Source of the DNA: Ktedonobacteria bacterium
GTDB lineage: Bacteria; Chloroflexota; Ktedonobacteria; Ktedonobacterales; JACDGC01
Reading direction: 5' to 3'
NCBI GenBank assembly: GCA_027459705.1
Contig: DAIDHM010000146.1
Coordinates: 1-58,409 of the forward strand
Length of the DNA stretch: 58,409 bases
Part shown: positions 1 through 58,409 of the stretch, one piece after another
How positions within the stretch are numbered: position 1 is the first letter of the stretch
Layout: every line of letters begins with the position of its first letter
The notes under the pieces: generated by a model
Told to the model about the DNA's origin: nothing
Databases searched by the model: none
What the model saw: the letters and a program-made list of their open reading frames with translations, nothing else
Translations under genes and position numbers: made by a program

Positions 1-27
1 TCGGTGTGAACCGATTTCGTCTGATTA

Positions 28-49
28 GCCCATGAATTCATGCATGGGC
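28..49. other. Short palindromic hairpin near left edge
   Basis: Seven-base arms GCCCATG and CATGGGC enclose an 8-base loop. It lies in gene-free sequence at the left edge and could belong to the end of a gene outside the window. No T-tract follows, so its function is not evident. Confidence 0.3.
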
Positions 50-87
50 GGTGCGGGGGAAGGCGCCATCCGCGATGGCAAACACGA

Positions 88-125
88 TCAGAGCGGGCAA
101 CGCTAGGTGGCGTTGCCCGCTCTGA
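88..125 (-). terminator. Intrinsic terminator of the S53 protease gene
   Basis: A perfect 15-bp inverted repeat (88-102 with 111-125) with an 8-base loop sits about 30 bases after the protease stop codon. Read on the minus strand the stem is followed by TCGTGTTTGCC, a modest T-rich tail, whereas the plus-strand exit is purine-rich. It therefore most likely ends minus-strand transcription. Confidence 0.75.
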
Positions 126-153
126 CGTCAGGAGGGAAGGAGGGGTGATGGGT

Positions 154-2067
154 CTAGCCGCCGAGTTGTGTGACGATCTGGTCGAAGTTTGGTGAACCCC
201 AACCCGAGGTGAAATCCCACCCAGGAGTCGCGGAGTAATACTGGTTACTGCCCTGCGTGACATCGTTGAAGATCTTCGAACCGTTGGAGCTATCGGCCAT
301 CTGGTAGATTACCGGCACTGCTCCCATCGGCGCTTTCCCTTTTGCCGCCAATGCCTGATTGACGACATCCATGCCGCTGGCCCAGATCGGAGCAGCCGCA
401 CTGGTGCCGCCAGTCATCAACCAGAGACCCTGATAGTAGATTGAGATATTGATGGCGGCGGCTGCGACATCGGGCACCTGGCGAGCGCCAGTGGAATACT
501 GATTGAAGACTCCTGGCCCCTTCTGCCAGGTCGGAATCGTGAAGCTCGGTTCAGTGCTTACGCCGCCACCGCTACCCCACGTATTGTTGCAGGCGGTCTG
601 ATCTGGGTTGGGATTGCCCCAGACGACTTCGCTCTGGCGGTTGCCGAGCGCGTCGGTCGTCAGTTGTGTCCCGCCGACAGCGATAGCCCATGGGGCGCTG
701 GCCGGGAAGTCGACCATCTTCGCGCCGAAGTGGCCAGAACCATACGCGCCACAGTCACCGCTGGCCACAAAGGTGCTGATGCCTTCGGCCGCCAGCAACT
801 GCATGGTATTGTTGACCGCCTCGCGATACGTTGGAGTGAGATCTTGCTCGAAGTCGCCATAGCTGACCGAGAGCACATTGACCTTCTTATCACTGGCGGC
901 GCGATTCAAGATATCCTGGAACTCCGCTTCCCACTGGGCATTGTTGGGCGCGTCGTAGGTCAGGATCTTGGTCGTCTTGCTGGTCATTCCCGCCGCCATC
1001 TCGACATCCAGCGTCGCTTCGCCGACTCCCGACCCGGGTTGCAGGCCAGGCACGACATCGACAGTCTCCAGCCGATTCGGATCGAAGGTGCCAGCGCAGA
1101 GCATATAGTTCTGGACATCCTGGCGCGAATAGGGATCGAACTCGACCATGCCGATCGTGGTACTTCCGCCATCGAAGCCCTGGGCGGCCAGGGTGTTCAG
1201 GCCATATGCCTGCCGCAGATCGGACCAGAGCAACAACGGACTCCCGTTGCCACCACCGATGATCGGCGTGCCCGTGATCGCAAAAGTGCAATCGCCATTG
1301 ACGCCAACGTGTGAAGGAGTCGGGCCACCCAGCGGCGTGACGATCGACCCGAGATGCGTGATATAACCACACTTCCCGGTGACCGCGCACGGCAAAGGCG
1401 TATCAGAGTTGAGTCCACTGATATTGCTGATCAATCCTTGTAGATTGGCTGGTAATGTCGGCGATTTATCTGGAGAATAGAATGTCCCATTGGCATTCTG
1501 ATATTGCTGCAATTGCAAGTTGAAAGCCTGCTCAACCTGGGCGGCGCGGCCATCGACCGTCAACGCGGCATTGGTGGCATAGGTCTGCGAGACCGTTAAA
1601 CCCTGCTGTTGCAGATACGTGACAATCTTCTGTATATCCGCGGCCGATGGCGCAAAACGCTGCGCGATATCGGTGGGGTTTAAGAAATGGCGATAGTACG
1701 ATGATGTAGGATCATAGATTGCTTGCAAGCAGGCGTCCAGCGCCTGGCGATTGATATTCAGCGCGATATCGAGATGAATCGGTTGATTGCTATCTACCGC
1801 GCCAGTGAGCGTACCACCGGAGATCGGGGTGCCAAGATCGCCCGAAGTGGTGGGTGCTGGACTGCCCCCCACACAGGGGTCAGAGCCGGTAGGCGTGCCA
1901 TTCTGCGAGGTGGCGGTGAGGCCGCTGAGCGAACACGATGCGAGCAAGAGCGTCGGCAAAATGAGCACGATCAGGCCACGGGCCGTCAATCGCCTCCACA
2001 GGTTTCGCGGGTGTGTCATGGGCATCAGACTTATGAACGGCATGCCCGCTCGAGGTCTAGCGCGCAT
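154..2067 (-). CDS. Secreted S53 (sedolisin/kumamolisin-type) serine-carboxyl peptidase lipoprotein
   Basis: The 637-aa protein is an exported endopeptidase of the sedolisin family, enzymes usually active at acidic pH. Residues 20-45 form a lipoprotein signal peptide ending in the lipobox LLASC (Cys45). Residues about 90-225 look like a pro-kumamolisin activation domain, which is normally cleaved off. The catalytic domain follows: Glu350 and Asp354 in GEATLDVE, oxyanion Asp438 in SGDCG, and Ser556 in GGTSAAAP. The family calcium site is suggested by NDV (601-603) and the C-terminal GWDFTSGWGSP. All expected catalytic residues are present, so it is probably active. The N-terminus is uncertain because Met9, Met16 and Met18 are also possible starts. 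It is divergent from the BNR lipoprotein at 2459 and shares with it a spacer holding two CRP-like sites. Confidence 0.93.
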   Translation of the reverse strand: MRARPRAGMPFISLMPMTHPRNLWRRLTARGLIVLILPTLLLASCSLSGLTATSQNGTPTGSDPCVGGSPAPTTSGDLGTPISGGTLTGAVDSNQPIHLDIALNINRQALDACLQAIYDPTSSYYRHFLNPTDIAQRFAPSAADIQKIVTYLQQQGLTVSQTYATNAALTVDGRAAQVEQAFNLQLQQYQNANGTFYSPDKSPTLPANLQGLISNISGLNSDTPLPCAVTGKCGYITHLGSIVTPLGGPTPSHVGVNGDCTFAITGTPIIGGGNGSPLLLWSDLRQAYGLNTLAAQGFDGGSTTIGMVEFDPYSRQDVQNYMLCAGTFDPNRLETVDVVPGLQPGSGVGEATLDVEMAAGMTSKTTKILTYDAPNNAQWEAEFQDILNRAASDKKVNVLSVSYGDFEQDLTPTYREAVNNTMQLLAAEGISTFVASGDCGAYGSGHFGAKMVDFPASAPWAIAVGGTQLTTDALGNRQSEVVWGNPNPDQTACNNTWGSGGGVSTEPSFTIPTWQKGPGVFNQYSTGARQVPDVAAAAINISIYYQGLWLMTGGTSAAAPIWASGMDVVNQALAAKGKAPMGAVPVIYQMADSSNGSKIFNDVTQGSNQYYSATPGWDFTSGWGSPNFDQIVTQLGG

Positions 2068-2245
2068 GTAACCATCGCCGACAACACCTCGCTAAGCCAC
2101 CGATAGCCAATCACGAGGATGCAGCGTAGACTCGCGCCAGACAGAGTGGTAGCCGCTCTCCCCCTTTCATCATGAACCGTCATGACTCGCACAAGCTGTT
2201 TTGTGTGCTTTGGTCGCAGCATACAGCAGATTTGCCGGTGAGTTG

Positions 2246-2261
2246 TGTGAAGTAGCTCATA
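2246..2261. promoter_or_regulatory. CRP/FNR-like half-degenerate site
   Basis: The sequence is TGTGA-N6-TCATA, one mismatch from the symmetrical CRP consensus TGTGA-N6-TCACA. It lies 74 bp from a perfect copy at 2320, between two divergent genes for exported proteins. Confidence 0.4.
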
Positions 2262-2319
2262 ATCTTCGCTATGCGTAGCGCAATCTGTGGCATTTTCACT
2301 ATCGTGGTGGCTGGTCGTG

Positions 2320-2335
2320 TGTGAAGTTGATCACA
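2320..2335. promoter_or_regulatory. Perfect CRP-type palindrome
   Basis: TGTGA-AGTTGA-TCACA matches the CRP-family consensus in both half sites. Its centre lies about 70 bp upstream of the start point predicted from the promoter at 2362-2390, a normal position for class I activation. That a CRP-family protein binds here is inference. Confidence 0.5.
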
Positions 2336-2361
2336 CCGTCCAGCGCTGTGACGGAATGCGC

Positions 2362-2390
2362 TTGTCAGCGGATCGCGGAGCGGCTATGCT
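2362..2390 (+). promoter_or_regulatory. Sigma-70-type promoter of the BNR lipoprotein gene
   Basis: TTGTCA and TATGCT are separated by exactly 17 bases. The predicted leader is about 60 bases and the CRP-like palindrome at 2320 lies directly upstream. Confidence 0.5.
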
Positions 2391-2458
2391 ACTAAGCACA
2401 TGCTTACCACGTGCCTCAGCGCCCGTGCCGACTCATAAATTAAGAAGGAGATTCGCGG

Positions 2459-3652
2459 ATGATAGTCTCACTGCCTCATCTCTCCCCTGCCCTCCGCCGC
2501 GTGTGGAATGGACGCGCGGGGATCATCGCCCTCATCACCCTCGCCGCGCTGTCCGTCGCCGGTTGCGACCTCTCGGGATTGCCGATTGGTCAGCAATGCA
2601 CTCCCACAACCTGCGATTACGTCGTCAATACCCTCGTCGCGGTCAAAGGGAGCAGTGGGGTCGTCGAGCTCGCGGACAGCAATAACAAACTGTATCAATT
2701 CAATGGCTCGCAATGGCAAAAGATCAGTGATGAGAAAGCGACACAACGCAGCCTGATGATCGCCGTCGATGCCCAGACGCTCTTTCTTGGCAACACGGTC
2801 TCGACCGATGGTGGCCAATCCTGGTCGCCGCTCTGCGCGGTGGTGACGGCCGTCTCGCCCGCCTTCGCGCAGGATAAAACGGTCTTTGGGGTCAATAGCG
2901 TCATCAGCGCCAATACGAATGGAACCCCCGTCCCCGGCGCGACGCCACCCGCCGGACCAACCGGCTGCCCGACCAGTACCGGCCCTTATTACCGTTCACA
3001 AGATGGTGGACAGACCTGGTCGCCGATGCAGGGACCGCCAGGATCCACTCGACCGGATATCTTTATCCTTTCGCCCAATTTCGCGCAAGACCAGACTATC
3101 TTTGCGACTTTCTCGGTCGATGTCAATCAACAGCCAGTACCGGCGCTCTATCAATCCACCGATGGTGGTGGGACCTGGTCCAAGATTCTGGCGGGTAAAC
3201 AAGATTTCGTGGCGCTCTCCACCAATTACGCCAATGATCAGACGGTGATCGCCGTCAGCGGCACAGGGGCCAAGGTTTCGACGGATGGCGGACAGAGCTG
3301 GCAGACCCAGCCGCTGCCAGTGCCTGCGACCCAGACCGCGCAGATTGTATTCTCGCCCACCTATGCCAGCGATAAGACTATCCTGCTGGCCAGTGCCGCC
3401 GCTGATACTGCTTCACCTACGCTCGGTACCTTCGTCTCGAAGGATGGCGGCGCGACCTGGAAGCGGACAGGACCAGCGACACAACGCGGGGCGAATTTCC
3501 CCGCCCTGGTCTTCTCGCCAAATTACGCGACCGATAAGACGATTTACGCATCTTCGCTTGATCTAGGCAAAGGGCCGGCGACGAGCACGGATCTGGGGGC
3601 GACCTGGACTGCCAATGCCACCGGTCTGGACCTGCTGCAATCGCCCGGCTGA
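2459..3652 (+). CDS. BNR/Asp-box repeat lipoprotein
   Basis: The 397-aa protein has a lipoprotein signal peptide (hydrophobic ALITLAALSVAGC, Cys about residue 36) and is expected to be anchored outside the membrane. It carries at least six Asp-box motifs of the form S-x-DGG-x-TW (STDGGQSW, SQDGGQTW, STDGGGTW, STDGGQSW, SKDGGATW, and a degenerate STDLGATW). These mark blades of a sialidase/VPS10/YCF48-like beta-propeller. No sialidase Arg triad is visible, so an enzyme role is not supported; binding or scaffolding is more likely. The start is fixed by AAGAAGGAG eight bases upstream. A relative with the same lipobox and repeat style is at 21405. Confidence 0.88.
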   Translation: MIVSLPHLSPALRRVWNGRAGIIALITLAALSVAGCDLSGLPIGQQCTPTTCDYVVNTLVAVKGSSGVVELADSNNKLYQFNGSQWQKISDEKATQRSLMIAVDAQTLFLGNTVSTDGGQSWSPLCAVVTAVSPAFAQDKTVFGVNSVISANTNGTPVPGATPPAGPTGCPTSTGPYYRSQDGGQTWSPMQGPPGSTRPDIFILSPNFAQDQTIFATFSVDVNQQPVPALYQSTDGGGTWSKILAGKQDFVALSTNYANDQTVIAVSGTGAKVSTDGGQSWQTQPLPVPATQTAQIVFSPTYASDKTILLASAAADTASPTLGTFVSKDGGATWKRTGPATQRGANFPALVFSPNYATDKTIYASSLDLGKGPATSTDLGATWTANATGLDLLQSPG

Positions 3653-3956
3653 TCGCTGATGATCGGCCGAGAATACCAATCTGCCTGCTTACCGGCGAGG
3701 GATGGGTGGCGCCAGGATTGCACCGCGTCGCCCTCCCTCGCGCACAAGTCCGCGCATTCCGCCGGACTCAGCGCGGCGGACCAATCAAAAAACGATTGGC
3801 TCGCCTTCGACTGTCAGGAAACTCCCGCTGGCATGGGGGCGGCCGTGCGCCCTACAATGTATGCGGAAGCTCGGCGGTCGTCGCGCCTGCTGGCGCAATG
3901 TGGGAAAAGATGTCGTAGCGCGATGAGGTGCGTCGCCGAATAGCGGCCCTGACCGC
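3653..3956 (+). other. Gene-free spacer upstream of the ABC permease
   Basis: No convincing coding sequence occurs here; the open frames lack ribosome sites and family resemblance. A TACAAT hexamer at 3853-3858 could be a -10 element for the permease but no good -35 is seen. A short imperfect hairpin overlaps the preceding stop codon. Confidence 0.4.
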
Positions 3957-6845
3957 ATGAGCCCAATGTATGATGAATGGTGGAATTGGATGCGGTTACG
4001 GCTCGCCTGGCCCTATGCCCTGCGGTCATTGTTGCGAGGCGGCCAGCGGACTGCGCTGGCAATCTTCTGTGTCGCCGTCGGCGTCATGGCTATCGTCGCC
4101 CTGCAACTCGTCGGTCAGAGCGTCAATAGCGCGCTGACGGGGAACATCATCGAGGCCAATGGCGGTGATGTGCAGCTGACCTCCGTGCTGGTGCCGCTCC
4201 AGGGCACCGATCTGGCGCAATTCGCCGCGCTCCAGGCGCAGGGGCGCATCCGTGCATATGCTACGACCTATGAGATCCCCAGCCAGATCACCGCGTCCGC
4301 TGGCAGCACTGTCCCATTCGACCTGGTCGCTGTCTCTGCCAACTATCCGCTGGTCGGACAGGCCAATTTCACGGCGCCATCGCCTGCACTCCGCGTCCAG
4401 GACGTTGTGCGGGGCGACCAGGTGGCTATGAGCGCGCTGGTCGCCAACCTCCTGCGGGCACACATCGGCTCGAGCTATACCTTGCATACGGGCGATAATC
4501 AGACGTTGACCGTGGTCGTCGCGGCGATCTTCGCCGAGGGCGGCGCCTTCCAGGGACCGCAGGTGCTCGTCTCTGCCGCGACGTTGCAGGCCACGCCGGG
4601 TCCGAGTGGCGCCTTGTTGCCGCCGCGCGTCACGGGCATTACTATGCTGACCAGTGATCCCGCGGGAGTGGAAGCGACGTTGCGTCAGCAATTTCCCGCC
4701 GCCACCGTGCTGACAGCCGCCGACGAATTGCGGCTGCGTCAGCAAGATGTCGCGCAGATTCGTCTCTTCCTGCGCATCGTCGCGTTGCTGGCGCTCTTCA
4801 TCGGCGGCGTCGGGATTGTGAATACGATGCAGGTCTTGCTGCGGCGCCGTCGGCTGGAGATCGCGATGCTCAAGACACTGGGCTATCGCCAGCGCGATCT
4901 GTACGCGATTTTTGGCATGGAGGCCGCGCTGCTCGGCCTGGCCGGGAGTGTGCTCGGCGTCGCGTTGGGCATTGGGGCCGCCTTCATCGTCCGAACCATC
5001 ATCGCCAGTGCGTTCTTCCTGCATCTGGAGATTCCCATCGACCCGGCTTTGCTGGCGAGTGGGGTCGGGGTCGGGGTGATCACCGCCCTGATCTTCGGCC
5101 TCCTGCCGATTGTCCAGGCCAGCAGCATCCGCCCGATCGCCATCTTGCGCGAAGAAGAGAGCGGGCGAATCTCACGCATCGGGCAGATCGGCCTCTTGCT
5201 GCTGCTCTCGGTACTCTTTGTGACACTGGCGGCAGGGATTCTGGGGGATGTTCGTGTGGCAGCTGAGGTGGTCTATGGCGGCGTAGCGGCAGTTGCTCTG
5301 CTAGCGGGCGGCTTCAGTCTGTTGATCCTGGCGATCTCGCGACTCCCTGTCTATGATCGCCCGACGCCGCGCATCTTGCTGGTCTTCCTGGCGGTCTTGG
5401 CCTACTGTGGCGCTCTGGCAGCGATCCCGATCGGCCTGCTCTGGCGCTTTGGCCGTCCCGATGTGCTGGCACTGGTGCGCGATGGGGCCTACGCCGCGCT
5501 GGCCGGTGGACTCGCGGCAGTGGGTATCTGGCTGGCACTGACGACCGGCGCGGTGGTCGTCCTCCTCGCCGCGGTGCTGGATGGACTGGTGATGTTCGCG
5601 CCACGCGCCTGGAAGACCGCGGTCCTGCTGGCGTTCCGCAATCTTGGTCGCCAACGTGGTCGCTCCACGGCGACGCTCACGGCGCTCTTCGTCGGTGTCT
5701 TTGCAATCGGCGCGATCGTCATCCTCGGCCAGGGTATCAAGGACGCCGTGAATACGACCATCTCGTCGCTCTTCACCCATAATCTCTTTGTCGTCACCGC
5801 TCCCAGCCAGGCGCCGATCGTGCCGCTCATAGTCGATGGGCAAGCGGGCGTCGACGCCACGCGGACGGTGACCGATCCCGTGGCCCGCGTGATCCCGGTC
5901 ACCATTGGAGACCGCGGCATCGCCACGGTGCTCGCCGGGCAAGGCACTCAGACTGGCGCGCCGCAAGACTTCGCTCGCCGCCAGGCGATTGTGCTGGCGC
6001 TGAGCATTGTCGAAGGCTTCAATGTCGGCGATGGCCAGGCGCTCGCGCGTCCAAATGTCGTCATCACGGTTGGGCGCAATCTCACCCCCACTGATGCTGG
6101 CACGACCAATGTTGTACTCGACGATATCCTGACGCTACCGCCCGTCAATCTCCAGCTGGGTGAGACGATCACGGTGCTGGGATCCACGCCAGCCAGCGGC
6201 GCGGCCCAGCCCGTCCGCCTCACAATCGTCGGCTTCTTCAGTCGCCTGCGCACCACCGATTTCGTCCCTGGCGAGATCCTGGCCGATAGTGCGATCGCCA
6301 GCCAGCTGGGTGGCGCCTCCACGTTGACAATTGTTGGCCTGAAAGTCGATCCCAACGCCGTCCCCGCCGTCCGCCAGCTGATCAGTCAGGCGGTGCCCGG
6401 CGCGCAGATCGTCAGCCTCACCGATCTCAACGGCGTCTTCGACCGCATCCTGAACGATCTGATCATCATGCTCTCGGCGATCGCCTCGCTGGCGCTCATC
6501 GCGGGATTGATCATTATCGCCAACGCCGTCGCGCTGGCGATGCTGGAGCGCCGCCGTGAGATCGGTATCCTCAAATCGGTGGGCCATACCAGCGGCTCTA
6601 TCCTGGCGATGGTCCTGGTCGAGAATGGCGTGATCGGCCTGCTCGGCGCGCTGGTGGCGATGACGCTGGTGACCGGGCTGATCGTCGCGCTCGCGACGCT
6701 CGTTTTTCAGCGCGCGCTGGCGATCAGCTTCCCACTGGTGGGCGTCATCATCGCGGTGACGATTGCGCTCACGCTCGCCGTCACCGCGCTGGTTGCCTGG
6801 AATGCCGTCCGCGTTCGTCCGCTGGAGGTTTTGCGCTACGACTGA
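3957..6845 (+). CDS. ABC transporter permease with two FtsX domains (MacB/LolCE-like superfamily)
   Basis: The 962-aa membrane protein has the duplicated layout of large FtsX-type permeases. A first TM segment (about 25-48) and an extracytoplasmic domain come first, then three TMs with the FtsX coupling motif RRRRLEIAMLKTLGY. A middle set of TMs follows, then a second extracytoplasmic domain, and a last FtsX domain with the parallel motif ERRREIGILKSVGH. Such proteins work with a LolD/MacB-type ATPase in lipoprotein or peptide export or in envelope mechanotransmission, rather than classical import. No ATPase gene lies next to it in the window. No clear Shine-Dalgarno precedes the ATG, so the start is less certain than the family. 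It is convergent with the next gene. Confidence 0.9.
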   Translation: MSPMYDEWWNWMRLRLAWPYALRSLLRGGQRTALAIFCVAVGVMAIVALQLVGQSVNSALTGNIIEANGGDVQLTSVLVPLQGTDLAQFAALQAQGRIRAYATTYEIPSQITASAGSTVPFDLVAVSANYPLVGQANFTAPSPALRVQDVVRGDQVAMSALVANLLRAHIGSSYTLHTGDNQTLTVVVAAIFAEGGAFQGPQVLVSAATLQATPGPSGALLPPRVTGITMLTSDPAGVEATLRQQFPAATVLTAADELRLRQQDVAQIRLFLRIVALLALFIGGVGIVNTMQVLLRRRRLEIAMLKTLGYRQRDLYAIFGMEAALLGLAGSVLGVALGIGAAFIVRTIIASAFFLHLEIPIDPALLASGVGVGVITALIFGLLPIVQASSIRPIAILREEESGRISRIGQIGLLLLLSVLFVTLAAGILGDVRVAAEVVYGGVAAVALLAGGFSLLILAISRLPVYDRPTPRILLVFLAVLAYCGALAAIPIGLLWRFGRPDVLALVRDGAYAALAGGLAAVGIWLALTTGAVVVLLAAVLDGLVMFAPRAWKTAVLLAFRNLGRQRGRSTATLTALFVGVFAIGAIVILGQGIKDAVNTTISSLFTHNLFVVTAPSQAPIVPLIVDGQAGVDATRTVTDPVARVIPVTIGDRGIATVLAGQGTQTGAPQDFARRQAIVLALSIVEGFNVGDGQALARPNVVITVGRNLTPTDAGTTNVVLDDILTLPPVNLQLGETITVLGSTPASGAAQPVRLTIVGFFSRLRTTDFVPGEILADSAIASQLGGASTLTIVGLKVDPNAVPAVRQLISQAVPGAQIVSLTDLNGVFDRILNDLIIMLSAIASLALIAGLIIIANAVALAMLERRREIGILKSVGHTSGSILAMVLVENGVIGLLGALVAMTLVTGLIVALATLVFQRALAISFPLVGVIIAVTIALTLAVTALVAWNAVRVRPLEVLRYD

Positions 6846-6920
6846 TGCGCGCTGGGTACCGCACTTGCAGTATGCCAAGGTATAAGGTTCATCCCTGCCG
6901 CCCATCTCCAGCCCTCATCA

Positions 6921-8126
6921 TCAGGTAGGCTGAATCAGATAGACGCTTGCACCATAGAGCAAGTAGAATGTGCCATCTCCTGTTGGGTAGAGATGATAAT
7001 AATGCAAGTTGAGATTGGTGAAGATGGTCACCGTGCGGTCATCTCGTAGGTCGAAGAGGTCCAGGGTTGTATCGACAGTAGTCGGCGTAAAGGCCAACCA
7101 GGGGCCTGATGCGAAAGAGAAATTATCACTCGGGAATGCGGTGATACGTTGCGGATTGGGTCGCGACGCACCAGGATCAAACTGCAGGAGTTGGTATTGT
7201 GCTCCGACTAGAGCTTCCACCACTAATGTATGTGAACCATACCAGGCACTAGCCCCTGACTCAGTGATCAGCATCTTGATTCCTTGCATCGAAACGGTGT
7301 ATAAATCGCCAGTCTTGAAGGCCGCGAAATCTAAATACTGTCGGTCTGGTGATGTGGTGAGCGGAAAGAGGGGGCCTTGCCCCGGTAGCGTCCCCAGGGT
7401 CATTGTCGCGTTGGTGGCGATGTTATAGCCAAGAATCTGTGGGCCATTGGCATAGACAATTGTCTGCGATCCAAGCCAGCCAAGCAAAGTAATATTGCCC
7501 GTGGCAGGTTGTAACGTACGGGATTGAATGACTCCATACGCTACAAAATTGATTTGCAAGATGTTCTGCGTATTAGCGAGCAGTTCCAGGGCGATCGCGT
7601 TGCTCTGTGGCGCAGGATAGTAGCTTGAGGTAGCATACGACGCTGCCTGGTGGGAGAGCAGGGTCTCGGTCCCTGAGCGTGAGACAAAGATATCATTGGA
7701 TCCTGTGAGAATGATAAAACCCGAAGAATCAGGTAACCACCCAGGATTCTGTATTCCCCCAAGGTCAGTTGCCGAATACTGCAGGGTGGTCACTAATTGC
7801 GCAGTGGGGACAAAAGTCCAGATCTGTAGATGGTAGTGATCATAGATGAGCAAGATGGATTTATCAGGGGACACACTCAACCTGCTATGCGTAAGATCGA
7901 GTCCTTGCGGTTGTATCCCCGCTATCAGTTGCAGAGCGGAGGTGGGAGTCAGTGTCACGCCACTGGTAGGGTATGGGGCAGGTGTGTAAGATTTCACCGC
8001 CAGTATGTTTGAAGTCGCGGTCGGACTCACGTTGGCGGTCGTCGTAGATTGGCAGGCAGATACAGCGACGAGTATAAGCAAACTGATACCAACCAGCACA
8101 GCATGCGTTTTCATGAGCCGCAACAT
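6921..8126 (-). CDS. Lipoprotein of unknown function, probable beta-propeller
   Basis: The 401-aa protein begins with a basic n-region, a hydrophobic core and the lipobox AVSAC, so it should be exported and lipidated. The rest is rich in beta-strand-type sequence with repeated SPD, DS and W-containing turns typical of TolB/WD40-like propellers, but no family signature is certain. GGGAGG six bases before the ATG at 8126 favours that start over the upstream in-frame codon at 8144. Base composition is visibly lower in GC than the neighbours. The exported protein encoded just upstream (8269-8898) has the same orientation and may be co-transcribed. Confidence 0.75.
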   Translation of the reverse strand: MLRLMKTHAVLVGISLLILVAVSACQSTTTANVSPTATSNILAVKSYTPAPYPTSGVTLTPTSALQLIAGIQPQGLDLTHSRLSVSPDKSILLIYDHYHLQIWTFVPTAQLVTTLQYSATDLGGIQNPGWLPDSSGFIILTGSNDIFVSRSGTETLLSHQAASYATSSYYPAPQSNAIALELLANTQNILQINFVAYGVIQSRTLQPATGNITLLGWLGSQTIVYANGPQILGYNIATNATMTLGTLPGQGPLFPLTTSPDRQYLDFAAFKTGDLYTVSMQGIKMLITESGASAWYGSHTLVVEALVGAQYQLLQFDPGASRPNPQRITAFPSDNFSFASGPWLAFTPTTVDTTLDLFDLRDDRTVTIFTNLNLHYYHLYPTGDGTFYLLYGASVYLIQPT

Positions 8127-8268
8127 GTTCTGCCTCCCAATCACTTTGTGTCCCCCCAGCGGTTCTTGACCTCCAGCCAGGCGCTTGGTGAGTTTGCCTC
8201 ATCACCTTGATGATGGTTAACCAGAGACCGCCACCTGAAAAACCGCACTGGCGTATGGGCAAGAGACG

Positions 8269-8898
8269 CTATTGATATACACCCATCGCCAGATTGAAAT
8301 GTCCTGTGATACCCTTACTCGTGACGAATGCGAGTATATCGTCGTTGACACCGGTAATCGTGATCGAGCCCATCAATGCTTTTGTTGGATAGGCCATAGG
8401 TTGTGAAGTGAAGTTAGGATGTTTGCAGATATCAAAATTGATGGGGATCACAATCAACACCCCTTGGGCGGAATTCGACGCAAGCGCTCCCGCTGAGACC
8501 TGGTAGCCATTGAGCGCGTGATCTTCAAGGATTGCGCCGTTATTGATTGTATAACTCACCCCGTTCAAGGTGTACTGCGCTTGAATCGGGCTGGCACTTG
8601 GGATCGATGAGCTCGTGAGAATTTCGGGCTGCGGCAGACTACTCGGGCATGAAGCGAGCGGTGGCGCGGAATTCTTGGGGGCCGCGGGGTGTTGACTTGC
8701 AGCTATCTGCTCCGCAGCGACAGTCTGTACGACGTGTTGTTTGGCGGGGGGCATCTGTTGCACGACTGAGGGCAGTGGGAGGCCCCACGTATTGCCTACC
8801 TGGCTGTTCGCCGCATCAGCGTGCGCGATCAGGATTCCGACAAAACTCAGCACGACGACGACAATGCCAGGACCGGCTAGAAAGATCTTACGTGCCAT
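8269..8898 (-). CDS. Exported or membrane-anchored protein of unknown function
   Basis: The 209-aa product opens with a signal-like hydrophobic stretch (about residues 4-26) ending near HADA-AN. A Pro/Ala/Gln-rich spacer follows, then a folded-looking C-terminal half with several beta-type segments. I recognise no family. The start at 8898 is chosen because AAGAAGGAG lies eight bases upstream; the earlier in-frame GTG overlaps that ribosome site. A promoter at 9007-9035 serves it, and the lipoprotein gene at 6921 may lie in the same transcript. Confidence 0.65.
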   Translation of the reverse strand: MARKIFLAGPGIVVVVLSFVGILIAHADAANSQVGNTWGLPLPSVVQQMPPAKQHVVQTVAAEQIAASQHPAAPKNSAPPLASCPSSLPQPEILTSSSIPSASPIQAQYTLNGVSYTINNGAILEDHALNGYQVSAGALASNSAQGVLIVIPINFDICKHPNFTSQPMAYPTKALMGSITITGVNDDILAFVTSKGITGHFNLAMGVYQ

Positions 8899-9006
8899 GG
8901 TCTCCACTCCTTCTTGTCATCATATGTGTATAGTTGACCTAGTTTGCTGTCCGTAAAATATGGGTTCTGTTTCTTTCATTTTTTACTACACGACGATCTT
9001 AGTGCA

Positions 9007-9035
9007 AGTATGCATAATGAATTTCCGTAAGTCAA
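9007..9035 (-). promoter_or_regulatory. Promoter for the 8269 gene
   Basis: On the minus strand TTGACT and CATACT are separated by 17 bases. The predicted leader to the ATG at 8898 is about 100 bases. Confidence 0.5.
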
Positions 9036-9102
9036 GTATGATCAACAACCACGCGGTGAACAAGGCCGTTTGCGAGATAGCACCAAATAAGACGCGGTCT
9101 GC

Positions 9103-9131
9103 TTGACAAAGACGCCGCGGGCTTCTATAGT
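9103..9131 (+). promoter_or_regulatory. Near-consensus sigma-70 promoter of rny
   Basis: TTGACA and TATAGT are separated by 17 bases, eleven of twelve positions matching the consensus. It is the strongest promoter-like sequence I found in the window. It predicts a leader of about 255 bases before rny. No other feature is evident in that leader. Confidence 0.75.
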
Positions 9132-9395
9132 GAATGGGATCACGATCTCTCCCGACCTTGTTCGTACGCTGGAGACGATCGCCTTGTTCATCATTCACAC
9201 TACGCCCAGTGGGCCTGAAATCTTGCCCCCTTCGCAGGGCCAGCACAGTTGCGAAATTGTCTGGTGATCGTTCTCGTCGCAGAGAAGGATCACTGCTTGT
9301 CATATACGCGGCATGCCGCCAGCCATTGGTTCGCCAACGGATGGGGCGCTGGTCCCATGGAGTCGCGGCAGGTCTTCTGCTGATGGAGGACCCCC

Positions 9396-10973
9396 GTGCA
9401 ATACGTACTGGTCATTATCCTGATGGCGCTGACTGGTGGGCTGGGATTCGCCGTGGCGAATTACCTGACCACGCAACGGTTGCGCCTGCAATTCGAAGAG
9501 CAACTGCGGCTCGCCAAAGAAGATGGCGAACGCCGTCTGATTGAACTGGAGCATCAGCAGCGCGACTCGCTGCATGAAGCCAAAGAAGAGAATGCCAAGG
9601 TCCGGACCGCCCTGGAGGCCGAACTGCGCGAGCGTCGCCAGGAGGCCCGCGAGATGGAGCAGCGCATCCATCAGCGCGAGATCGCGCTGGACCGCAAGAC
9701 CGAGGCGGTCGAGCGCCGCGAGCGCATCACCCAGCAAGCGGAATCGACGCTGGCCCAACGCCAGGAGCAGATTGAGAGCGCGCGTCGCCGTCAGGAGGTT
9801 GCTGATGCCGAACATACGCAGCGACGACAGCGCGAACTGGAACGGATCGCCACCTTGTCGCGCGACGATGCTCGGCGCGAGGTGATCGCGAGCATCGAGG
9901 CCGAGGCCCGCGCGCAGGCCCTGCGCCAGGTGCGCGATATCGAAGCCCAGGCCCGCGACGAAGCCGAGGAACGCGCCCGCGAGATCATTACGCTGGCCAT
10001 CCAGCGCTGTGCCTCGGACCAGGTCGCGGAAGTGGCGATCACGGCCGTGCCACTGCCCAATGATGAGATGAAAGGCCGCATCATCGGCCGCGTGGGCCGC
10101 AACATCCGCGCGTTGGAAGCGGCCACGGGCGTGGACCTGATCATCGACGATACCCCCGATGTCGTCCTGCTTTCCAGCTTCGACCCGGTGCGACGCGAGG
10201 TCGCGCGCATTGCCCTGACCAAGCTGATCATCGATGGACGCATCCATCCGACGCGCATTGAGGAGATGGTGGAGAAAGCGCGCCAGGAGGTCGACCAGGT
10301 GGTGCGCGAAGAGGGCGAGCGGGCGGTGCAGGAGGTGAAGCTCGCGGGCATGCAACCCGAACTGGTCAAACTGGTCGGTCGACTGCATTTCCGCACTAGT
10401 TATGGCCAAAACGTCCTCAACCACTCGATCGAGGTCGCGATTCTGGCGGGGATGATGGCCGCCGAACTGGGCGCGGATGTGCAAGTCTGCAAGTTGGCGG
10501 GACTGCTCCACGATCTCGGCAAAGCGTTTGACCAGGAGATCGAAGGCCCGCACGCGCTGATCTCCGGCGAGATCGCCAAGCGCTTCACCAAGAATCCACG
10601 CGTCATCCACGCGATCGTCGCCCACCATGCCACCGAGGCTGATCCGATGAGTCTGGAGGCGATCATCGTGCAGGCGGCTGATGCCATCTCAGCGGCACGG
10701 CCCGGGGCTCGGCGCGAGACGGTCGATCTCTATAACAAGCGTCTGGAGATGCTGGAGCAGATCGCCAACTCGTTCCCTGGTGTCGAGCGCTCCTTCGCCG
10801 TCCAGGCAGGGCGCGAGGTCCGGATCATCGTCAAACCGGAGGAGATCGATGAACTCGGCGCGACGCAACTGGCGCGCGATATCGCGCGCCGCATCGAGGA
10901 GAGCATCGATTACCCTGGCCAGATCAAGATCTCGGTGGTGCGAGAGACGCGCGCGATTGAGTATGCCAAATAG
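9396..10973 (+). CDS. rny: Ribonuclease Y
   Basis: RNase Y is a membrane-tethered endoribonuclease that starts mRNA decay. The 525-aa length is typical. An N-terminal TM segment (about 3-23) is followed by a long charged coiled coil (about 28-205), a KH RNA-binding domain (about 215-280, with GRVG in the GxxG loop), and an HD phosphohydrolase domain with metal-binding His372-Asp373 in LLHDLGK and a later AHH. The start is GTG, supported by GGAGGA five bases upstream; no in-frame ATG is as well placed. It is transcribed from the promoter at 9103. The complex I genes follow after 294 bases and have their own likely promoter. Confidence 0.97.
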
Positions 10974-11095
10974 CCTCCTGCCAGCCATCACGCCGAATGG
11001 TGACCGATGGCTGTTGCCGTACGAGGCGGCGCGCGGGCATAGTAACAATGTAGGGTTGTGCCGGTCCCATGCACCATGCCTGGTTTGTGTCTGAG

Positions 11096-11104
11096 TGATA
11101 CAAT
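11096..11104 (+). promoter_or_regulatory. Extended -10 promoter upstream of nuoJ
   Basis: TGA-TACAAT forms an extended -10 element; no good -35 is visible. The predicted leader to nuoJ is about 155 bases. The rest of the 10974-11267 spacer holds only a weak 8-bp hairpin (CAGCCATC/GATGGCTG) after rny, without a T-tract. Confidence 0.45.
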
Positions 11105-11267
11105 AGACGGTGGCAGCAGTCCGCACGGGGTCTTGTGTGACCGCATTCCTCCGCCCTATATTCACTGCCGCCGCGCCCGGCCGCGCCGGGCTCCCGATCT
11201 GCCGCATCTCGCCTGGCTCCAGCGCGCGCGCGGGTTTTGCCAGGATGTCCAGAAAGGTATCTGCGTC

Positions 11268-11786
11268 ATGCTCGATCTTCCTTCCGTAGTGTTCATCGTG
11301 TTCGCTGCGGTCCTGGTGGGGTCAGCGTTAGCGGTGGTGACACTCCGAAATATTGTCCACGCCGCGCTTTTCCTGGTGCTGGTCTTTGGCGCCGCGGCGG
11401 GCATTTATGTCTTACTCAACGCGGAATTCATCGCCATCGTCCAGATCCTGGTGTATGCTGGAGCCGTCACGATCCTGATCCTCTTTGCCATTATGCTGAC
11501 CCAGAATCCCAATTCGCGCGGGAGCAATCCTTCTAATCGTCAAACACTGATCGCCGCGCTGATCGCGGTGGCGCTCTGTGCGGGTGCGGTCTTTGCCTTC
11601 GCGCAAAATACGTCCATCACGACGGCTTCGCAAAAAGCGATCAGCGGGCCACCCGGCTCCGTCGTCGGCATCGGCCAACTGCTTTATAGCCCGACCAGTT
11701 ACAGTTATGTGCTCCCATTCGAAATCGCGTCGGTCGTCTTGCTCGTCGCCATCGTCGGCGCGATCGTGATCGGCCGGGAGGACTGA
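11268..11786 (+). CDS. nuoJ: NADH-quinone oxidoreductase subunit J
   Basis: The 172-aa product has five hydrophobic segments and the family motif around LNAEFIAIVQILVYAGAV, where NuoJ contributes to the quinone and proton pathway of complex I. The ATG at 11268 gives a normal NuoJ N-terminus. A longer open frame reaching back to 11058 adds an unrelated Arg-rich leader and is rejected. It is the first gene of a tight nuoJKLMN run. Confidence 0.93.
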   Translation: MLDLPSVVFIVFAAVLVGSALAVVTLRNIVHAALFLVLVFGAAAGIYVLLNAEFIAIVQILVYAGAVTILILFAIMLTQNPNSRGSNPSNRQTLIAALIAVALCAGAVFAFAQNTSITTASQKAISGPPGSVVGIGQLLYSPTSYSYVLPFEIASVVLLVAIVGAIVIGRED

Positions 11787-11788
11787 AT

Positions 11789-12112
11789 ATGCTCTTGTCG
11801 TTGAATTCGTTCCTGATCCTGGGCGCCGTGCTCTTCAGTATCGGCCTCTTCGGAGCGTTAAGCAAACGCAATGCGGTCTCTGTGCTGATGGGCATCGAAA
11901 TCATGCTCAATGCCGTCAACATCACGCTGGTGGCCTTCGGGTCCTCCGTGGTCAATCCTCAATTCTCCGGCCGCTTGACCGGGCAGATCTTCGCGGTCTT
12001 CATCATTACGGTGGCGGCGGCGGAAGCAGCAGTGGCGCTGGCCATGATCATCGCGATCTATCGTCAGCGTTCAACCGTTGATGTCGGCGACATCAACATG
12101 ATGAAGTGGTGA
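11789..12112 (+). CDS. nuoK: NADH-quinone oxidoreductase subunit K
   Basis: The 107-aa protein has three TM segments and the two conserved intramembrane glutamates of NuoK, in GIEIMLNA and AAEAAVAL, which take part in proton translocation. It starts two bases after the nuoJ stop and has GGGAGGA just upstream inside nuoJ, so the two are translationally linked. Confidence 0.96.
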   Translation: MLLSLNSFLILGAVLFSIGLFGALSKRNAVSVLMGIEIMLNAVNITLVAFGSSVVNPQFSGRLTGQIFAVFIITVAAAEAAVALAMIIAIYRQRSTVDVGDINMMKW

Positions 12113-12128
12113 GGGGTTCGGACAGCCG

Positions 12129-14426
12129 ATGAGTGGAAACGTCTTCATCGATAACATCTGGGTCATTCCCGCCCTCCCCTTGCTCGCGTTCATCCTCAAT
12201 ATCTTCGTGATCCGCCCGCTGGATGTCGCCATACGCGACCGCAGCCATGGCGCGGGCCACGCAGAGCATGGACACGCTGAGCAGCATGGGCAGGACAACG
12301 GCCACCTGGCCGACAACACCCAGCATACCGTTCCAGATATCGACGCGCTGGTCGAGGAAAGCTACGTCCAGGGCATCGACGACATCGACGGGCATATCGC
12401 GACACCGGCCGCGCTGGCCCGCTCGATCCGCAAGGCCGAACATACTTCGGGCGGCGCGGCCGCCGTCACCTTGATGCGAGATGCGGAGAGCCATCCCCAT
12501 CACGCGCATGGCGAGCCGACAATCTTCGCCCGGGTCAATGGCTACATCGGCATCCTGGCGATGCTGGGGGCATTTGCCTGGTCACTGGGCGTCCTCTTCG
12601 CGATGCTCGGCAATGGGGCGCTACGTAACGGCACGGTGGTGCACCTCTATGACTGGGTCGCTGTGGCAGGCATCAACTATTCAGTGAACTTCTATGTCGA
12701 TGCCCTGACGGCCGTCATGCTGGTCGTCGTCACTACGGTCTCGGCGCTGGTGCAGATCTACTCGCAGGAATATATCGAACACGAGGAGCCAGCGGGCTAT
12801 TCGCGCTTCTTCGCGTGGCTCTCGCTCTTTACGATCTCGATGTTGATCCTGGTCCTCTCCGCCAACTTCCTGATGATCTATATCGGGTGGGAGCTGGTCG
12901 GACTGTGCTCCTTCTTGCTGATCGGCTTCCTTGGCAAAGACGCGCCGAAGATGCAAGCGGGTCGCCCTTCGCCTGGCGCGGCGGCGATGAAAGCTTTCAT
13001 CACGACCCGCGTCGGCGACTTCGGCTTCCTGATCGGCATTTTGATCCTCTTCACCGTCACCAAGACTTTCGAGTTCACGGCGATTCCACGGCTCCTCACC
13101 GGTACGGATCAGGCGCTGCTGACGGCGGCGATGATCCTGGTCTTCTGCGGCGCGGTCGGCAAATCGGCCCAGTTCCCGCTGCACGTCTGGCTGCCAGACG
13201 CGATGGAAGGCCCAACCCCCGTCAGCGCGCTGATCCACGCCGCGACGATGGTTGCCGCGGGCGTCTATCTGGTGGCGCGGACCTTTGTGCTCTTCCATCA
13301 GTTCGCAGGCCCGCAATCGCTGGAAGTCGTGGCGTATGTCGGCGGCTTCACCGCCATCTTCGCCGCCTCGATTGCGCTGGTCCAGACTGATATCAAACGC
13401 GTGCTAGCGTATTCGACAGTCTCGCAACTGGGGTACATGTTCGTCGGTCTGGGAGTCGCTGATACCATTGGACCCGGCACTTTCCACCTGATGACGCACG
13501 CCTTCTTCAAGGCGCTGCTCTTCCTGGGATCCGGCGCTGTGCTGCATGCGCTGGGCGGCGAGCAGGATATGCGCAAGATGGGCGGCCTGGCGTCGCGCAT
13601 TCCGCAGGTCGCGATTCCCTTCCTGCTGGCGACCTTCTCAATATCCGGTTTCCCGTTCTTCGCGGGATTCTTCAGTAAAGATGAGATCATCGCCCAGACG
13701 TTGCAACATGGCGATTATGTGCTGTACGCCATCACACTCTTCACCGCATTCCTGACGGCATTCTATATGTTCCGCCTCTGGTTTCTGACCTTTGGCGGCG
13801 AGGGTGGACGGTTCGGCGGTTGGTGGGGTGGCCAGTACCGGGATACACGCACGATCAGCCAGCCCGGCATCCGCCTCTGGTTGCCGCTGGCGATCCTGGC
13901 GGTGCCCGCTGTCTTCGCTGGTTTCTTGGGTTGGAATGTCGTGAGCGGCGGTGGTTTCAACGCCTTCATCTCCGCGGCGAATGTCACGCCCGCTGGTATC
14001 GTCGGCGCGGCGTTCGATAATCCCTTCACCTCGGGGGCAACCTATGTGGGCATCGCTGCGGCATTCCTGGGCATCGGGTTGGCCTGGGCCATGTATGGCG
14101 CGCGGATCATCCCCGCCAATGTGCTGACGCGCAACCCGCTGGGACGTGGGATCTACCAGGTCCTTTGGAACAAGTTTTACGTGGATGAGGTCTACCTGGC
14201 GTTCATCCGCTTCGGGATCATGGGCCTCTCGCGCATCGCGGTCGGATTCGACCGTCTGGTGATCGATGGCATCCTCAACGGCGTCGGCAACGGAGTGGTC
14301 GCCTTCGGGCGCGGCCTCCGGCGCTCCGAGAGTGGCCGCATGCAGAATTATGGCGCCGCGATCTTCGGTGGCGCCCTTGTGATCGCCGCCGCGTTCTTCG
14401 TGGTGGTCTATTTCAACATAAAGTGA
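12129..14426 (+). CDS. nuoL: NADH-quinone oxidoreductase subunit L with His-rich insertion
   Basis: NuoL is the distal antiporter-like proton pump of complex I. The core is well conserved: IGWELVGLCSFLL with the key Glu255, FPLHVWLPDAMEGPTPVSALIHAATMV, and a long C-terminal part expected to give the lateral helix. At 765 aa it is longer than usual. Part of the excess is an acidic, His-rich hydrophilic segment of about 100 residues (roughly 34-134, about 13 His, including SHPHHAHGE) placed between the first and second TM segments. The reading frame is intact through it and codon use is unchanged, so it is translated rather than an artefact. Confidence 0.95.
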   Translation: MSGNVFIDNIWVIPALPLLAFILNIFVIRPLDVAIRDRSHGAGHAEHGHAEQHGQDNGHLADNTQHTVPDIDALVEESYVQGIDDIDGHIATPAALARSIRKAEHTSGGAAAVTLMRDAESHPHHAHGEPTIFARVNGYIGILAMLGAFAWSLGVLFAMLGNGALRNGTVVHLYDWVAVAGINYSVNFYVDALTAVMLVVVTTVSALVQIYSQEYIEHEEPAGYSRFFAWLSLFTISMLILVLSANFLMIYIGWELVGLCSFLLIGFLGKDAPKMQAGRPSPGAAAMKAFITTRVGDFGFLIGILILFTVTKTFEFTAIPRLLTGTDQALLTAAMILVFCGAVGKSAQFPLHVWLPDAMEGPTPVSALIHAATMVAAGVYLVARTFVLFHQFAGPQSLEVVAYVGGFTAIFAASIALVQTDIKRVLAYSTVSQLGYMFVGLGVADTIGPGTFHLMTHAFFKALLFLGSGAVLHALGGEQDMRKMGGLASRIPQVAIPFLLATFSISGFPFFAGFFSKDEIIAQTLQHGDYVLYAITLFTAFLTAFYMFRLWFLTFGGEGGRFGGWWGGQYRDTRTISQPGIRLWLPLAILAVPAVFAGFLGWNVVSGGGFNAFISAANVTPAGIVGAAFDNPFTSGATYVGIAAAFLGIGLAWAMYGARIIPANVLTRNPLGRGIYQVLWNKFYVDEVYLAFIRFGIMGLSRIAVGFDRLVIDGILNGVGNGVVAFGRGLRRSESGRMQNYGAAIFGGALVIAAAFFVVVYFNIK

Positions 14427-14437
14427 GGTAGCCCACC

Positions 14438-16021
14438 GTGTTTCCTTTATTGACCACGTTGGTCTTCTTACCCACCATCGGGGCACTGGTCCTGATGGTC
14501 GGTCCTAAAGGCGCGAGTCGCTGGATTGCGGCAATCTTCTCGGGTGTCACGTTCGTGCTCTCGCTCTGGCTCTATATTGGGCCACTGGTCGGGGGGTCCG
14601 GAACGGCGGGCTTCGGTAGCATCATGCACCCTGCCTGGTCCGAAAGCATCCCCTGGGTCCATTTCGCGATTGGAACCCTGCAACTCAATATCGACTATCA
14701 TCTGGGCGCGGATGGATTGAGCATCTTCATGCTGATCCTGAACGCGTTGCTATCCTTCCTGGCGATCATCGGTTCATGGCACGTCTCCAATCGGACACGC
14801 GAGTATATGGCCTTGCTACTGATCCTGGAGACGGGCGTGATGGGCGTATTCTGCGCCTTTGATCTTTACCTCTTCTGGCTTTTCTGGGAAGTCGAGTTGA
14901 TCCCCATGTTCCTGCTCATCGCCATCTGGGGTGGGCAGCGGCGCGAATACGCCGCGTGGAAGTTCGTAATCTATACGATCTTCGGTTCGGCGTTCATGTT
15001 GGCCGGGATCATCCTGCTATACTTCTCGCTCGGCGCGCAGAATGGCGCCTACTCGGCTTCATTCAGCTATCTGGCATCGCACCAGGTGGCGGGGACGTAC
15101 TCCATCTTCGGCATCTCGATCGCATCGCAACTGTTGCTCTTCTTGCTGCTCTACCTGGGCTTTGCGATTAAACTGCCAATGATCCCCTTCCATACCTGGT
15201 TACCCGATGCCCATACCGAGGCACCCACCGCGGTCAGTGTCCTGCTGGCGGGCGTCCTGCTGAAGATGGGCGCGTATGGCTTGATCCGCATCTGTGTGGA
15301 CTTCGCACCGCAGGGCGCGCGCGACTTCGCGCTCCCGCTCGCGGTGCTGGGCGCGATCAACATTATCTATGGCGCGGGCTGTTCGCTGGTGCAACGCGAC
15401 ATGAAGAAACTGATCGCGTACTCCAGCGTGAGCCATATGGGATACGTCATCCTGGGTGTCGCCGCCGCTATCGGACCGGGTGCGACGAATCCGGCGTTTC
15501 GCGAGGCGGCGCTCACGGGCGCGGCGATTCAGATGTTCTCGCACGGCGCGGTGACGGGCATGCTCTTCTTCTGCGTCGGCGTGCTCTATGAGAAAGCCCA
15601 TCTGCGCGAGATTAACGCCTTCGGTGGTCTGATGGCGCGCATGCCGCGGCTCACCTGGATCTATACCTTCGCGATTATGGCCTCGCTGGGCCTGCCTGGC
15701 TTGAGCGGCTTTGTCGCGGAATATCTGGTCTACACAGGGTCCTTCGCGAATTTCCCGGCCCAGACCATCATCGCCGCCGTGACGATGATCCTGACCGCTG
15801 GCTACCTGCTCTGGATGTTGAAGCGCGCCTTCTATGGCCCGCTGAATCCGCGCTGGGCGCACCTGAACGACGCGAATCTGCTCGAAATGGCTCCGCTGGT
15901 CATGCTGGGCGTGGTCGTCCTCTTCGTCGGCGTCTATCCTGGTTTCCTGGTGGATCTGCTCCGCCCCAGCCTGCATCAGATTATCCAGACGATGGGCAGT
16001 TTGCCTGTCGCTGGTCGTTAG
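14438..16021 (+). CDS. nuoM: NADH-quinone oxidoreductase subunit M
   Basis: The 527-aa antiporter-like subunit shows the pump glutamate in FWEVELIPMF (Glu151) and the conserved PFHTWLPDAHTEAPTAVSVLLAGVLLKMG segment split across the broken TM helix region. The start is GTG at 14438, eleven bases after the nuoL stop, with GTGAGGTAG upstream. Length is normal for the family. It lies between nuoL and nuoN as in most nuo operons. Confidence 0.96.
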   Translation: MFPLLTTLVFLPTIGALVLMVGPKGASRWIAAIFSGVTFVLSLWLYIGPLVGGSGTAGFGSIMHPAWSESIPWVHFAIGTLQLNIDYHLGADGLSIFMLILNALLSFLAIIGSWHVSNRTREYMALLLILETGVMGVFCAFDLYLFWLFWEVELIPMFLLIAIWGGQRREYAAWKFVIYTIFGSAFMLAGIILLYFSLGAQNGAYSASFSYLASHQVAGTYSIFGISIASQLLLFLLLYLGFAIKLPMIPFHTWLPDAHTEAPTAVSVLLAGVLLKMGAYGLIRICVDFAPQGARDFALPLAVLGAINIIYGAGCSLVQRDMKKLIAYSSVSHMGYVILGVAAAIGPGATNPAFREAALTGAAIQMFSHGAVTGMLFFCVGVLYEKAHLREINAFGGLMARMPRLTWIYTFAIMASLGLPGLSGFVAEYLVYTGSFANFPAQTIIAAVTMILTAGYLLWMLKRAFYGPLNPRWAHLNDANLLEMAPLVMLGVVVLFVGVYPGFLVDLLRPSLHQIIQTMGSLPVAGR

Positions 16022-16036
16022 GGGAGTTCGACAACT

Positions 16037-17572
16037 ATGCAACTTGGTTTGACGGATGTCTGGCTCCTCTCGCCAGAGATCGCGCTCACCGGCCTGGCCG
16101 TGCTGGTGATGGTGCTCGATTTCTTCATGCGGTCTGGCGGGACGGGCCCCAATCGGGGGACGTTGGCGGTGGTGGCAATCGTCGGCATGCTGATCCCCGC
16201 CGGGTTCACCACCTGGCTGGCGTTCTCGCCTAATCGCCCGACAACGGGTTTTTACGGCATGCTGACGAGTGACAATTACGCGCTCTTCTTCCAGTACCTC
16301 TTCCTGGGCATCGGCCTGGGGGTGATCCTGGCGTCATATGATTTCATCCGACTCTATATCAAGGCGTCGGGCGAATTCTACGCCTTGCTCCTCTTCTCGC
16401 TGGTCGGCGCGATGTTCATGGCCAGTTCGACCGAGCTGATCACGATCTATATCGCGCTGGAGTTGACCAGCTTCCCGCTCTATGTGATGGCTGGGATGTT
16501 GCGCAACAACATCCCCAACAACCCGGACTCTTCCAAGCGATCCTCCGAGGCGGCCATCAAGTACGTCCTGCTGGGTGCGATGTCATCGGCAATCCTGCTC
16601 TATGGTATGGCGCTACTCTATGGCGTGACCGGAACGACGGACCTGAAATCGATCGCTTCGGCGCTCCAGACCTTCACCAGTGGTGGACCCAACGCGCTGG
16701 TTTTGTTGCTGGCGGATGTCTTCATCTTCGCCGGCTTTGGCTTCAAAATCTCGGCGGTGCCATTTCATATGTGGGCGCCCGACATCTATGAAGGCGCGCC
16801 ATCCCCAGGGACACTCTTCTTCTCAGTAGCGTCTAAGGCAGCGGGCTTTGCGGCGCTCATCCGCGTCTTCATCGCTGGCGGCCTGGTACAGACCAGTTCC
16901 TTTTATGTCTGGGGGTTGATCGCCATCGCAGCGCTCTTCTCGATGACGCTCGGCAATATTGTCGCGATCGTGCAGAGTGATATCAAACGTATGATGGCCT
17001 ATTCCAGCATCGCGCAGGCCGGGTACATCCTGGTGGGATTCGCGGCGTTGGCCTTCCAGCCTAAGAATAATTCGGCGACCTCGGCGATCCTGGTCTTTAT
17101 CGCCGTCTACGTCGTGACGAATATCGGCGCCTTCGCGGGTATCATCGCGCTGGCCAATGCCACAGGCGGCGAACGCGTCCGCGATTTCGATGGCCTCTTC
17201 CGGCGCAGCCCGGCGTTAGCGCTGGGAATGTCGCTCTGTTTGCTCTCGCTGGCGGGCATTCCACCGTTGGCGGGCGCGGTGAGCAAGGTGGTGCTCTTCA
17301 TCGCGGCCTGGAACCAGGGCGGCTTCTTGCCATGGCTGGTGATCGCGGGCCTCCTGAATAGCGTTATCTCCATCGCGTATTATGTTGGTATCGTCTACCG
17401 GATCTTCGTGGCAACACCGCCGCGCGACGACCGGTTGCCGATCTCGCGCGCGGCCTCGACGGCGTTGGTGCTGAGCGTCATCGGCATCATCGCGCTGACG
17501 ATCTTCATCGGTCCACTCCTCAACGCGGGTGGGATGGGGGCGCAGTCGCTCTTCAGTTACCTCGGGAAGTGA
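16037..17572 (+). CDS. nuoN: NADH-quinone oxidoreductase subunit N
   Basis: The 511-aa subunit has the NuoN pattern with Glu142 in IYIALELTSFPLYV and the PFHMWAPDIYEGAPSP motif. GGGGAG precedes the ATG by ten bases. It ends the nuoJKLMN run; nuoA-I are not in the window, so the peripheral arm and NuoH must be encoded elsewhere. Confidence 0.96.
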   Translation: MQLGLTDVWLLSPEIALTGLAVLVMVLDFFMRSGGTGPNRGTLAVVAIVGMLIPAGFTTWLAFSPNRPTTGFYGMLTSDNYALFFQYLFLGIGLGVILASYDFIRLYIKASGEFYALLLFSLVGAMFMASSTELITIYIALELTSFPLYVMAGMLRNNIPNNPDSSKRSSEAAIKYVLLGAMSSAILLYGMALLYGVTGTTDLKSIASALQTFTSGGPNALVLLLADVFIFAGFGFKISAVPFHMWAPDIYEGAPSPGTLFFSVASKAAGFAALIRVFIAGGLVQTSSFYVWGLIAIAALFSMTLGNIVAIVQSDIKRMMAYSSIAQAGYILVGFAALAFQPKNNSATSAILVFIAVYVVTNIGAFAGIIALANATGGERVRDFDGLFRRSPALALGMSLCLLSLAGIPPLAGAVSKVVLFIAAWNQGGFLPWLVIAGLLNSVISIAYYVGIVYRIFVATPPRDDRLPISRAASTALVLSVIGIIALTIFIGPLLNAGGMGAQSLFSYLGK

Positions 17573-17891
17573 CGTTGTGGAGGGCCTGGCGCGCGGGAAT
17601 ACGAGTTCCGCACGTCAGGCCGATCCTCACCCGCCAGGAACATCTGATGGTGGATTGATTTCGATGGCATTATGCATCCGCAATGACATCCAACATGGCA
17701 GTAGCGGGGCTCTCTTCACACGGAATCGTCTCAATTGGTAGTGTATTATGCACATTTTGCTTGCCAGGGGAGCAGATGGGGTGTATATTCTTCTTGAATC
17801 GTGGTAAGATTGTATGCACAAGCTATTCGTGGGGGCAGGTGTATCCATCGCCCCGGGCACGCCGCCTTTCAAGCGCAGTGAGGAGCGAAAT
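17573..17891 (+). other. Spacer after nuoN
   Basis: No gene is visible. The stretch has lower GC than nuoN and holds the promoter at 17761-17789. An imperfect inverted repeat (GGCCTG/CAGGCC, about 17584-17620) might act in termination after nuoN but lacks a T-tract. Confidence 0.4.
17761..17789 (+). promoter_or_regulatory. Sigma-70 promoter of the DUF1232-like gene
   Basis: TTGCCA and TATATT, each one mismatch from consensus, are separated by 17 bases. The leader to the ATG at 17892 is about 96 bases. Confidence 0.6.
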
Positions 17892-18308
17892 ATGGCGAAT
17901 AAAGTACCGCCCATCCCACCACCCTCCCAGGTTCCCGCTCAACCCGGCACCGTGAATTATGTTCGCCCAAGTTTTATGCAGATGGTATTTCATGTCGGTC
18001 GCACGTCGCGACTCGCTGGCGCTTTATTGCGCGACCGCCGCATTTCAATATTTAGAAAATTTTTCTTTTTGTTGGCTATCGCTGGTTTGATACTCGCCCT
18101 ATTACTTCCCGAAAGTATTGGTGCGCTGGTCGAAAATATCCTGCCATTCGTCGGCCCCGTGCTGGGCCTGCCAGGCGATGTTGCCCTCGATTGGGTGGCT
18201 GCCACCGTGATCGGATTTAACTTGCTTCGCATCTTCCCTGCTGAGGTAGTAGGCGAGCACTATGACATGCTCTTCCGCGTACCTGTCCCCCACTCGCAGC
18301 CGCGCTAA
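17892..18308 (+). CDS. Small membrane protein resembling DUF1232 (YkvA-like)
   Basis: The 138-aa protein has a Pro-rich N-terminus, then LLRDRRISIFRKFFFLLAIA and a second hydrophobic region around ENILPFVGPVLGLPGDVALDW. This order (RD-R motif, TM, P-x-D-type turn, TM) resembles DUF1232 proteins, whose role is unknown. The expected acidic turn is altered here, so the assignment is tentative. The ATG at 17892 has GAGGAG seven bases upstream; longer in-frame extensions are not supported. It stands alone. Confidence 0.7.
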   Translation: MANKVPPIPPPSQVPAQPGTVNYVRPSFMQMVFHVGRTSRLAGALLRDRRISIFRKFFFLLAIAGLILALLLPESIGALVENILPFVGPVLGLPGDVALDWVAATVIGFNLLRIFPAEVVGEHYDMLFRVPVPHSQPR

Positions 18309-18498
18309 GCATCGCCTGGCAGGCCAGTCATGGGAAAAAATATAACCCCATAAAACGTGCTCCAGCGTGGCCTAACGTCCACGCGCACCTCGTCGTTTGC
18401 TCAATGCCTTATGCTAGAATGGGGCGACCCGGCTGAATTCGTTCTCATTCGCGGAATCATGTGTTGGCGCTGGCGATGGACTGTTTAATTGGATGCGT

Positions 18499-18549
18499 CA
18501 ACGCAACTGAGCAGCACGGGAGTGGTGGCCGTGCTACTCAGTTGCGTTG
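18499..18549. terminator. Strong hairpin between convergent genes
   Basis: Twenty-one-base arms (18499-18519 and 18529-18549) pair with one mismatch around a 9-base loop. It begins about 22 bases beyond the stop of the minus-strand gene at 18572 and 190 bases after the plus-strand gene. Neither side has a long T-tract, so terminator is the best guess rather than certain. Confidence 0.55.
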
Positions 18550-18571
18550 TTCCGTCAGATTAGGCGACTGT

Positions 18572-18976
18572 TTATTCCGCTGGCGAAGGTCGAGGCTCAA
18601 CCATCCTTAACTGCCCGGTTTCATCCAGCCACATGCCAGTGACAGAACACTGCGGACACAGTTCGTGTAAGCGTGCGAGTGCGCGTGGGAAAAAGGTGGC
18701 TACGCTCTGGTGCGTATCCTCCCCGCTGTCCGCGCAATTCGCATGACCAACCAGGAACACCTCCTGGCGATGCTCATTGGCTAGGGCATAGCCGATATGC
18801 TCGTGAAGCCGCTGGCTTGCCGAACCTGTGGGTTCTGCCAAGAGCTTTTCCGGTGCGCCCGCTGTGATGAGGTAGGCTGCCTCCCTCTCTTGCGCAGTCG
18901 CTAACCAGGTCGTCACTGTCTCCACGACCTGGCCTTCCCAACAGGTAATCACCGTAATGGGGAGATGCTCCAGCAT
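18572..18976 (-). CDS. Small protein resembling beta-carbonic-anhydrase-like fold proteins
   Basis: The 134-aa product contains VFLVGHANCADSGED, a His-x2-Cys pattern like the zinc-ligand region of beta-carbonic anhydrases and of a related small uncharacterised family, followed by a helix and the strand pattern VTGMWLDETGQLRMVEP. The N-terminal Cys-Asp-Arg part of true beta-CAs is not evident, so enzymatic activity is doubtful. GGAGGT seven bases upstream sets the start at 18976. It follows icd after 19 bases and is surely in the same transcript. Confidence 0.6.
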   Translation of the reverse strand: MLEHLPITVITCWEGQVVETVTTWLATAQEREAAYLITAGAPEKLLAEPTGSASQRLHEHIGYALANEHRQEVFLVGHANCADSGEDTHQSVATFFPRALARLHELCPQCSVTGMWLDETGQLRMVEPRPSPAE

Positions 18977-18995
18977 CGTCGCACCTCCGTTCCGG

Positions 18996-20438
18996 CTAAT
19001 CTTCACCTTGCGCGCGCGTATAGGCGGGCGATCCATCAAAGTCACAGAGCTTTTCCAGATGCATCCAGCGATAACGCGCGGCAATCAGATTCAGGAGATC
19101 CAGGAGCGCCGCATCCGTCAGTTCAGCTTGCGGATCATTGAGAACAAAGCGACAGCGCCAATGATCGACGCAATCTGGCACAGCCGCGGTTGGGGGATAT
19201 ACTTTCGTTCCGCGATTGGAGATCATCTTGAGGTGCAGCGGGGTTGGCGCGCTTATCTCCTGCAAGCTCTCGCCCAGAGTTACCGGATCCAGATCGGCTT
19301 CAATGAAAATGTCAGCGCCGATAGTCTGGCGCGACTTGAGCCGCGTCATGGCCGTCGGCGCGCTTTCTTTGGGTAATTCGAGCGGTTGCTGCTCGCGGAC
19401 AGTCCAGCGGGACGAGGTCTGCCCAAGATGCGCAATCACTGCATCCGTGAAGGCGCTGGTGCCAATCGCCCCCGCATCTGCCCGAACATCGCGGGTATAT
19501 AGCCCCGCCTCCAGTGTTGCCAATACAGCATGTTCAATCGCCGCCGCCGCCGAAAATTCCCGCAAATAGCGTAGCATCAGCACGCCCGTCAGGATCAAAG
19601 CGGTGGGGTTGATAGTATCTTTTCCAGCATATTTAGGCGCTGACCCATGCACAGCTTCGAAGATCGCAACATGGTTGCCAATGTTGGCAGAAGGAGCAAA
19701 ACCCAGTCCCCCGATGAGTCCAGAGGTGAGGTCACTCATGATGTCGCCATTCATGTTGGTTGTGACGATCACGTCGAACTGCTCGGGATGGCGGACCAGT
19801 TGATGACAGCAATTGTCGATGATGATGTGGTGCGCTTCGATATCAGGATATTCTGGCGCAATCTCCTCAAAGGTCCGTTTGAGCATGCCCTCGGTGAACT
19901 TCATGATGTTGGCTTTGGTCGCGCAATGTACCTTCTTACGACCCTCAGAGCGAGCATAGGCGAACGCTAGCCGCACAATCTTTTCACAACCCTGGCGTGA
20001 GATGAGTTTCAAGCATTGCGCGACATCGGGCGTCTGCATATGCTCAATGCCAGCATAGAGATCTTCCACATTCTCGCGGATCACGACCAGATCAATCCCG
20101 CGCCCTTGATATGGCGTCGGCACTCCCGGCAATTCTCGGACCGGTCGAATATTGCCATACGTCTCGAAGACCTTGCGTAACGTCACATTGGCGCTTTTTT
20201 CACCATACCCGACGGGGGTCTCCAGAGGACCTTTGAGGACGACGCGGGTGCGGGCAATGGATTCAATCGTGGATTGCGGAACACCGGAAGCCAGGCCCTG
20301 ACGAAAAACGGAAGCGCCAGCCGCGCATTCTTCCCAGGTAATTGGAACGCCAGCCGCAGCGATGACGCGTTGAGTGGCCTGAACTACTTCGGGGCCGATC
20401 CCATCACCGGGAATGAGGGTGACGCGATGTTCTGGCAT
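18996..20438 (-). CDS. icd: Isocitrate dehydrogenase, Thermus type with C-terminal extension
   Basis: The 480-aa enzyme oxidises isocitrate to 2-oxoglutarate in the TCA cycle. The N-terminal two thirds match the isocitrate/isopropylmalate dehydrogenase family: IPGDGIGPEV, VIRENVEDLYAGIEH, the KANIMK segment, MNGDIMSDLTSGLIGGLG and EAVHGSAPKYAGK. The extra C-terminal domain of about 130 residues is the feature that separates the Thermus-like IDH from IPMDH, so leuB is excluded. The coenzyme (NAD or NADP) cannot be read with confidence. AAGGAG seven bases upstream fixes the start at 20438. Its promoter holds a perfect palindrome, and a small HTH protein is encoded directly upstream. Confidence 0.92.
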   Translation of the reverse strand: MPEHRVTLIPGDGIGPEVVQATQRVIAAAGVPITWEECAAGASVFRQGLASGVPQSTIESIARTRVVLKGPLETPVGYGEKSANVTLRKVFETYGNIRPVRELPGVPTPYQGRGIDLVVIRENVEDLYAGIEHMQTPDVAQCLKLISRQGCEKIVRLAFAYARSEGRKKVHCATKANIMKFTEGMLKRTFEEIAPEYPDIEAHHIIIDNCCHQLVRHPEQFDVIVTTNMNGDIMSDLTSGLIGGLGFAPSANIGNHVAIFEAVHGSAPKYAGKDTINPTALILTGVLMLRYLREFSAAAAIEHAVLATLEAGLYTRDVRADAGAIGTSAFTDAVIAHLGQTSSRWTVREQQPLELPKESAPTAMTRLKSRQTIGADIFIEADLDPVTLGESLQEISAPTPLHLKMISNRGTKVYPPTAAVPDCVDHWRCRFVLNDPQAELTDAALLDLLNLIAARYRWMHLEKLCDFDGSPAYTRAQGED

Positions 20439-20467
20439 ATGAAAAACTCCTTGAGGCACAAAATACC

Positions 20468-20490
20468 TTCAGACAGTAGTGCTGTCTGAA
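20468..20490. promoter_or_regulatory. Stem-loop at the predicted 5' end of the icd transcript
   Basis: TTCAGACAG and CTGTCTGAA form a perfect 9-bp inverted repeat around TAGTG. It begins within a few bases of the transcription start predicted from the -10 at 20499-20504. It could be a 5'-terminal mRNA stem-loop or a second operator. Confidence 0.5.
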
Positions 20491-20498
20491 TCATGAAT

Positions 20499-20529
20499 AG
20501 TATATCATGAAATATATTTCATATGTCAA
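20499..20529 (-). promoter_or_regulatory. icd promoter
   Basis: On the minus strand a perfect TTGACA (20524-20529) is followed by GATATA after 17 bases or TATACT after 19 bases. The interval between the elements is almost exactly filled by the palindrome at 20507-20522. Confidence 0.6.
20507..20522. promoter_or_regulatory. Perfect 16-bp operator-like palindrome
   Basis: ATGAAATA-TATTTCAT is fully self-complementary and occupies the promoter spacer of icd. A protein bound here would block RNA polymerase. The HTH protein encoded at 20545-20832 is the obvious candidate, by position only. Confidence 0.6.
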
Positions 20530-20544
20530 GAGGTGCCGCGCGTG

Positions 20545-20832
20545 TTATTTTTCTTCCAAGTAGCGCTCCAACAATGTGACGAGCTCGCGAATGGGCTGGC
20601 CATGTTGCGCTGGGTGACGCAGCGGTTGGCTCAGGTCCACCTCATATCGATTGATACGACTCTCGTGAAAACGCCGAATATACCCGGTCTCTTCCAACTC
20701 ACGCACGATGTGCAATACCGCCCGTTCTGTGATCCCAACCGCAGCGGCGATCTCACGCGTGGTCACCTGCTGGTGATAGGCAATGAAGAGGAGGACCTGG
20801 GCGTGATTCGTCAAAAAAGTCCATTGCGCCAT
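20545..20832 (-). CDS. Small winged-helix transcriptional regulator
   Basis: The 95-aa protein consists of one winged helix: TNHAQVLLFIAYHQQVTTREIAAAVG is the lead-in and TEIAAxxGITERAVLHIVRELEETGYI-type sequence gives the recognition helix. It resembles a group of stand-alone MarR/ArsR-like HTH proteins starting with WTFLTNHAxVL. No effector domain or metal-binding Cys is present. The start at 20832 matches that family and has GAGGG upstream; the longer frame from 20970 adds an unrelated leader. It lies 106 bases upstream of icd on the same strand. Confidence 0.8.
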   Translation of the reverse strand: MAQWTFLTNHAQVLLFIAYHQQVTTREIAAAVGITERAVLHIVRELEETGYIRRFHESRINRYEVDLSQPLRHPAQHGQPIRELVTLLERYLEEK

Positions 20833-21404
20833 ATTGAGCCCTCTTTTCCTGAAATCTTTTGCATCATATCTGATGCCGCCAATGCGATGCCACAGCACTG
20901 GCTCACCCAGCGGAGGCGGAACTTTGTTGCGGTAGTCGTTGACAGGGATCAGATAGGCGGGCGCAAGCATGCTGAAAGGAGATCTCCTCCATTGCGTGCC
21001 TCATTCGCAGACCTATTATCGACGCCGATGCACTCCTGCAAACTTTTCTACTTACTCGCATGTTTCGGTCCTTTTTGCTCACTCTGTGTTAAGATGTCGG
21101 TAGGGTACGTTGTGCCCGGAGACAGCCAAGGGAAGAGCGGGAACCAGGCCCATCCCCTACCATCCTTATCTGTCACGATAGCCTGCAATGATCACATTGG
21201 TCACGACACGCTTACGCCGACGCTACAGTTCAGATAACGGCAATCAAATCCCATGGCGAGGCGGGACCGGGTGCAGAGAGGACCGGGGATCGCTTGGTTG
21301 GTTGGCGGTGTCAGCGCTGGGGGAGTGTCAACGAAGCAGAATCCAAAGGCTACAGAGGACAAAGCCAATTTGGATATATTTGGAAGAATGGAAGAGAGCG
21401 TATT
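20833..21404 (+). other. Gene-free spacer between the regulator and a lipoprotein gene
   Basis: No supported gene lies here. An extended -10 element (TGT-TAAGAT) at 21087-21095 could drive the plus-strand lipoprotein gene with a leader of about 300 bases. GGAGATCTCC at about 20978-20987 is a 10-bp palindrome. Open frames in this stretch have no family resemblance. Confidence 0.35.
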
Positions 21405-23090
21405 ATGCAATGGTCGCGAGGCAGTCGACGCCCTCAGTATTCTGGCTTGCTGGCATGCGTCTTAGGATGTGTAGCCCTGACAGTCGCTAGTTGTGGGGGA
21501 TCTTCGAGTGGAACACAACCCACACCTGGCCCATATGTCCTGGGACAATGGGCCCGTCCCTCATCGTTAAGTGGAGCCTCACAGATTTCCGTGAGCGCTG
21601 TTACTTTTGCCGATCCGCTGCAGCAGATCGGCTATGCGTGTGTCTCCACACTGCCGCCCACTGCCGCAACCCCCACTCCCAATGCTTCGGCGACGACGCC
21701 CACCGCGACACCATTCGTTCCGGGCGGCCCGACCCCGGTCATTGCTCCCGCCATCATCAATGCCTTCTGGCAGACCACGAACGGTGGCGCTTCCTGGAAC
21801 CAGGCCGCGATTCCGCCGAGCATGCCCAATCTCCTCTGTCCCGCTTCAACCATCGTCATTCCCGATGGCGGTCAAACCAACGACGTGTATCTGTTCGCTG
21901 GCCAGGGTAAGCTTGACCTGACCAATCCCATTCCGGTGCTGCCGAGCCAGATCTCCTACGAACTCTGGCACAGTCAGAATGGGGGACGGCTCTGGACAAG
22001 AATTCCGCTCCCTGTCTTAGCGGGCACCGCTCAGGTAGTCCCAATTGCGCCCAACCATTTGATCATCTCGCACATTGGCAAGACTTTAATCCTCGCGAGC
22101 AACCAGAGCGGCGCGGACGCGCTCTATACCACCACGGATCAGGGCATGACCTGGACACGTCATAGCGCCGCCGAACTGGGAACGAACTCTACGGGTAGCA
22201 GTACGGGACTGGTCTTCGCGGGCTTTGCCGCGCCAATACCTGGCACGTTGCTGGCGCTGGCGGTGCAGGTGAATGCCGCCACTCCACAACCGTATGAGTT
22301 GTGGCAGACAACGGATGCCGGGGTGACGTGGCAAGAAATTGGCACACTCCCTACCACCTATGATCTCACCACGCATCCAAGCGCGCAGATCTTCGCAAGT
22401 GTTGGTGGCCGTGTGCTCTACACGATTATCCATACCGCTAGCCCAACACCCGCGACGACCTTGTTGGCATCGGTCGATGGCGGCCAGAGTTGGACCCCTG
22501 GCACCTGGCCCTCCAGTCCGACGATTGCGGGGAGTCAGGCGGGGGGCGCATCCATAGCCAGTGAAGGGATTGATTTCGCCGTCAATGCCAATGGCATAGC
22601 CTATTTTGCTCCGACGAACAGCGACCTGCCCATCGCTCAGGATGCCAATGCTTCGGCGACGGCGGGCATCTACGCAGTGACGCCGCAGCGTGGTCTCGTC
22701 ACGATCGCGCAGAGTGTGACGCCGCCGAATTCGCTCAATACTCCCGCGTCCTTGGCCATCTCGATGATCAATCTTGATGCGCTGGAGACGCCCGCGCCGA
22801 CTGCGGCCACGGCGACGCCGACAAGCCAGCCCACCAGCGTGCCGACCGCCACAGCGACCACCGCTCCGACGGCGACCACCGCTCCGACAGCAACCGTGCC
22901 TGGCGTGATCACCACGGCAACCCCAACCGAGACCGGCACGGCTCTTCCCACCGCTACGCCTCCCGGCATTCCTACAGCCACCGCGACGACGGTTCCGGGA
23001 GCCACAGTGCTCTGGGTCAATTTTGGACCACCAGCCCTCCTCGCCGCGGAACCCGATCAGGCAGGGTTCTTCTGGAATGTCCTCCCTTAA
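21405..23090 (+). CDS. BNR-repeat lipoprotein with Thr/Pro-rich C-terminal stalk
   Basis: The 561-aa product has an Arg-rich n-region and the lipobox LTVASC (Cys about residue 30), so it is an exported lipoprotein. The body has sialidase-type Asp-box motifs (TTNGGASW, SQNGGRLW, TTDQGMTW, TTDAGVTW, SVDGGQSW), implying a beta-propeller related to the protein at 2459. Residues about 460-540 are almost only Thr, Ala, Pro and Val, with an 18-base tandem repeat in the DNA near 22857; this looks like a wall-spanning stalk. The ATG at 21405 gives the signal peptide in the right place. It overlaps the next gene by 14 bases. Confidence 0.85.
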   Translation: MQWSRGSRRPQYSGLLACVLGCVALTVASCGGSSSGTQPTPGPYVLGQWARPSSLSGASQISVSAVTFADPLQQIGYACVSTLPPTAATPTPNASATTPTATPFVPGGPTPVIAPAIINAFWQTTNGGASWNQAAIPPSMPNLLCPASTIVIPDGGQTNDVYLFAGQGKLDLTNPIPVLPSQISYELWHSQNGGRLWTRIPLPVLAGTAQVVPIAPNHLIISHIGKTLILASNQSGADALYTTTDQGMTWTRHSAAELGTNSTGSSTGLVFAGFAAPIPGTLLALAVQVNAATPQPYELWQTTDAGVTWQEIGTLPTTYDLTTHPSAQIFASVGGRVLYTIIHTASPTPATTLLASVDGGQSWTPGTWPSSPTIAGSQAGGASIASEGIDFAVNANGIAYFAPTNSDLPIAQDANASATAGIYAVTPQRGLVTIAQSVTPPNSLNTPASLAISMINLDALETPAPTAATATPTSQPTSVPTATATTAPTATTAPTATVPGVITTATPTETGTALPTATPPGIPTATATTVPGATVLWVNFGPPALLAAEPDQAGFFWNVLP

Positions 23091-24294
23091 CCCCAGTGCG
23101 CGGGACGCACCACCCCCATGGGTCTGGATCGCGGCGGCTGGCGCTATTATCGCCGCCGCCGCGATCGGCGCAATCGGCAATGGCGACAACGATCTCACGG
23201 GCAACTTTGTGCCGGCCGCGCGCGAGGTGCTGGCGGGGCATCCCCTGGCAATCTATGTTCCGCGTCCAGATGGTATCCCCGCCGATGATGGTCCTCTCAG
23301 TCTCATCGGTCTGGCGCTGGTCATGCGCCTGGTGAGTTGGGCGGGCATCATGGCGGGAGTGGGATTGCGCGTCGTGATCGCGACCATTTGCGGCGGCCTG
23401 GCACTGGCTGCCGGCCGCGAAGCCTGGCTGGCCGTCGAAGGATTGCGCGGTGCGCCATTGCACTGGCGCGAGCGCATCGCCCTGGCGGCAATCGTCGCGG
23501 CCAATCCCGTCCTCTGGCGTGGCATCGCGCACTATGGTCATTTTGAGCTGGCGCTGCTCCTCTGGTTCGGCCTCCGCGGTATCCGCCTGGTCACGCGCGG
23601 TCGTCTTGTTGTCGGCGCAATCTGGCTTGGCCTGGCGCTCTTGTCGCGCTCAACAGCGGTGTTACTGATCGTGCCCGTGCTGTGCGCCCTGGGTTGGGAG
23701 CGACGCTGGCACGATCTGACGCGACTGGGAGGGGTGGTGGCTGGAGTGACACTCATCGGCCTGGCGCCATTCCTGCTGGTGTACCCTGCCGCGACGATCT
23801 ATGCGCTGGGAGGGTATCGCGCGCAACTTCCAGTCGGCGCGGGCGCGATCTGGGTGACCGTGATCGATACTCCACTGGAAGGCCCTGTACAACGGAGTGC
23901 GGCGCTTTTGACCGTGGTGGCCGCCAGTGCGTGGTGTGGCTGGGCACTCTGGCGGGGTTGGCCACGCGGCGCGCCGCCAGGCGCGGTGAGCGCGACCGAG
24001 ACGATCTGGCTATTGGTGGCGCTGGCTACTCTGACATTTCCCTGGTTGTCGACTATGGTCTGGCCTTATTACTACACAGAAGCGATCGCGCCGCTGGCGA
24101 TCTGGGGCGTGACACAGTGGAAGCCAACGCGTACCGCTGTCTGGTGGTATGCTGCTATCCCGGTTGTGGGTATGCTCTATGCCGAAGTAACACTGCATTT
24201 CTATCCATTTGAGATCATCGGCTATCTGCTCGGCCTGGCGCAGGGGATTGGCCTCTTCTTCTGTCTGCGCTGGCTGGGCCGCCAGGCCCGTTGA
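23077..24294 (+). CDS. Polytopic membrane protein, GT-C/GT87-like glycosyltransferase candidate
   Basis: The 405-aa protein has about nine to ten TM helices. After the first TM comes a periplasmic loop NFVPAAREVLAGHPLAIYVPRPDGIP, which resembles the first loop of polyprenyl-phosphate mannose-using GT-C enzymes (GT87/DUF2029). A further TM array and a final aromatic-rich WPYYYTEAIAPL segment follow. Catalytic acidic residues cannot be assigned with certainty, so the activity is inference. It starts 14 bases before the end of the lipoprotein gene, so the two are translationally coupled and may act together at the cell surface. Confidence 0.75.
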   Translation: MSSLNPSARDAPPPWVWIAAAGAIIAAAAIGAIGNGDNDLTGNFVPAAREVLAGHPLAIYVPRPDGIPADDGPLSLIGLALVMRLVSWAGIMAGVGLRVVIATICGGLALAAGREAWLAVEGLRGAPLHWRERIALAAIVAANPVLWRGIAHYGHFELALLLWFGLRGIRLVTRGRLVVGAIWLGLALLSRSTAVLLIVPVLCALGWERRWHDLTRLGGVVAGVTLIGLAPFLLVYPAATIYALGGYRAQLPVGAGAIWVTVIDTPLEGPVQRSAALLTVVAASAWCGWALWRGWPRGAPPGAVSATETIWLLVALATLTFPWLSTMVWPYYYTEAIAPLAIWGVTQWKPTRTAVWWYAAIPVVGMLYAEVTLHFYPFEIIGYLLGLAQGIGLFFCLRWLGRQAR

Positions 24295-24315
24295 GAGCGC
24301 TGTGATGGCCACTGT

Positions 24316-24795
24316 TCAGACGCGCGGAGCTGGTGGCATCGTATCATAGCTGCCATCCGTATCGGTCATGATGGCCCAGTAATAGGCAGGTAATAAGACA
24401 TTGGGCCAAAAGTTGACCTGCAAGGATAGTGTGCATTGGGTGCCACAGATCGGGATCAGCGCCGCCCGCAGTGGATTCCACATCGCGGATGTAGCATCAA
24501 AGAGCTCGGCTGGCGAGGTGAAAGGTTCTTCGGCAATTCCCATTCCACTGAAGAGGACGACTCCCCAGTTTTCGCGGAGAGAGGGGTGAGCCATCTCAAC
24601 ATTGACGTGCATCGGGATATCACCCAGGGCGTTGAGAAACGTCGTGCGTAAGATACCGTTGAGGTGTCCATCAATCAGATCGGGCGATATCTGATAGTCG
24701 CCTGGGAGTTGATCGATGCGAAATCCAATATGTCCGAGCACTTCGGTCCGTGTCAGTGGTATGGAGACCGCGGACATGGATGCATCATCAAACAT
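24316..24795 (-). CDS. Conserved-looking protein of unknown function
   Basis: The 159-aa soluble protein has no signal peptide or TM segment. Alternating hydrophobic stretches (IPMHVNVEMAHP, WGVVLFSGMG, CTLSLQVNFWPNVLLP) suggest a mixed alpha/beta fold. I do not recognise a family. GGGAGG four bases before the ATG supports the start. It is convergent with the membrane protein gene, 21 bases apart, and GC content is slightly lower than in its neighbours. Confidence 0.6.
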   Translation of the reverse strand: MFDDASMSAVSIPLTRTEVLGHIGFRIDQLPGDYQISPDLIDGHLNGILRTTFLNALGDIPMHVNVEMAHPSLRENWGVVLFSGMGIAEEPFTSPAELFDATSAMWNPLRAALIPICGTQCTLSLQVNFWPNVLLPAYYWAIMTDTDGSYDTMPPAPRV

Positions 24796-25011
24796 ACGTC
24801 CTCCCTGGCTTTACCTCGCGCGCCTCGTTATGCAATGGAAGTGAGTATTTCTATTATCCAACCTGAATGCACCTGGTGACAAGTGGATATTTTGGAAGCT
24901 GTTGGGTTGTGAGGTAGTACCGAAAGGAGCTATCCGAGACTTCCTATCTCCATTTTGACAATGCCTTCGGGGGACCCAATGGGGGCATCGCCACGATCCA
25001 GGCGGCACATA

Positions 25012-25020
25012 TGCTATGAT
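25012..25020 (+). promoter_or_regulatory. Extended -10 promoter of the response regulator-plsX unit
   Basis: TGC-TATGAT is an extended -10 element about 57 bases before the GTG start. No -35 match is visible. The rest of the 24796-25077 spacer holds no gene. Confidence 0.5.
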
Positions 25021-25077
25021 ATGGACATTGAACCCCCGCGACGATGGGAAACGCATCCAGCGAGAAAGGGATAGATC

Positions 25078-25446
25078 GTGGCTAAACGGATCTTAATCGT
25101 CGATGACGAGCATGCGATCGCTGATATGCTCGAGCAAGTGTTGCTCGAAGAAGGATATAGCGCGCGCAAGACCACCCAGGCGCTGCGATTCTATGACGAA
25201 GTGCGCGAATTTCATCCGGATTTGATCTTACTCGACTTGATGATGCCCTACCTCGATGGAATCGATCAGTTGCGTTTAATGGGGTTGCAAGAGGATACCA
25301 AATCAATCCCGGTGATCATGGTCACCGGCGCCCCCCACGCCAAAGAACACGCGGCCGATTATCTGGCAATGGGGGTAAAGCATGTGTTGCTCAAACCGCC
25401 CGATTTGCCGATGATTCTGCGCTTGATTCGCGAAACTATCGGATGA
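25078..25446 (+). CDS. Single-domain response regulator (CheY-like receiver)
   Basis: The 122-aa protein is a complete receiver domain and nothing else. It has the acidic pair in IVDDEHA, the phospho-acceptor Asp in LLDLMMP (about residue 58), the switch Thr in MVTGAP and the conserved Lys in LLKPP. It therefore transmits a signal by protein contact, not by DNA binding. The start is GTG with AAAGGGA upstream. plsX follows after 27 bases. No cognate kinase is adjacent; the PAS kinase at 34133 is 9 kb away. Confidence 0.93.
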   Translation: MAKRILIVDDEHAIADMLEQVLLEEGYSARKTTQALRFYDEVREFHPDLILLDLMMPYLDGIDQLRLMGLQEDTKSIPVIMVTGAPHAKEHAADYLAMGVKHVLLKPPDLPMILRLIRETIG

Positions 25447-25473
25447 ACATAGACGCAGGAGTAAAGTGAGAGC

Positions 25474-26529
25474 ATGACCCAAGCAGAGACAACCATGCGC
25501 CGTGTCGCACTCGATGCCATGGGCGGAGATCATGCCCCCGGTGAGGTCGTGGCGGGGGCGATCCAGGCGGCACGCCAGTTGCGACTGGGGGTGATCCTGG
25601 TAGGACCCGAAGATCAGATACGCGCCGAGATGGCGAAACAGGATATCAGTGGGTTGGATTTGACCATCGAACACACTGATGAGTTTATCCGCATGGATGA
25701 GCATCCCGCCGAGGCGGTGCGCGCCAAAAAACGCAACAGTCTGACAGTCTGTATGGAATTGGTGCGCGATGGACGCGCGGTGGCGATGGCGTCGGCTGGC
25801 AACAGTGGGGCAGTAGTCGCGGCGGCGCTCTTCACCCTGAAACGTATCGATGGCATTGCGCGGCCCGCCCTGGGAGCCATCTTGCCAACCGCAACGGGGC
25901 GGCCAACGTTGTTGCTGGATGTGGGCGCGACGACCGATAGCAAGCCACACTTTCTGGCGCAATTTGGTCTCATGGGTTCAGCCTACATGCGGAGTGTCTT
26001 CGGCATCGAACAGCCACGCGTGGCGTTGCTGGCGAATGGCGAAGAGGACACCAAGGGCGACCTCCTGGTGCAGGCGGCGCATGCTCGCTTACGAACGATG
26101 GCGAACGCCGGGGCGATCAATTTCGTCGGCAATGTCGAGGGACGAGATATCCCTGGTGGCCAGACCGATGTGATCGTCTGTGATGGCTTTGTCGGCAACG
26201 TGGCCTTGAAATTGAGCGAAGGCCTTAGCCGCATGCTCCTTGGAACCATTCGCACGGAACTCAAAGCGAGCCCACTGTCCTTGGCGGGGGCAGCGCTGGC
26301 AAAAGGCGCATTTGATCGGGTCCGCGCTAAGTTGGATTATGAGGAATATGGCGGCGCGCCGCTGTTGGGGGTCCGTGGGGTGGCAATCATTGCCCATGGA
26401 AGTTCCCACGCCAAGGCCATCAAGAATGCCGTCCGGGTCGCCTATCAGGCGGCCGATCAACAACTCTCCCAGCATATCAGCACGGGGGTTGCCGCGGCCG
26501 GGGCGGCGATCACTGAAGCCGGGAGCTAG
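25474..26529 (+). CDS. plsX: Phosphate acyltransferase PlsX
   Basis: PlsX makes acyl-phosphate from acyl-ACP for phospholipid synthesis. The 351-aa sequence shows the family hallmarks: LDAMGGDHAPGEVVAGA at the N-terminus, MASAGNSGAVVAAAL, LLDVGATTD, NGEEDTKGD, VCDGFVGNVALKLSEG and the C-terminal YGGAPLLGVRG-IIAHGSS. Length and order are normal. A possible second start is Met8. It is co-transcribed with the receiver protein; no fab genes flank it. Confidence 0.96.
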   Translation: MTQAETTMRRVALDAMGGDHAPGEVVAGAIQAARQLRLGVILVGPEDQIRAEMAKQDISGLDLTIEHTDEFIRMDEHPAEAVRAKKRNSLTVCMELVRDGRAVAMASAGNSGAVVAAALFTLKRIDGIARPALGAILPTATGRPTLLLDVGATTDSKPHFLAQFGLMGSAYMRSVFGIEQPRVALLANGEEDTKGDLLVQAAHARLRTMANAGAINFVGNVEGRDIPGGQTDVIVCDGFVGNVALKLSEGLSRMLLGTIRTELKASPLSLAGAALAKGAFDRVRAKLDYEEYGGAPLLGVRGVAIIAHGSSHAKAIKNAVRVAYQAADQQLSQHISTGVAAAGAAITEAGS

Positions 26530-26554
26530 CCTTCCACATATGCTCATGCCCCAC

Positions 26555-26597
26555 GTGGGGGCGCGGTCGATCGACTATTATCGGCCGCGCCCCCCAC
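26555..26597 (+). terminator. Hairpin downstream of plsX
   Basis: A GC-rich inverted repeat of about 17 bp (GTGGGGGCGCGG... with ...CCGCGCCCCCCAC, one mismatch and one bulge) around an 8-base loop lies about 25 bases past the plsX stop. No T-tract follows, so strength is uncertain. Confidence 0.55.
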
Positions 26598-26851
26598 ACT
26601 CTATGCGACTGTCGGCTTGAATAAGCTCCCCATCTGCCCTGGTACATATGGCGTTAGCACGCAATCCTTTGGCTCACGATCAAAAGCGGTACGATATTGG
26701 TTTTGACACTGTTAAACCATAGCGCACAGATAGTGTGGTAGAGTTTCTTTCCACTCGGAAACTGACTGTTTGCCATACAAACACCCAGAACTACCGGTGC
26801 GACTCACCCTTGCTCATACGCGATATGTGAGCTATGCACCATCCTGATCTC

Positions 26852-26880
26852 TTGACGTCCGTTGCTTCTCTGCGTACGAT
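26852..26880 (+). promoter_or_regulatory. Promoter of the DUF3153-like lipoprotein gene
   Basis: TTGACG and TACGAT are separated by 17 bases. The leader to 27137 would be about 250 bases. The flanking gene-free stretch 26598-27136 otherwise shows only an isolated TTGACA at 26703 without a good partner. Confidence 0.45.
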
Positions 26881-27136
26881 AGATGCGGCCGGATGGGTCA
26901 GCCGCGCTCAGTTGAGTGAGGTCGGTGCTCCACACCCGCGAGCGTCGTGGCGTTGTAGGGACAGATCCACGGAGAACGTGGTCAATGGATCGTGCAGCGA
27001 TCTGGCGTATCACCGCCAAAATCGCAGTTCGCGATCAAGAACACATATGAGCCTGGTCACGGCGCGCACACGAGCCCGCAAGGCGCGCGGTCGCCCGACA
27101 GGACAACGGGATTATGCATTGACGAGGAGCCATGGA

Positions 27137-28045
27137 ATGACACAGATCAGGAAATCTTCCGCCACGGCCGGACTCATCTTGTTGCTCGCCTTAGCGCTCT
27201 CCGGATGCGTGCGATTGGATCGAAGCGTCAACTTAAACAGCGATGGTTCGGGCACATTCGCTCTTCAGGTGGGGTTCTCGACGCAATTGCTCGCCCTGGT
27301 AGGCAACGACGCCCAGCAACAACTGGATACTGGGATCCGCCAGAGCGCTGCCAAAAGCGGCGCGAAGGTGACGACTTCCCAATCCGACGGGTACGATTAC
27401 TGGAAGCTCAGCTACACGTTCAAAAACATTGCCCAATTGAATACACTCTTGAATACTACAACCAATCTCGGGTCTGCAGCGGCAAGCAGTGGGCTCCCAA
27501 CCACGGGCATTACCGAAACCTTCAAGGTCACCCAGAGCAGTGGGTTTCTCAGCAACACCTACCATGTCACCGGTAACCTGGATTTCTCAGGTGGAACGGG
27601 AGCCAGCGCGATTGGCACGACGGGTCCCGGGGCTGCATTGCTGGCAGACGCGCGCGAGACCTTCGCGGTGACGTTCCCCGGCGGTGTCAGCGCGCATAAA
27701 GGCGGCACGGTGAGCGGCGACACAGTAACCTATACTTTAAAATTTGGCGACACTGCCACAGTTGATGCAACTGGCGGTTCCAGCGCGGGCAGCGCGATCG
27801 GGTTGGGTGTTGGCGGTCTGGTAGTCCTGCTGGCGATCGGTGGGCTGGCGTTTTTCTTGCTGCGCCGCCGCAACAGCGCGGTCGCGCCAGCGTCTCCCGC
27901 GCCATTTGGTCCCGCTTCGACCTACCCACAACCAACGAGTCCATTTACGCCGCCATCTAACGCGGATACTTCGGCGAGCGCACCATATTCCACGCCGCCC
28001 CCGCCGATCTATCCTCCCGTCGGGCAACCACCGAATCAGCCATAG
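27137..28045 (+). CDS. LppM/DUF3153-like lipoprotein with C-terminal TM anchor
   Basis: The 302-aa protein starts with a lipoprotein signal (LLALALSGC). The opening of the mature part, CVRLDRSVNLNSDGSGTFALQVGFS, is typical of the LppM/DUF3153 group. A Gly/Ser/Thr-rich middle follows, then a TM segment (about 220-245) with RRRN on its cytoplasmic side and a 50-residue Pro-rich tail. A protein both lipidated and with a C-terminal TM is a known layout in this group. GAGGAG nine bases upstream supports the start. The longer open frame from 26834 has no ribosome site. Confidence 0.8.
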   Translation: MTQIRKSSATAGLILLLALALSGCVRLDRSVNLNSDGSGTFALQVGFSTQLLALVGNDAQQQLDTGIRQSAAKSGAKVTTSQSDGYDYWKLSYTFKNIAQLNTLLNTTTNLGSAAASSGLPTTGITETFKVTQSSGFLSNTYHVTGNLDFSGGTGASAIGTTGPGAALLADARETFAVTFPGGVSAHKGGTVSGDTVTYTLKFGDTATVDATGGSSAGSAIGLGVGGLVVLLAIGGLAFFLLRRRNSAVAPASPAPFGPASTYPQPTSPFTPPSNADTSASAPYSTPPPPIYPPVGQPPNQP

Positions 28046-28074
28046 TACGATTTGGTATGGAATAAGCAGCGTTG

Positions 28075-28101
28075 GGGTGTGCGGCATACTGCCGCGCACC
28101 C
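28075..28101 (+). terminator. Intrinsic terminator of the DUF3153-like gene
   Basis: An 11-bp GC-rich stem (28075-28085 with 28091-28101, one G-U pair) with loop ATACT is followed by TTTTGGATCTTT. It lies 30 bases after the stop codon. Confidence 0.8.
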
Positions 28102-28245
28102 TTTTGGATCTTTGCGTGCCAATCAGGCGCAGGGCCAGGTGCAATGGGTAGGGCAGGCTTGATCCTCTGATGCACGGTTGCACATTGCTGCGGCATATGC
28201 GTATGCTTTTGCAGGCACATACCGTACGAAAAGGAGAGACAACCG

Positions 28246-28758
28246 ATGGCTAAACAATACAACCAACCACCTGCTATGATGATCGATCCCAGCAAGCAGT
28301 ACACCGCCACCTTTCACACGAACAAGGGTGACTTCACCGTCGAACTCTTCGCGCAACAAGCACCCACAACCGTCAACAATTTCGTCTTTCTGGCCCGCGA
28401 AGGCTTCTACAATGGCACTACCTTTCACCGGGTCATCAAGGGTTTCATGGTGCAGGGTGGCGACCCGACAGGAACAGGAACAGGTGGCCCGGGCTACAAA
28501 TTCGCCGATGAGCAGAGTGCCCTGGCGCTGAAGCATTCCTCCGCGGGCATCCTTTCGATGGCAAATGCGGGACCGAACACCAACGGCTCCCAGTTCTTCA
28601 TCACCTATGGCCCTACGCCTCATCTCAACGGCAAGCACGCCGTCTTCGGCCGCGTCATCAGTGGCAGCGAGGTGGTCGACGCCATTCGCGAGCGCGACCC
28701 GCAGCGCGATCGTCAACCAGGCGACCGCATCGATTCCATCGAGATCGTCGAAAGCTAG
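28246..28758 (+). CDS. ppiB: Cyclophilin-type peptidyl-prolyl cis-trans isomerase
   Basis: The 170-aa cytoplasmic protein (no signal peptide) catalyses proline isomerisation. It has the active-site stretch [17 protein letters not shown] with the catalytic Arg, GSQFFITYG and [24 protein letters not shown] ten bases upstream fixes the start. A decayed copy of its 3' end is found at 29542-29632, beyond the toxin-antitoxin pair that follows. Confidence 0.95.
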
Positions 28759-28769
28759 GGTCACGCGGA

Positions 28770-29192
28770 TCAGAGCAGCAAGCGCACCAATCCGGCTTGC
28801 TCAAAATGATGGTCATTAGTCAACGCCTCAGTTATTCCCATGCGGCGCATGAGGATGAAACTGCTGGCGTCAACCAATGACCATTGCTTGTCAAGTCGCG
28901 CATCAAGCAGTGCCCATGCCTCACCGTCTGTTGCTTGATCAATATGCACTACGCTCACACGTGGATCAGCCCTGATGGTTCTCATGGCTAGCAGAAATGT
29001 TGTTCGTGCGACGTTTCTCCGTTCCAAAAGCGGAGCAAGTTCGCTCAAAACATAGTTTGAGGTGATGATTGGGCATTGTTGCTGGTATGCCTTTTGGACG
29101 ATCTGCTGTGCCTGCTGAAAGTGAGTGTCGCCGCGATCGAGAGCGGCAGCCCAGCCAGAGGTGTCAATGAACAAGCTACTCCTGGCCATCAT
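28770..29192 (-). CDS. PIN-domain ribonuclease toxin (VapC-like)
   Basis: The 140-aa protein has the PIN-domain acidic residues in order: Asp in FIDTSGW, Glu in LSELAP, Asp in LVDASSF and Asp in TNDHHF. These bind the metal used for RNA cleavage. It overlaps the upstream antitoxin gene by 17 bases, as in vapBC modules. GC content is well below that of neighbouring genes, suggesting lateral gain. An 83-base internal part (28947-29029) is repeated exactly at 29635-29717. It ends 11 bases from the convergent cyclophilin gene. Confidence 0.88.
   Translation of the reverse strand: MMARSSLFIDTSGWAAALDRGDTHFQQAQQIVQKAYQQQCPIITSNYVLSELAPLLERRNVARTTFLLAMRTIRADPRVSVVHIDQATDGEAWALLDARLDKQWSLVDASSFILMRRMGITEALTNDHHFEQAGLVRLLL
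28947..29029 (+). repeat. 83-bp exact direct repeat, copy 1 (inside vapC)
   Basis: This stretch is identical base for base to 29635-29717 and lies in the same orientation, 688 bp apart. Identity ends sharply on both sides. Confidence 0.95.
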
Positions 29193-29430
29193 GAGGGTTC
29201 ATTGCCTCCTCGGCAATAATCTGGTCATGCAGCCGTGAGTCCGGGAGGCCATTCGTCTCAACCATCCCCAATAGGTCTAAAATCGAAGGCATATTGCCAG
29301 GTGGCTTTATTGGCAACGCCGCCTGGACGATCTCCACGACGGTTTCTTCAGGCGTCTGGTGATGAGCTTGCGCCAGCGCCGTCAAGACGGCAAACTGATC
29401 GTCAGTGAGCGAGATATTCAGTGTTGTCAT
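29176..29430 (-). CDS. Antitoxin of the VapC-like toxin
   Basis: The 84-aa protein starts MTTLNISLTDDQFAVLTALAQAHHQTPEETVVEIVQ, a strand-helix-helix pattern typical of ribbon-helix-helix or similar small antitoxin DNA-binding domains. The acidic C-terminal half (about 50-84) would wrap the toxin. Its stop overlaps the toxin start by 17 bases. The ribosome site is weak (AAAGGCG about 12 bases upstream). I cannot assign the exact VapB class. Confidence 0.78.
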   Translation of the reverse strand: MTTLNISLTDDQFAVLTALAQAHHQTPEETVVEIVQAALPIKPPGNMPSILDLLGMVETNGLPDSRLHDQIIAEEAMNPHDGQE

Positions 29431-29541
29431 GGTGTAAGAGCGCCTTTCTCCTCAATGATCGTTTTCATTCTAGCATAGCTTGAGCTTGTACGCGAACCAG
29501 GTCGGCGGTAGGAATGGAGTGCGCGCGATAGGGAAATAATA

Positions 29542-29632
29542 ATGGCAAGCACGCCGTCTTCGGCCGCGCCATCTGTGGCAGCGAGGTGGTTGATGCTATT
29601 CGCGAGCGCGCTCCGTAGCGCGATCTCCAACT
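29542..29632 (+). pseudogene. Decayed fragment of a cyclophilin gene 3' end
   Basis: About 91 bases align with 28626-28716 of ppiB with roughly 80 matches. The fragment would read [25 protein letters not shown] and then a stop replacing Gln. Most changes are C to T at third positions, so it is an old or paralogous copy, unlike the exact repeat that follows it. Confidence 0.8.
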
Positions 29633-29634
29633 AT

Positions 29635-29717
29635 CACTACGCTCACACGTGGATCAGCCCTGATGGTTCTCATGGCTAGCAGAAATGTTGTTCGTGCGAC
29701 GTTTCTCCGTTCCAAAA
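29635..29717 (+). repeat. 83-bp exact direct repeat, copy 2 (vapC fragment)
   Basis: It is identical to 28947-29029 inside the toxin gene, directly adjoining the decayed cyclophilin fragment. It is too short to code for a toxin and marks a recent rearrangement. Confidence 0.95.
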
Positions 29718-29761
29718 CCTGAAACTTGGCAACCACTCCTGCTTATGCTCGAGCGATAGCG

Positions 29762-29767
29762 TATAAT
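29762..29767 (+). promoter_or_regulatory. Consensus -10 element of the 652-aa protein gene
   Basis: A perfect TATAAT lies 33 bases before the start codon. No convincing -35 is visible; upstream sequence is the recombination scar. Confidence 0.45.
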
Positions 29768-29799
29768 ATTCCTAAAACCGAGGACGTTGAGGGAGCGCT

Positions 29800-31758
29800 A
29801 TGCAGCAAGATCGACCGGGCGCGGGACGCAACCAATCGCGCGAAGTGAACGCCAATGCCGCGAGTGAAGTGGAACATCAGGCCGGCAAGCGTGAAGTCGA
29901 AATGTACGTCCGCACGTATCGTTCTCTCTTGCGCAGCTCGGGAGATGTAGGACTGAAAGCGCTGATCCAATCGCATTACAACATTGACTCCGCCCTGCAC
30001 CCCGATGCCAAATCCTCGGATCCGGATATGTCGGCGTTTATCTATAGCACACTGCGCTTGCCGCCAGAGATCTTGCGTTGCCATCGCATCTTGCTGGGGC
30101 AGTCTGATGAGGTCTTTCGCCAGCAAAATATCACCATCGACCAATGGCAGGCCGTGACGGCCTCCGCGCGCCGCCGCCGCTGGTATTATGATGGCAAGAA
30201 CACCCTGGCGGTCTTCATCGCCAGCGAGAGTGATATCGACGATATCGTGCCAACGCTCGTCGCCTTTCAGATTGAGTGGAATAAATTTCACTGGCTGCTG
30301 AACGTTGACCCAACCACGATGCAACTCTTGGAGAGCCGCGTCGATCATAACTCACCCGTCTTCGCTGAGATTACCAAGGTCGTACGCGAGCGGCTCCATG
30401 TCTCACTCGACGACTGGCGACGACTGGAATTGATGTGGGGCGATTTACTCTGGGCCAATCTGCTGATCATTGGCCGTGATCGCAAGAATTTGACGATGCG
30501 CATGGTCGGCGGATCCTATGTCGATTTCGCCCGAACCGCGCGGCGCTGGTGGGGGCCAATCGAGAAACTCATCGAAGACCTGCGGCTGGTCAATCGGCCG
30601 GTCTATTTTGTCTCGAGCAATATGCATAGCGTCGCCAATTTGATCAGCGGGATGGCTACCCGCCGCCAGGAGGAGATCACGCGTTTTGCCTTGAGCGGCG
30701 CCGACCCCTACCTGATGGAGGAGTGCCGTAAACTGAAAGAAGGCCATACCCAGGGAAACCTGCAAAATTTTCTCTACTATGCCGCCCGTGAATATATGCG
30801 AACCGCCGCCGGACGTGAATATGCCCGGGCGCGGCCTGTCGATGAACAGGAGCACGGCATCTGGCATGTCAGCGCGCGTCAGGGTATGGAACTGGATGCC
30901 CAGGTCATTGATGTTGGGAAGATCCGACCGGGGGATCTCGATGAACGCTGCCAGGTGGCTGGCTATGATCGCCTGCAAGAGTCACGCGCCATCATCCTGA
31001 ATATCGACTATCCGCTGGGCATTGCCGCCTACCGGGTATTACGCGAGATGTTGACGAATCTCACCGACGTCCGCGGGGTCTATATCTTGGGGAAGGCAGC
31101 CACCCTGAATGCGAGTATCGGCGATGTTATGATCTCAAATGTCATCTTCGACGAGCACTCCCAGAACGTCTTTTGGTTAGATAATTGTTTCAGCGCCGCG
31201 GACCTCAGCCGCTTTCTGGTCTATGGATCAGTATTGGATAACCAGCGCGCGGTATCCAGCAAGGGCACGTACTTACAGAACCGTCAATATCTCGATTTTT
31301 ACTACAATTCTAACTATACGGTCATCGAGATGGAGGCTGGTCCTTATATGGAAGCGGTCTACGAGGACATTTATTCGACGCGCTATCCCATTGGCGAAAA
31401 CATCAATTTCGCCAAGATGCCCTTCGATGTGGGCATCCTCCATTATGCGTCAGATACGCCATACACCCGTGGTAAGAATCTTGGCGCGGGGAGCCTGTCA
31501 TATTATGGAATGGATAGCACCTACGCTGCCGCGATCGCCATCTTGCGGCGTATCCTGGATCGCGAGGTAGGGGCCGCCGCGCGTGGCGCGCTCGCTCAGC
31601 GCGCCACGGCCAACACCAGCGGATACCTCGATCCCACATCGCCTTCCGCCACGGGCGTCTTGCGCGCATCGCAGATCAGTAACCTTCCGGCATCTGCACC
31701 GACGCCGGGGATGCCGCCGCAACTCAATCTGCCGCAAGGCCCCAAGATGCCAAGTTGA
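29800..31758 (+). CDS. 652-aa protein with a nucleoside-phosphorylase-like C-terminal domain
   Basis: Function is unknown. Residues 1 to about 350 are mostly helical and charged, with many Trp and Arg and no known motif. Residues about 390-590 show features of the nucleoside phosphorylase (PNP/UDP) superfamily: GVYILGKAATLNASIGDVMISN (426-447), where a Gly-rich strand precedes the V-GD-I turn; VIEMEAGPYMEAVYE (508-522), matching the ribose-binding E-M-E motif; and HYASDTPYT (548-556), matching the base-binding SD motif. The last 60 residues are Pro/Ser-rich and probably disordered. GAGGGAG six bases upstream supports the start. It may belong to a conserved uncharacterised family (possibly DUF6909, from memory only). 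It stands alone. Confidence 0.85.
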   Translation: MQQDRPGAGRNQSREVNANAASEVEHQAGKREVEMYVRTYRSLLRSSGDVGLKALIQSHYNIDSALHPDAKSSDPDMSAFIYSTLRLPPEILRCHRILLGQSDEVFRQQNITIDQWQAVTASARRRRWYYDGKNTLAVFIASESDIDDIVPTLVAFQIEWNKFHWLLNVDPTTMQLLESRVDHNSPVFAEITKVVRERLHVSLDDWRRLELMWGDLLWANLLIIGRDRKNLTMRMVGGSYVDFARTARRWWGPIEKLIEDLRLVNRPVYFVSSNMHSVANLISGMATRRQEEITRFALSGADPYLMEECRKLKEGHTQGNLQNFLYYAAREYMRTAAGREYARARPVDEQEHGIWHVSARQGMELDAQVIDVGKIRPGDLDERCQVAGYDRLQESRAIILNIDYPLGIAAYRVLREMLTNLTDVRGVYILGKAATLNASIGDVMISNVIFDEHSQNVFWLDNCFSAADLSRFLVYGSVLDNQRAVSSKGTYLQNRQYLDFYYNSNYTVIEMEAGPYMEAVYEDIYSTRYPIGENINFAKMPFDVGILHYASDTPYTRGKNLGAGSLSYYGMDSTYAAAIAILRRILDREVGAAARGALAQRATANTSGYLDPTSPSATGVLRASQISNLPASAPTPGMPPQLNLPQGPKMPS

Positions 31759-31834
31759 AGCCACACTGCCTGGATGGTGTATCCCGGAACCCGGGCCCGC
31801 GTCCATGCGGGCATAGGCGCAATTCTGTACCATC

Positions 31835-34078
31835 TCAGGCAATCGGCGATGAGTCAAGCAAGTGGATATAGTCACCTGGCACCAGGTCTTCCCAGCGCTC
31901 GCCGGGAAGGAGATCCACTCCCACGTGCGTATACGCATCGGCGACAAAGACCGCGCAACTGAAGCGATTGGCGCTGGCATTGCCGAGACGCAGGCCAGGC
32001 AGAATGCGATCGAAGGCAATCAAAGCGAGACCACGTGTGTCGTATGGCTTGCCGATCTGGTCGCGCGCCCAGTCCGCGGCCGCGGTGCGCTGGGTGTCCG
32101 CGACCCGCGGCCGGATGCCCGTGACGCGCCGATTGCCGAGAAGATAGCGCCGCACGCCATGGGGCATCGCCTCGATGACCATGCCCTCGCCATCATAGAT
32201 CGCGACATGGTGGAAGTAGGAGAGCGTCGCAATCTCGATGATGCGAGCGCCCATGGTACCATCCGGCCCAAAGAGCACAATATCGCCACGTTGCAGCGGC
32301 TCCATGACTGCCACGGGCACCATCGCCATATTCATCGACGGATTCGTGGGTGGTGGCGTGGGGGTACGGGCGTCGTGCGGGCTAGTATGCCGCTCCAGGT
32401 GAGATGGGCGCTGGGTCAGGTGGAGCAAGACCCGTTGCGCGACCGCTAACAGGGAGATCAGCAGACTCAGCCAGGTTGCGCCGATCAGGAATCCCAGTGC
32501 GCGGCTCTCATGTTGGCGTTCGCGGTTCTCCGCGCTGGGTGGTTGGGTGCCGCCAAACCACGCGGCCAACGCGCCGAGACCTGCCAGCAACGCGCCGCGC
32601 CGCCAGGAAGGGCGTCGACTGGTCCAGATGCCCGCGGCGAGCACACCCGACGCCGCGACCGCGCGCATCGCGCGTGTTTCAGGCGTGGGGGCCTTGGGAA
32701 AGAAGGCTTGGATGCTACGCGCTACCCAGCGCGATCCCCCGGCCAGTGTGGTAGCGACCGCTTCCAGCGGTAAGCCCAGGCGTATGAACGCGGCGATCAA
32801 CGTCGCGAGCGTGCCCCGCCAGACCCAGCGATCGCGCAGCGGATGGTAAACCGCCGCCTTGGCTGGGCGCGCCGCATGCCAGAATGGCCACCAGCGCAGG
32901 CGATACGCCAAGAAGGTCAAGCCGCCGCTCACCACGGTCGCAATCCAGCTGAAGAGCGCTAACGTGCTCCACCGATGAGCAATCTCTTCTGGAGCATATG
33001 TATGATTGGGATCCTGCATATCCGCACTGGGCAGGATGGCGCGCCAGAGCCGCTGAATGGGAACTGCAGTCTGCTGGCGTTCCGCCTCTTCGACAGGTGG
33101 GGCCATCAATCGTAACGCGCCAGCCTTGATCGCGATATTGATGGGTGTGGTTCCTGCGGCTTCACCATCAATCGCGACCGGCATAGGCGGATAGACACGA
33201 ATCCGCACGGTACGCGCTTGCCGCAAGTGGGTATGCTGGTGCATTTCGCGTTGTCCAGTGGCAATTGCCCAATAATGGAGGAGGAGATCGCGGCGGCGGC
33301 TATAGCGCATGGTCACGATATCCAGTCGACCATCACTGATTGATGCTTCCTTACCACTGCGGATGCCGAGCCCATAATAGGGCGTGTTGGAGATCGTGAT
33401 CTGGCGGATACGAACCTGCCGTTTTTTTCCGTCAATGGTCAAGGTGACCACCTGCGATTGCGAACGATTGATGAGTTGCATCGCACCGAAAAGGCCCTGA
33501 ATCAGACCACGAACTCCATGGTGGCGCATTGCTTCCCCAAGGGGAAAAAGCGGGGCTTCAAGTCCAACGCTGACGGCTTCCATGAAAGGGTGGCCATTCG
33601 CAATGCCCACATCAATCTGGCGTGGCTTGCCATGCGTCAAGACCTGAATGGCCGCGAAGGGATCCGCGGGGATGCCAACGCTGAGCGCGACGTTATTCAT
33701 GGTCCCCAGCGGCAGAATGCCGAGAATCACCTCACTGCCTACCAACCCGGCCGCGACCTCATGAATGGTGCCATCGCCGCCCGCCGCGACAACCATGGTG
33801 ACTCCATCATGCACCGCCTGGTGCGCGATGCCATGCCCATGATCCTGCTCGGTCGTCGGAATGACCTCTACCTGATATCCGACTTCTTCAAGTTCGTGGG
33901 TGGCCGCCGTCACGATGTCGTCAGAGCCATGTCCTTGAAAGGCCATTGGATTGATGATCAATCTGACCAGACGCGCGGTGGTCGGCTGGTCCACGGTGGT
34001 CGGCACCTTTGCGACCAATGGCGCGCCTGGTTCCGGGTCTCCCGGTTGACGGACTTGTGTAGATCGTGCGTCGCTCAT
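31835..34078 (-). CDS. Fusion of a diacylglycerol-kinase-like domain, membrane region and permuted papain-fold domain
   Basis: Residues about 36-330 are a YegS/DgkB-type lipid kinase domain: INPMAFQG nucleotide loop, GGDGT at 100-104, PLGTMNNVA (123-131), SDGRLDIV and a closing VAIDGE. Residues about 375-400, 420-445, 475-490, 495-510 and 525-550 are hydrophobic, giving a membrane region. After a Pro-rich linker, residues 590-747 match the YiiX/NlpC-P60 permuted papain fold: RGDIVLF, catalytic-type His624 in FHHVAIYDG, Glu636 in VIEAMPHGV, GKPYDTRGL, and Cys708 in FSCAVFVADAY. Both catalytic halves look intact. GGAGGG seven bases upstream sets the start. It lies 54 bases downstream of a histidine kinase gene on the same strand. 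Substrates are unknown. Confidence 0.9.
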   Translation of the reverse strand: MSDARSTQVRQPGDPEPGAPLVAKVPTTVDQPTTARLVRLIINPMAFQGHGSDDIVTAATHELEEVGYQVEVIPTTEQDHGHGIAHQAVHDGVTMVVAAGGDGTIHEVAAGLVGSEVILGILPLGTMNNVALSVGIPADPFAAIQVLTHGKPRQIDVGIANGHPFMEAVSVGLEAPLFPLGEAMRHHGVRGLIQGLFGAMQLINRSQSQVVTLTIDGKKRQVRIRQITISNTPYYGLGIRSGKEASISDGRLDIVTMRYSRRRDLLLHYWAIATGQREMHQHTHLRQARTVRIRVYPPMPVAIDGEAAGTTPINIAIKAGALRLMAPPVEEAERQQTAVPIQRLWRAILPSADMQDPNHTYAPEEIAHRWSTLALFSWIATVVSGGLTFLAYRLRWWPFWHAARPAKAAVYHPLRDRWVWRGTLATLIAAFIRLGLPLEAVATTLAGGSRWVARSIQAFFPKAPTPETRAMRAVAASGVLAAGIWTSRRPSWRRGALLAGLGALAAWFGGTQPPSAENRERQHESRALGFLIGATWLSLLISLLAVAQRVLLHLTQRPSHLERHTSPHDARTPTPPPTNPSMNMAMVPVAVMEPLQRGDIVLFGPDGTMGARIIEIATLSYFHHVAIYDGEGMVIEAMPHGVRRYLLGNRRVTGIRPRVADTQRTAAADWARDQIGKPYDTRGLALIAFDRILPGLRLGNASANRFSCAVFVADAYTHVGVDLLPGERWEDLVPGDYIHLLDSSPIA

Positions 34079-34132
34079 CTCGAAACCCTCCGGTATCTAG
34101 CAAAATATCTGGCGCCCTCCGCCCGGGCAGGC

Positions 34133-35719
34133 TCAACGAACGAGTGCGACGATTGGCGCTGTTACCCGTTCTGCGAGGGGTAAGGAGAACGTGAAGGTGG
34201 ATCCCTTCCCCAATTCGCTCTCTACCCAGATGCGACCACCGTGAGCACTGATAATTGCCTGGCAGATATAGAGCCCCAGGCCGGCTCCGGACGTTTGACG
34301 CGTGAGATCGCCATCCAGGCGGTGAAAGCGATCGAAGATCTCCGTTTGAGCGCGATAAGGGATACCAGGCCCCTCATCACTGATCTTCACCTGCACCTCA
34401 TCACGGGTTGCTTGTGTGGAGACGGTGATCCGGGTTCCTGATGGGGCATATTTGATGGCATTGTCGAGCAGATTCATGACCACTTCTTCAATCCGGGTTA
34501 CATCCGCGAAGACCGTTGGCAGAGGCTCTGGCTGATCCAGAATCAACGTATGCCTAACGCCGCGGACGCGCGCCCGTCGCACGCAGACAGCCAGCATCTC
34601 TTCGATATCCAGCGGGGCGGGCGACATCGACAATCCTCCCGCCTGGATACGCGATGCATACAGCAAATTGCCGACCATATGACTCAAGCGATCAGCTTCA
34701 TCCTCGATGGCATGCAGGCGATCGCGCAGAGCATCGCCCGTCCAGTGCGCATCTGGTCGACTCAACGTCGAGGCATAGCCTTTGATAATGGCGATAGGTG
34801 TCTGAAGTTCATGCGAGACCACCGAGACAATCGTTGAGCTGATATTCTCGAACGCGTGGTTATTACTCATATCTCGCACATTCATAATGCCGCTGATCGG
34901 GGTTCCTTCGGGGGTTCGCGCCACTCCCGTAGTGACCGCGACGGCGATCGGCTCACCATCGCGCGCGTGGATGATGATCTCGCGCGCCACGACTGGCTGC
35001 TTGGTTGCGAAGGCTTCGACGAGGGGGCAGTCCTCGAGATGCAAAGGCGTACCATCGGTGGTCGCGGGGCGCAAGACCTCGGAGTAATAGCGTCCATTCA
35101 TGCCCCGCGCATCCATCCCCAGCATGCGCGCCAGGGCAGGGTTGCAGCCGGTGATGCGTAATTGAGGGTCGACGGTGAGGATGCCATCGCCACTGAACGT
35201 AAAGACGGCTTCCAATTGATCGCGTTGCTCGATGAGGATGCGCGCATCCAACAACGAGCGGAGATGCGCACTGATCTGCCCGACATAGGCGGTGCGCGTG
35301 CGAGGTTGTGCCAGGGGTGCCCGTTGTGGCATGCCTGGCAGTCCAAGATAGACGATCCACCCTAAATGAATGATGGTGCGCCCTGCTCCGGTGGTTTGCA
35401 GACGTAGGGCGACGGCTTCGCCATCATTTGGCCCGCCCAGTCGCGCGACGGAAGACGGCCAGACCTCCGGGGCGATTGGGAATGCGGCGAAGTCGCCACG
35501 CAAGCGCAGATCCAGCATACCGCGCATCCACTGCAAAAATTTACGCGCCTCGGGTTGCGTCATCCCCCATCCTACGATGAGCCCGGCCGGTGCGCCTGGT
35601 TGCGGCACACAGTCCAACACACAGGCTTGCGCGTCCAACATCAAGGCGGTATTGCCCAGGAAGGTGTCAATCAGATCGGTGACGCCCAGCGCGAGATGGT
35701 GGGGGGGGAGCTCTGGCAT
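34133..35719 (-). CDS. PAS-domain sensor histidine kinase
   Basis: The 528-aa protein has a GAF-like N-terminal region (about 1-145), a PAS domain (about 165-285, FSGDGILTVDPQLRITGCN), a HisKA dimerisation domain with phospho-acceptor His303 in SHELQTP, and a HATPase domain with N box NLLDNAIKYAPSG, G1 DEGPGIP and G2 GAGLGLYI. No TM segment is present, so it senses in the cytoplasm or at the membrane surface. GAGGAAC seven bases upstream favours 35719 over the longer frame to 35824. No response regulator gene is adjacent. The lipid-kinase/papain fusion follows on the same transcript. Confidence 0.92.
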   Translation of the reverse strand: MPELPPHHLALGVTDLIDTFLGNTALMLDAQACVLDCVPQPGAPAGLIVGWGMTQPEARKFLQWMRGMLDLRLRGDFAAFPIAPEVWPSSVARLGGPNDGEAVALRLQTTGAGRTIIHLGWIVYLGLPGMPQRAPLAQPRTRTAYVGQISAHLRSLLDARILIEQRDQLEAVFTFSGDGILTVDPQLRITGCNPALARMLGMDARGMNGRYYSEVLRPATTDGTPLHLEDCPLVEAFATKQPVVAREIIIHARDGEPIAVAVTTGVARTPEGTPISGIMNVRDMSNNHAFENISSTIVSVVSHELQTPIAIIKGYASTLSRPDAHWTGDALRDRLHAIEDEADRLSHMVGNLLYASRIQAGGLSMSPAPLDIEEMLAVCVRRARVRGVRHTLILDQPEPLPTVFADVTRIEEVVMNLLDNAIKYAPSGTRITVSTQATRDEVQVKISDEGPGIPYRAQTEIFDRFHRLDGDLTRQTSGAGLGLYICQAIISAHGGRIWVESELGKGSTFTFSLPLAERVTAPIVALVR

Positions 35720-35829
35720 AGGCGATGTTCCTCGCGTCGACCAACGCAGTTGCTCAAGCCAGCAGGTGTTTTGGCCTGTTCTGTGTTCAGAGCCAGGCAA
35801 GCTGTCTTGCTTACCATTATCCATTCAAT

Positions 35830-35838
35830 ATTGTACCA
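35830..35838 (-). promoter_or_regulatory. Extended -10 promoter of the histidine kinase operon
   Basis: On the minus strand TGG-TACAAT forms an extended -10 about 110 bases before the start at 35719. Confidence 0.45.
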
Positions 35839-35920
35839 TACATCACGTCATGCCTGGTCCACAGGCTCTCTACATAGTACAAATCATTCCCGGGCGCGCA
35901 CGGAGCCAACCTAAAGCTGG

Positions 35921-35986
35921 AACTTTCTGGCAAGCGTACCCCATTTTCCTGACAAACGTACCCCATTTTCCTGGCAAACATACTGA
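35921..35986. repeat. Three tandem 22-bp repeats, possible IS21-type end
   Basis: Three adjoining 22-base units (35921-35942, 35943-35964, 35965-35986) share the pattern ATTTTCCTGxCAAACGTACCCC, the outer two being more diverged. On the minus strand the block starts TGTTTGCCAGGAAAATGGGG. IS21-family elements carry multiple terminal repeats of about this size near their ends, so a solo relic end is likely. No transposase (istA/istB) gene and no second end were found nearby. Confidence 0.6.
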
Positions 35987-35996
35987 GGGGGGCAGG

Positions 35997-36002
35997 TATA
36001 CT
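35997..36002 (+). promoter_or_regulatory. Possible -10 of the CopC gene
   Basis: TATACT lies about 110 bases before the start codon and directly downstream of the 22-bp repeat array. The -35 position would fall inside the last repeat unit but has no good match. Confidence 0.3.
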
Positions 36003-36113
36003 GCAAAAGGGCGAGGTTCCTGCAGCGTGCGCGTAGTGAGCAGCCACTCGCGTTGGGGGCCTGAGCACCAACTCAGCGTAGAGCAACACTGACCATACGA
36101 AAGGCAGGCTTGT

Positions 36114-36653
36114 ATGCGGCAACAAACGCGCCGGGCGCGTCGGATCGGTATCATCTTCGCGGCAACCATCGGCATGCTCATCTTGAGCGCGATTTTCAGC
36201 AGCACAGCGTTGGCCCATGCCGCCTATAAATCATCCATTCCCGCTGCCGATGCTATCCTGAAGGCGCCGCCAACTCAGGTCAGCATCACGTTCGCGGAAC
36301 CACTCAATCCAGTCGGTCTTGTGATCACGGTGGTCGACCAGTCTAATCAGGTCGTCTCGGTGGGAACACCTACCATTTCGACCACAGATGCCGCCACCGC
36401 GACCATCCAGATGCAAGGTGTGGCGAACTCTGATATCTATCGCGTCGATTGGCATACCACTTCTGCGGTTGATGGCGATCAGGATGTCGGCGCGTTTGTT
36501 TTTCACATCAATCCGAATCCGCCAGCGCCAACTCCGGCAACCAGTGGCTCCGCCGGGCTGAATCCCTGGATCCTTGGAGTGATTGGGCTGGTGATAGGCG
36601 GTCTGGGCGGGTTCTTCTTGCAACGTATCCTGGTACGCCCCACGGCGGCTTGA
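36114..36653 (+). CDS. CopC-domain copper-binding protein with C-terminal TM anchor
   Basis: The 179-aa protein has a signal peptide cleaved near STALA-HAAYKS, giving the N-terminal His typical of mature CopC. A CopC beta-barrel follows (SIPAADAILKAPPTQVSITFAEPLNPVG) and a TM segment near 145-165 with a short basic tail. The usual C-terminal ligand motif DGH-x3-G-x-F is DGDQDVGAFVF here, so one copper-ligand His appears to be replaced. AAAGGCAGG precedes the ATG. Another CopC domain, with the normal His, is in the fusion protein at 37713. Confidence 0.85.
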   Translation: MRQQTRRARRIGIIFAATIGMLILSAIFSSTALAHAAYKSSIPAADAILKAPPTQVSITFAEPLNPVGLVITVVDQSNQVVSVGTPTISTTDAATATIQMQGVANSDIYRVDWHTTSAVDGDQDVGAFVFHINPNPPAPTPATSGSAGLNPWILGVIGLVIGGLGGFFLQRILVRPTAA

Positions 36654-36713
36654 CGAGCATCCACGTGGGCGATTGGCGCTGCTTTCAGCCCATCGCCGGT
36701 GGGCATGGTCAGT

Positions 36714-37310
36714 TTACGCGAAACCTCGCATTGCGCGGGCACGAGCACGTTGTTCGATGTTCTGCGCATCCCAGGCGGCCAGATCTGCGGCGGGCATCGC
36801 AGTGCGCAACGCGCGCATAGTGAGCGGCGTTCCGGTTGCAAGCGCTACCCCGCCCACGACATCGGCCAGGAAAATCGTCGCTTCATCGGCGTCCAGCGTG
36901 CGGACAATTCGCAGTTCAACTGCACTGAGCGCGTCTGCCAGAATGGGGGCGCCGGTGACGCCAACCTGCCAGGCCAGTCCATCCAGTTTGGGGCCAGCAC
37001 GGCCACTGCGCAACCCCAGGCGGCGCACCAGGTCAAGCGAGCGAGCGAGCGCGGGCGCTGGCCCATCAGGGAGGAGGTGCAGAGCGCACATACCGGAAGC
37101 CAGCACGAGATCGTGGGTGTAATTGGATTTCCAGAGTTCGAGCAAGACGCGGGGTGCATCGCTCAGGATACTGGCGTTCAGGCCCGCGACGGCGATTTGG
37201 CCGTTCTGCACCCCTCCGTGACAGGTGGTGATGGCCAGCACGGGACTCCAGAGGGCACGTAGACTGGCGGCAATTGCGGCTCCCTGATTTTCACTCATGG
37301 GTAGTGACAT
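36714..37310 (-). CDS. Flavin-reductase-like (FMN-binding split-barrel) protein
   Basis: The 198-aa protein shows the split-barrel layout of the flavin reductase domain: AVAGLNASILSDAPRVLLELWKSN near the N-terminus, THDLVLASGMCALHLL, a helical insert, KLDGLAWQVGVTGAPILADALSAVEL, and an acidic IFLADVVGG strand. Such proteins bind FMN and reduce flavins or act in small oxidoreductase systems. GGAGCG upstream supports the start at 37310. It lies between the two copper-protein genes but on the opposite strand. Confidence 0.78.
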   Translation of the reverse strand: MSLPMSENQGAAIAASLRALWSPVLAITTCHGGVQNGQIAVAGLNASILSDAPRVLLELWKSNYTHDLVLASGMCALHLLPDGPAPALARSLDLVRRLGLRSGRAGPKLDGLAWQVGVTGAPILADALSAVELRIVRTLDADEATIFLADVVGGVALATGTPLTMRALRTAMPAADLAAWDAQNIEQRARARAMRGFA

Positions 37311-37712
37311 AGGCGCTCCACTGTGGCAAATTTGGCGGCACACCACATCATCAGTTGTGATGATCTCTAGCATATTTGTACTGTACCGCAGGTATGCTCC
37401 ATCGGTGCCAGGTACTACGTAGAGAGAGCGCTATCATTGCCACCAAGGTCGACAGATCCTCGCTGCGTGGCCAGCGCCATGTACACCGCCAGGAACGTGG
37501 TAAAATCCCTGGCTACCCAATCGCACAACGTATGCCATACCATATGAGTGGGCGAAGGTCACAGGGTCTGATCTCCTTGATGGTATGTGGCAGGTGCATT
37601 TGAACAACCTGGCATGTGTTGTCAGATAATTTGCGGTACTCTGTCGAGAGAACGAGATCTCATTCGTGGCAGGCAAGTGTGGGGGACATCGTCCCCAATC
37701 TGAGGGGGAACC
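37311..37712 (+). other. Spacer upstream of the CopC-CopD gene
   Basis: No gene is seen. TTGAAC (37600-37605) and GATAAT (37625-37630) with a 19-base spacer may form a weak promoter for the fusion gene at 37713. The stretch has several CATATG-type palindromes without clear meaning. Confidence 0.35.
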
Positions 37713-39689
37713 ATGCGCGGAAAAAGAGCAACGTGGGCGATCTGGACCCTGGGTATTGGGGTGATTATTTGCGCTTTGCTCCCTGGGACGGCCCTGGCCC
37801 ATGCCCTGCCAGTGACATATGATCCGGCGCCAGGATCAACCTTGCAAGCATCGCCACACCAGGTGAGAATCACGTTCTCCGAACAATTGAACGCCGCTGG
37901 ATCGACGATTGTGGTCGTCAACACCTCCAACCAGAGCGTCACGGCTGGTCCTGCCACCGTACAACCAGACCAGGTGACAATGATCGTACCAGTCTCTTTA
38001 CTCCAACCTGGCACCTATGTCGTTGGATGGCGGACCGTGTCGGCGCTCGATGGCCATAAGGTGGGGGGATCCTATTTCTTCCATGTCGCCAATGCCAATG
38101 GAATCGTACCGCCTTTGACGGGTCCGCTGCCCTCCGGCAATGTCCTCGGTGGCGGCGGCATCGCGACGAACAGCAGTCTGGATCTGCCGTCAATCCTCGC
38201 CGCATTGACACGCTTCATCAGTGAGACCGCTCTGACCGTCTTGCTTGGCATCATCTTCTGGTGGATCTTCGTCTTGCCACGACAGGTTGCGGACGATGGT
38301 CTCCAATCGGTGGTGCGATCGCGTATGCCTCAGGTGGCGGATCTCGCCATTGAAACGATCGTCGCCGGGACCGTCGCGGAAATCATCATGCAGAGCATTG
38401 TCCTGGGTGGAAGCTGGCGCGGCGCGGTCTCCTGGCCCATCATCAGCTCGCTTTTGAGCAGCCATTATGGCATCTTCCTGGTCGCGCGAGTCTTGCTGGG
38501 AATCGCCGCGCTGATCTGTATCTGGATCCCGAGCATTCCCAAATTGATCATCCCCGCTGCACGCATGACCATCAGTCTCCTCTTCGCACTGACGATGGTG
38601 CTCGCCTTTGTCTTCTCTGGCCATGGTGGGGCAACCAGCTCGCCCATCGGGCCCGCTATCGACACGATGCATCTGCTGGGCAACGGCATCTGGCTGGGTG
38701 GTCTCTTTATGCTGAGCCTCATCATCCTCCCGGTCATTCACAACGGGTCGCTGGAGCAGCGCGCGCGCTACCTCGCTCAAGGGATCCCCGCTTTCAGTAT
38801 CCCTGCCATCAGTGGCGCCGTCCTCCTGGCCATCACGGGTCCATTGAATGCCAGTGTGCGCATGACCGCCTTCAGCCAGCTCTGGACGACTGGCTATGGG
38901 ATGGTCTTGTTGATCAAGATCGCTCTTTTCATTGGCATGATAGCGATCAGCTATCAGCATGCCTTCCGCCTCCGGCCCCAACTCGCCGCGCACCTCACCA
39001 GGGTCGGGACGCGCGAGGTGGGCCGCCGCGTTGTCGCTCCACCGAACTTGATTGGTCGGATCGAAACTTTGGTGGATCGCGTCTTCGCCTGGCATGCGAC
39101 ACCCACAGCTTTCACCTCCCTGGGTGGGTCCGCGGCCGCTCTCACTGGCGATCAGGCGGTGTCGGCTACCCCAGTTGGTGTTGGGCGCAGTGACCACCCA
39201 CAGGTAGATCACTTGACGCGCGGAATTCTACAGCGCATTCAACTGGAAGCGGTGATTGGCCTGCTGGTGCTCCTCTGTGCAGCCATGCTCGCTCCACTCG
39301 CCAGCACGCTGGCCAACACGACGATTTCAACGAGTTATGGCGCGACGGGTGGCAATCAAGCGATTACCGCGACGGCCGGTGACCTGCATGTGGTCGCCAC
39401 GGTGAACCCCGGCCAGTTTGGCACGAACACGCTGACTCTCCAGATATCCGGGGCAAATGGCCAGCCCCTGACCCAGGGAAACGTGATTGTCACCACTACG
39501 ATGGTCGAAATGGATATGGGGACCAACCAGTACACCCTAACACCCACAGCTCAACCCGGCGCATATAGCGGCCAGGTAGCTTTCGATATGCCCGGCCATT
39601 GGAATGTACACATTATTATCCATCCGGCGGCAACACCGAACATCAGCGATGCAGCGCAGGTGACCTTTGCCGTGGGTGTCGGCAATTAA
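37713..39689 (+). CDS. CopC-CopD fusion with C-terminal YtkA-like domain
   Basis: The 658-aa protein has a signal peptide ending ALA-HALP, a CopC domain with intact ligands (N-terminal His and LDGHKVGGSYFFHV), then about eight TM helices of a CopD copper-resistance domain (about 155-425). After another TM (about 510-530) comes a periplasmic beta domain with MVEMDMGTNQYTL and a final GHWNVHIIIHP, typical of YtkA/FixH-like copper-handling domains. The likely role is copper import or delivery across the membrane. GAGGGGG six bases upstream fixes the start. It converges with the helicase gene, seven bases apart. Confidence 0.92.
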   Translation: MRGKRATWAIWTLGIGVIICALLPGTALAHALPVTYDPAPGSTLQASPHQVRITFSEQLNAAGSTIVVVNTSNQSVTAGPATVQPDQVTMIVPVSLLQPGTYVVGWRTVSALDGHKVGGSYFFHVANANGIVPPLTGPLPSGNVLGGGGIATNSSLDLPSILAALTRFISETALTVLLGIIFWWIFVLPRQVADDGLQSVVRSRMPQVADLAIETIVAGTVAEIIMQSIVLGGSWRGAVSWPIISSLLSSHYGIFLVARVLLGIAALICIWIPSIPKLIIPAARMTISLLFALTMVLAFVFSGHGGATSSPIGPAIDTMHLLGNGIWLGGLFMLSLIILPVIHNGSLEQRARYLAQGIPAFSIPAISGAVLLAITGPLNASVRMTAFSQLWTTGYGMVLLIKIALFIGMIAISYQHAFRLRPQLAAHLTRVGTREVGRRVVAPPNLIGRIETLVDRVFAWHATPTAFTSLGGSAAALTGDQAVSATPVGVGRSDHPQVDHLTRGILQRIQLEAVIGLLVLLCAAMLAPLASTLANTTISTSYGATGGNQAITATAGDLHVVATVNPGQFGTNTLTLQISGANGQPLTQGNVIVTTTMVEMDMGTNQYTLTPTAQPGAYSGQVAFDMPGHWNVHIIIHPAATPNISDAAQVTFAVGVGN

Positions 39690-39696
39690 GCCGACC

Positions 39697-42657
39697 TCAC
39701 CATTGAACAAAGCCGCTGGCAGCATATTTTCCACCGGGCTGCGCGGCGCAATGGTTCGCCAGTTCGCGGAAGTATGGCAGGTCGGCGACGGCGGCCCGGC
39801 TACCCAGGATGATCAGCTTTTCACGAGCGCGGGTCAATGCCACATTGAGACGATGGGGTTCGGCCAGGAAGGTACCGAGGGCCGAATCCCGACTCAGGGG
39901 CGACGAAACCGTCAGGGAGAGAATGATGACGCGGCGCTCGCCGCCCTGGAAGCGATCCACCGTATCGACGGTGACCCCCTGATTGACCTGATCCACCATC
40001 TGGCGGATGCGCGCGACCTGGGCGCGAAACGGCGCGATGATACCGATCTGGTTGGGCGCAATCCCTGCAGCGATTAGGCTCGTCGTTAAGGCCGCCGCCG
40101 CAATCGCTTCTTGTTCATTGACCTTCGGGCTCGACGACGCCAGCGGAACGACATCGACCCAGACGAGTGGACACTCGGGATTAAGAATCTCCTGATATTC
40201 CGTCGGCAAGATATTGAGAATGCTTGTGGCAACTGAACTATCGGCAATCAGCGCGCCGTTATAAAACATCGTGCTGGGAAACTGACTGATGGCAGCATGC
40301 ATGCGATATTGTCGGCGGAGTGACACGATGGCGCCCTGCCCGCCACGCGCCACCAGATCGACAAAGAGCGACTGGCTGAGTCCGGCTGCACCAGCCGCGG
40401 CGTCGCGCACGAGCGGCGGCAATTGGTGTTCGTCACCAACCAGAATGAAACGTTGCGCCCAGCGCAGCGCACCAACGGTAGCAGGGATAGTCAGTTGGGA
40501 AGCTTCATCCAAAATGACCACGTTGAAGCGCGGCATCGTCTCTTCGATCTCATGAGCTTCAGAAGACCAGGTCGCGACCGTCGCCGCAACAATTGGAACA
40601 GCACGTAAAAAGTTCCGCGCGGACTGCGCGTCAGCGGCGTTGTTCGTTGCTTGCAAAACGCGTTCTATAAGCCGATAAGGGTGCAGTTCGGGGGCGATGG
40701 CATAGCTGTGGCCCAACCGGACGACGTCCGTCACCCCCCGCGCAATCAAGCGCGCCAGCATCGTATCAACGGCCTGGTTCGTATGGGCTGCCAGAGCAAC
40801 TCGCAAACCCCGTTTGGCGAGAGCGTGTGCGATTGCCGCGATGACGTTAGTCTTGCCAGTTCCCGGCGGTCCCTGAATAATGAGATAATCGCGCATCGCC
40901 AACGCCCGCATGACCGCCTCTGATTGTTCGCTATTCAGCCCATCCAGCAATTCGGCGGAAGGTATCGGTGGGTCGGGCTCGAATGTTGGTCGGGCGTCGC
41001 CACGCACGATCGCGCGAAGCCGGTCATCCGCGCTCAGCCAACGATACAGATTCGTCGAGAGGCGCTGAGTCATGATGTCCGCGCTATACCGATCGATCAG
41101 AATCGGGTGCGCCAGGCGTTCACGCGCCCAGAGTTTGACAGAATCCGCCCCAATCGCGAGGATGGCGCCACTCACGACCTGGCCGCGCACTGGGTCGCCA
41201 TCGCTGAGGAGCACTTCATCACCTTCGCGCAATTCCGAAGTGTTATCGCAGCGAAACTCATAGATCCACTCATGGTTTTCCGTCTCGCGCGGTGGAGCTT
41301 GCTGGGTCAGGTCGGCGATGGCGATGCCCGCGGCAACTCGCGCCTGCACGGTCTGATGCCAGAGCGCGCGCGTCTCCTGATCCCCAACGCGCCCTTCAGC
41401 TTGTTGCAAATCGTACCAGCGACGATACCACTCGGCGTCAGCGCGCGGCACGCGGCCGACATTGCCATGCTCGCCGGGCGGCGGTGTCCAGCCCAGCAAG
41501 TGCGAGATGCGCCCACATTCGGCACGCTGTACACAGCGTTCACACTTCGCGCCTCCCGGCGGCTCGGGCGTCTTGCCCGTGAGGCGGATCATGACGAGGG
41601 CATTGCGCAGAAGCAAGACACGCCGCAATTCCTGAAACTTTCCGAGGATGCCAAAAGCTTGAGCATTGCCATCGGCGGTCTGGCTATACAGGAGCGTCCC
41701 CTTGGGGTCAAGCGCGCGGGCCTCAGGATAGCGTGCATGCAACAGCGCCTGGTAGCCATAGATCTGCCAGCGATGATCGGCTTTGGGCAAGTCGCCCCGC
41801 GCCGCGCCCGTCTTCAGTTCCAACACACGGCGTTCCTTGCCTTGCCGCCAGAGAATATCCAGCCGACCCTTGAGTCCCAGTTCGGGGGCGAGCATAAAGG
41901 TTTCCGCGCGCACCTCATGTTCCACCGTCCCATCCTCGACGCGCAGAGTCGCGTACCATTGCGCCAGATTGCGCAGGTGGGGCAAGATGGCCTCGCGCAT
42001 CTCCGCTTCGGTCGTATTCACCTCCGCCAGCGCCACCACCGATTGACGCAATGCGTCCTCCAACAAGTCGGCGGGGTCGCGGGGTTCCTCGGTCGCATCG
42101 GTAGTCGATTTCAGATATTCTTTGAAGATCCCATGAATAATCGTGCCACGCAGCCCGGCCGACCCCGATCGACCGGGGACAATGCGGCGCAGGATGTCCT
42201 GCCGGATGCAATATTGTCCATGGTTAAGATCCGTGATGTTAACCAGGAGGTCAGGTTCCAGTACCACCAGTGTCGAAGCAAGCGCATGGAAGACCCGGTG
42301 GGGCGCCGCACCCGGCTGGGGCGGCGTGGCGGTTCCCTCGCGCAGATGCAGCATGTTGAGCGTGATGCGGTGTAAAACATCGGGTGGCAACGCGGCGAGC
42401 TGCTCCACCAGGCCGGTCCAGTGTGTCGTGAGGTTGACGCGTACCCGTTCGCCGAGAGCTGTCTGTAATCCGATAAAAGGATATGGCTCATTATGGGTTT
42501 GATCGATCCGCGCGCCGAGCAAGGTTCCCGAAATGGTGCTCACATCACAACGAGCCGTATCATAAGTACAGAGAAAGCACGGCAGTGGTGCATCATCTAA
42601 GGATAATGCCATTGCCTCCCTACTGGAAGTGTCAGACGAAGATTGGCCTGTCGACAT
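39697..42657 (-). CDS. Dna2-type Fe-S nuclease/superfamily 1 helicase
   Basis: The 986-aa protein joins a PD-(D/E)XK nuclease to an SF1B helicase. The nuclease part has Cys150, His175 in GTIIH, Asp267 in GRLDIL, Glu280 and Lys282 in LELKTG, the Q-x2-Y motif, and Cys372, Cys375, Cys381 in CERCVQRAEC; the four Cys should hold an Fe-S cluster as in Dna2, Cas4 and AddB. The helicase part has Walker A GPPGTGKT (about 596-603), DEASQ, GDEHQLPP and RQYRMH, ending with VDRFQGGE and ALTRAR. Role: end processing in replication or repair. GGGAGG nine bases upstream favours 42657; a start 15 codons later is possible. Confidence 0.93.
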   Translation of the reverse strand: MSTGQSSSDTSSREAMALSLDDAPLPCFLCTYDTARCDVSTISGTLLGARIDQTHNEPYPFIGLQTALGERVRVNLTTHWTGLVEQLAALPPDVLHRITLNMLHLREGTATPPQPGAAPHRVFHALASTLVVLEPDLLVNITDLNHGQYCIRQDILRRIVPGRSGSAGLRGTIIHGIFKEYLKSTTDATEEPRDPADLLEDALRQSVVALAEVNTTEAEMREAILPHLRNLAQWYATLRVEDGTVEHEVRAETFMLAPELGLKGRLDILWRQGKERRVLELKTGAARGDLPKADHRWQIYGYQALLHARYPEARALDPKGTLLYSQTADGNAQAFGILGKFQELRRVLLLRNALVMIRLTGKTPEPPGGAKCERCVQRAECGRISHLLGWTPPPGEHGNVGRVPRADAEWYRRWYDLQQAEGRVGDQETRALWHQTVQARVAAGIAIADLTQQAPPRETENHEWIYEFRCDNTSELREGDEVLLSDGDPVRGQVVSGAILAIGADSVKLWARERLAHPILIDRYSADIMTQRLSTNLYRWLSADDRLRAIVRGDARPTFEPDPPIPSAELLDGLNSEQSEAVMRALAMRDYLIIQGPPGTGKTNVIAAIAHALAKRGLRVALAAHTNQAVDTMLARLIARGVTDVVRLGHSYAIAPELHPYRLIERVLQATNNAADAQSARNFLRAVPIVAATVATWSSEAHEIEETMPRFNVVILDEASQLTIPATVGALRWAQRFILVGDEHQLPPLVRDAAAGAAGLSQSLFVDLVARGGQGAIVSLRRQYRMHAAISQFPSTMFYNGALIADSSVATSILNILPTEYQEILNPECPLVWVDVVPLASSSPKVNEQEAIAAAALTTSLIAAGIAPNQIGIIAPFRAQVARIRQMVDQVNQGVTVDTVDRFQGGERRVIILSLTVSSPLSRDSALGTFLAEPHRLNVALTRAREKLIILGSRAAVADLPYFRELANHCAAQPGGKYAASGFVQW

Positions 42658-42815
42658 CGCGTAGCGCCTCCCTGAGCGGCTCGGGCACATACTCTGTGCC
42701 GCCTCAGGGATAAGTGTATAGATCTATGCAACGTAAGCGCAAGACTCTAGGAGCAGTTTTCCTCACCGATCTGTCCGCCATGGTTTGGACCATGTGACGC
42801 CACTCTTCTATACAG

Positions 42816-43367
42816 TCAGGTTCGCTGCTTCGTCTGCGCGCGCCAGATGATCAAGATGCCCGCGATGATCAACGTCAGTGGCCAGAACGTTCCCACAAAA
42901 TTCAACATCGGTAGCCCAGATTCGCCGAGCGCCAGCAGCGCGCCGATAACTACCAGAATGCTCCCTGGAATGGTCGGCCACCAATGCGTCGTCGGTTGGA
43001 TGATCAACGTCAGCGGCATAATCGCCAGGAAACCCAACCCTAAGGCGAGCAAGATCACCGCACCCTGTGTCGTGCCGATCGCGTTGATATACACAGTACG
43101 CAAGAGGACAACACCGATCCCCAGGCCTGTAAGGATGCCACCAGGGATCAATGGTGCTGCCGACCGCGCCATCAAGCCCCAGGTGATCATCACTATACCT
43201 ATCAGAAGCAAGAGGATTACACTCAGGATCTCCGACCGATCCAGCATGGTCAATAACAACACGATGCCGATGACGATCAGAGTCGCACCACCAGCCCAAC
43301 CGCGGTCAGGATGGCGATGAGGGTGATCTTGAGCTGAATGGATGGGCGATGGTTGAAGTTCTGTCAT
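42816..43367 (-). CDS. Membrane protein, LiaF/DUF5668-like
   Basis: The 183-aa protein has a His/Pro-rich N-terminus (HPHRHPDRGW) followed by five to six TM segments in closely spaced pairs. The short GGxxLIxIGxxLLL-type helices resemble the membrane region of LiaF-like and DUF5668 proteins. The cytoplasmic LiaF domain is absent. AAGGAAG upstream supports the start at 43367. No partner genes are evident. Confidence 0.7.
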   Translation of the reverse strand: MTELQPSPIHSAQDHPHRHPDRGWAGGATLIVIGIVLLLTMLDRSEILSVILLLLIGIVMITWGLMARSAAPLIPGGILTGLGIGVVLLRTVYINAIGTTQGAVILLALGLGFLAIMPLTLIIQPTTHWWPTIPGSILVVIGALLALGESGLPMLNFVGTFWPLTLIIAGILIIWRAQTKQRT

Positions 43368-43534
43368 GGTGTGCACCGCTTCCTTAGGGTTTGAAACGTA
43401 ACAAATCTTTAGGGTAGACCTAGCATGATTCGCAATCAGTGCCCTGCGCTCTTTACCAGGGTGGCAGATACGTAACACGAGCTATTCACAGAGATCATGA
43501 ATGTACCATCAGTTCGCTCACTGCTGATCAAAGA

Positions 43535-43543
43535 TGCTATGCT
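43535..43543 (+). promoter_or_regulatory. Extended -10 promoter of ogt
   Basis: TGC-TATGCT forms an extended -10 about 47 bases before the ogt start. Confidence 0.4.
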
Positions 43544-43589
43544 AACACTATGACTCTATTCCAGTCTGGCAAAAAGGACCATAGAATTC

Positions 43590-44102
43590 ATGACGAGTAT
43601 GGTACGTTGGGGCACGGCTCAGTCGGGGGACTGGCGCATTTTCCTGGCAGCGACTGCTGCGGGGCTCTGCGCGACGACTTTGCCAGGCGACTCAGTGCAA
43701 CAAATGATGATATGGGTCGAAAAGCATCTGCCAGGAACAACTCTGCTACACGACGAAGTTATGCTCCAACCATATGCGCGACAGTTCGAAGAATATTTCG
43801 CGGGTGAGCGCACGCAATTCGACATTCCCCTGGACCTGCACGGTACACCCTTTCAATGCGCGGTTTGGCGCGCACTGTGCGCGATTCCCTATGGCGTCAC
43901 CCGTAGCTATGCGTCGATCGCCAGCGACATCGGCAAGCCCACCGCTACCAGAGCCGTAGGTGCGGCGAATGGTCAGAATCCGCTCCCGATCATCGTGCCC
44001 TGTCATCGGGTCATCGGCAAACAGGGGGCGCTCACGGGCTTTGGCGGTGGATTGGCGATGAAGGCAGCCTTATTGCGGTTAGAGGGCATCGCCCTGGCAT
44101 AG
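43590..44102 (+). CDS. ogt: Methylated-DNA-protein cysteine methyltransferase
   Basis: The 170-aa protein repairs O6-alkylguanine by moving the alkyl group to its own Cys. The active site IVPCHRVIG is complete, and the DNA-binding helix-turn-helix (VTRSYASIASDIGKPTATRAVG) with the arginine finger precedes it. The N-terminal domain is short and lacks an Ada-type metal site, so it is an Ogt/MGMT type. Length is typical. It stands alone. Confidence 0.95.
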   Translation: MTSMVRWGTAQSGDWRIFLAATAAGLCATTLPGDSVQQMMIWVEKHLPGTTLLHDEVMLQPYARQFEEYFAGERTQFDIPLDLHGTPFQCAVWRALCAIPYGVTRSYASIASDIGKPTATRAVGAANGQNPLPIIVPCHRVIGKQGALTGFGGGLAMKAALLRLEGIALA

Positions 44103-44126
44103 TGCACCGCAGTCTTGGCCAGCTCG

Positions 44127-44501
44127 CTATTCCCAATATTTAGCCCAGGCCGTTGGTGATTCGCTCACCTGGACATAGGCCAGCCGACAGGTAGGCGAGC
44201 GAAGCGCTAGCTCGGCACGTAGACCATGGTAAAGCGTACGGGCAATGTTCTCCGCCGATGGATTCACTTCATCGTAAGGAGCTATCTCATTGAGTAAATT
44301 GTGGTCATAGGCACCAGCGACCTGTCTGGCGGCGGCCTTGATGACCCCAAAATCAAGCAACAGCCCGATGGCATCCAGCGATTCGCCTTCGACACAGACG
44401 GCGACCTCGTAATGATGCCCATGCAATCGCGCGCAGTCGCCATCATAATCGCGCAGAAAATGCGCCGCTTCAAAGGTAAAGGTCTTGCAGATCTGAAACA
44501 T
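44127..44501 (-). CDS. queD: 6-carboxytetrahydropterin synthase / 6-pyruvoyltetrahydropterin synthase homologue
   Basis: The 124-aa protein has the zinc ligands His in FEAAHFL and HGHHY, the nucleophile Cys in DGDCARLHGHHY, the YDHNLLNE segment, PSAENIARTL and the C-terminal ESPTAWAKY substrate loop. The spacing fits QueD, which acts in queuosine/7-deazaguanine synthesis; a pterin role cannot be excluded because no other que genes are nearby. The ATG at 44501 is preferred to the in-frame TTG three codons upstream because of the GGGAAA spacing. Confidence 0.88.
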   Translation of the reverse strand: MFQICKTFTFEAAHFLRDYDGDCARLHGHHYEVAVCVEGESLDAIGLLLDFGVIKAAARQVAGAYDHNLLNEIAPYDEVNPSAENIARTLYHGLRAELALRSPTCRLAYVQVSESPTAWAKYWE

Positions 44502-44692
44502 AGCAGGCAAAGTTTCCCATCAATGTTCTTCCAAGCGCATGCGTCGATGCTGTTGACGCCTGTTGATATTATCGCACAGGGCCTACCTCACGGGTACAAC
44601 TTGGGCGATGACGGGAAGGCGCAATGGCTAGCGAGGAGTGCGTGTCACGCCAGATAGGTGATTAGCAGTGTGGGGAAGCCGCGCGACGCGGC

Positions 44693-45607
44693 TCACAAGC
44701 CAAAACGAGCCCGCAAGTTGACCTCTGTCGGTCGCAAGGCAACCGCGCTCAGCACCGCCAATAGATCCTGCTCCGACCTGGCACGAAGTGCCTCAGCGAT
44801 ATCAGCGGGCAGTTCCGATTGGTATACAGTCTGCCAGAGCGCGGCAATCGCTTCTCGCAGACCTTTGTTCATTCCCGTGGCCTCCCCTTGAGCCACTCCT
44901 TCTGCCTTCCCTCGGGCCAGAATTGCCTGACCAAATGTACTTTCCGCAATAGCTTGTTCAATGTCGATCATAATCTGACCTACCTTCGCGACAATGGCGG
45001 CAATGACGTCATCAATTGAACCGAACGACCGTTGACTTAACGCCATGAAGGACCCCAGCAGCATCAAACGCTCCTCAGGAGGGGCTTTTTCATAGAGGCG
45101 TTCGCCGATGGCGATGAGATCGCTGCGCTCTACACCCTGAAAATATGGGGCCAGCACGAGCAACACCGGGTCCAGATCCTGTTGCCAGGGGATCTCTGTC
45201 AAGTGTATCTCAAAATACTCATGGTGCGCAAACGTCTTACCCAGAAACTCGGCATGATAGACTGGTGTCGGTGTCTCTCCCGCAACCGCCCAGATGACTA
45301 TGGAAATGATAGGGAGCCGTACCTGCCGAGCCGTTTTTGTAGCGCGTTCCAATTCGAGATCATATTCATACATGCGGTGTGGCATGGTCGGGTCGAGGGA
45401 ATTCTGGTATTCCAGATGGACCAAGCACTGCGTCGCGGCAACTTCACCCAGGAAGGCGTCATCCATACGGAAGGTGACAGGTGGGACGAGTTCAGTTTGC
45501 CAGGGAGTGAGCGATGAGCCGATCTCCGGGACTACGAGGCGAATCAGTGCGACGAGAACATCAATAGGTAAACCTTTCCAGAGATTATCGTAGAATGGGC
45601 GGGGCAT
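44693..45607 (-). CDS. Rpn/DUF4351-type PD-(D/E)XK nuclease family protein
   Basis: The 304-aa protein matches the transposase-like Rpn family: N-terminal FRMDDAFLGEVAATQCLVHLEYQNSLDP split around the Glu-x-Gln catalytic pair, then PHRMYEYDLELE. The C-terminal third (about 230-304) holds a helical, Ala/Glu-rich part with GVAQGEATGMNKGLREA repeats typical of the family. Members promote RecA-independent recombination or act as phage-defence nucleases. AAGGAG upstream sets the start at 45607. It is an isolated accessory gene. Confidence 0.82.
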   Translation of the reverse strand: MPRPFYDNLWKGLPIDVLVALIRLVVPEIGSSLTPWQTELVPPVTFRMDDAFLGEVAATQCLVHLEYQNSLDPTMPHRMYEYDLELERATKTARQVRLPIISIVIWAVAGETPTPVYHAEFLGKTFAHHEYFEIHLTEIPWQQDLDPVLLVLAPYFQGVERSDLIAIGERLYEKAPPEERLMLLGSFMALSQRSFGSIDDVIAAIVAKVGQIMIDIEQAIAESTFGQAILARGKAEGVAQGEATGMNKGLREAIAALWQTVYQSELPADIAEALRARSEQDLLAVLSAVALRPTEVNLRARFGL

Positions 45608-45994
45608 CGTCGCGGCTCCTTCTTGCCTTAATCCATACAGCGAATAGCTACAACGTGCCACGAGGAACAATGCTTGTCAAGCTTTTTGACACTCCTCTCG
45701 GCTGAAACACGGAGAATGCTTGGTTTAGCCAGTGGACTTTACGAGCTGATTCGCCCCTCAAAAGCTCAGAAGTCAGGCACTAACTTCACTCGCTCCAATC
45801 GATACACCCCAATACACAGCAGACTGGGTCGATCCATCAGTGTTCATGTGAAAGGGGTGGAGGGATTGAATACTGTGAAATCTGAGACAGTGAAACCCGG
45901 AGAATATATCTTGTTTTGACCATTCCCTGTGGTACGATCAGATTGCTGGCTGCATTACAGCGTTTGGATCGTTACTCGGAAAGGGGTATTCATT
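45608..45994 (+). other. Spacer with promoter of the 45995 gene
   Basis: No supported gene is seen; the open frame 45674-45919 has no ribosome site and no protein-like pattern. TGTCAA-N5-TTGACA (45675-45691) is an inverted repeat that supplies outward -35-like hexamers. An extended -10, TGG-TACGAT, at 45930-45938 with TTGTTT 16 bases upstream probably drives the downstream gene. Confidence 0.4.
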
Positions 45995-46324
45995 ATGTCC
46001 ACTGTTGCGCCGCAACATCGCGGTTCCATCTTTTGGGGAGCCGTCGTGATGCTTGTTGGTGGTTTGTTGCTCTTCTGGTTGCCATTCGTCGGGCCTTTCA
46101 TCGCTGGTGTTGTGGGCGGACGGATTGCTGGCAGCGCTGGTCGCGGAACCCTGGCGGCACTCTTACCGACCATCATCGCGGCGGCGTTTGTCATCATCAT
46201 TTCTTTGCTTACCGGACCAGTTGGATTCCTTGGTGGCATTTTCGCCGGGATTGGGCTCTTCATCTTTGGGGTCTTTCATGGACTCGCATTGCTGCTAGGC
46301 GGCTTCATCGGCGGCGCGTTATAG
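45995..46324 (+). CDS. Small Gly-rich membrane protein, DUF5518-like
   Basis: The 109-aa protein is almost entirely hydrophobic with three to four TM segments and Gly-rich helices (GPFIAGVVGGRIAG, LLLGGFIGGAL). It resembles small DUF5518-type membrane proteins of unknown role. GGAAAGGGG nine bases upstream gives a clear start. Confidence 0.75.
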   Translation: MSTVAPQHRGSIFWGAVVMLVGGLLLFWLPFVGPFIAGVVGGRIAGSAGRGTLAALLPTIIAAAFVIIISLLTGPVGFLGGIFAGIGLFIFGVFHGLALLLGGFIGGAL

Positions 46325-46460
46325 TTACCACCGCTAGTACGTTGGCGATCATGGCAGAGATGCTGGAGGAGTACCGCTCTGCCATGTTTGGTCACATCCG
46401 AAGATGATGCGCCTCGGCGGAAGTTCCCCTGTTGGTTGTCGTGGGGAAGAGAGGTTGCCT

Positions 46461-47258
46461 GTGTCGGCCACATTTTTCACCCAACACGCCCTGAATGCAC
46501 TCCGGGATACAACCCGTCGTCAGCGCATCGCGGCACTCATCGAGACGCCACAACCAATCGCAATAGTTGCGGGTGAACAGTGTCTGCATACAGCGCAGCA
46601 CCTGGGCGCGTTAGCGGGATCGTTTAATCCGCCGACCCTGGCCCACGAGGCGCTCGCCATAGCAGCGCGCTCGACGGCGGGGATCGATTGTGTGCTCTGG
46701 ACCATCAGCCGGGTGACGGTAGATAAAGAGCGCATCGTGAAAGCACCATTGATCGATCGATTGCTGGTACTCGAGACCATGACGGAACGCCATCCCGATA
46801 TGGCCGTCGCATTGGTCGACGCCGGGCTCTATGTCGATCAAGCGCGCATCTTGCGAGATGCATTTCCACATATCAGCGATCTCACCTTGATCATGGGGTT
46901 CGATAAAATTGTCCAGATTTTTGATCCGCGGTACTATCGCAACGCACTTCCCATAGACGGGCTAGACTCCCCCGAATCCGCAGAGACACGACGCGATCGC
47001 ACGCTCGGCGAGTTGTACTCACTTGCGCGCATCATCGTCGCGCCACGCGCGGACGATGGCCCCGATGACCTGCGCAATTTGCTGGACACTCCCCACAATC
47101 GCCCATTCGCCGGCGCTATCAGCATGTTGCCGCTCGAGCCCGCGCTACGCGGTATCTCTTCGACCGAACTGCGCGATCGCATCGCTGCTGGTGAGTCGAT
47201 CGCGGACACCGTTCCTCCCGAAGCGCTGGCGTTGGTCGAAACTGGTTGCTATGCTTGA
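46461..47258 (+). CDS. Nicotinate/nicotinamide mononucleotide adenylyltransferase-like nucleotidyltransferase
   Basis: The 265-aa protein has the nucleotidyltransferase signature AGSFNPPTLAHEAL, with GSFNPPTxAH standing for the (H/T)xGH motif, and ISSTELRDRI near the C-terminus in place of ISSTxxR, both binding ATP. It is longer than typical NadD (about 190-215 aa): an N-terminal segment of about 45 residues precedes the core. NAD synthesis is the likely role, but another nucleotide substrate is possible. GTG at 46461 with GAGAGG six bases upstream is preferred over an ATG at 46404. It abuts the convergent TerC gene. Confidence 0.8.
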   Translation: MSATFFTQHALNALRDTTRRQRIAALIETPQPIAIVAGEQCLHTAQHLGALAGSFNPPTLAHEALAIAARSTAGIDCVLWTISRVTVDKERIVKAPLIDRLLVLETMTERHPDMAVALVDAGLYVDQARILRDAFPHISDLTLIMGFDKIVQIFDPRYYRNALPIDGLDSPESAETRRDRTLGELYSLARIIVAPRADDGPDDLRNLLDTPHNRPFAGAISMLPLEPALRGISSTELRDRIAAGESIADTVPPEALALVETGCYA

Positions 47259-48044
47259 TTAGCGTGGCTGACTCGCGGGCGTGGTGAGCGTGCGGGCCAA
47301 TGTTCGCTGGCGTTCCTGGCGGGTAAAAAATAAGCCAATGCCAATGAGAACCAGTAAGAACAATGGAGCGATATAATCTGGCAAGGGCCCGGGCACAAAT
47401 TGATCCAGGTAGTGCACATAGGCGCCTACTTGCTTATCTTGCAAGACCATCGAACCAGCGGTCCAGGCCAGAATGCCCGCCGCGGCATACATCAGTATGG
47501 GGAAACGTTCGATGATGCGCGCGATCAGACTGCTGGCGAGCAGCAAAAGCACCACGCTGAGTAACAGACCAATGACTAATAGTTGCCAGTAATGCTGGGC
47601 TAGGGCGGCGATAGCCAGCACATTATCAAGACTCATACTGAAGTCAGCGATCAGAATGGTGATGCTCGCTCGGAATAGCTTTTCATCGCCAGTCAGTTGC
47701 CGTCGCACGCGCCGCGATCCATTTTCCTCGGGTTCTTCTTGCCCACCGCGGTGGAGATCAACGATAATTTCATGCAGCATCTGGGCAGCTATGACGAAGA
47801 CGACAAGACCACCAATCGCTTCGATGAAGGGAATAGTCAGCAAAAAAACGGCGAAGATCGAGAGCGCGATGCGCAAGACTGCGGCAAATGTTCCCCCCAG
47901 TAAGATCGCTTGCCGCCGCTGTTTCCCTTTGAGCTTGGACGCGACAGAACCAATGACCAGCGCATTATCACCACTTAAAGCCAGATCGACAATGATAATG
48001 GCTAGCAGAATCCCCGCGAATTTTAGGAGTTCCTGGGTGGGCAT
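47259..48044 (-). CDS. TerC-family membrane protein
   Basis: The 261-aa integral membrane protein shows the duplicated TerC motif IVDLALSGDNALVIG and IADFSMSLDNVLAIA, whose acidic residues are thought to bind metal ions in Mn or Ca export. About seven TM helices are present with a charged loop (about 105-130). A short stretch after the last TM is basic. AGGAGG upstream supports 48044. It stands alone and converges on the nucleotidyltransferase gene. Confidence 0.93.
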   Translation of the reverse strand: MPTQELLKFAGILLAIIIVDLALSGDNALVIGSVASKLKGKQRRQAILLGGTFAAVLRIALSIFAVFLLTIPFIEAIGGLVVFVIAAQMLHEIIVDLHRGGQEEPEENGSRRVRRQLTGDEKLFRASITILIADFSMSLDNVLAIAALAQHYWQLLVIGLLLSVVLLLLASSLIARIIERFPILMYAAAGILAWTAGSMVLQDKQVGAYVHYLDQFVPGPLPDYIAPLFLLVLIGIGLFFTRQERQRTLARTLTTPASQPR

Positions 48045-48199
48045 TGCGGGCCTCCTGGTAATAAGAATGTCGCGTATGCTGAACCGGAGCAACGTGCGGG
48101 GTGGACATCCCGACTCGCGGAAGTAATATCTATCATAGCAGATGACCTGGCAGTTAGACTAGCGATGCGCAGGCCATCTGTACAAGATCCGCTACCAGT

Positions 48200-48829
48200 T
48201 CACACTCTTCCCTTATGCACAGGCGGGGATTGCTCTGTTGTCCGCAGCAAGATGTCATAAGGGGGATAGTTCCAACCAAAGCTCATCGATGGCAGCAAAA
48301 TTTGCCACCCGGTTGCGGCATAAAAAGCCTTGCCAGAGCGATTGTCGCTACGGGTCGAGAGGAGAACGTATGGATGCGGCTGATGGGCTATCAGGGTAGC
48401 AACCAATGCCTCCGCGATGCCCATGCGCCGTGCCTCTGGTACAACCCCCAGTTCGGAGAGACAATAGCTGTGATTCAGGATCTCCGTCACCTGGTCAGTG
48501 GCCATTGCCATCGCGACACGTTCGCGCCACCATTCTCCTGGCTGGTTGCTGTATCCATAGATCATACCCAAGATATCCCCGATTTGAGGGCCATGCTCGC
48601 TCGTCACCGCGCGGGCCACAAAACCCGCAAAATCAGGGCTCTGCATATGCCGTATGACCTGGGCTTCCAGGTCAGAAGCAAGCCGTGGTCCGTTAGGTGG
48701 CTCCGCGAACGAGCGCGCCCAGGCAGCGACAATCGGCGCGAGATCATCATAGCGAGCGAACGGCATGATGGTGAAGGCACGCTGACGGCCACTGGATGCA
48801 TCCGGTCGACGAGAGGTGAGCATAGACAT
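48200..48829 (-). CDS. GNAT-family N-acetyltransferase
   Basis: The 209-aa protein has a GNAT core: IGDILGMIYGYS (strand 4), LSELGVVPEARRMGIAEALVATLI with the acetyl-CoA binding R-x-x-G-I-A motif, and STRSDNRSGKAFYAATGWQIL. The substrate is unknown. Start could be 48829 or Met at 48823; GGAAGTAGG lies just upstream. The SDR gene on the same strand ends 27 bases before it, so the two are probably co-transcribed. Confidence 0.85.
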   Translation of the reverse strand: MSMLTSRRPDASSGRQRAFTIMPFARYDDLAPIVAAWARSFAEPPNGPRLASDLEAQVIRHMQSPDFAGFVARAVTSEHGPQIGDILGMIYGYSNQPGEWWRERVAMAMATDQVTEILNHSYCLSELGVVPEARRMGIAEALVATLIAHQPHPYVLLSTRSDNRSGKAFYAATGWQILLPSMSFGWNYPPYDILLRTTEQSPPVHKGRV

Positions 48830-48856
48830 CCTACTTCCCAGAAAGCTAGCACCCAC

Positions 48857-49630
48857 TCAGAGGGCGCCAGCGTTAACGAGCATGCCGCCATCCACGAAGA
48901 ATGTCGTGCCAGTAATATATGATGCCTGATCCGTGGCAAGCCACGCGACGATGTTAGCGATATCTTCGGGCTGCCCAATGCGCTGAAGGGGAATTTCGGC
49001 CAGCAATGCTTGCATCTTCACGGGATCGTTCAGGGTTGTCGCGTTAATGGGCGTCGCAATCGCCCCTGGGCCGACATTCACAATGGAGATGTGATGCGGG
49101 GCCAATTCTGGCGCCAGGGTCCGGGTCATCATACGCAGGCCGCCTTTGGCGCAACAATACGGCGCATTGCCCACCATGGGCTGTTCTTCGTGGATAGATG
49201 AGATATTGATAATTTTTCCACCCCCCTGAGCCTTCATGGCCTGTGCCGCGGCCTGGGTGGCGAAAAACGGGCCTTTAAGATCGACCGCCAGTTGCTGATC
49301 CCACTGGTCTTCAGTAATGTCCAGAAAGGGGGTGGGTTTCTCGACACCAGCATTGTTCACCAGCACGTCAATACGCCCATAGGTCTTGACGCAGGTATCA
49401 ATCAGGTTACGGATGTCCGCGATCTGCCCCATATCAGCCTGTACAACAGTGGCATGGCCGCCCGCGGCTTCAAGTTCTTGCCGGATGGCATCGGCCGGTT
49501 CGCGATGGGCGTGATAATCGATCACGACCGCGAAACCATCATGGCCGAGCCGCCGCGCAATGGCCGCGCCAATGCCAAGCGATCCGCCGGTGACGACTGC
49601 GGCGCGGGGAGATCCGGATGGTGCTTGCAT
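48857..49630 (-). CDS. Short-chain dehydrogenase/reductase, glucose 1-dehydrogenase-like
   Basis: The 257-aa enzyme has the NAD(P) motif TGGSLGIGAAIA, NNAG, catalytic Ser in ISSIHEEQP and the Tyr-x3-Lys pair in YCCAK. The HEE-x-P-x2-G-x2-PYxxxKGG stretch after the Ser is typical of Bacillus-type glucose 1-dehydrogenase and not of FabG. The end FVDGGML is normal. AAAGGAG ten bases upstream supports the start. It is divergent from fabI, which is also an SDR. Confidence 0.88.
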   Translation of the reverse strand: MQAPSGSPRAAVVTGGSLGIGAAIARRLGHDGFAVVIDYHAHREPADAIRQELEAAGGHATVVQADMGQIADIRNLIDTCVKTYGRIDVLVNNAGVEKPTPFLDITEDQWDQQLAVDLKGPFFATQAAAQAMKAQGGGKIINISSIHEEQPMVGNAPYCCAKGGLRMMTRTLAPELAPHHISIVNVGPGAIATPINATTLNDPVKMQALLAEIPLQRIGQPEDIANIVAWLATDQASYITGTTFFVDGGMLVNAGAL

Positions 49631-49804
49631 GGTTTTGCTCGCTCCTTTACTTACATTGACAGATCAATCAAAAACGTTGTGGTTGCCCACGGTCATCGCT
49701 GCGCAGATGTGCATCACAGCGGCGGCTTGCCAGTGCGGTTGCCCTCCGCCTGTGAGTCACTCATATCAGAGTATACGTCACACCGCGCTATACTGATGCT
49801 TCTG

Positions 49805-49848
49805 AGCAAGCCTAGAGATTGCTTCGCGCATCTCACTCTAGGCTTGCT
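49805..49848. promoter_or_regulatory. 12-bp inverted repeat with nested UUCG hairpin
   Basis: AGCAAGCCTAGA and TCTAGGCTTGCT are perfect complements. Inside, GAGAT-T-GC and GC-ATCTC can extend the stem and close on TTCG-containing loop sequence. It lies between the SDR and fabI genes, upstream of the fabI promoter. It may be a transcription stop or an operator. Confidence 0.5.
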
Positions 49849-49893
49849 ATGGCGCAGTAATCTTGCCACGACAAGCACATTATCATCTCCTAC

Positions 49894-49922
49894 TTGACAT
49901 TCAGCCCACAGTGGGGCATCAT
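49894..49922 (+). promoter_or_regulatory. Promoter of fabI-aroA
   Basis: A perfect TTGACA is followed after 17 bases by CATCAT (four of six matches). It predicts a leader of about 140 bases that contains the alternative stems at 49929-50005. Confidence 0.45.
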
Positions 49923-49928
49923 CACACT

Positions 49929-50005
49929 GGAAGTCAGCGATGTCGCCGCCCGGTACTACCAGGAATCACCTGACTTCCTCAGGGCAGTATGTCCCAGTGG
50001 CGGCG
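49929..50005 (+). promoter_or_regulatory. Structured, possibly switchable leader of fabI
   Basis: CGCCGCC (49944-49950) can pair with GGCGGCG (49999-50005). Inside, CCTGA-CTTCC-TCAGG (49969-49983) forms a hairpin, but TGACTTCC (49971-49978) is also fully complementary to GGAAGTCA (49929-49936). The two pairings exclude each other. No known riboswitch motif is recognised. Confidence 0.4.
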
Positions 50006-50066
50006 CGTCCAGGGCAACATCTCTGTTGCTCGACCAACGTTAAAATGCTCCGACAGGAGGACGCGC

Positions 50067-50843
50067 ATGGCCATGGGAACCCTCGAAGGGAAAACCGCAC
50101 TCATCTTTGGTGTCGCCGATCATCATAGCATCGCCTGGGCAATTGCCGAAAAGCTCCAGGCGGCTGGCGCTCGCATCGCCTTGACCTATCAGGATCGCTT
50201 CGAGAAAAATATCCGCAAACTGACCGCCGACCAACCGCACATACCCCTCTTCCTTTGTGACGTACAATCCGATGAACAGCTCGACGCCACGTTCGATGGA
50301 GTGGGTGAACAGTTTGGTGGCCTCGATATCCTCGTCCACGCTGTCGCGTTTGCCAGTCGCGAAGCTCTGAACGGCCGCTTCGTGAATACGAGCCGCGCGG
50401 ATTTCCAACAATCGCTCGATATCAGCGCCTACTCGATTGTGGCTATGGCCAAACGCGCAGAACCACTGATGCAAGCACGCGGTGGCGGCGCGGTCGTCTC
50501 GCTCACGTATCAGGCCAGCCAACGCGTGGTCCCGAATTATAATCTCATGGCGATCTCCAAAGCCGCGCTTGAAGCCAGCGTCCGCTATCTAGCGTATGAT
50601 CTGGGCGTGAACGGCATCCGAGTCAATGCGATCTCCGCCGGCCCTTTGCGCACGATCTCCTCGATGGGCGTTGGCGCCGTACGCACGATCTTTGACAAGG
50701 TGGAAGAGTCTTCACCATTGCGGCGCAATATCTCAGCGCAAGATGTTGGGGATCTCGCCCTGTTTTTGACCAGCGAAGCGTCGCGCAATATCACCGGCCA
50801 GGTCATCTACGTCGACTCTGGTCAGAGCATTCTGGCGGGCTAA
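50067..50843 (+). CDS. fabI: Enoyl-[acyl-carrier-protein] reductase [NADH]
   Basis: The 258-aa enzyme reduces enoyl-ACP in the last step of fatty-acid elongation. It has the FabI-type N-terminus (KTALIFGVADHHSIAWAIA), the Tyr-x6-Lys pair in YNLMAISK, and the SAGPLRT loop near the substrate. GTLEGK precedes the first strand. AGGAGG six bases before the ATG at 50067 gives the start, not the longer frame from 49989. The gene is followed by aroA after 19 bases; the pair probably forms one unit. Confidence 0.95.
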   Translation: MAMGTLEGKTALIFGVADHHSIAWAIAEKLQAAGARIALTYQDRFEKNIRKLTADQPHIPLFLCDVQSDEQLDATFDGVGEQFGGLDILVHAVAFASREALNGRFVNTSRADFQQSLDISAYSIVAMAKRAEPLMQARGGGAVVSLTYQASQRVVPNYNLMAISKAALEASVRYLAYDLGVNGIRVNAISAGPLRTISSMGVGAVRTIFDKVEESSPLRRNISAQDVGDLALFLTSEASRNITGQVIYVDSGQSILAG

Positions 50844-50862
50844 CCAGGCAAGGAAAGTTCCG

Positions 50863-52245
50863 ATGGAATCCCATATCCACCCCTGGCAGGGAACCAGCTA
50901 CTCGGCGGTAACGGTCGCGCCTGGCACGCGACCGATCGCCGGAGAACCCCATGTGCCGGGATCAAAATATGCCACCGTGCGCGCCGTTCTGGCCGCCGCG
51001 CTGGCCGCTGGTCCGTCCACGGTCGCAGGCATCCCCTGGTCGGAGGATACGGTGGTGCTGCTCGGCGCTCTACGCGCGGTCGGCGTTGGCATCGAACAGA
51101 TCGGGCCTGACGACCTCACGATCATGGGGTGTGGCGGCAATTTCCCGATACAAGGCCCGGTGAGCATCGATATGGGTAATGCGGGGGCGGTCCTGCGTTT
51201 TTGCCTGGGCACGTTGTCCTTGTTGCCCGAAGTCACCTTCACAACCCCTTATCCAATATCCCTGGGGCGGCGCCCAAATGCCGATCTGCTGGATGCACTC
51301 GCGCAGATTGGCGTCCAGGTTGCCGCCGCCGGTCCGGACGGGACACTTCCCATTACGTTGCGGCGCGGTGCACCACATGGGGGTTCCATCCGTGTCAGCG
51401 GAGCGCGCGGTTCGCAATACCTGAGCGCCTTGCTCTACCTCGCGCCGCTCGTCGCTGCTGCAACGGGCCAATCTCTGGATATTCATGTATACGATGCGTT
51501 GCGATCCGCTGATTTTGTGCGGCTGACGATCGCAATGTTGCACGAGGCCGGGGTCGAGGTCACATGCGATGCCGCTTTTCGCCACTTCACGGTGACGGGT
51601 TTTTATCAACCTCATCACTGGCAATTGTCACGCGACTGGCCAACGATGGCACTCTGGATGGTGGCGGGCGCCATGACCGGCGGTGAGATCCACTCGCCAC
51701 CACTGGATTCGGCAAGTATCGAAGGCCAGGCGATCCTGGCAGCGCTCGCGGCGCTGGGCGCCCCCTATGCGCGGATCCCCTCCGCGCAGGCGTCGCGCTA
51801 CGGTCCGGCGGGCTGGGGCGGCACACAACCTGCCATCCATGGGACGGATCTCGCGGGCGACGCGATCATCGACAGCGTCCCAGTGCTGGCCGCGCTGGCT
51901 GCCGTCGCGACGGGCACGACAACATTTCATCAGGTCGCCAATTTACGCTTGAAAGAGAGCGATCGCATCAGCGATCTCTGCGCTGAGTTTCGAAAAGTTG
52001 GCGTCGTAGCGATACCTGGCGAGGATACAATCACGATCATCGGGCAGCCCCACGGATTGGCAGGCGGCGTGACGGTCGACGCTCACGGCGATCATCGACT
52101 GGCGATGGCGCTGGCGCTCCTGGCGCTCCGCTGTCGGGCACCGCTCACGATCACCGGTGCCCAGCATGTCGCCAAGAGCTATCCGGCATTCTGGGATGAG
52201 TTGGCCCGGCTTGGCGCAGACGTCGCCCCCCTGACCCAACCATAA
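50863..52245 (+). CDS. aroA: EPSP synthase (AroA), with divergent active-site loops
   Basis: The 460-aa enzyme makes 5-enolpyruvylshikimate-3-phosphate in the shikimate pathway. The inside-out repeat architecture is complete and the AroA-specific LRLKESDRI and HGDHRLAMALALLALR motifs are present, which excludes MurA. Two usually conserved loops differ: the PGSKS motif reads PGSKYATVR (Lys35 kept, Ser to Tyr36), and NAGT reads NAGAVLRF (Ala109, Phe113). An N-terminal addition of about 15 residues is also present. Function as AroA is likely, but a specialised paralogue is possible because other aro genes are absent here. Confidence 0.88.
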   Translation: MESHIHPWQGTSYSAVTVAPGTRPIAGEPHVPGSKYATVRAVLAAALAAGPSTVAGIPWSEDTVVLLGALRAVGVGIEQIGPDDLTIMGCGGNFPIQGPVSIDMGNAGAVLRFCLGTLSLLPEVTFTTPYPISLGRRPNADLLDALAQIGVQVAAAGPDGTLPITLRRGAPHGGSIRVSGARGSQYLSALLYLAPLVAAATGQSLDIHVYDALRSADFVRLTIAMLHEAGVEVTCDAAFRHFTVTGFYQPHHWQLSRDWPTMALWMVAGAMTGGEIHSPPLDSASIEGQAILAALAALGAPYARIPSAQASRYGPAGWGGTQPAIHGTDLAGDAIIDSVPVLAALAAVATGTTTFHQVANLRLKESDRISDLCAEFRKVGVVAIPGEDTITIIGQPHGLAGGVTVDAHGDHRLAMALALLALRCRAPLTITGAQHVAKSYPAFWDELARLGADVAPLTQP

Positions 52246-52410
52246 ATACTTTGGCCGCTTCGCAGCATCTGACCTCTACCGTCCCCGTATGAGCTTGCTA
52301 GATGCCTCCGCCGCGCTCCTCGCCGAGACATCACACTGCGTCTCAGCGATCTCATTCACCCTGGCGCTCAACATGTTGGCAGAGTTGGGCACCCTGATGC
52401 TGACTCACGC

Positions 52411-52439
52411 TTGATTTTTATGCAATAACATGCTACACT
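52411..52439 (+). promoter_or_regulatory. Promoter of the Clp N-domain gene
   Basis: TTGATT and TACACT are separated by 17 bases, and TGC directly before the -10 gives an extended element. Start of transcription is expected near 52446. Confidence 0.65.
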
Positions 52440-52450
52440 CAATGTGCCGC

Positions 52451-52475
52451 ATACATGTAAATAGTTTACACGTAT
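52451..52475. promoter_or_regulatory. Operator-like inverted repeat
   Basis: ATACATGTAAA and TTTACACGTAT are complementary at ten of eleven bases around TAG. The site starts about five bases after the predicted transcription start, a typical repressor position. The TGTAAA-N3-TTTACA core differs from the CtsR and HrcA operators. Confidence 0.55.
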
Positions 52476-52496
52476 CTCTCAAGAAAGGATCCCCAC

Positions 52497-53285
52497 ATGC
52501 AACCAGAGGATATGAATAGGTGGAGTCGGGGCGCACGCTTCGAAAAATTCACAGAGGCAGCCCGGCGAACCCTCGTCTATGCGCAAGAAGAAGCACGCGG
52601 ACTGGGTCATCACTATATTGGGACCGAACATTTACTCCTTGGTTTAGTGCGGGAAGATCAGACAGTGGCGGGCGCAGCTTTCAAAGATCTCGGGTTCACC
52701 ATCGAGGTTGGCCGGCGTGCCGTCGCAGCGATCTTGCCAGCCCAGACTGATGTACCACCCAATATGGTTGCTGGCCTGACCCCACGCGCTCGGAAGACCA
52801 TCGAGTTGGCCATCAAAGAAGCACGGGACCAGGGCGATCACTTCATCGGAACGGAGCATATTGTTTTCGGTATTTTGAGTGATGGTGAAGGAATCGCAAA
52901 TGGCATTTTACATTCCGTGGGCCTCGACTCATCGCGTATTCGCGCACAAGTGTTGGCAGTGCGCGCGGCAAAACACGCCAGCGCGGAAGGCAACGTGGAA
53001 AGAGTCGTCAGCAGTAACGAACCCTCCGCACGGGCCAATGTCCTCAGTTTTCGTCTGACTGATCCCCAACTCGCGGTTGTGGATACATTGATCGAAGCAG
53101 GCGTCTGCGGGACGCGGAGTGAGGCAGCAGCATGGCTGGTTGCCGCGGGTATCGCCGCGAAGCGTGAGTTTTTTCTGCAGGTGGAATCCACCGTGGCGCA
53201 GATTCGAGCGCTCCGAGCACAGACACAAGCGCTGGCGCAACAGGAATTCAACGAACCACAAACGGGCGATCTGCCTCCGGCATGA
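52497..53285 (+). CDS. Stand-alone Clp N-domain protein
   Basis: The 262-aa protein has two Clp N-terminal repeats (about 11-75 and 84-150): RFTEAARRTLVYAQEEARGLGHHYIGTEHLLLGLV-type sequence and RKTIELAIKEARDQGDHFIGTEHIVFGIL, the pattern in ClpC/ClpA. No AAA+ ATPase domain follows. The last 80 residues (SFRLTDPQLAVVDTLIEAG...SEAAAWLVAAGI) look like a helical ribbon-helix-helix-like module plus a coiled tail. It may be a substrate adaptor or a regulator of the Clp machinery. The start has AAAGGA upstream. A promoter and an operator-like palindrome precede it. Confidence 0.85.
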   Translation: MQPEDMNRWSRGARFEKFTEAARRTLVYAQEEARGLGHHYIGTEHLLLGLVREDQTVAGAAFKDLGFTIEVGRRAVAAILPAQTDVPPNMVAGLTPRARKTIELAIKEARDQGDHFIGTEHIVFGILSDGEGIANGILHSVGLDSSRIRAQVLAVRAAKHASAEGNVERVVSSNEPSARANVLSFRLTDPQLAVVDTLIEAGVCGTRSEAAAWLVAAGIAAKREFFLQVESTVAQIRALRAQTQALAQQEFNEPQTGDLPPA

Positions 53286-53324
53286 CGCCGTGCCAGGGCA
53301 GGAATGCTCGGGGGTGATGGTCTA

Positions 53325-54155
53325 TCAGCGACCGGCCTCCCAATCAATCGGTGGGGCGACGTGACGGGCGCTCACAGGGCGGCCCAGCACAATCGTCGCG
53401 ATGGCCGCAAAATGGTCAGGGTCGCCACTCGTCCAGTACTCAGCGCCGGCGGTTGGTGACCCAACTGGCGCCAACAATGCGCGGTCTGTGAGCACCCGTC
53501 GGGTCTGCCGCGCAACCGCCGCGCCCGAATCGATGACCTGCACTGTCGGACCGACGACCCGCTGGACGCTGGCGCGGAGCGCGGGGAAATGGGTGCAGCC
53601 CAGCACCACAACATCGGCGCCCTCGGCCAGCGCTGGCCGAAAATAGCGAGTGATGACGGCTTCCGCTGCTGGCCCATCCAATTCGCCTCGTTCCACCAAT
53701 TCGACTAATCCAGGGCAGGCGACGGAGAAGACAGTGGTGCCAGTCGCGAACTGGTCGATGAGTCCATGGGTGAAGTGATCATTGATCGATCGATCCGTCG
53801 CCGCGAGGATGATCTTGCCGCTGGTGGTCATAGCCGCGGCTGGTTTGACGGCAGGCACAACAACCACGATCGGGGTGTCGGGGAACGTCGCGCGTAGCAC
53901 ATCGCGCGCGGTCACCGAGGCGGAGTTACACGCGACGACGATGGCCTTCGCCTCGCGGTCCACTAACCAACGCGCGGCCGCGAGGGCCAATGCCCGGACC
54001 TCGTATGCTGGGCGCGGCCCATAGGGGCAATTGGCATCATCACCGAAGTAGACGAAATGTTCGTCGGGCAATGTCGCGAGCAATTCGCGCAAGATGGTCA
54101 ACCCACCGATGCCCGAGTCAAAGACGCCTACCGGTTGTCTGCTATCGTGATGCAT
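53325..54155 (-). CDS. murI: Glutamate racemase
   Basis: The 276-aa enzyme supplies D-glutamate for peptidoglycan. It has DSGIGGLTIL, GDDANCPYG, the first catalytic Cys in VACNSAS and the second in LGCTHFP, spaced as in the family. Length is typical. ACNSAS replaces the usual ACNTAS, a conservative change. The gene is divergent from the YjeF_N gene at 54342 and convergent with the Clp N-domain gene. Confidence 0.95.
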   Translation of the reverse strand: MHHDSRQPVGVFDSGIGGLTILRELLATLPDEHFVYFGDDANCPYGPRPAYEVRALALAAARWLVDREAKAIVVACNSASVTARDVLRATFPDTPIVVVVPAVKPAAAMTTSGKIILAATDRSINDHFTHGLIDQFATGTTVFSVACPGLVELVERGELDGPAAEAVITRYFRPALAEGADVVVLGCTHFPALRASVQRVVGPTVQVIDSGAAVARQTRRVLTDRALLAPVGSPTAGAEYWTSGDPDHFAAIATIVLGRPVSARHVAPPIDWEAGR

Positions 54156-54301
54156 GATGCACCTGGCTCTCGTTCATGCTCCATGTCCCATGTTGCCTAT
54201 ACCGCGCTCTTCGATCATGGTTTTCTTTCATTATGCTACACCATCTCGGCGCATCAATATGGTACAGGAAGCTTTATTCCATTCAGCACATTGCTCTGGC
54301 G

Positions 54302-54310
54302 TGCTATGAT
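54302..54310 (+). promoter_or_regulatory. Extended -10 promoter of the YjeF_N gene
   Basis: TGC-TATGAT lies 31 bases before the start codon at 54342. Confidence 0.45.
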
Positions 54311-54341
54311 CGCAATCATTCTCCCATCAAAGAGGTAGATG

Positions 54342-55394
54342 ATGATTCGTTTGCACGCGCTGGACGCCCCCCACGCCATCCCTGGCCTACGTATCGCGCG
54401 TGGGGAGCCGATGTTCCACCTGCTCTCTGACAGGGCGGGACCTGAGGGGACGGCGGAATTATTGCTTTTTATCCGTGCAATGGGTGCTCATGATGCGTGG
54501 ATGCAAGCAGCGGGTACGTATCGCGAACATTTTGACCTCTTTGGCGATTGGGCAGTGTCCGCGCGGGTTCTTGGCGCGCAACCGGCCACGAATCGCGAAG
54601 TGGGTGAGATTCTCCGCGTGAAGCGCGCCTCGATGGAACAATTACCCGAAGCCGTGCCAGCACTGACCAGGCGCCAGATGGAGTCCGTGCGTTCGTTGCT
54701 GTTGGCGTCGGACGCCGACGCCTTGCAAAAAATGACTGAGCTCGCTGGCGAAATAGCGGCGTCCCTGGCATTGCGTCTGCTTGTAAATATTTCACGACCT
54801 CATATCGTGATAGTCGCGGGGTCCGGCCAGACGGGCCAGGTAGGGAAATACGCGGCAGTGGCGCTCCAAGCGCGTGGTATCGATGTCCATCTTATAGCGA
54901 TCGACTCAACGCCGCGCCAACCCCACGGGCTGGTGCACGTGCGCGATCATGACCTGATCATCGACGCGATCTTCGGCGATGGCTTGCGCGAGGCGCCAAG
55001 CGAGATGACCGCACACTGGATCACGGCGATTGATAGCGAACCCGCTGGCCCGCCGGTCCTGGCGATCGACCTGCCTTCAGGCTTAGACCCCGACGAAGCC
55101 GGCGTCTGGAATGTGGGCATTCACGCTACCGCCACGCTGGCTTTGGGGGCGCCGCGACGCGCCTTGACATTGTGGAGCAATGCGCCATACTGCGGCGCGA
55201 TCTATCTCGCGCCGCTTGCCCTGGCACCACGATTGTTGAAACAAGTGGGCGCGCATCCTGGTCCGATCTTTGGGCAGACTCACGTCCAGCGACTTATGCT
55301 CGGCAAATTAGCGGACGATGTGCTGGAGAGCCCTATAGGGGTATTGCGATTCGATCCCGTTGCGATGCCCAGCGTCTCCGCTCAGGGGAGTTGA
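54342..55394 (+). CDS. NAD(P)H-hydrate epimerase-like (YjeF_N) protein
   Basis: The 350-aa protein carries a YjeF_N domain from about residue 100: VPALTRRQMESVRSL as the usual N-terminal recognition stretch, HIVIVAGSGQTGQVGKYAA as the Rossmann loop, DLIIDAIFGDGLREAP with the catalytic Asp, and VLAIDLPSGLDPD. It should repair hydrated NAD(P)H. About 100 residues precede the domain (SDRAGPEGTAELLLFIRAMG...); I do not recognise them. The ADP-dependent dehydratase (NnrD) half is missing. AGAGGT five bases before the second ATG favours 54342. Its 3' end overlaps the convergent MBL gene by 13 bases. Confidence 0.82.
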   Translation: MIRLHALDAPHAIPGLRIARGEPMFHLLSDRAGPEGTAELLLFIRAMGAHDAWMQAAGTYREHFDLFGDWAVSARVLGAQPATNREVGEILRVKRASMEQLPEAVPALTRRQMESVRSLLLASDADALQKMTELAGEIAASLALRLLVNISRPHIVIVAGSGQTGQVGKYAAVALQARGIDVHLIAIDSTPRQPHGLVHVRDHDLIIDAIFGDGLREAPSEMTAHWITAIDSEPAGPPVLAIDLPSGLDPDEAGVWNVGIHATATLALGAPRRALTLWSNAPYCGAIYLAPLALAPRLLKQVGAHPGPIFGQTHVQRLMLGKLADDVLESPIGVLRFDPVAMPSVSAQGS

Positions 55395-56227
55395 TGCAGA
55401 TTCGATAATACCCGTGCCTGGGCATTGCCATGGAACGCATGAAGCTCGATGATGGTGCCATCGCGTGGGAGGACGAAATTTCCCTTATAGGACTGGCAAG
55501 CTTCCGCCCGCACAGCGCGCTCCGCATAATGCGGCGCCGAGAGATGCACGAGGGCCAGCGCTTTCGCTCGACCTTCGGCCGCGACAGTGGCCGCCTGCGA
55601 GATCGTCATATGGAAAACAGCGCGGGCGGCGTCTTCCGCGCCGCGTGGATAGGTCGCCTCAGTAATGAACAGCGTAGCGTCCTGCGCGATAGCCTGCAGC
55701 ATTGGCGAATAGACGCTATCACTGGTATAGCCAAAGACCAGTGGCCCTTGCACCTCGTCGATGGGGCTCATCCGGACGCCGATACTGGGTATCGCATGCT
55801 CGGTCGGCATCACCTGGCAGGAGAAAGCACCGACCTGATGGCGTTGACCTGCCTCAATCTCGATAAATTCGATGGGAAATGGCCAACGATCCATCGTTAA
55901 TTCGAAATCATACAGCGCGATCAATCCTCTGGCGACCTTGAGGACATGCGCATTCCCAAAGATGCGTAATCGCTCAGTTCGTTCACCAATGCGCAGACTT
56001 TCGATCAGCGAGGGCAGACCACCAATATGGTCAATATGGGCGTGGGTGATCAAAATATCATCTAGCCGTTTGGCGTCCACTCCAGTGCGAACGAGATTGC
56101 GATAAGGATCTCCGCCACAGTCGATGAGTGTTACGCGTCGCCCTTTGCCAGCAGCCAGTGCAATCGTGGTATTCGCACGATCCACACTGGGGAGCGCATT
56201 GCCAGTACCCATAATAGCGACGTACAT
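55382..56227 (-). CDS. Metallo-beta-lactamase-fold hydrolase, RNase Z-like
   Basis: The 281-aa protein has the MBL metal motif THAHIDHIGGL (His-x-His-x-Asp-His) near residue 66, the EMGTGNALP-type GTGNALPS loop at the start, PTEHAIPSIG, and SDS and HLSAPHY stretches that provide further ligands. The overall plan resembles RNase Z/ElaC and related phosphodiesterases; the exosite arm of true RNase Z is not obvious. The ATG at 56227 is preferred; a GTG at 56248 is possible. It overlaps the convergent neighbour by 13 bases. Confidence 0.82.
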   Translation of the reverse strand: MYVAIMGTGNALPSVDRANTTIALAAGKGRRVTLIDCGGDPYRNLVRTGVDAKRLDDILITHAHIDHIGGLPSLIESLRIGERTERLRIFGNAHVLKVARGLIALYDFELTMDRWPFPIEFIEIEAGQRHQVGAFSCQVMPTEHAIPSIGVRMSPIDEVQGPLVFGYTSDSVYSPMLQAIAQDATLFITEATYPRGAEDAARAVFHMTISQAATVAAEGRAKALALVHLSAPHYAERAVRAEACQSYKGNFVLPRDGTIIELHAFHGNAQARVLSNLHQLP

Positions 56228-56432
56228 GGTCCCCGTCCATCCCTTCACCGCGTCTCGCGATAACCTGCCTGCGGATAACGTAAACAGGCTATTGTGCCTT
56301 CACTATAGCGTACGGAAATGTTTCTTACCAGAGAGCGATTACCATTTCCTGCGATTCATCATGCTCCTGGGTCGAAGGTGAGATCGGTAGGGATATCTCA
56401 GACAAGTCATGCATGCCGTACTATGGGTCCTA

Positions 56433-56441
56433 TGGTACACT
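56433..56441 (+). promoter_or_regulatory. Extended -10 promoter of the methyltransferase gene
   Basis: TGG-TACACT is an extended -10 about 68 bases before the start. No clear -35 is visible. The remaining 56228-56432 spacer holds no gene. Confidence 0.45.
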
Positions 56442-56508
56442 ATGTGCACGAGCCCAGATACACTGTGAGGTAGATGGTTGAGGTCATAGGCGGGAGGTAG
56501 TCGACACG

Positions 56509-57393
56509 ATGTTTCGCAGAACACGACAGCAGCCCAGGCCAGCGCTGGCGCGCCCAGATGGCCGCCAGCCCACCGGGAATACTGGTAAATTGAAAGCGGT
56601 CACCATCGCCCCGGAAGGACCGATCGACGAAGTGGTGGAGACTAATCCGCTAGACTACCTGCACTTTCTGCTGCGCAATTTATTTCAGGATTCGATCATG
56701 GCCCCTCTGCGGGGCGCGCCGCTGGCAGTCCTCGACGTGGGGTGTGGCACTGGTCGCTGGGCCGCTGAGATTGGTGAGCAATTTCCCGATGCCAATGTCA
56801 TTGGAGTGGACACCGATTCGACTTTGCTGGGTACAACCACGACCATGCCAGAAAATTTCAGTTTCACCCAAGCGGACATTCTGACGGGGTTGCCTTTCCC
56901 CGAACAAGGCTTCGATTACGTGCACCAGCGTATGCTGATGTTTGATATGCCACAAGCCGCCTGGCCACGCGTTGTGAGCGAGTTGGCGCGCGTGACGTCC
57001 CAGGGAGGATGGGTCGAATTGGTTGAGGGCAGCATGATGTCTGGTGGACCAGCCATGCGGCAAATGAGCGATTGGATGATGGCTTATTATGCGCGCCAGG
57101 GTATAAACCCTGATTACGCCACGCAGCTCGACACCATGCTGGAATCCGCACATCTCACCGCGGTCCAACAACGGACCTTTGATGTCCCGGTGGGAGAGAT
57201 TCACGGCTGCATGGGCGAGTGGGCGGCCCAGATCCTCTGGACGCGGGTGCAGTCCATCCGGTCAGGGATGATCGCGCAATCGATTGCGACGGCGATGGAT
57301 TTTGATTCAGCCGCTGCTGCCATGCGCCAGGAATGGGAAAACGCGGATATTCCATGCACCTGGCCGATGCATTATGCCTTTGGGCAGCGCTGA
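56509..57393 (+). CDS. Class I SAM-dependent methyltransferase
   Basis: The 294-aa protein has motif I LDVGCGTGRWA, the acidic SAM-ribose residue in GVDTDS, motif II-like FSFTQADIL, and FPEQGFDYVHQRMLMFD. A charged, Pro-rich N-terminus of about 30 residues precedes the fold. The substrate is unknown; similarity is general. GGGAGG upstream supports the start. A terminator follows at 57404. Confidence 0.9.
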   Translation: MFRRTRQQPRPALARPDGRQPTGNTGKLKAVTIAPEGPIDEVVETNPLDYLHFLLRNLFQDSIMAPLRGAPLAVLDVGCGTGRWAAEIGEQFPDANVIGVDTDSTLLGTTTTMPENFSFTQADILTGLPFPEQGFDYVHQRMLMFDMPQAAWPRVVSELARVTSQGGWVELVEGSMMSGGPAMRQMSDWMMAYYARQGINPDYATQLDTMLESAHLTAVQQRTFDVPVGEIHGCMGEWAAQILWTRVQSIRSGMIAQSIATAMDFDSAAAAMRQEWENADIPCTWPMHYAFGQR

Positions 57394-57403
57394 AACGCGA
57401 ACA

Positions 57404-57437
57404 GGGGTCGGATGGGCGCCAGCGTCCATCCGACCCC
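57404..57437. terminator. Bidirectional intrinsic terminator
   Basis: A perfect 12-bp GC-rich stem (57404-57415 with 57426-57437) with a 10-base loop is followed on the plus strand by TCCTTATT and on the minus strand by TGTTCGCGTTT. It separates the convergent methyltransferase and trxB genes. Confidence 0.8.
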
Positions 57438-57474
57438 TCCTTATTGGATTCGTCGTGCTCTGGAACGGACCGTA

Positions 57475-58409
57475 TTATTGCGCGGAACGCTGATCTTCCA
57501 ACCAGCGTTCGGCATCGATCGCCGCCATACAGCCGCTACCCGCTGCGGTAATCGCCTGACGGTATCGATGATCCATCACGTCACCCGCGGCGAAGACACC
57601 AGGAATGTTGGTCATCGTATGTTCAGTCGCCACAATATAGCCCTGGGCGTCGAGCGTGATATGGTCTTTGAAGAGATCAGTGTTGGGCCGGTGGCCAATC
57701 GCGACGAAGAAGCCATCAATCGGCTTGGTCTGCGTCGCGCCAGTCGTGACATCGCGCAAGGCCACCGCCGTCACGTTCTCTGTGCCCAGCACGTCCTCGA
57801 CGACTGTGTTCAGCATAATCGAGATTTTGGGATTCTCTTGGGCGCGCTGCTGCATAATTTTGCTGGCGCGCAGAGCGTTCCGGCGATGGACGATCGTGAC
57901 GTGCGAGGCGAAACGCGTCAGGAAAATGCCATCTTCCATCGCGGTATCGCCGCCACCAACCACGACCAGTTCTTTCTGTTTGAAGAATGCCCCATCACAG
58001 GTCGCGCAGGCCGAGACGCCTCGCCCATACAGACGGGTCTCATTTGGCAGCCCCAGCCAGAGCGCGCTCGCGCCAGTCGCCAAGATCAACGCGTCGCCGA
58101 AGACCGGTTCGGGATCGTCCTCAATCGTGACGGCGAAGGGTCGTTGCGAGAAATCGATATGGGTCACATCCTCAGCACGCATCTCTGGGCCGAAGCGCTT
58201 TGCCTGATTCTCGAAGATTTCCATCATCTCCGGCCCCATGATGCCATGTTCGAAACCAGGAAAATTTTCCACATCGCTGGTCAACATCAACTGGCCGCCA
58301 TACTGGCGACCCTGCACCACCAGGGTCGAGAGGTTGGCGCGCGCCGTATAAATAGCCGCTGTATATCCCGCTGGGCCAGAGCCCACGATGATCACATCGT
58401 AGTGATCGG
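57475..58409 (-). CDS. trxB: Thioredoxin reductase, 5' end beyond the window
   Basis: TrxB transfers electrons from NADPH to thioredoxin. The sequence has the FAD-binding GSGPAGYTAAIY, the redox motif CATC in SACATCDGA, the NADPH site GGGDTAMEDG and the C-terminal AAGDVMD with RQAITAAGSG. The frame stays open to the window edge: DHYDV precedes the first GTG codon, so the true start lies outside. About 311 residues are visible. Confidence 0.96.
   Translation of the reverse strand, partial: DHYDVIIVGSGPAGYTAAIYTARANLSTLVVQGRQYGGQLMLTSDVENFPGFEHGIMGPEMMEIFENQAKRFGPEMRAEDVTHIDFSQRPFAVTIEDDPEPVFGDALILATGASALWLGLPNETRLYGRGVSACATCDGAFFKQKELVVVGGGDTAMEDGIFLTRFASHVTIVHRRNALRASKIMQQRAQENPKISIMLNTVVEDVLGTENVTAVALRDVTTGATQTKPIDGFFVAIGHRPNTDLFKDHITLDAQGYIVATEHTMTNIPGVFAAGDVMDHRYRQAITAAGSGCMAAIDAERWLEDQRSAQ

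Follow-up and report, generated by a model that had tools for sequence, protein, structure and literature searches.

The gene at positions 31835-34078 on the minus strand of the window, the whole 58,409-nt stretch of DNA analysed here, encodes a 747-aa protein (P0001) in which a lipid kinase (residues 36-330), six hydrophobic segments (residues 350-555) and a permuted NlpC/P60 domain (residues 590-742) follow one another in a single chain. With a probability of roughly 55%, this protein is read as a lipid kinase held at the membrane and coupled there with a cysteine enzyme that hydrolyses or transfers acyl groups, with an anchor derived from a PAP2 lipid phosphatase between the two enzymes. 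As judged by sequence comparison, the protein has three domains with intact catalytic residues at both ends, has lost the PAP2 active site in its middle part and descends from a kinase-PAP2 gene pair. The architecture of kinase, dead PAP2 and YiiX-type domain is genuine and conserved across a single bacterial family; as far as searched it is undescribed, while its parts are of known kinds. New here is the membrane region's assignment as a PAP2 domain with a lost active site. The original prediction had placed the open reading frame at exactly these positions, its strand being added here, and had proposed one enzyme that phosphorylates a lipid and acts on acyl chains; both domain assignments stood, and the double role is kept as the best reading of what such domains would do. 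The following features were located, all on the minus strand:

31835..34078, minus: whole fusion gene, 747 aa, with full-length relatives in the genomes G002, G003 and G004
34086..34091, minus: Shine-Dalgarno sequence GGAGGG, 7 nt 5′ of the ATG at 34078, read from the sequence
33605..33967, minus: DAGK_cat domain, residues 38-158 (Pfam PF00781, 98.2 bits, cut-off 23.6, E 3.4e-28)
33767..33781, minus: GGDGT motif at residues 100-104; in the alignment with DgkB, Asp102 falls on Asp68 (assuming a tag offset of 22)
33104..33574, minus: YegS_C accessory domain, residues 169-325 (Pfam PF19279, 71 bits, cut-off 27, E 1.2e-19)
32414..33031, minus: decayed PAP2 domain with six hydrophobic segments, residues 350-555, assigned by profiles, alignment and motif search
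32492..32518, minus: RQHESRALG, residues 521-529; RQxESxALG in 4/4 fusions at the former site of PAP2 motif C3
32312..32413, minus: Pro-rich linker, residues 556-589, seen in the sequence, aligning poorly among relatives and probably flexible
31853..32311, minus: permuted NlpC/P60 (YaeF/YiiX, Peptidase_C92-like) domain, residues 590-742, assigned by Pfam, profiles and alignment
32207..32209, minus: His624, predicted catalytic His, invariant in 12 aligned rows
32171..32173, minus: Glu636, predicted third triad residue; all four fusions have Glu here, whereas L011, a stand-alone relative, has Gln
32042..32044, minus: Tyr679, NlpC/P60 signature tyrosine, nearly invariant in 12 rows (PMC3142127)
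31955..31957, minus: Cys708, predicted catalytic Cys, invariant in 12 rows and located C-terminal of the His as in permuted members

The N-terminal domain can be assigned to the YegS/BmrU/DgkB-type lipid kinases and keeps the catalytic residues. A complete DAGK-type domain with GGDGT at residues 100-104 had been predicted, and both Pfam domains of such a kinase were recovered far above chance; the protein moreover reached 129.2 bits against TIGR00147 (YegS/Rv2252/BmrU lipid kinase family), for which the curated cut-off is 118.65. The best solved relative of the kinase is DgkB of S. aureus (PDB 2qv7, E 3.8e-18), and in this alignment Asp102, Asp156, Asp249, Asp304 and Glu306 (residues 304-306 being Asp-Gly-Glu) are identical to DgkB. 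With the offset of 22 they correspond to DgkB residues 68, 124, 216, 271 and 273, which we take to have catalytic roles. The full kinase fold and the catalytic residues are thus common to the fusion and the YegS/BmrU/DgkB kinases (TIGR00147; 2qv7), whereas the latter are stand-alone, soluble proteins and the window kinase shares its chain with a membrane region and another enzyme. In one genome of the same family, G001, a kinase alone is encoded (L008, 1489-2502, minus strand), which has 337 aa, stops at the linker and carries Ser-Gly-Tyr (ISGYHEG) in place of Asp-Gly-Glu. It may be a dead kinase, left as a remnant after the other domains were lost.

The membrane region, for which several transmembrane segments had been predicted, contains six hydrophobic segments; its PAP2 origin had been missed, and it is a decayed PAP2 domain and not a mere linker. 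Residues 350-555 align with the PAP2 domain of kinase-PAP2 proteins from a sister family, in which PAP2 is over the Pfam cut-off, and the fusion of G002 has six hydrophobic segments as have these intact kinase-PAP2 parents. A profile of the membrane regions of the four full-length fusions (A3) was run across 400 species genomes of the phylum and found matches outside the family only in G014 (E 3e-8) and G026 (E 7.7e-5), both being the PAP2 part of a kinase-PAP2 fusion. In the reverse direction a profile of intact PAP2 (A4) retrieved the G002 fusion (E 7.2e-5), and hhalign aligned the two profiles with 97% probability (E 2.9e-11). Scored singly, 23 of 24 PAP2 proteins reached 20-48, mostly over about 200 aligned columns, the 24th having been cut at a wrong PSGH; 33 other membrane ORFs did not exceed 11, and the reversed profile gave 9 at most. 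A PDB search with A3 gave no match. The three PAP2 motifs KxxxxxxRP, PSGH and SRxxxxxHxxxD were found in 23 of the 24 PAP2 sequences (all but the mis-cut one), with A or T also allowed in this set where the third motif begins with S, and none of the three was present in any of the four fusions. By these comparisons the region is a descendant of a PAP2 lipid phosphatase with all three catalytic motifs lost, and as such not a PAP2 phosphatase.

The C-terminal domain was weak in Pfam when the single protein was searched and firm when its family was used as a profile, so that the domain check suggested with the original prediction was clear-cut for the kinase and needed the family for this part. 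Peptidase_C92 matched the single protein with 21.8 bits (E 2.2e-4), under the cut-off of 27; in a genome scan with neighbours of the frame added it reached 27.5 bits, the relatives remaining below the cut-off. The YaeF model matched the single sequence with E 3.2e-7. The domains of four close relatives share 58-66% identity with that of the window protein, and hhalign of a five-row C-terminal alignment against C92 proteins of the phylum gave 98.3% (E 1.2e-14), compared with 0.1% for the reversed control. The wider C-terminal profile A7 consists of 12 rows. In the PDB it matched 3kw0 (BcPPNE) with E 2.4e-15 over profile positions 9-163 of 166, and 2if6 (YiiX) with E 8.5e-11 over positions 11-146; the narrower profile A2 retrieved nothing but noise there. 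Permuted structures were matched over most or all of the domain and canonical NlpC/P60 structures only partially, as circular permutation predicts. His624, Glu636 and Cys708 lie at the positions that had been claimed for them, and according to Xu et al. the active site of permuted NlpC/P60 proteins consists of the same four residues as His624, Glu636, Tyr679 and Cys708 (PMC3142127). The permuted order His-Glu-Tyr-Cys is common to the window domain and the YaeF/YiiX enzymes (Peptidase_C92; 2if6, 3kw0); YiiX and 3kw0 are stand-alone proteins, whereas the subgroup of the window protein is joined to a lipid kinase and, searched as a single protein, lies under the Pfam cut-off. Weak matches to an LRAT-type domain were seen in two relatives (E 0.09 and 0.28). 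The third catalytic residue of LRAT is His, whereas it is Glu here. AlphaFold models computed with two-row alignments had a mean pLDDT of 35.6 for the C-terminal domain and 37.6 for the whole protein. An 820-aa frame in G242 (L045) combines a C92/YiiX-like domain with an ICSELV motif and an apparent trypsin-like serine protease.

The fusion is present at full length in 4/6 genomes of the window's family f1 (G000, G002, G003 and G004); in G005 the contig ends after the first membrane segment, and G001 has the kinase alone. Outside f1 no kinase-YiiX fusion was seen among the 400 species genomes of the phylum, so that within the phylum the survey proposed with the original prediction found it in one family. 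The C-terminal profile A2 had matches in 13 of these 400 genomes, fused to a kinase in members of f1 only, and a scan for close relatives among 84,980 named species genomes returned contig JAJPKG010000175.1 of G002 as its sole match. No plasmid record covered 80% of the protein, the matches listed being kinase-only, and no relative of the C-terminal domain that would point to a viral origin was confirmed among 2.9 million viral contigs. No paper naming both YiiX and diacylglycerol kinase was found. Distant fusions may exist outside the phylum. Between the fusions the C-terminal domain is 62-80% identical without gaps, the kinase 40-72% and the membrane region 30-74%; conservation is thus highest in the C-terminal domain.

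Since the membrane region is a PAP2 domain without its active site, the protein descends from a kinase/phosphatase pair. In f2, a sister family of the same order, an intact PAP2 gene lies downstream of the best kinase relatives on the same strand in 14/14 cases, with 182-347 nt from hit to hit, and in the sister family f4 a kinase-PAP2 fusion with intact motifs occurs in three genomes. Sister-family fusions with intact PAP2 motifs were located in L024 (631-2568, minus strand), L025 (1429-3315, plus strand) and L030 (1235-3238, plus strand), that of L025 having Asp-Ala-Gln in place of the catalytic Asp-Gly-Glu. Kinase-PAP2 proteins, a kind named in Streptomyces albulus (PMC12016549) and to which L024, L025 and L030 belong, share the kinase clade of the window. 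The homologous six-helix region stands in these three loci in the same order as in the window fusion, and its PAP2 motifs are intact there, whereas in the window all three are lost and an NlpC/P60 domain is added behind. In the tree, the three arrangements have kinases that fall into a single clade (96/95); it is this clade that the tree fixes, not the order among the three. Because matches of A3 outside the family are limited to kinase-PAP2 fusions and an adjacent PAP2 gene is found in 14/14 cases, the pair was probably fused before the phosphatase died, with a YiiX-type enzyme being added. Adjacent genes or a two-domain fusion would have come first, and loss of the phosphatase site and gain of the YiiX-type domain would have followed in f1, in which case likely intermediates (adjacent genes, two-domain fusion) survive in the sister families. 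This would make the fusion a traceable case of two enzymes catalysing opposite reactions, of which one lost its activity and a different enzyme joined the other. A stand-alone relative of the C-terminal domain (L011, 189 aa, 62% identical) was found in G010, on another contig than the kinase and PAP2 genes of that genome.

According to the preferred reading, the YegS/DgkB-type domain would phosphorylate a membrane lipid at its hydroxyl, diacylglycerol being the likeliest substrate. Cys708, His624 and Glu636, together with Tyr679, would form a thioester with the acyl chain of a lipid or lipid-amide, as expected for the class, and the acyl chain might then be hydrolysed or handed on. The former PAP2 domain would anchor both enzymes at the membrane and possibly present the lipid to them. 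A six-helix region has both of its ends on one side of the membrane, necessarily the side of ATP, and both the kinase and the C-terminal enzyme would thus face the cytosol; counts of Lys and Arg do not favour this topology and fail in the same way for the intact kinase-PAP2 parents. In permuted NlpC/P60 enzymes the S1 pocket is hydrophobic, and that of YiiX holds a fatty acid (PMC3142127). LnsA, a permuted member, is needed for lipoprotein N-acylation and works with LnsB, a CPBP-like membrane protein without catalytic motifs (PMC7387801), and the phospholipase Tox-Act1 cleaves phosphatidylglycerol and phosphatidylethanolamine, its toxicity requiring its His and Cys (PMC12994826). Because the class is linked to acyl chains in these three studies, a lipid kinase joined to an acyl-handling enzyme is the best reading. 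LnsA/LnsB of S. aureus (PMC7387801) resemble the fusion in outline, since there too a permuted NlpC/P60 enzyme works with a membrane protein that has the look of an inactivated enzyme; they are two separate proteins with a CPBP-like partner, a predicted signal peptide on LnsA and no kinase, whereas the window protein is one chain with a kinase. A more specific version, in which the phosphatase turned into a non-catalytic, lipid-presenting scaffold, with RQxESxALG as its own conserved motif, that passes a shared lipid between the kinase and the YiiX-type acyltransferase or acyl hydrolase, is tentative and somewhat doubtful. Bacterial YaeF/YiiX enzymes are poorly understood (PMC7387801), and few of them or their substrates have been characterised; amidase activity has been proposed as well. 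That a lipid kinase is covalently attached, on a scaffold that was once a phosphatase, gives good, if circumstantial, grounds for holding that this YaeF/YiiX branch, at least, acts on membrane lipids, and the fusion is a defined protein for testing such action.

As the window belongs to a draft assembly with 245 contigs, the fusion might be regarded as an artefact of assembly or gene calling. This explanation is effectively refuted by the fusions of G002, G003 and G004, three other assemblies in which the same order of domains is encoded in a single open frame with 43-45% identity to the window protein, and by dN/dS values below 1 over all parts wherever computable, dS being near saturation for most pairs. 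It is also very unlikely that the PAP2-derived region is still enzymatic by means of moved or new residues such as RQxESxALG: this motif is kept in 4/4 fusions and occupies the former C3 site, and dN/dS is 0.19 for the two closest members, but all four fusions lack the catalytic His in C2 as well as in C3, and the region is the least conserved part among distant members (30-37%).

For the C-terminal domain, the role of an amidase or peptidase on a protein, lipo-amino acid or cell-wall peptide, sharing only the membrane location with the kinase, is possible and on balance rather unlikely. The closest solved relative, 3kw0, was deposited as a cysteine peptidase and holds lysine, cleavage of fatty-acid-amino-acid amides was proposed by Xu et al. 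for YiiX and BcPPNE (PMC3142127), and the stand-alone L011 is without evident lipid gene context. Permuted members, however, have a hydrophobic pocket and the characterised ones act on acyl groups (PMC3142127, PMC12994826); a role on peptidoglycan would moreover need an outside location, whereas the six-helix PAP2-type region keeps both ends on the side of the kinase, and the N-terminal sequence of L011, judged by eye, is unlike a signal peptide. That the domain is a regulator of the kinase, as a lipid sensor or a self-cleaving release module, and not a separate metabolic enzyme is improbable. The Pro-rich linker that separates it from the membrane region and its attachment to the kinase in every f1 genome with the whole gene readable, except G001, would fit such a role, but all four catalytic residues are kept in what is the most conserved part of the protein, and the stand-alone relative in G010 suggests a function without the kinase.

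The surroundings of the gene point to a protein that functions on its own. On the same strand, a PAS/HisKA/HATPase sensor histidine kinase gene (34133-35824, minus strand) stops 54 nt upstream of the start of the fusion gene and is possibly co-transcribed with it in this genome, and a DUF6909 gene of unknown function (29800-31758, plus strand; E 1.7e-231) converges downstream. Neither adjoins the fusion in G002, G003 or G004, and therefore the fusion protein probably works as a self-contained unit; the histidine kinase was for the same reason dropped as a functional partner. No conserved gene neighbour, as judged by ORF starts, was found in these three genomes, and the fusion had no PADLOC match to anti-phage defence systems. 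Elsewhere in the window, at 154-2067 on the minus strand, a pro-kumamolisin activation domain is encoded, the protease domain being absent from the Pfam matches of this frame.
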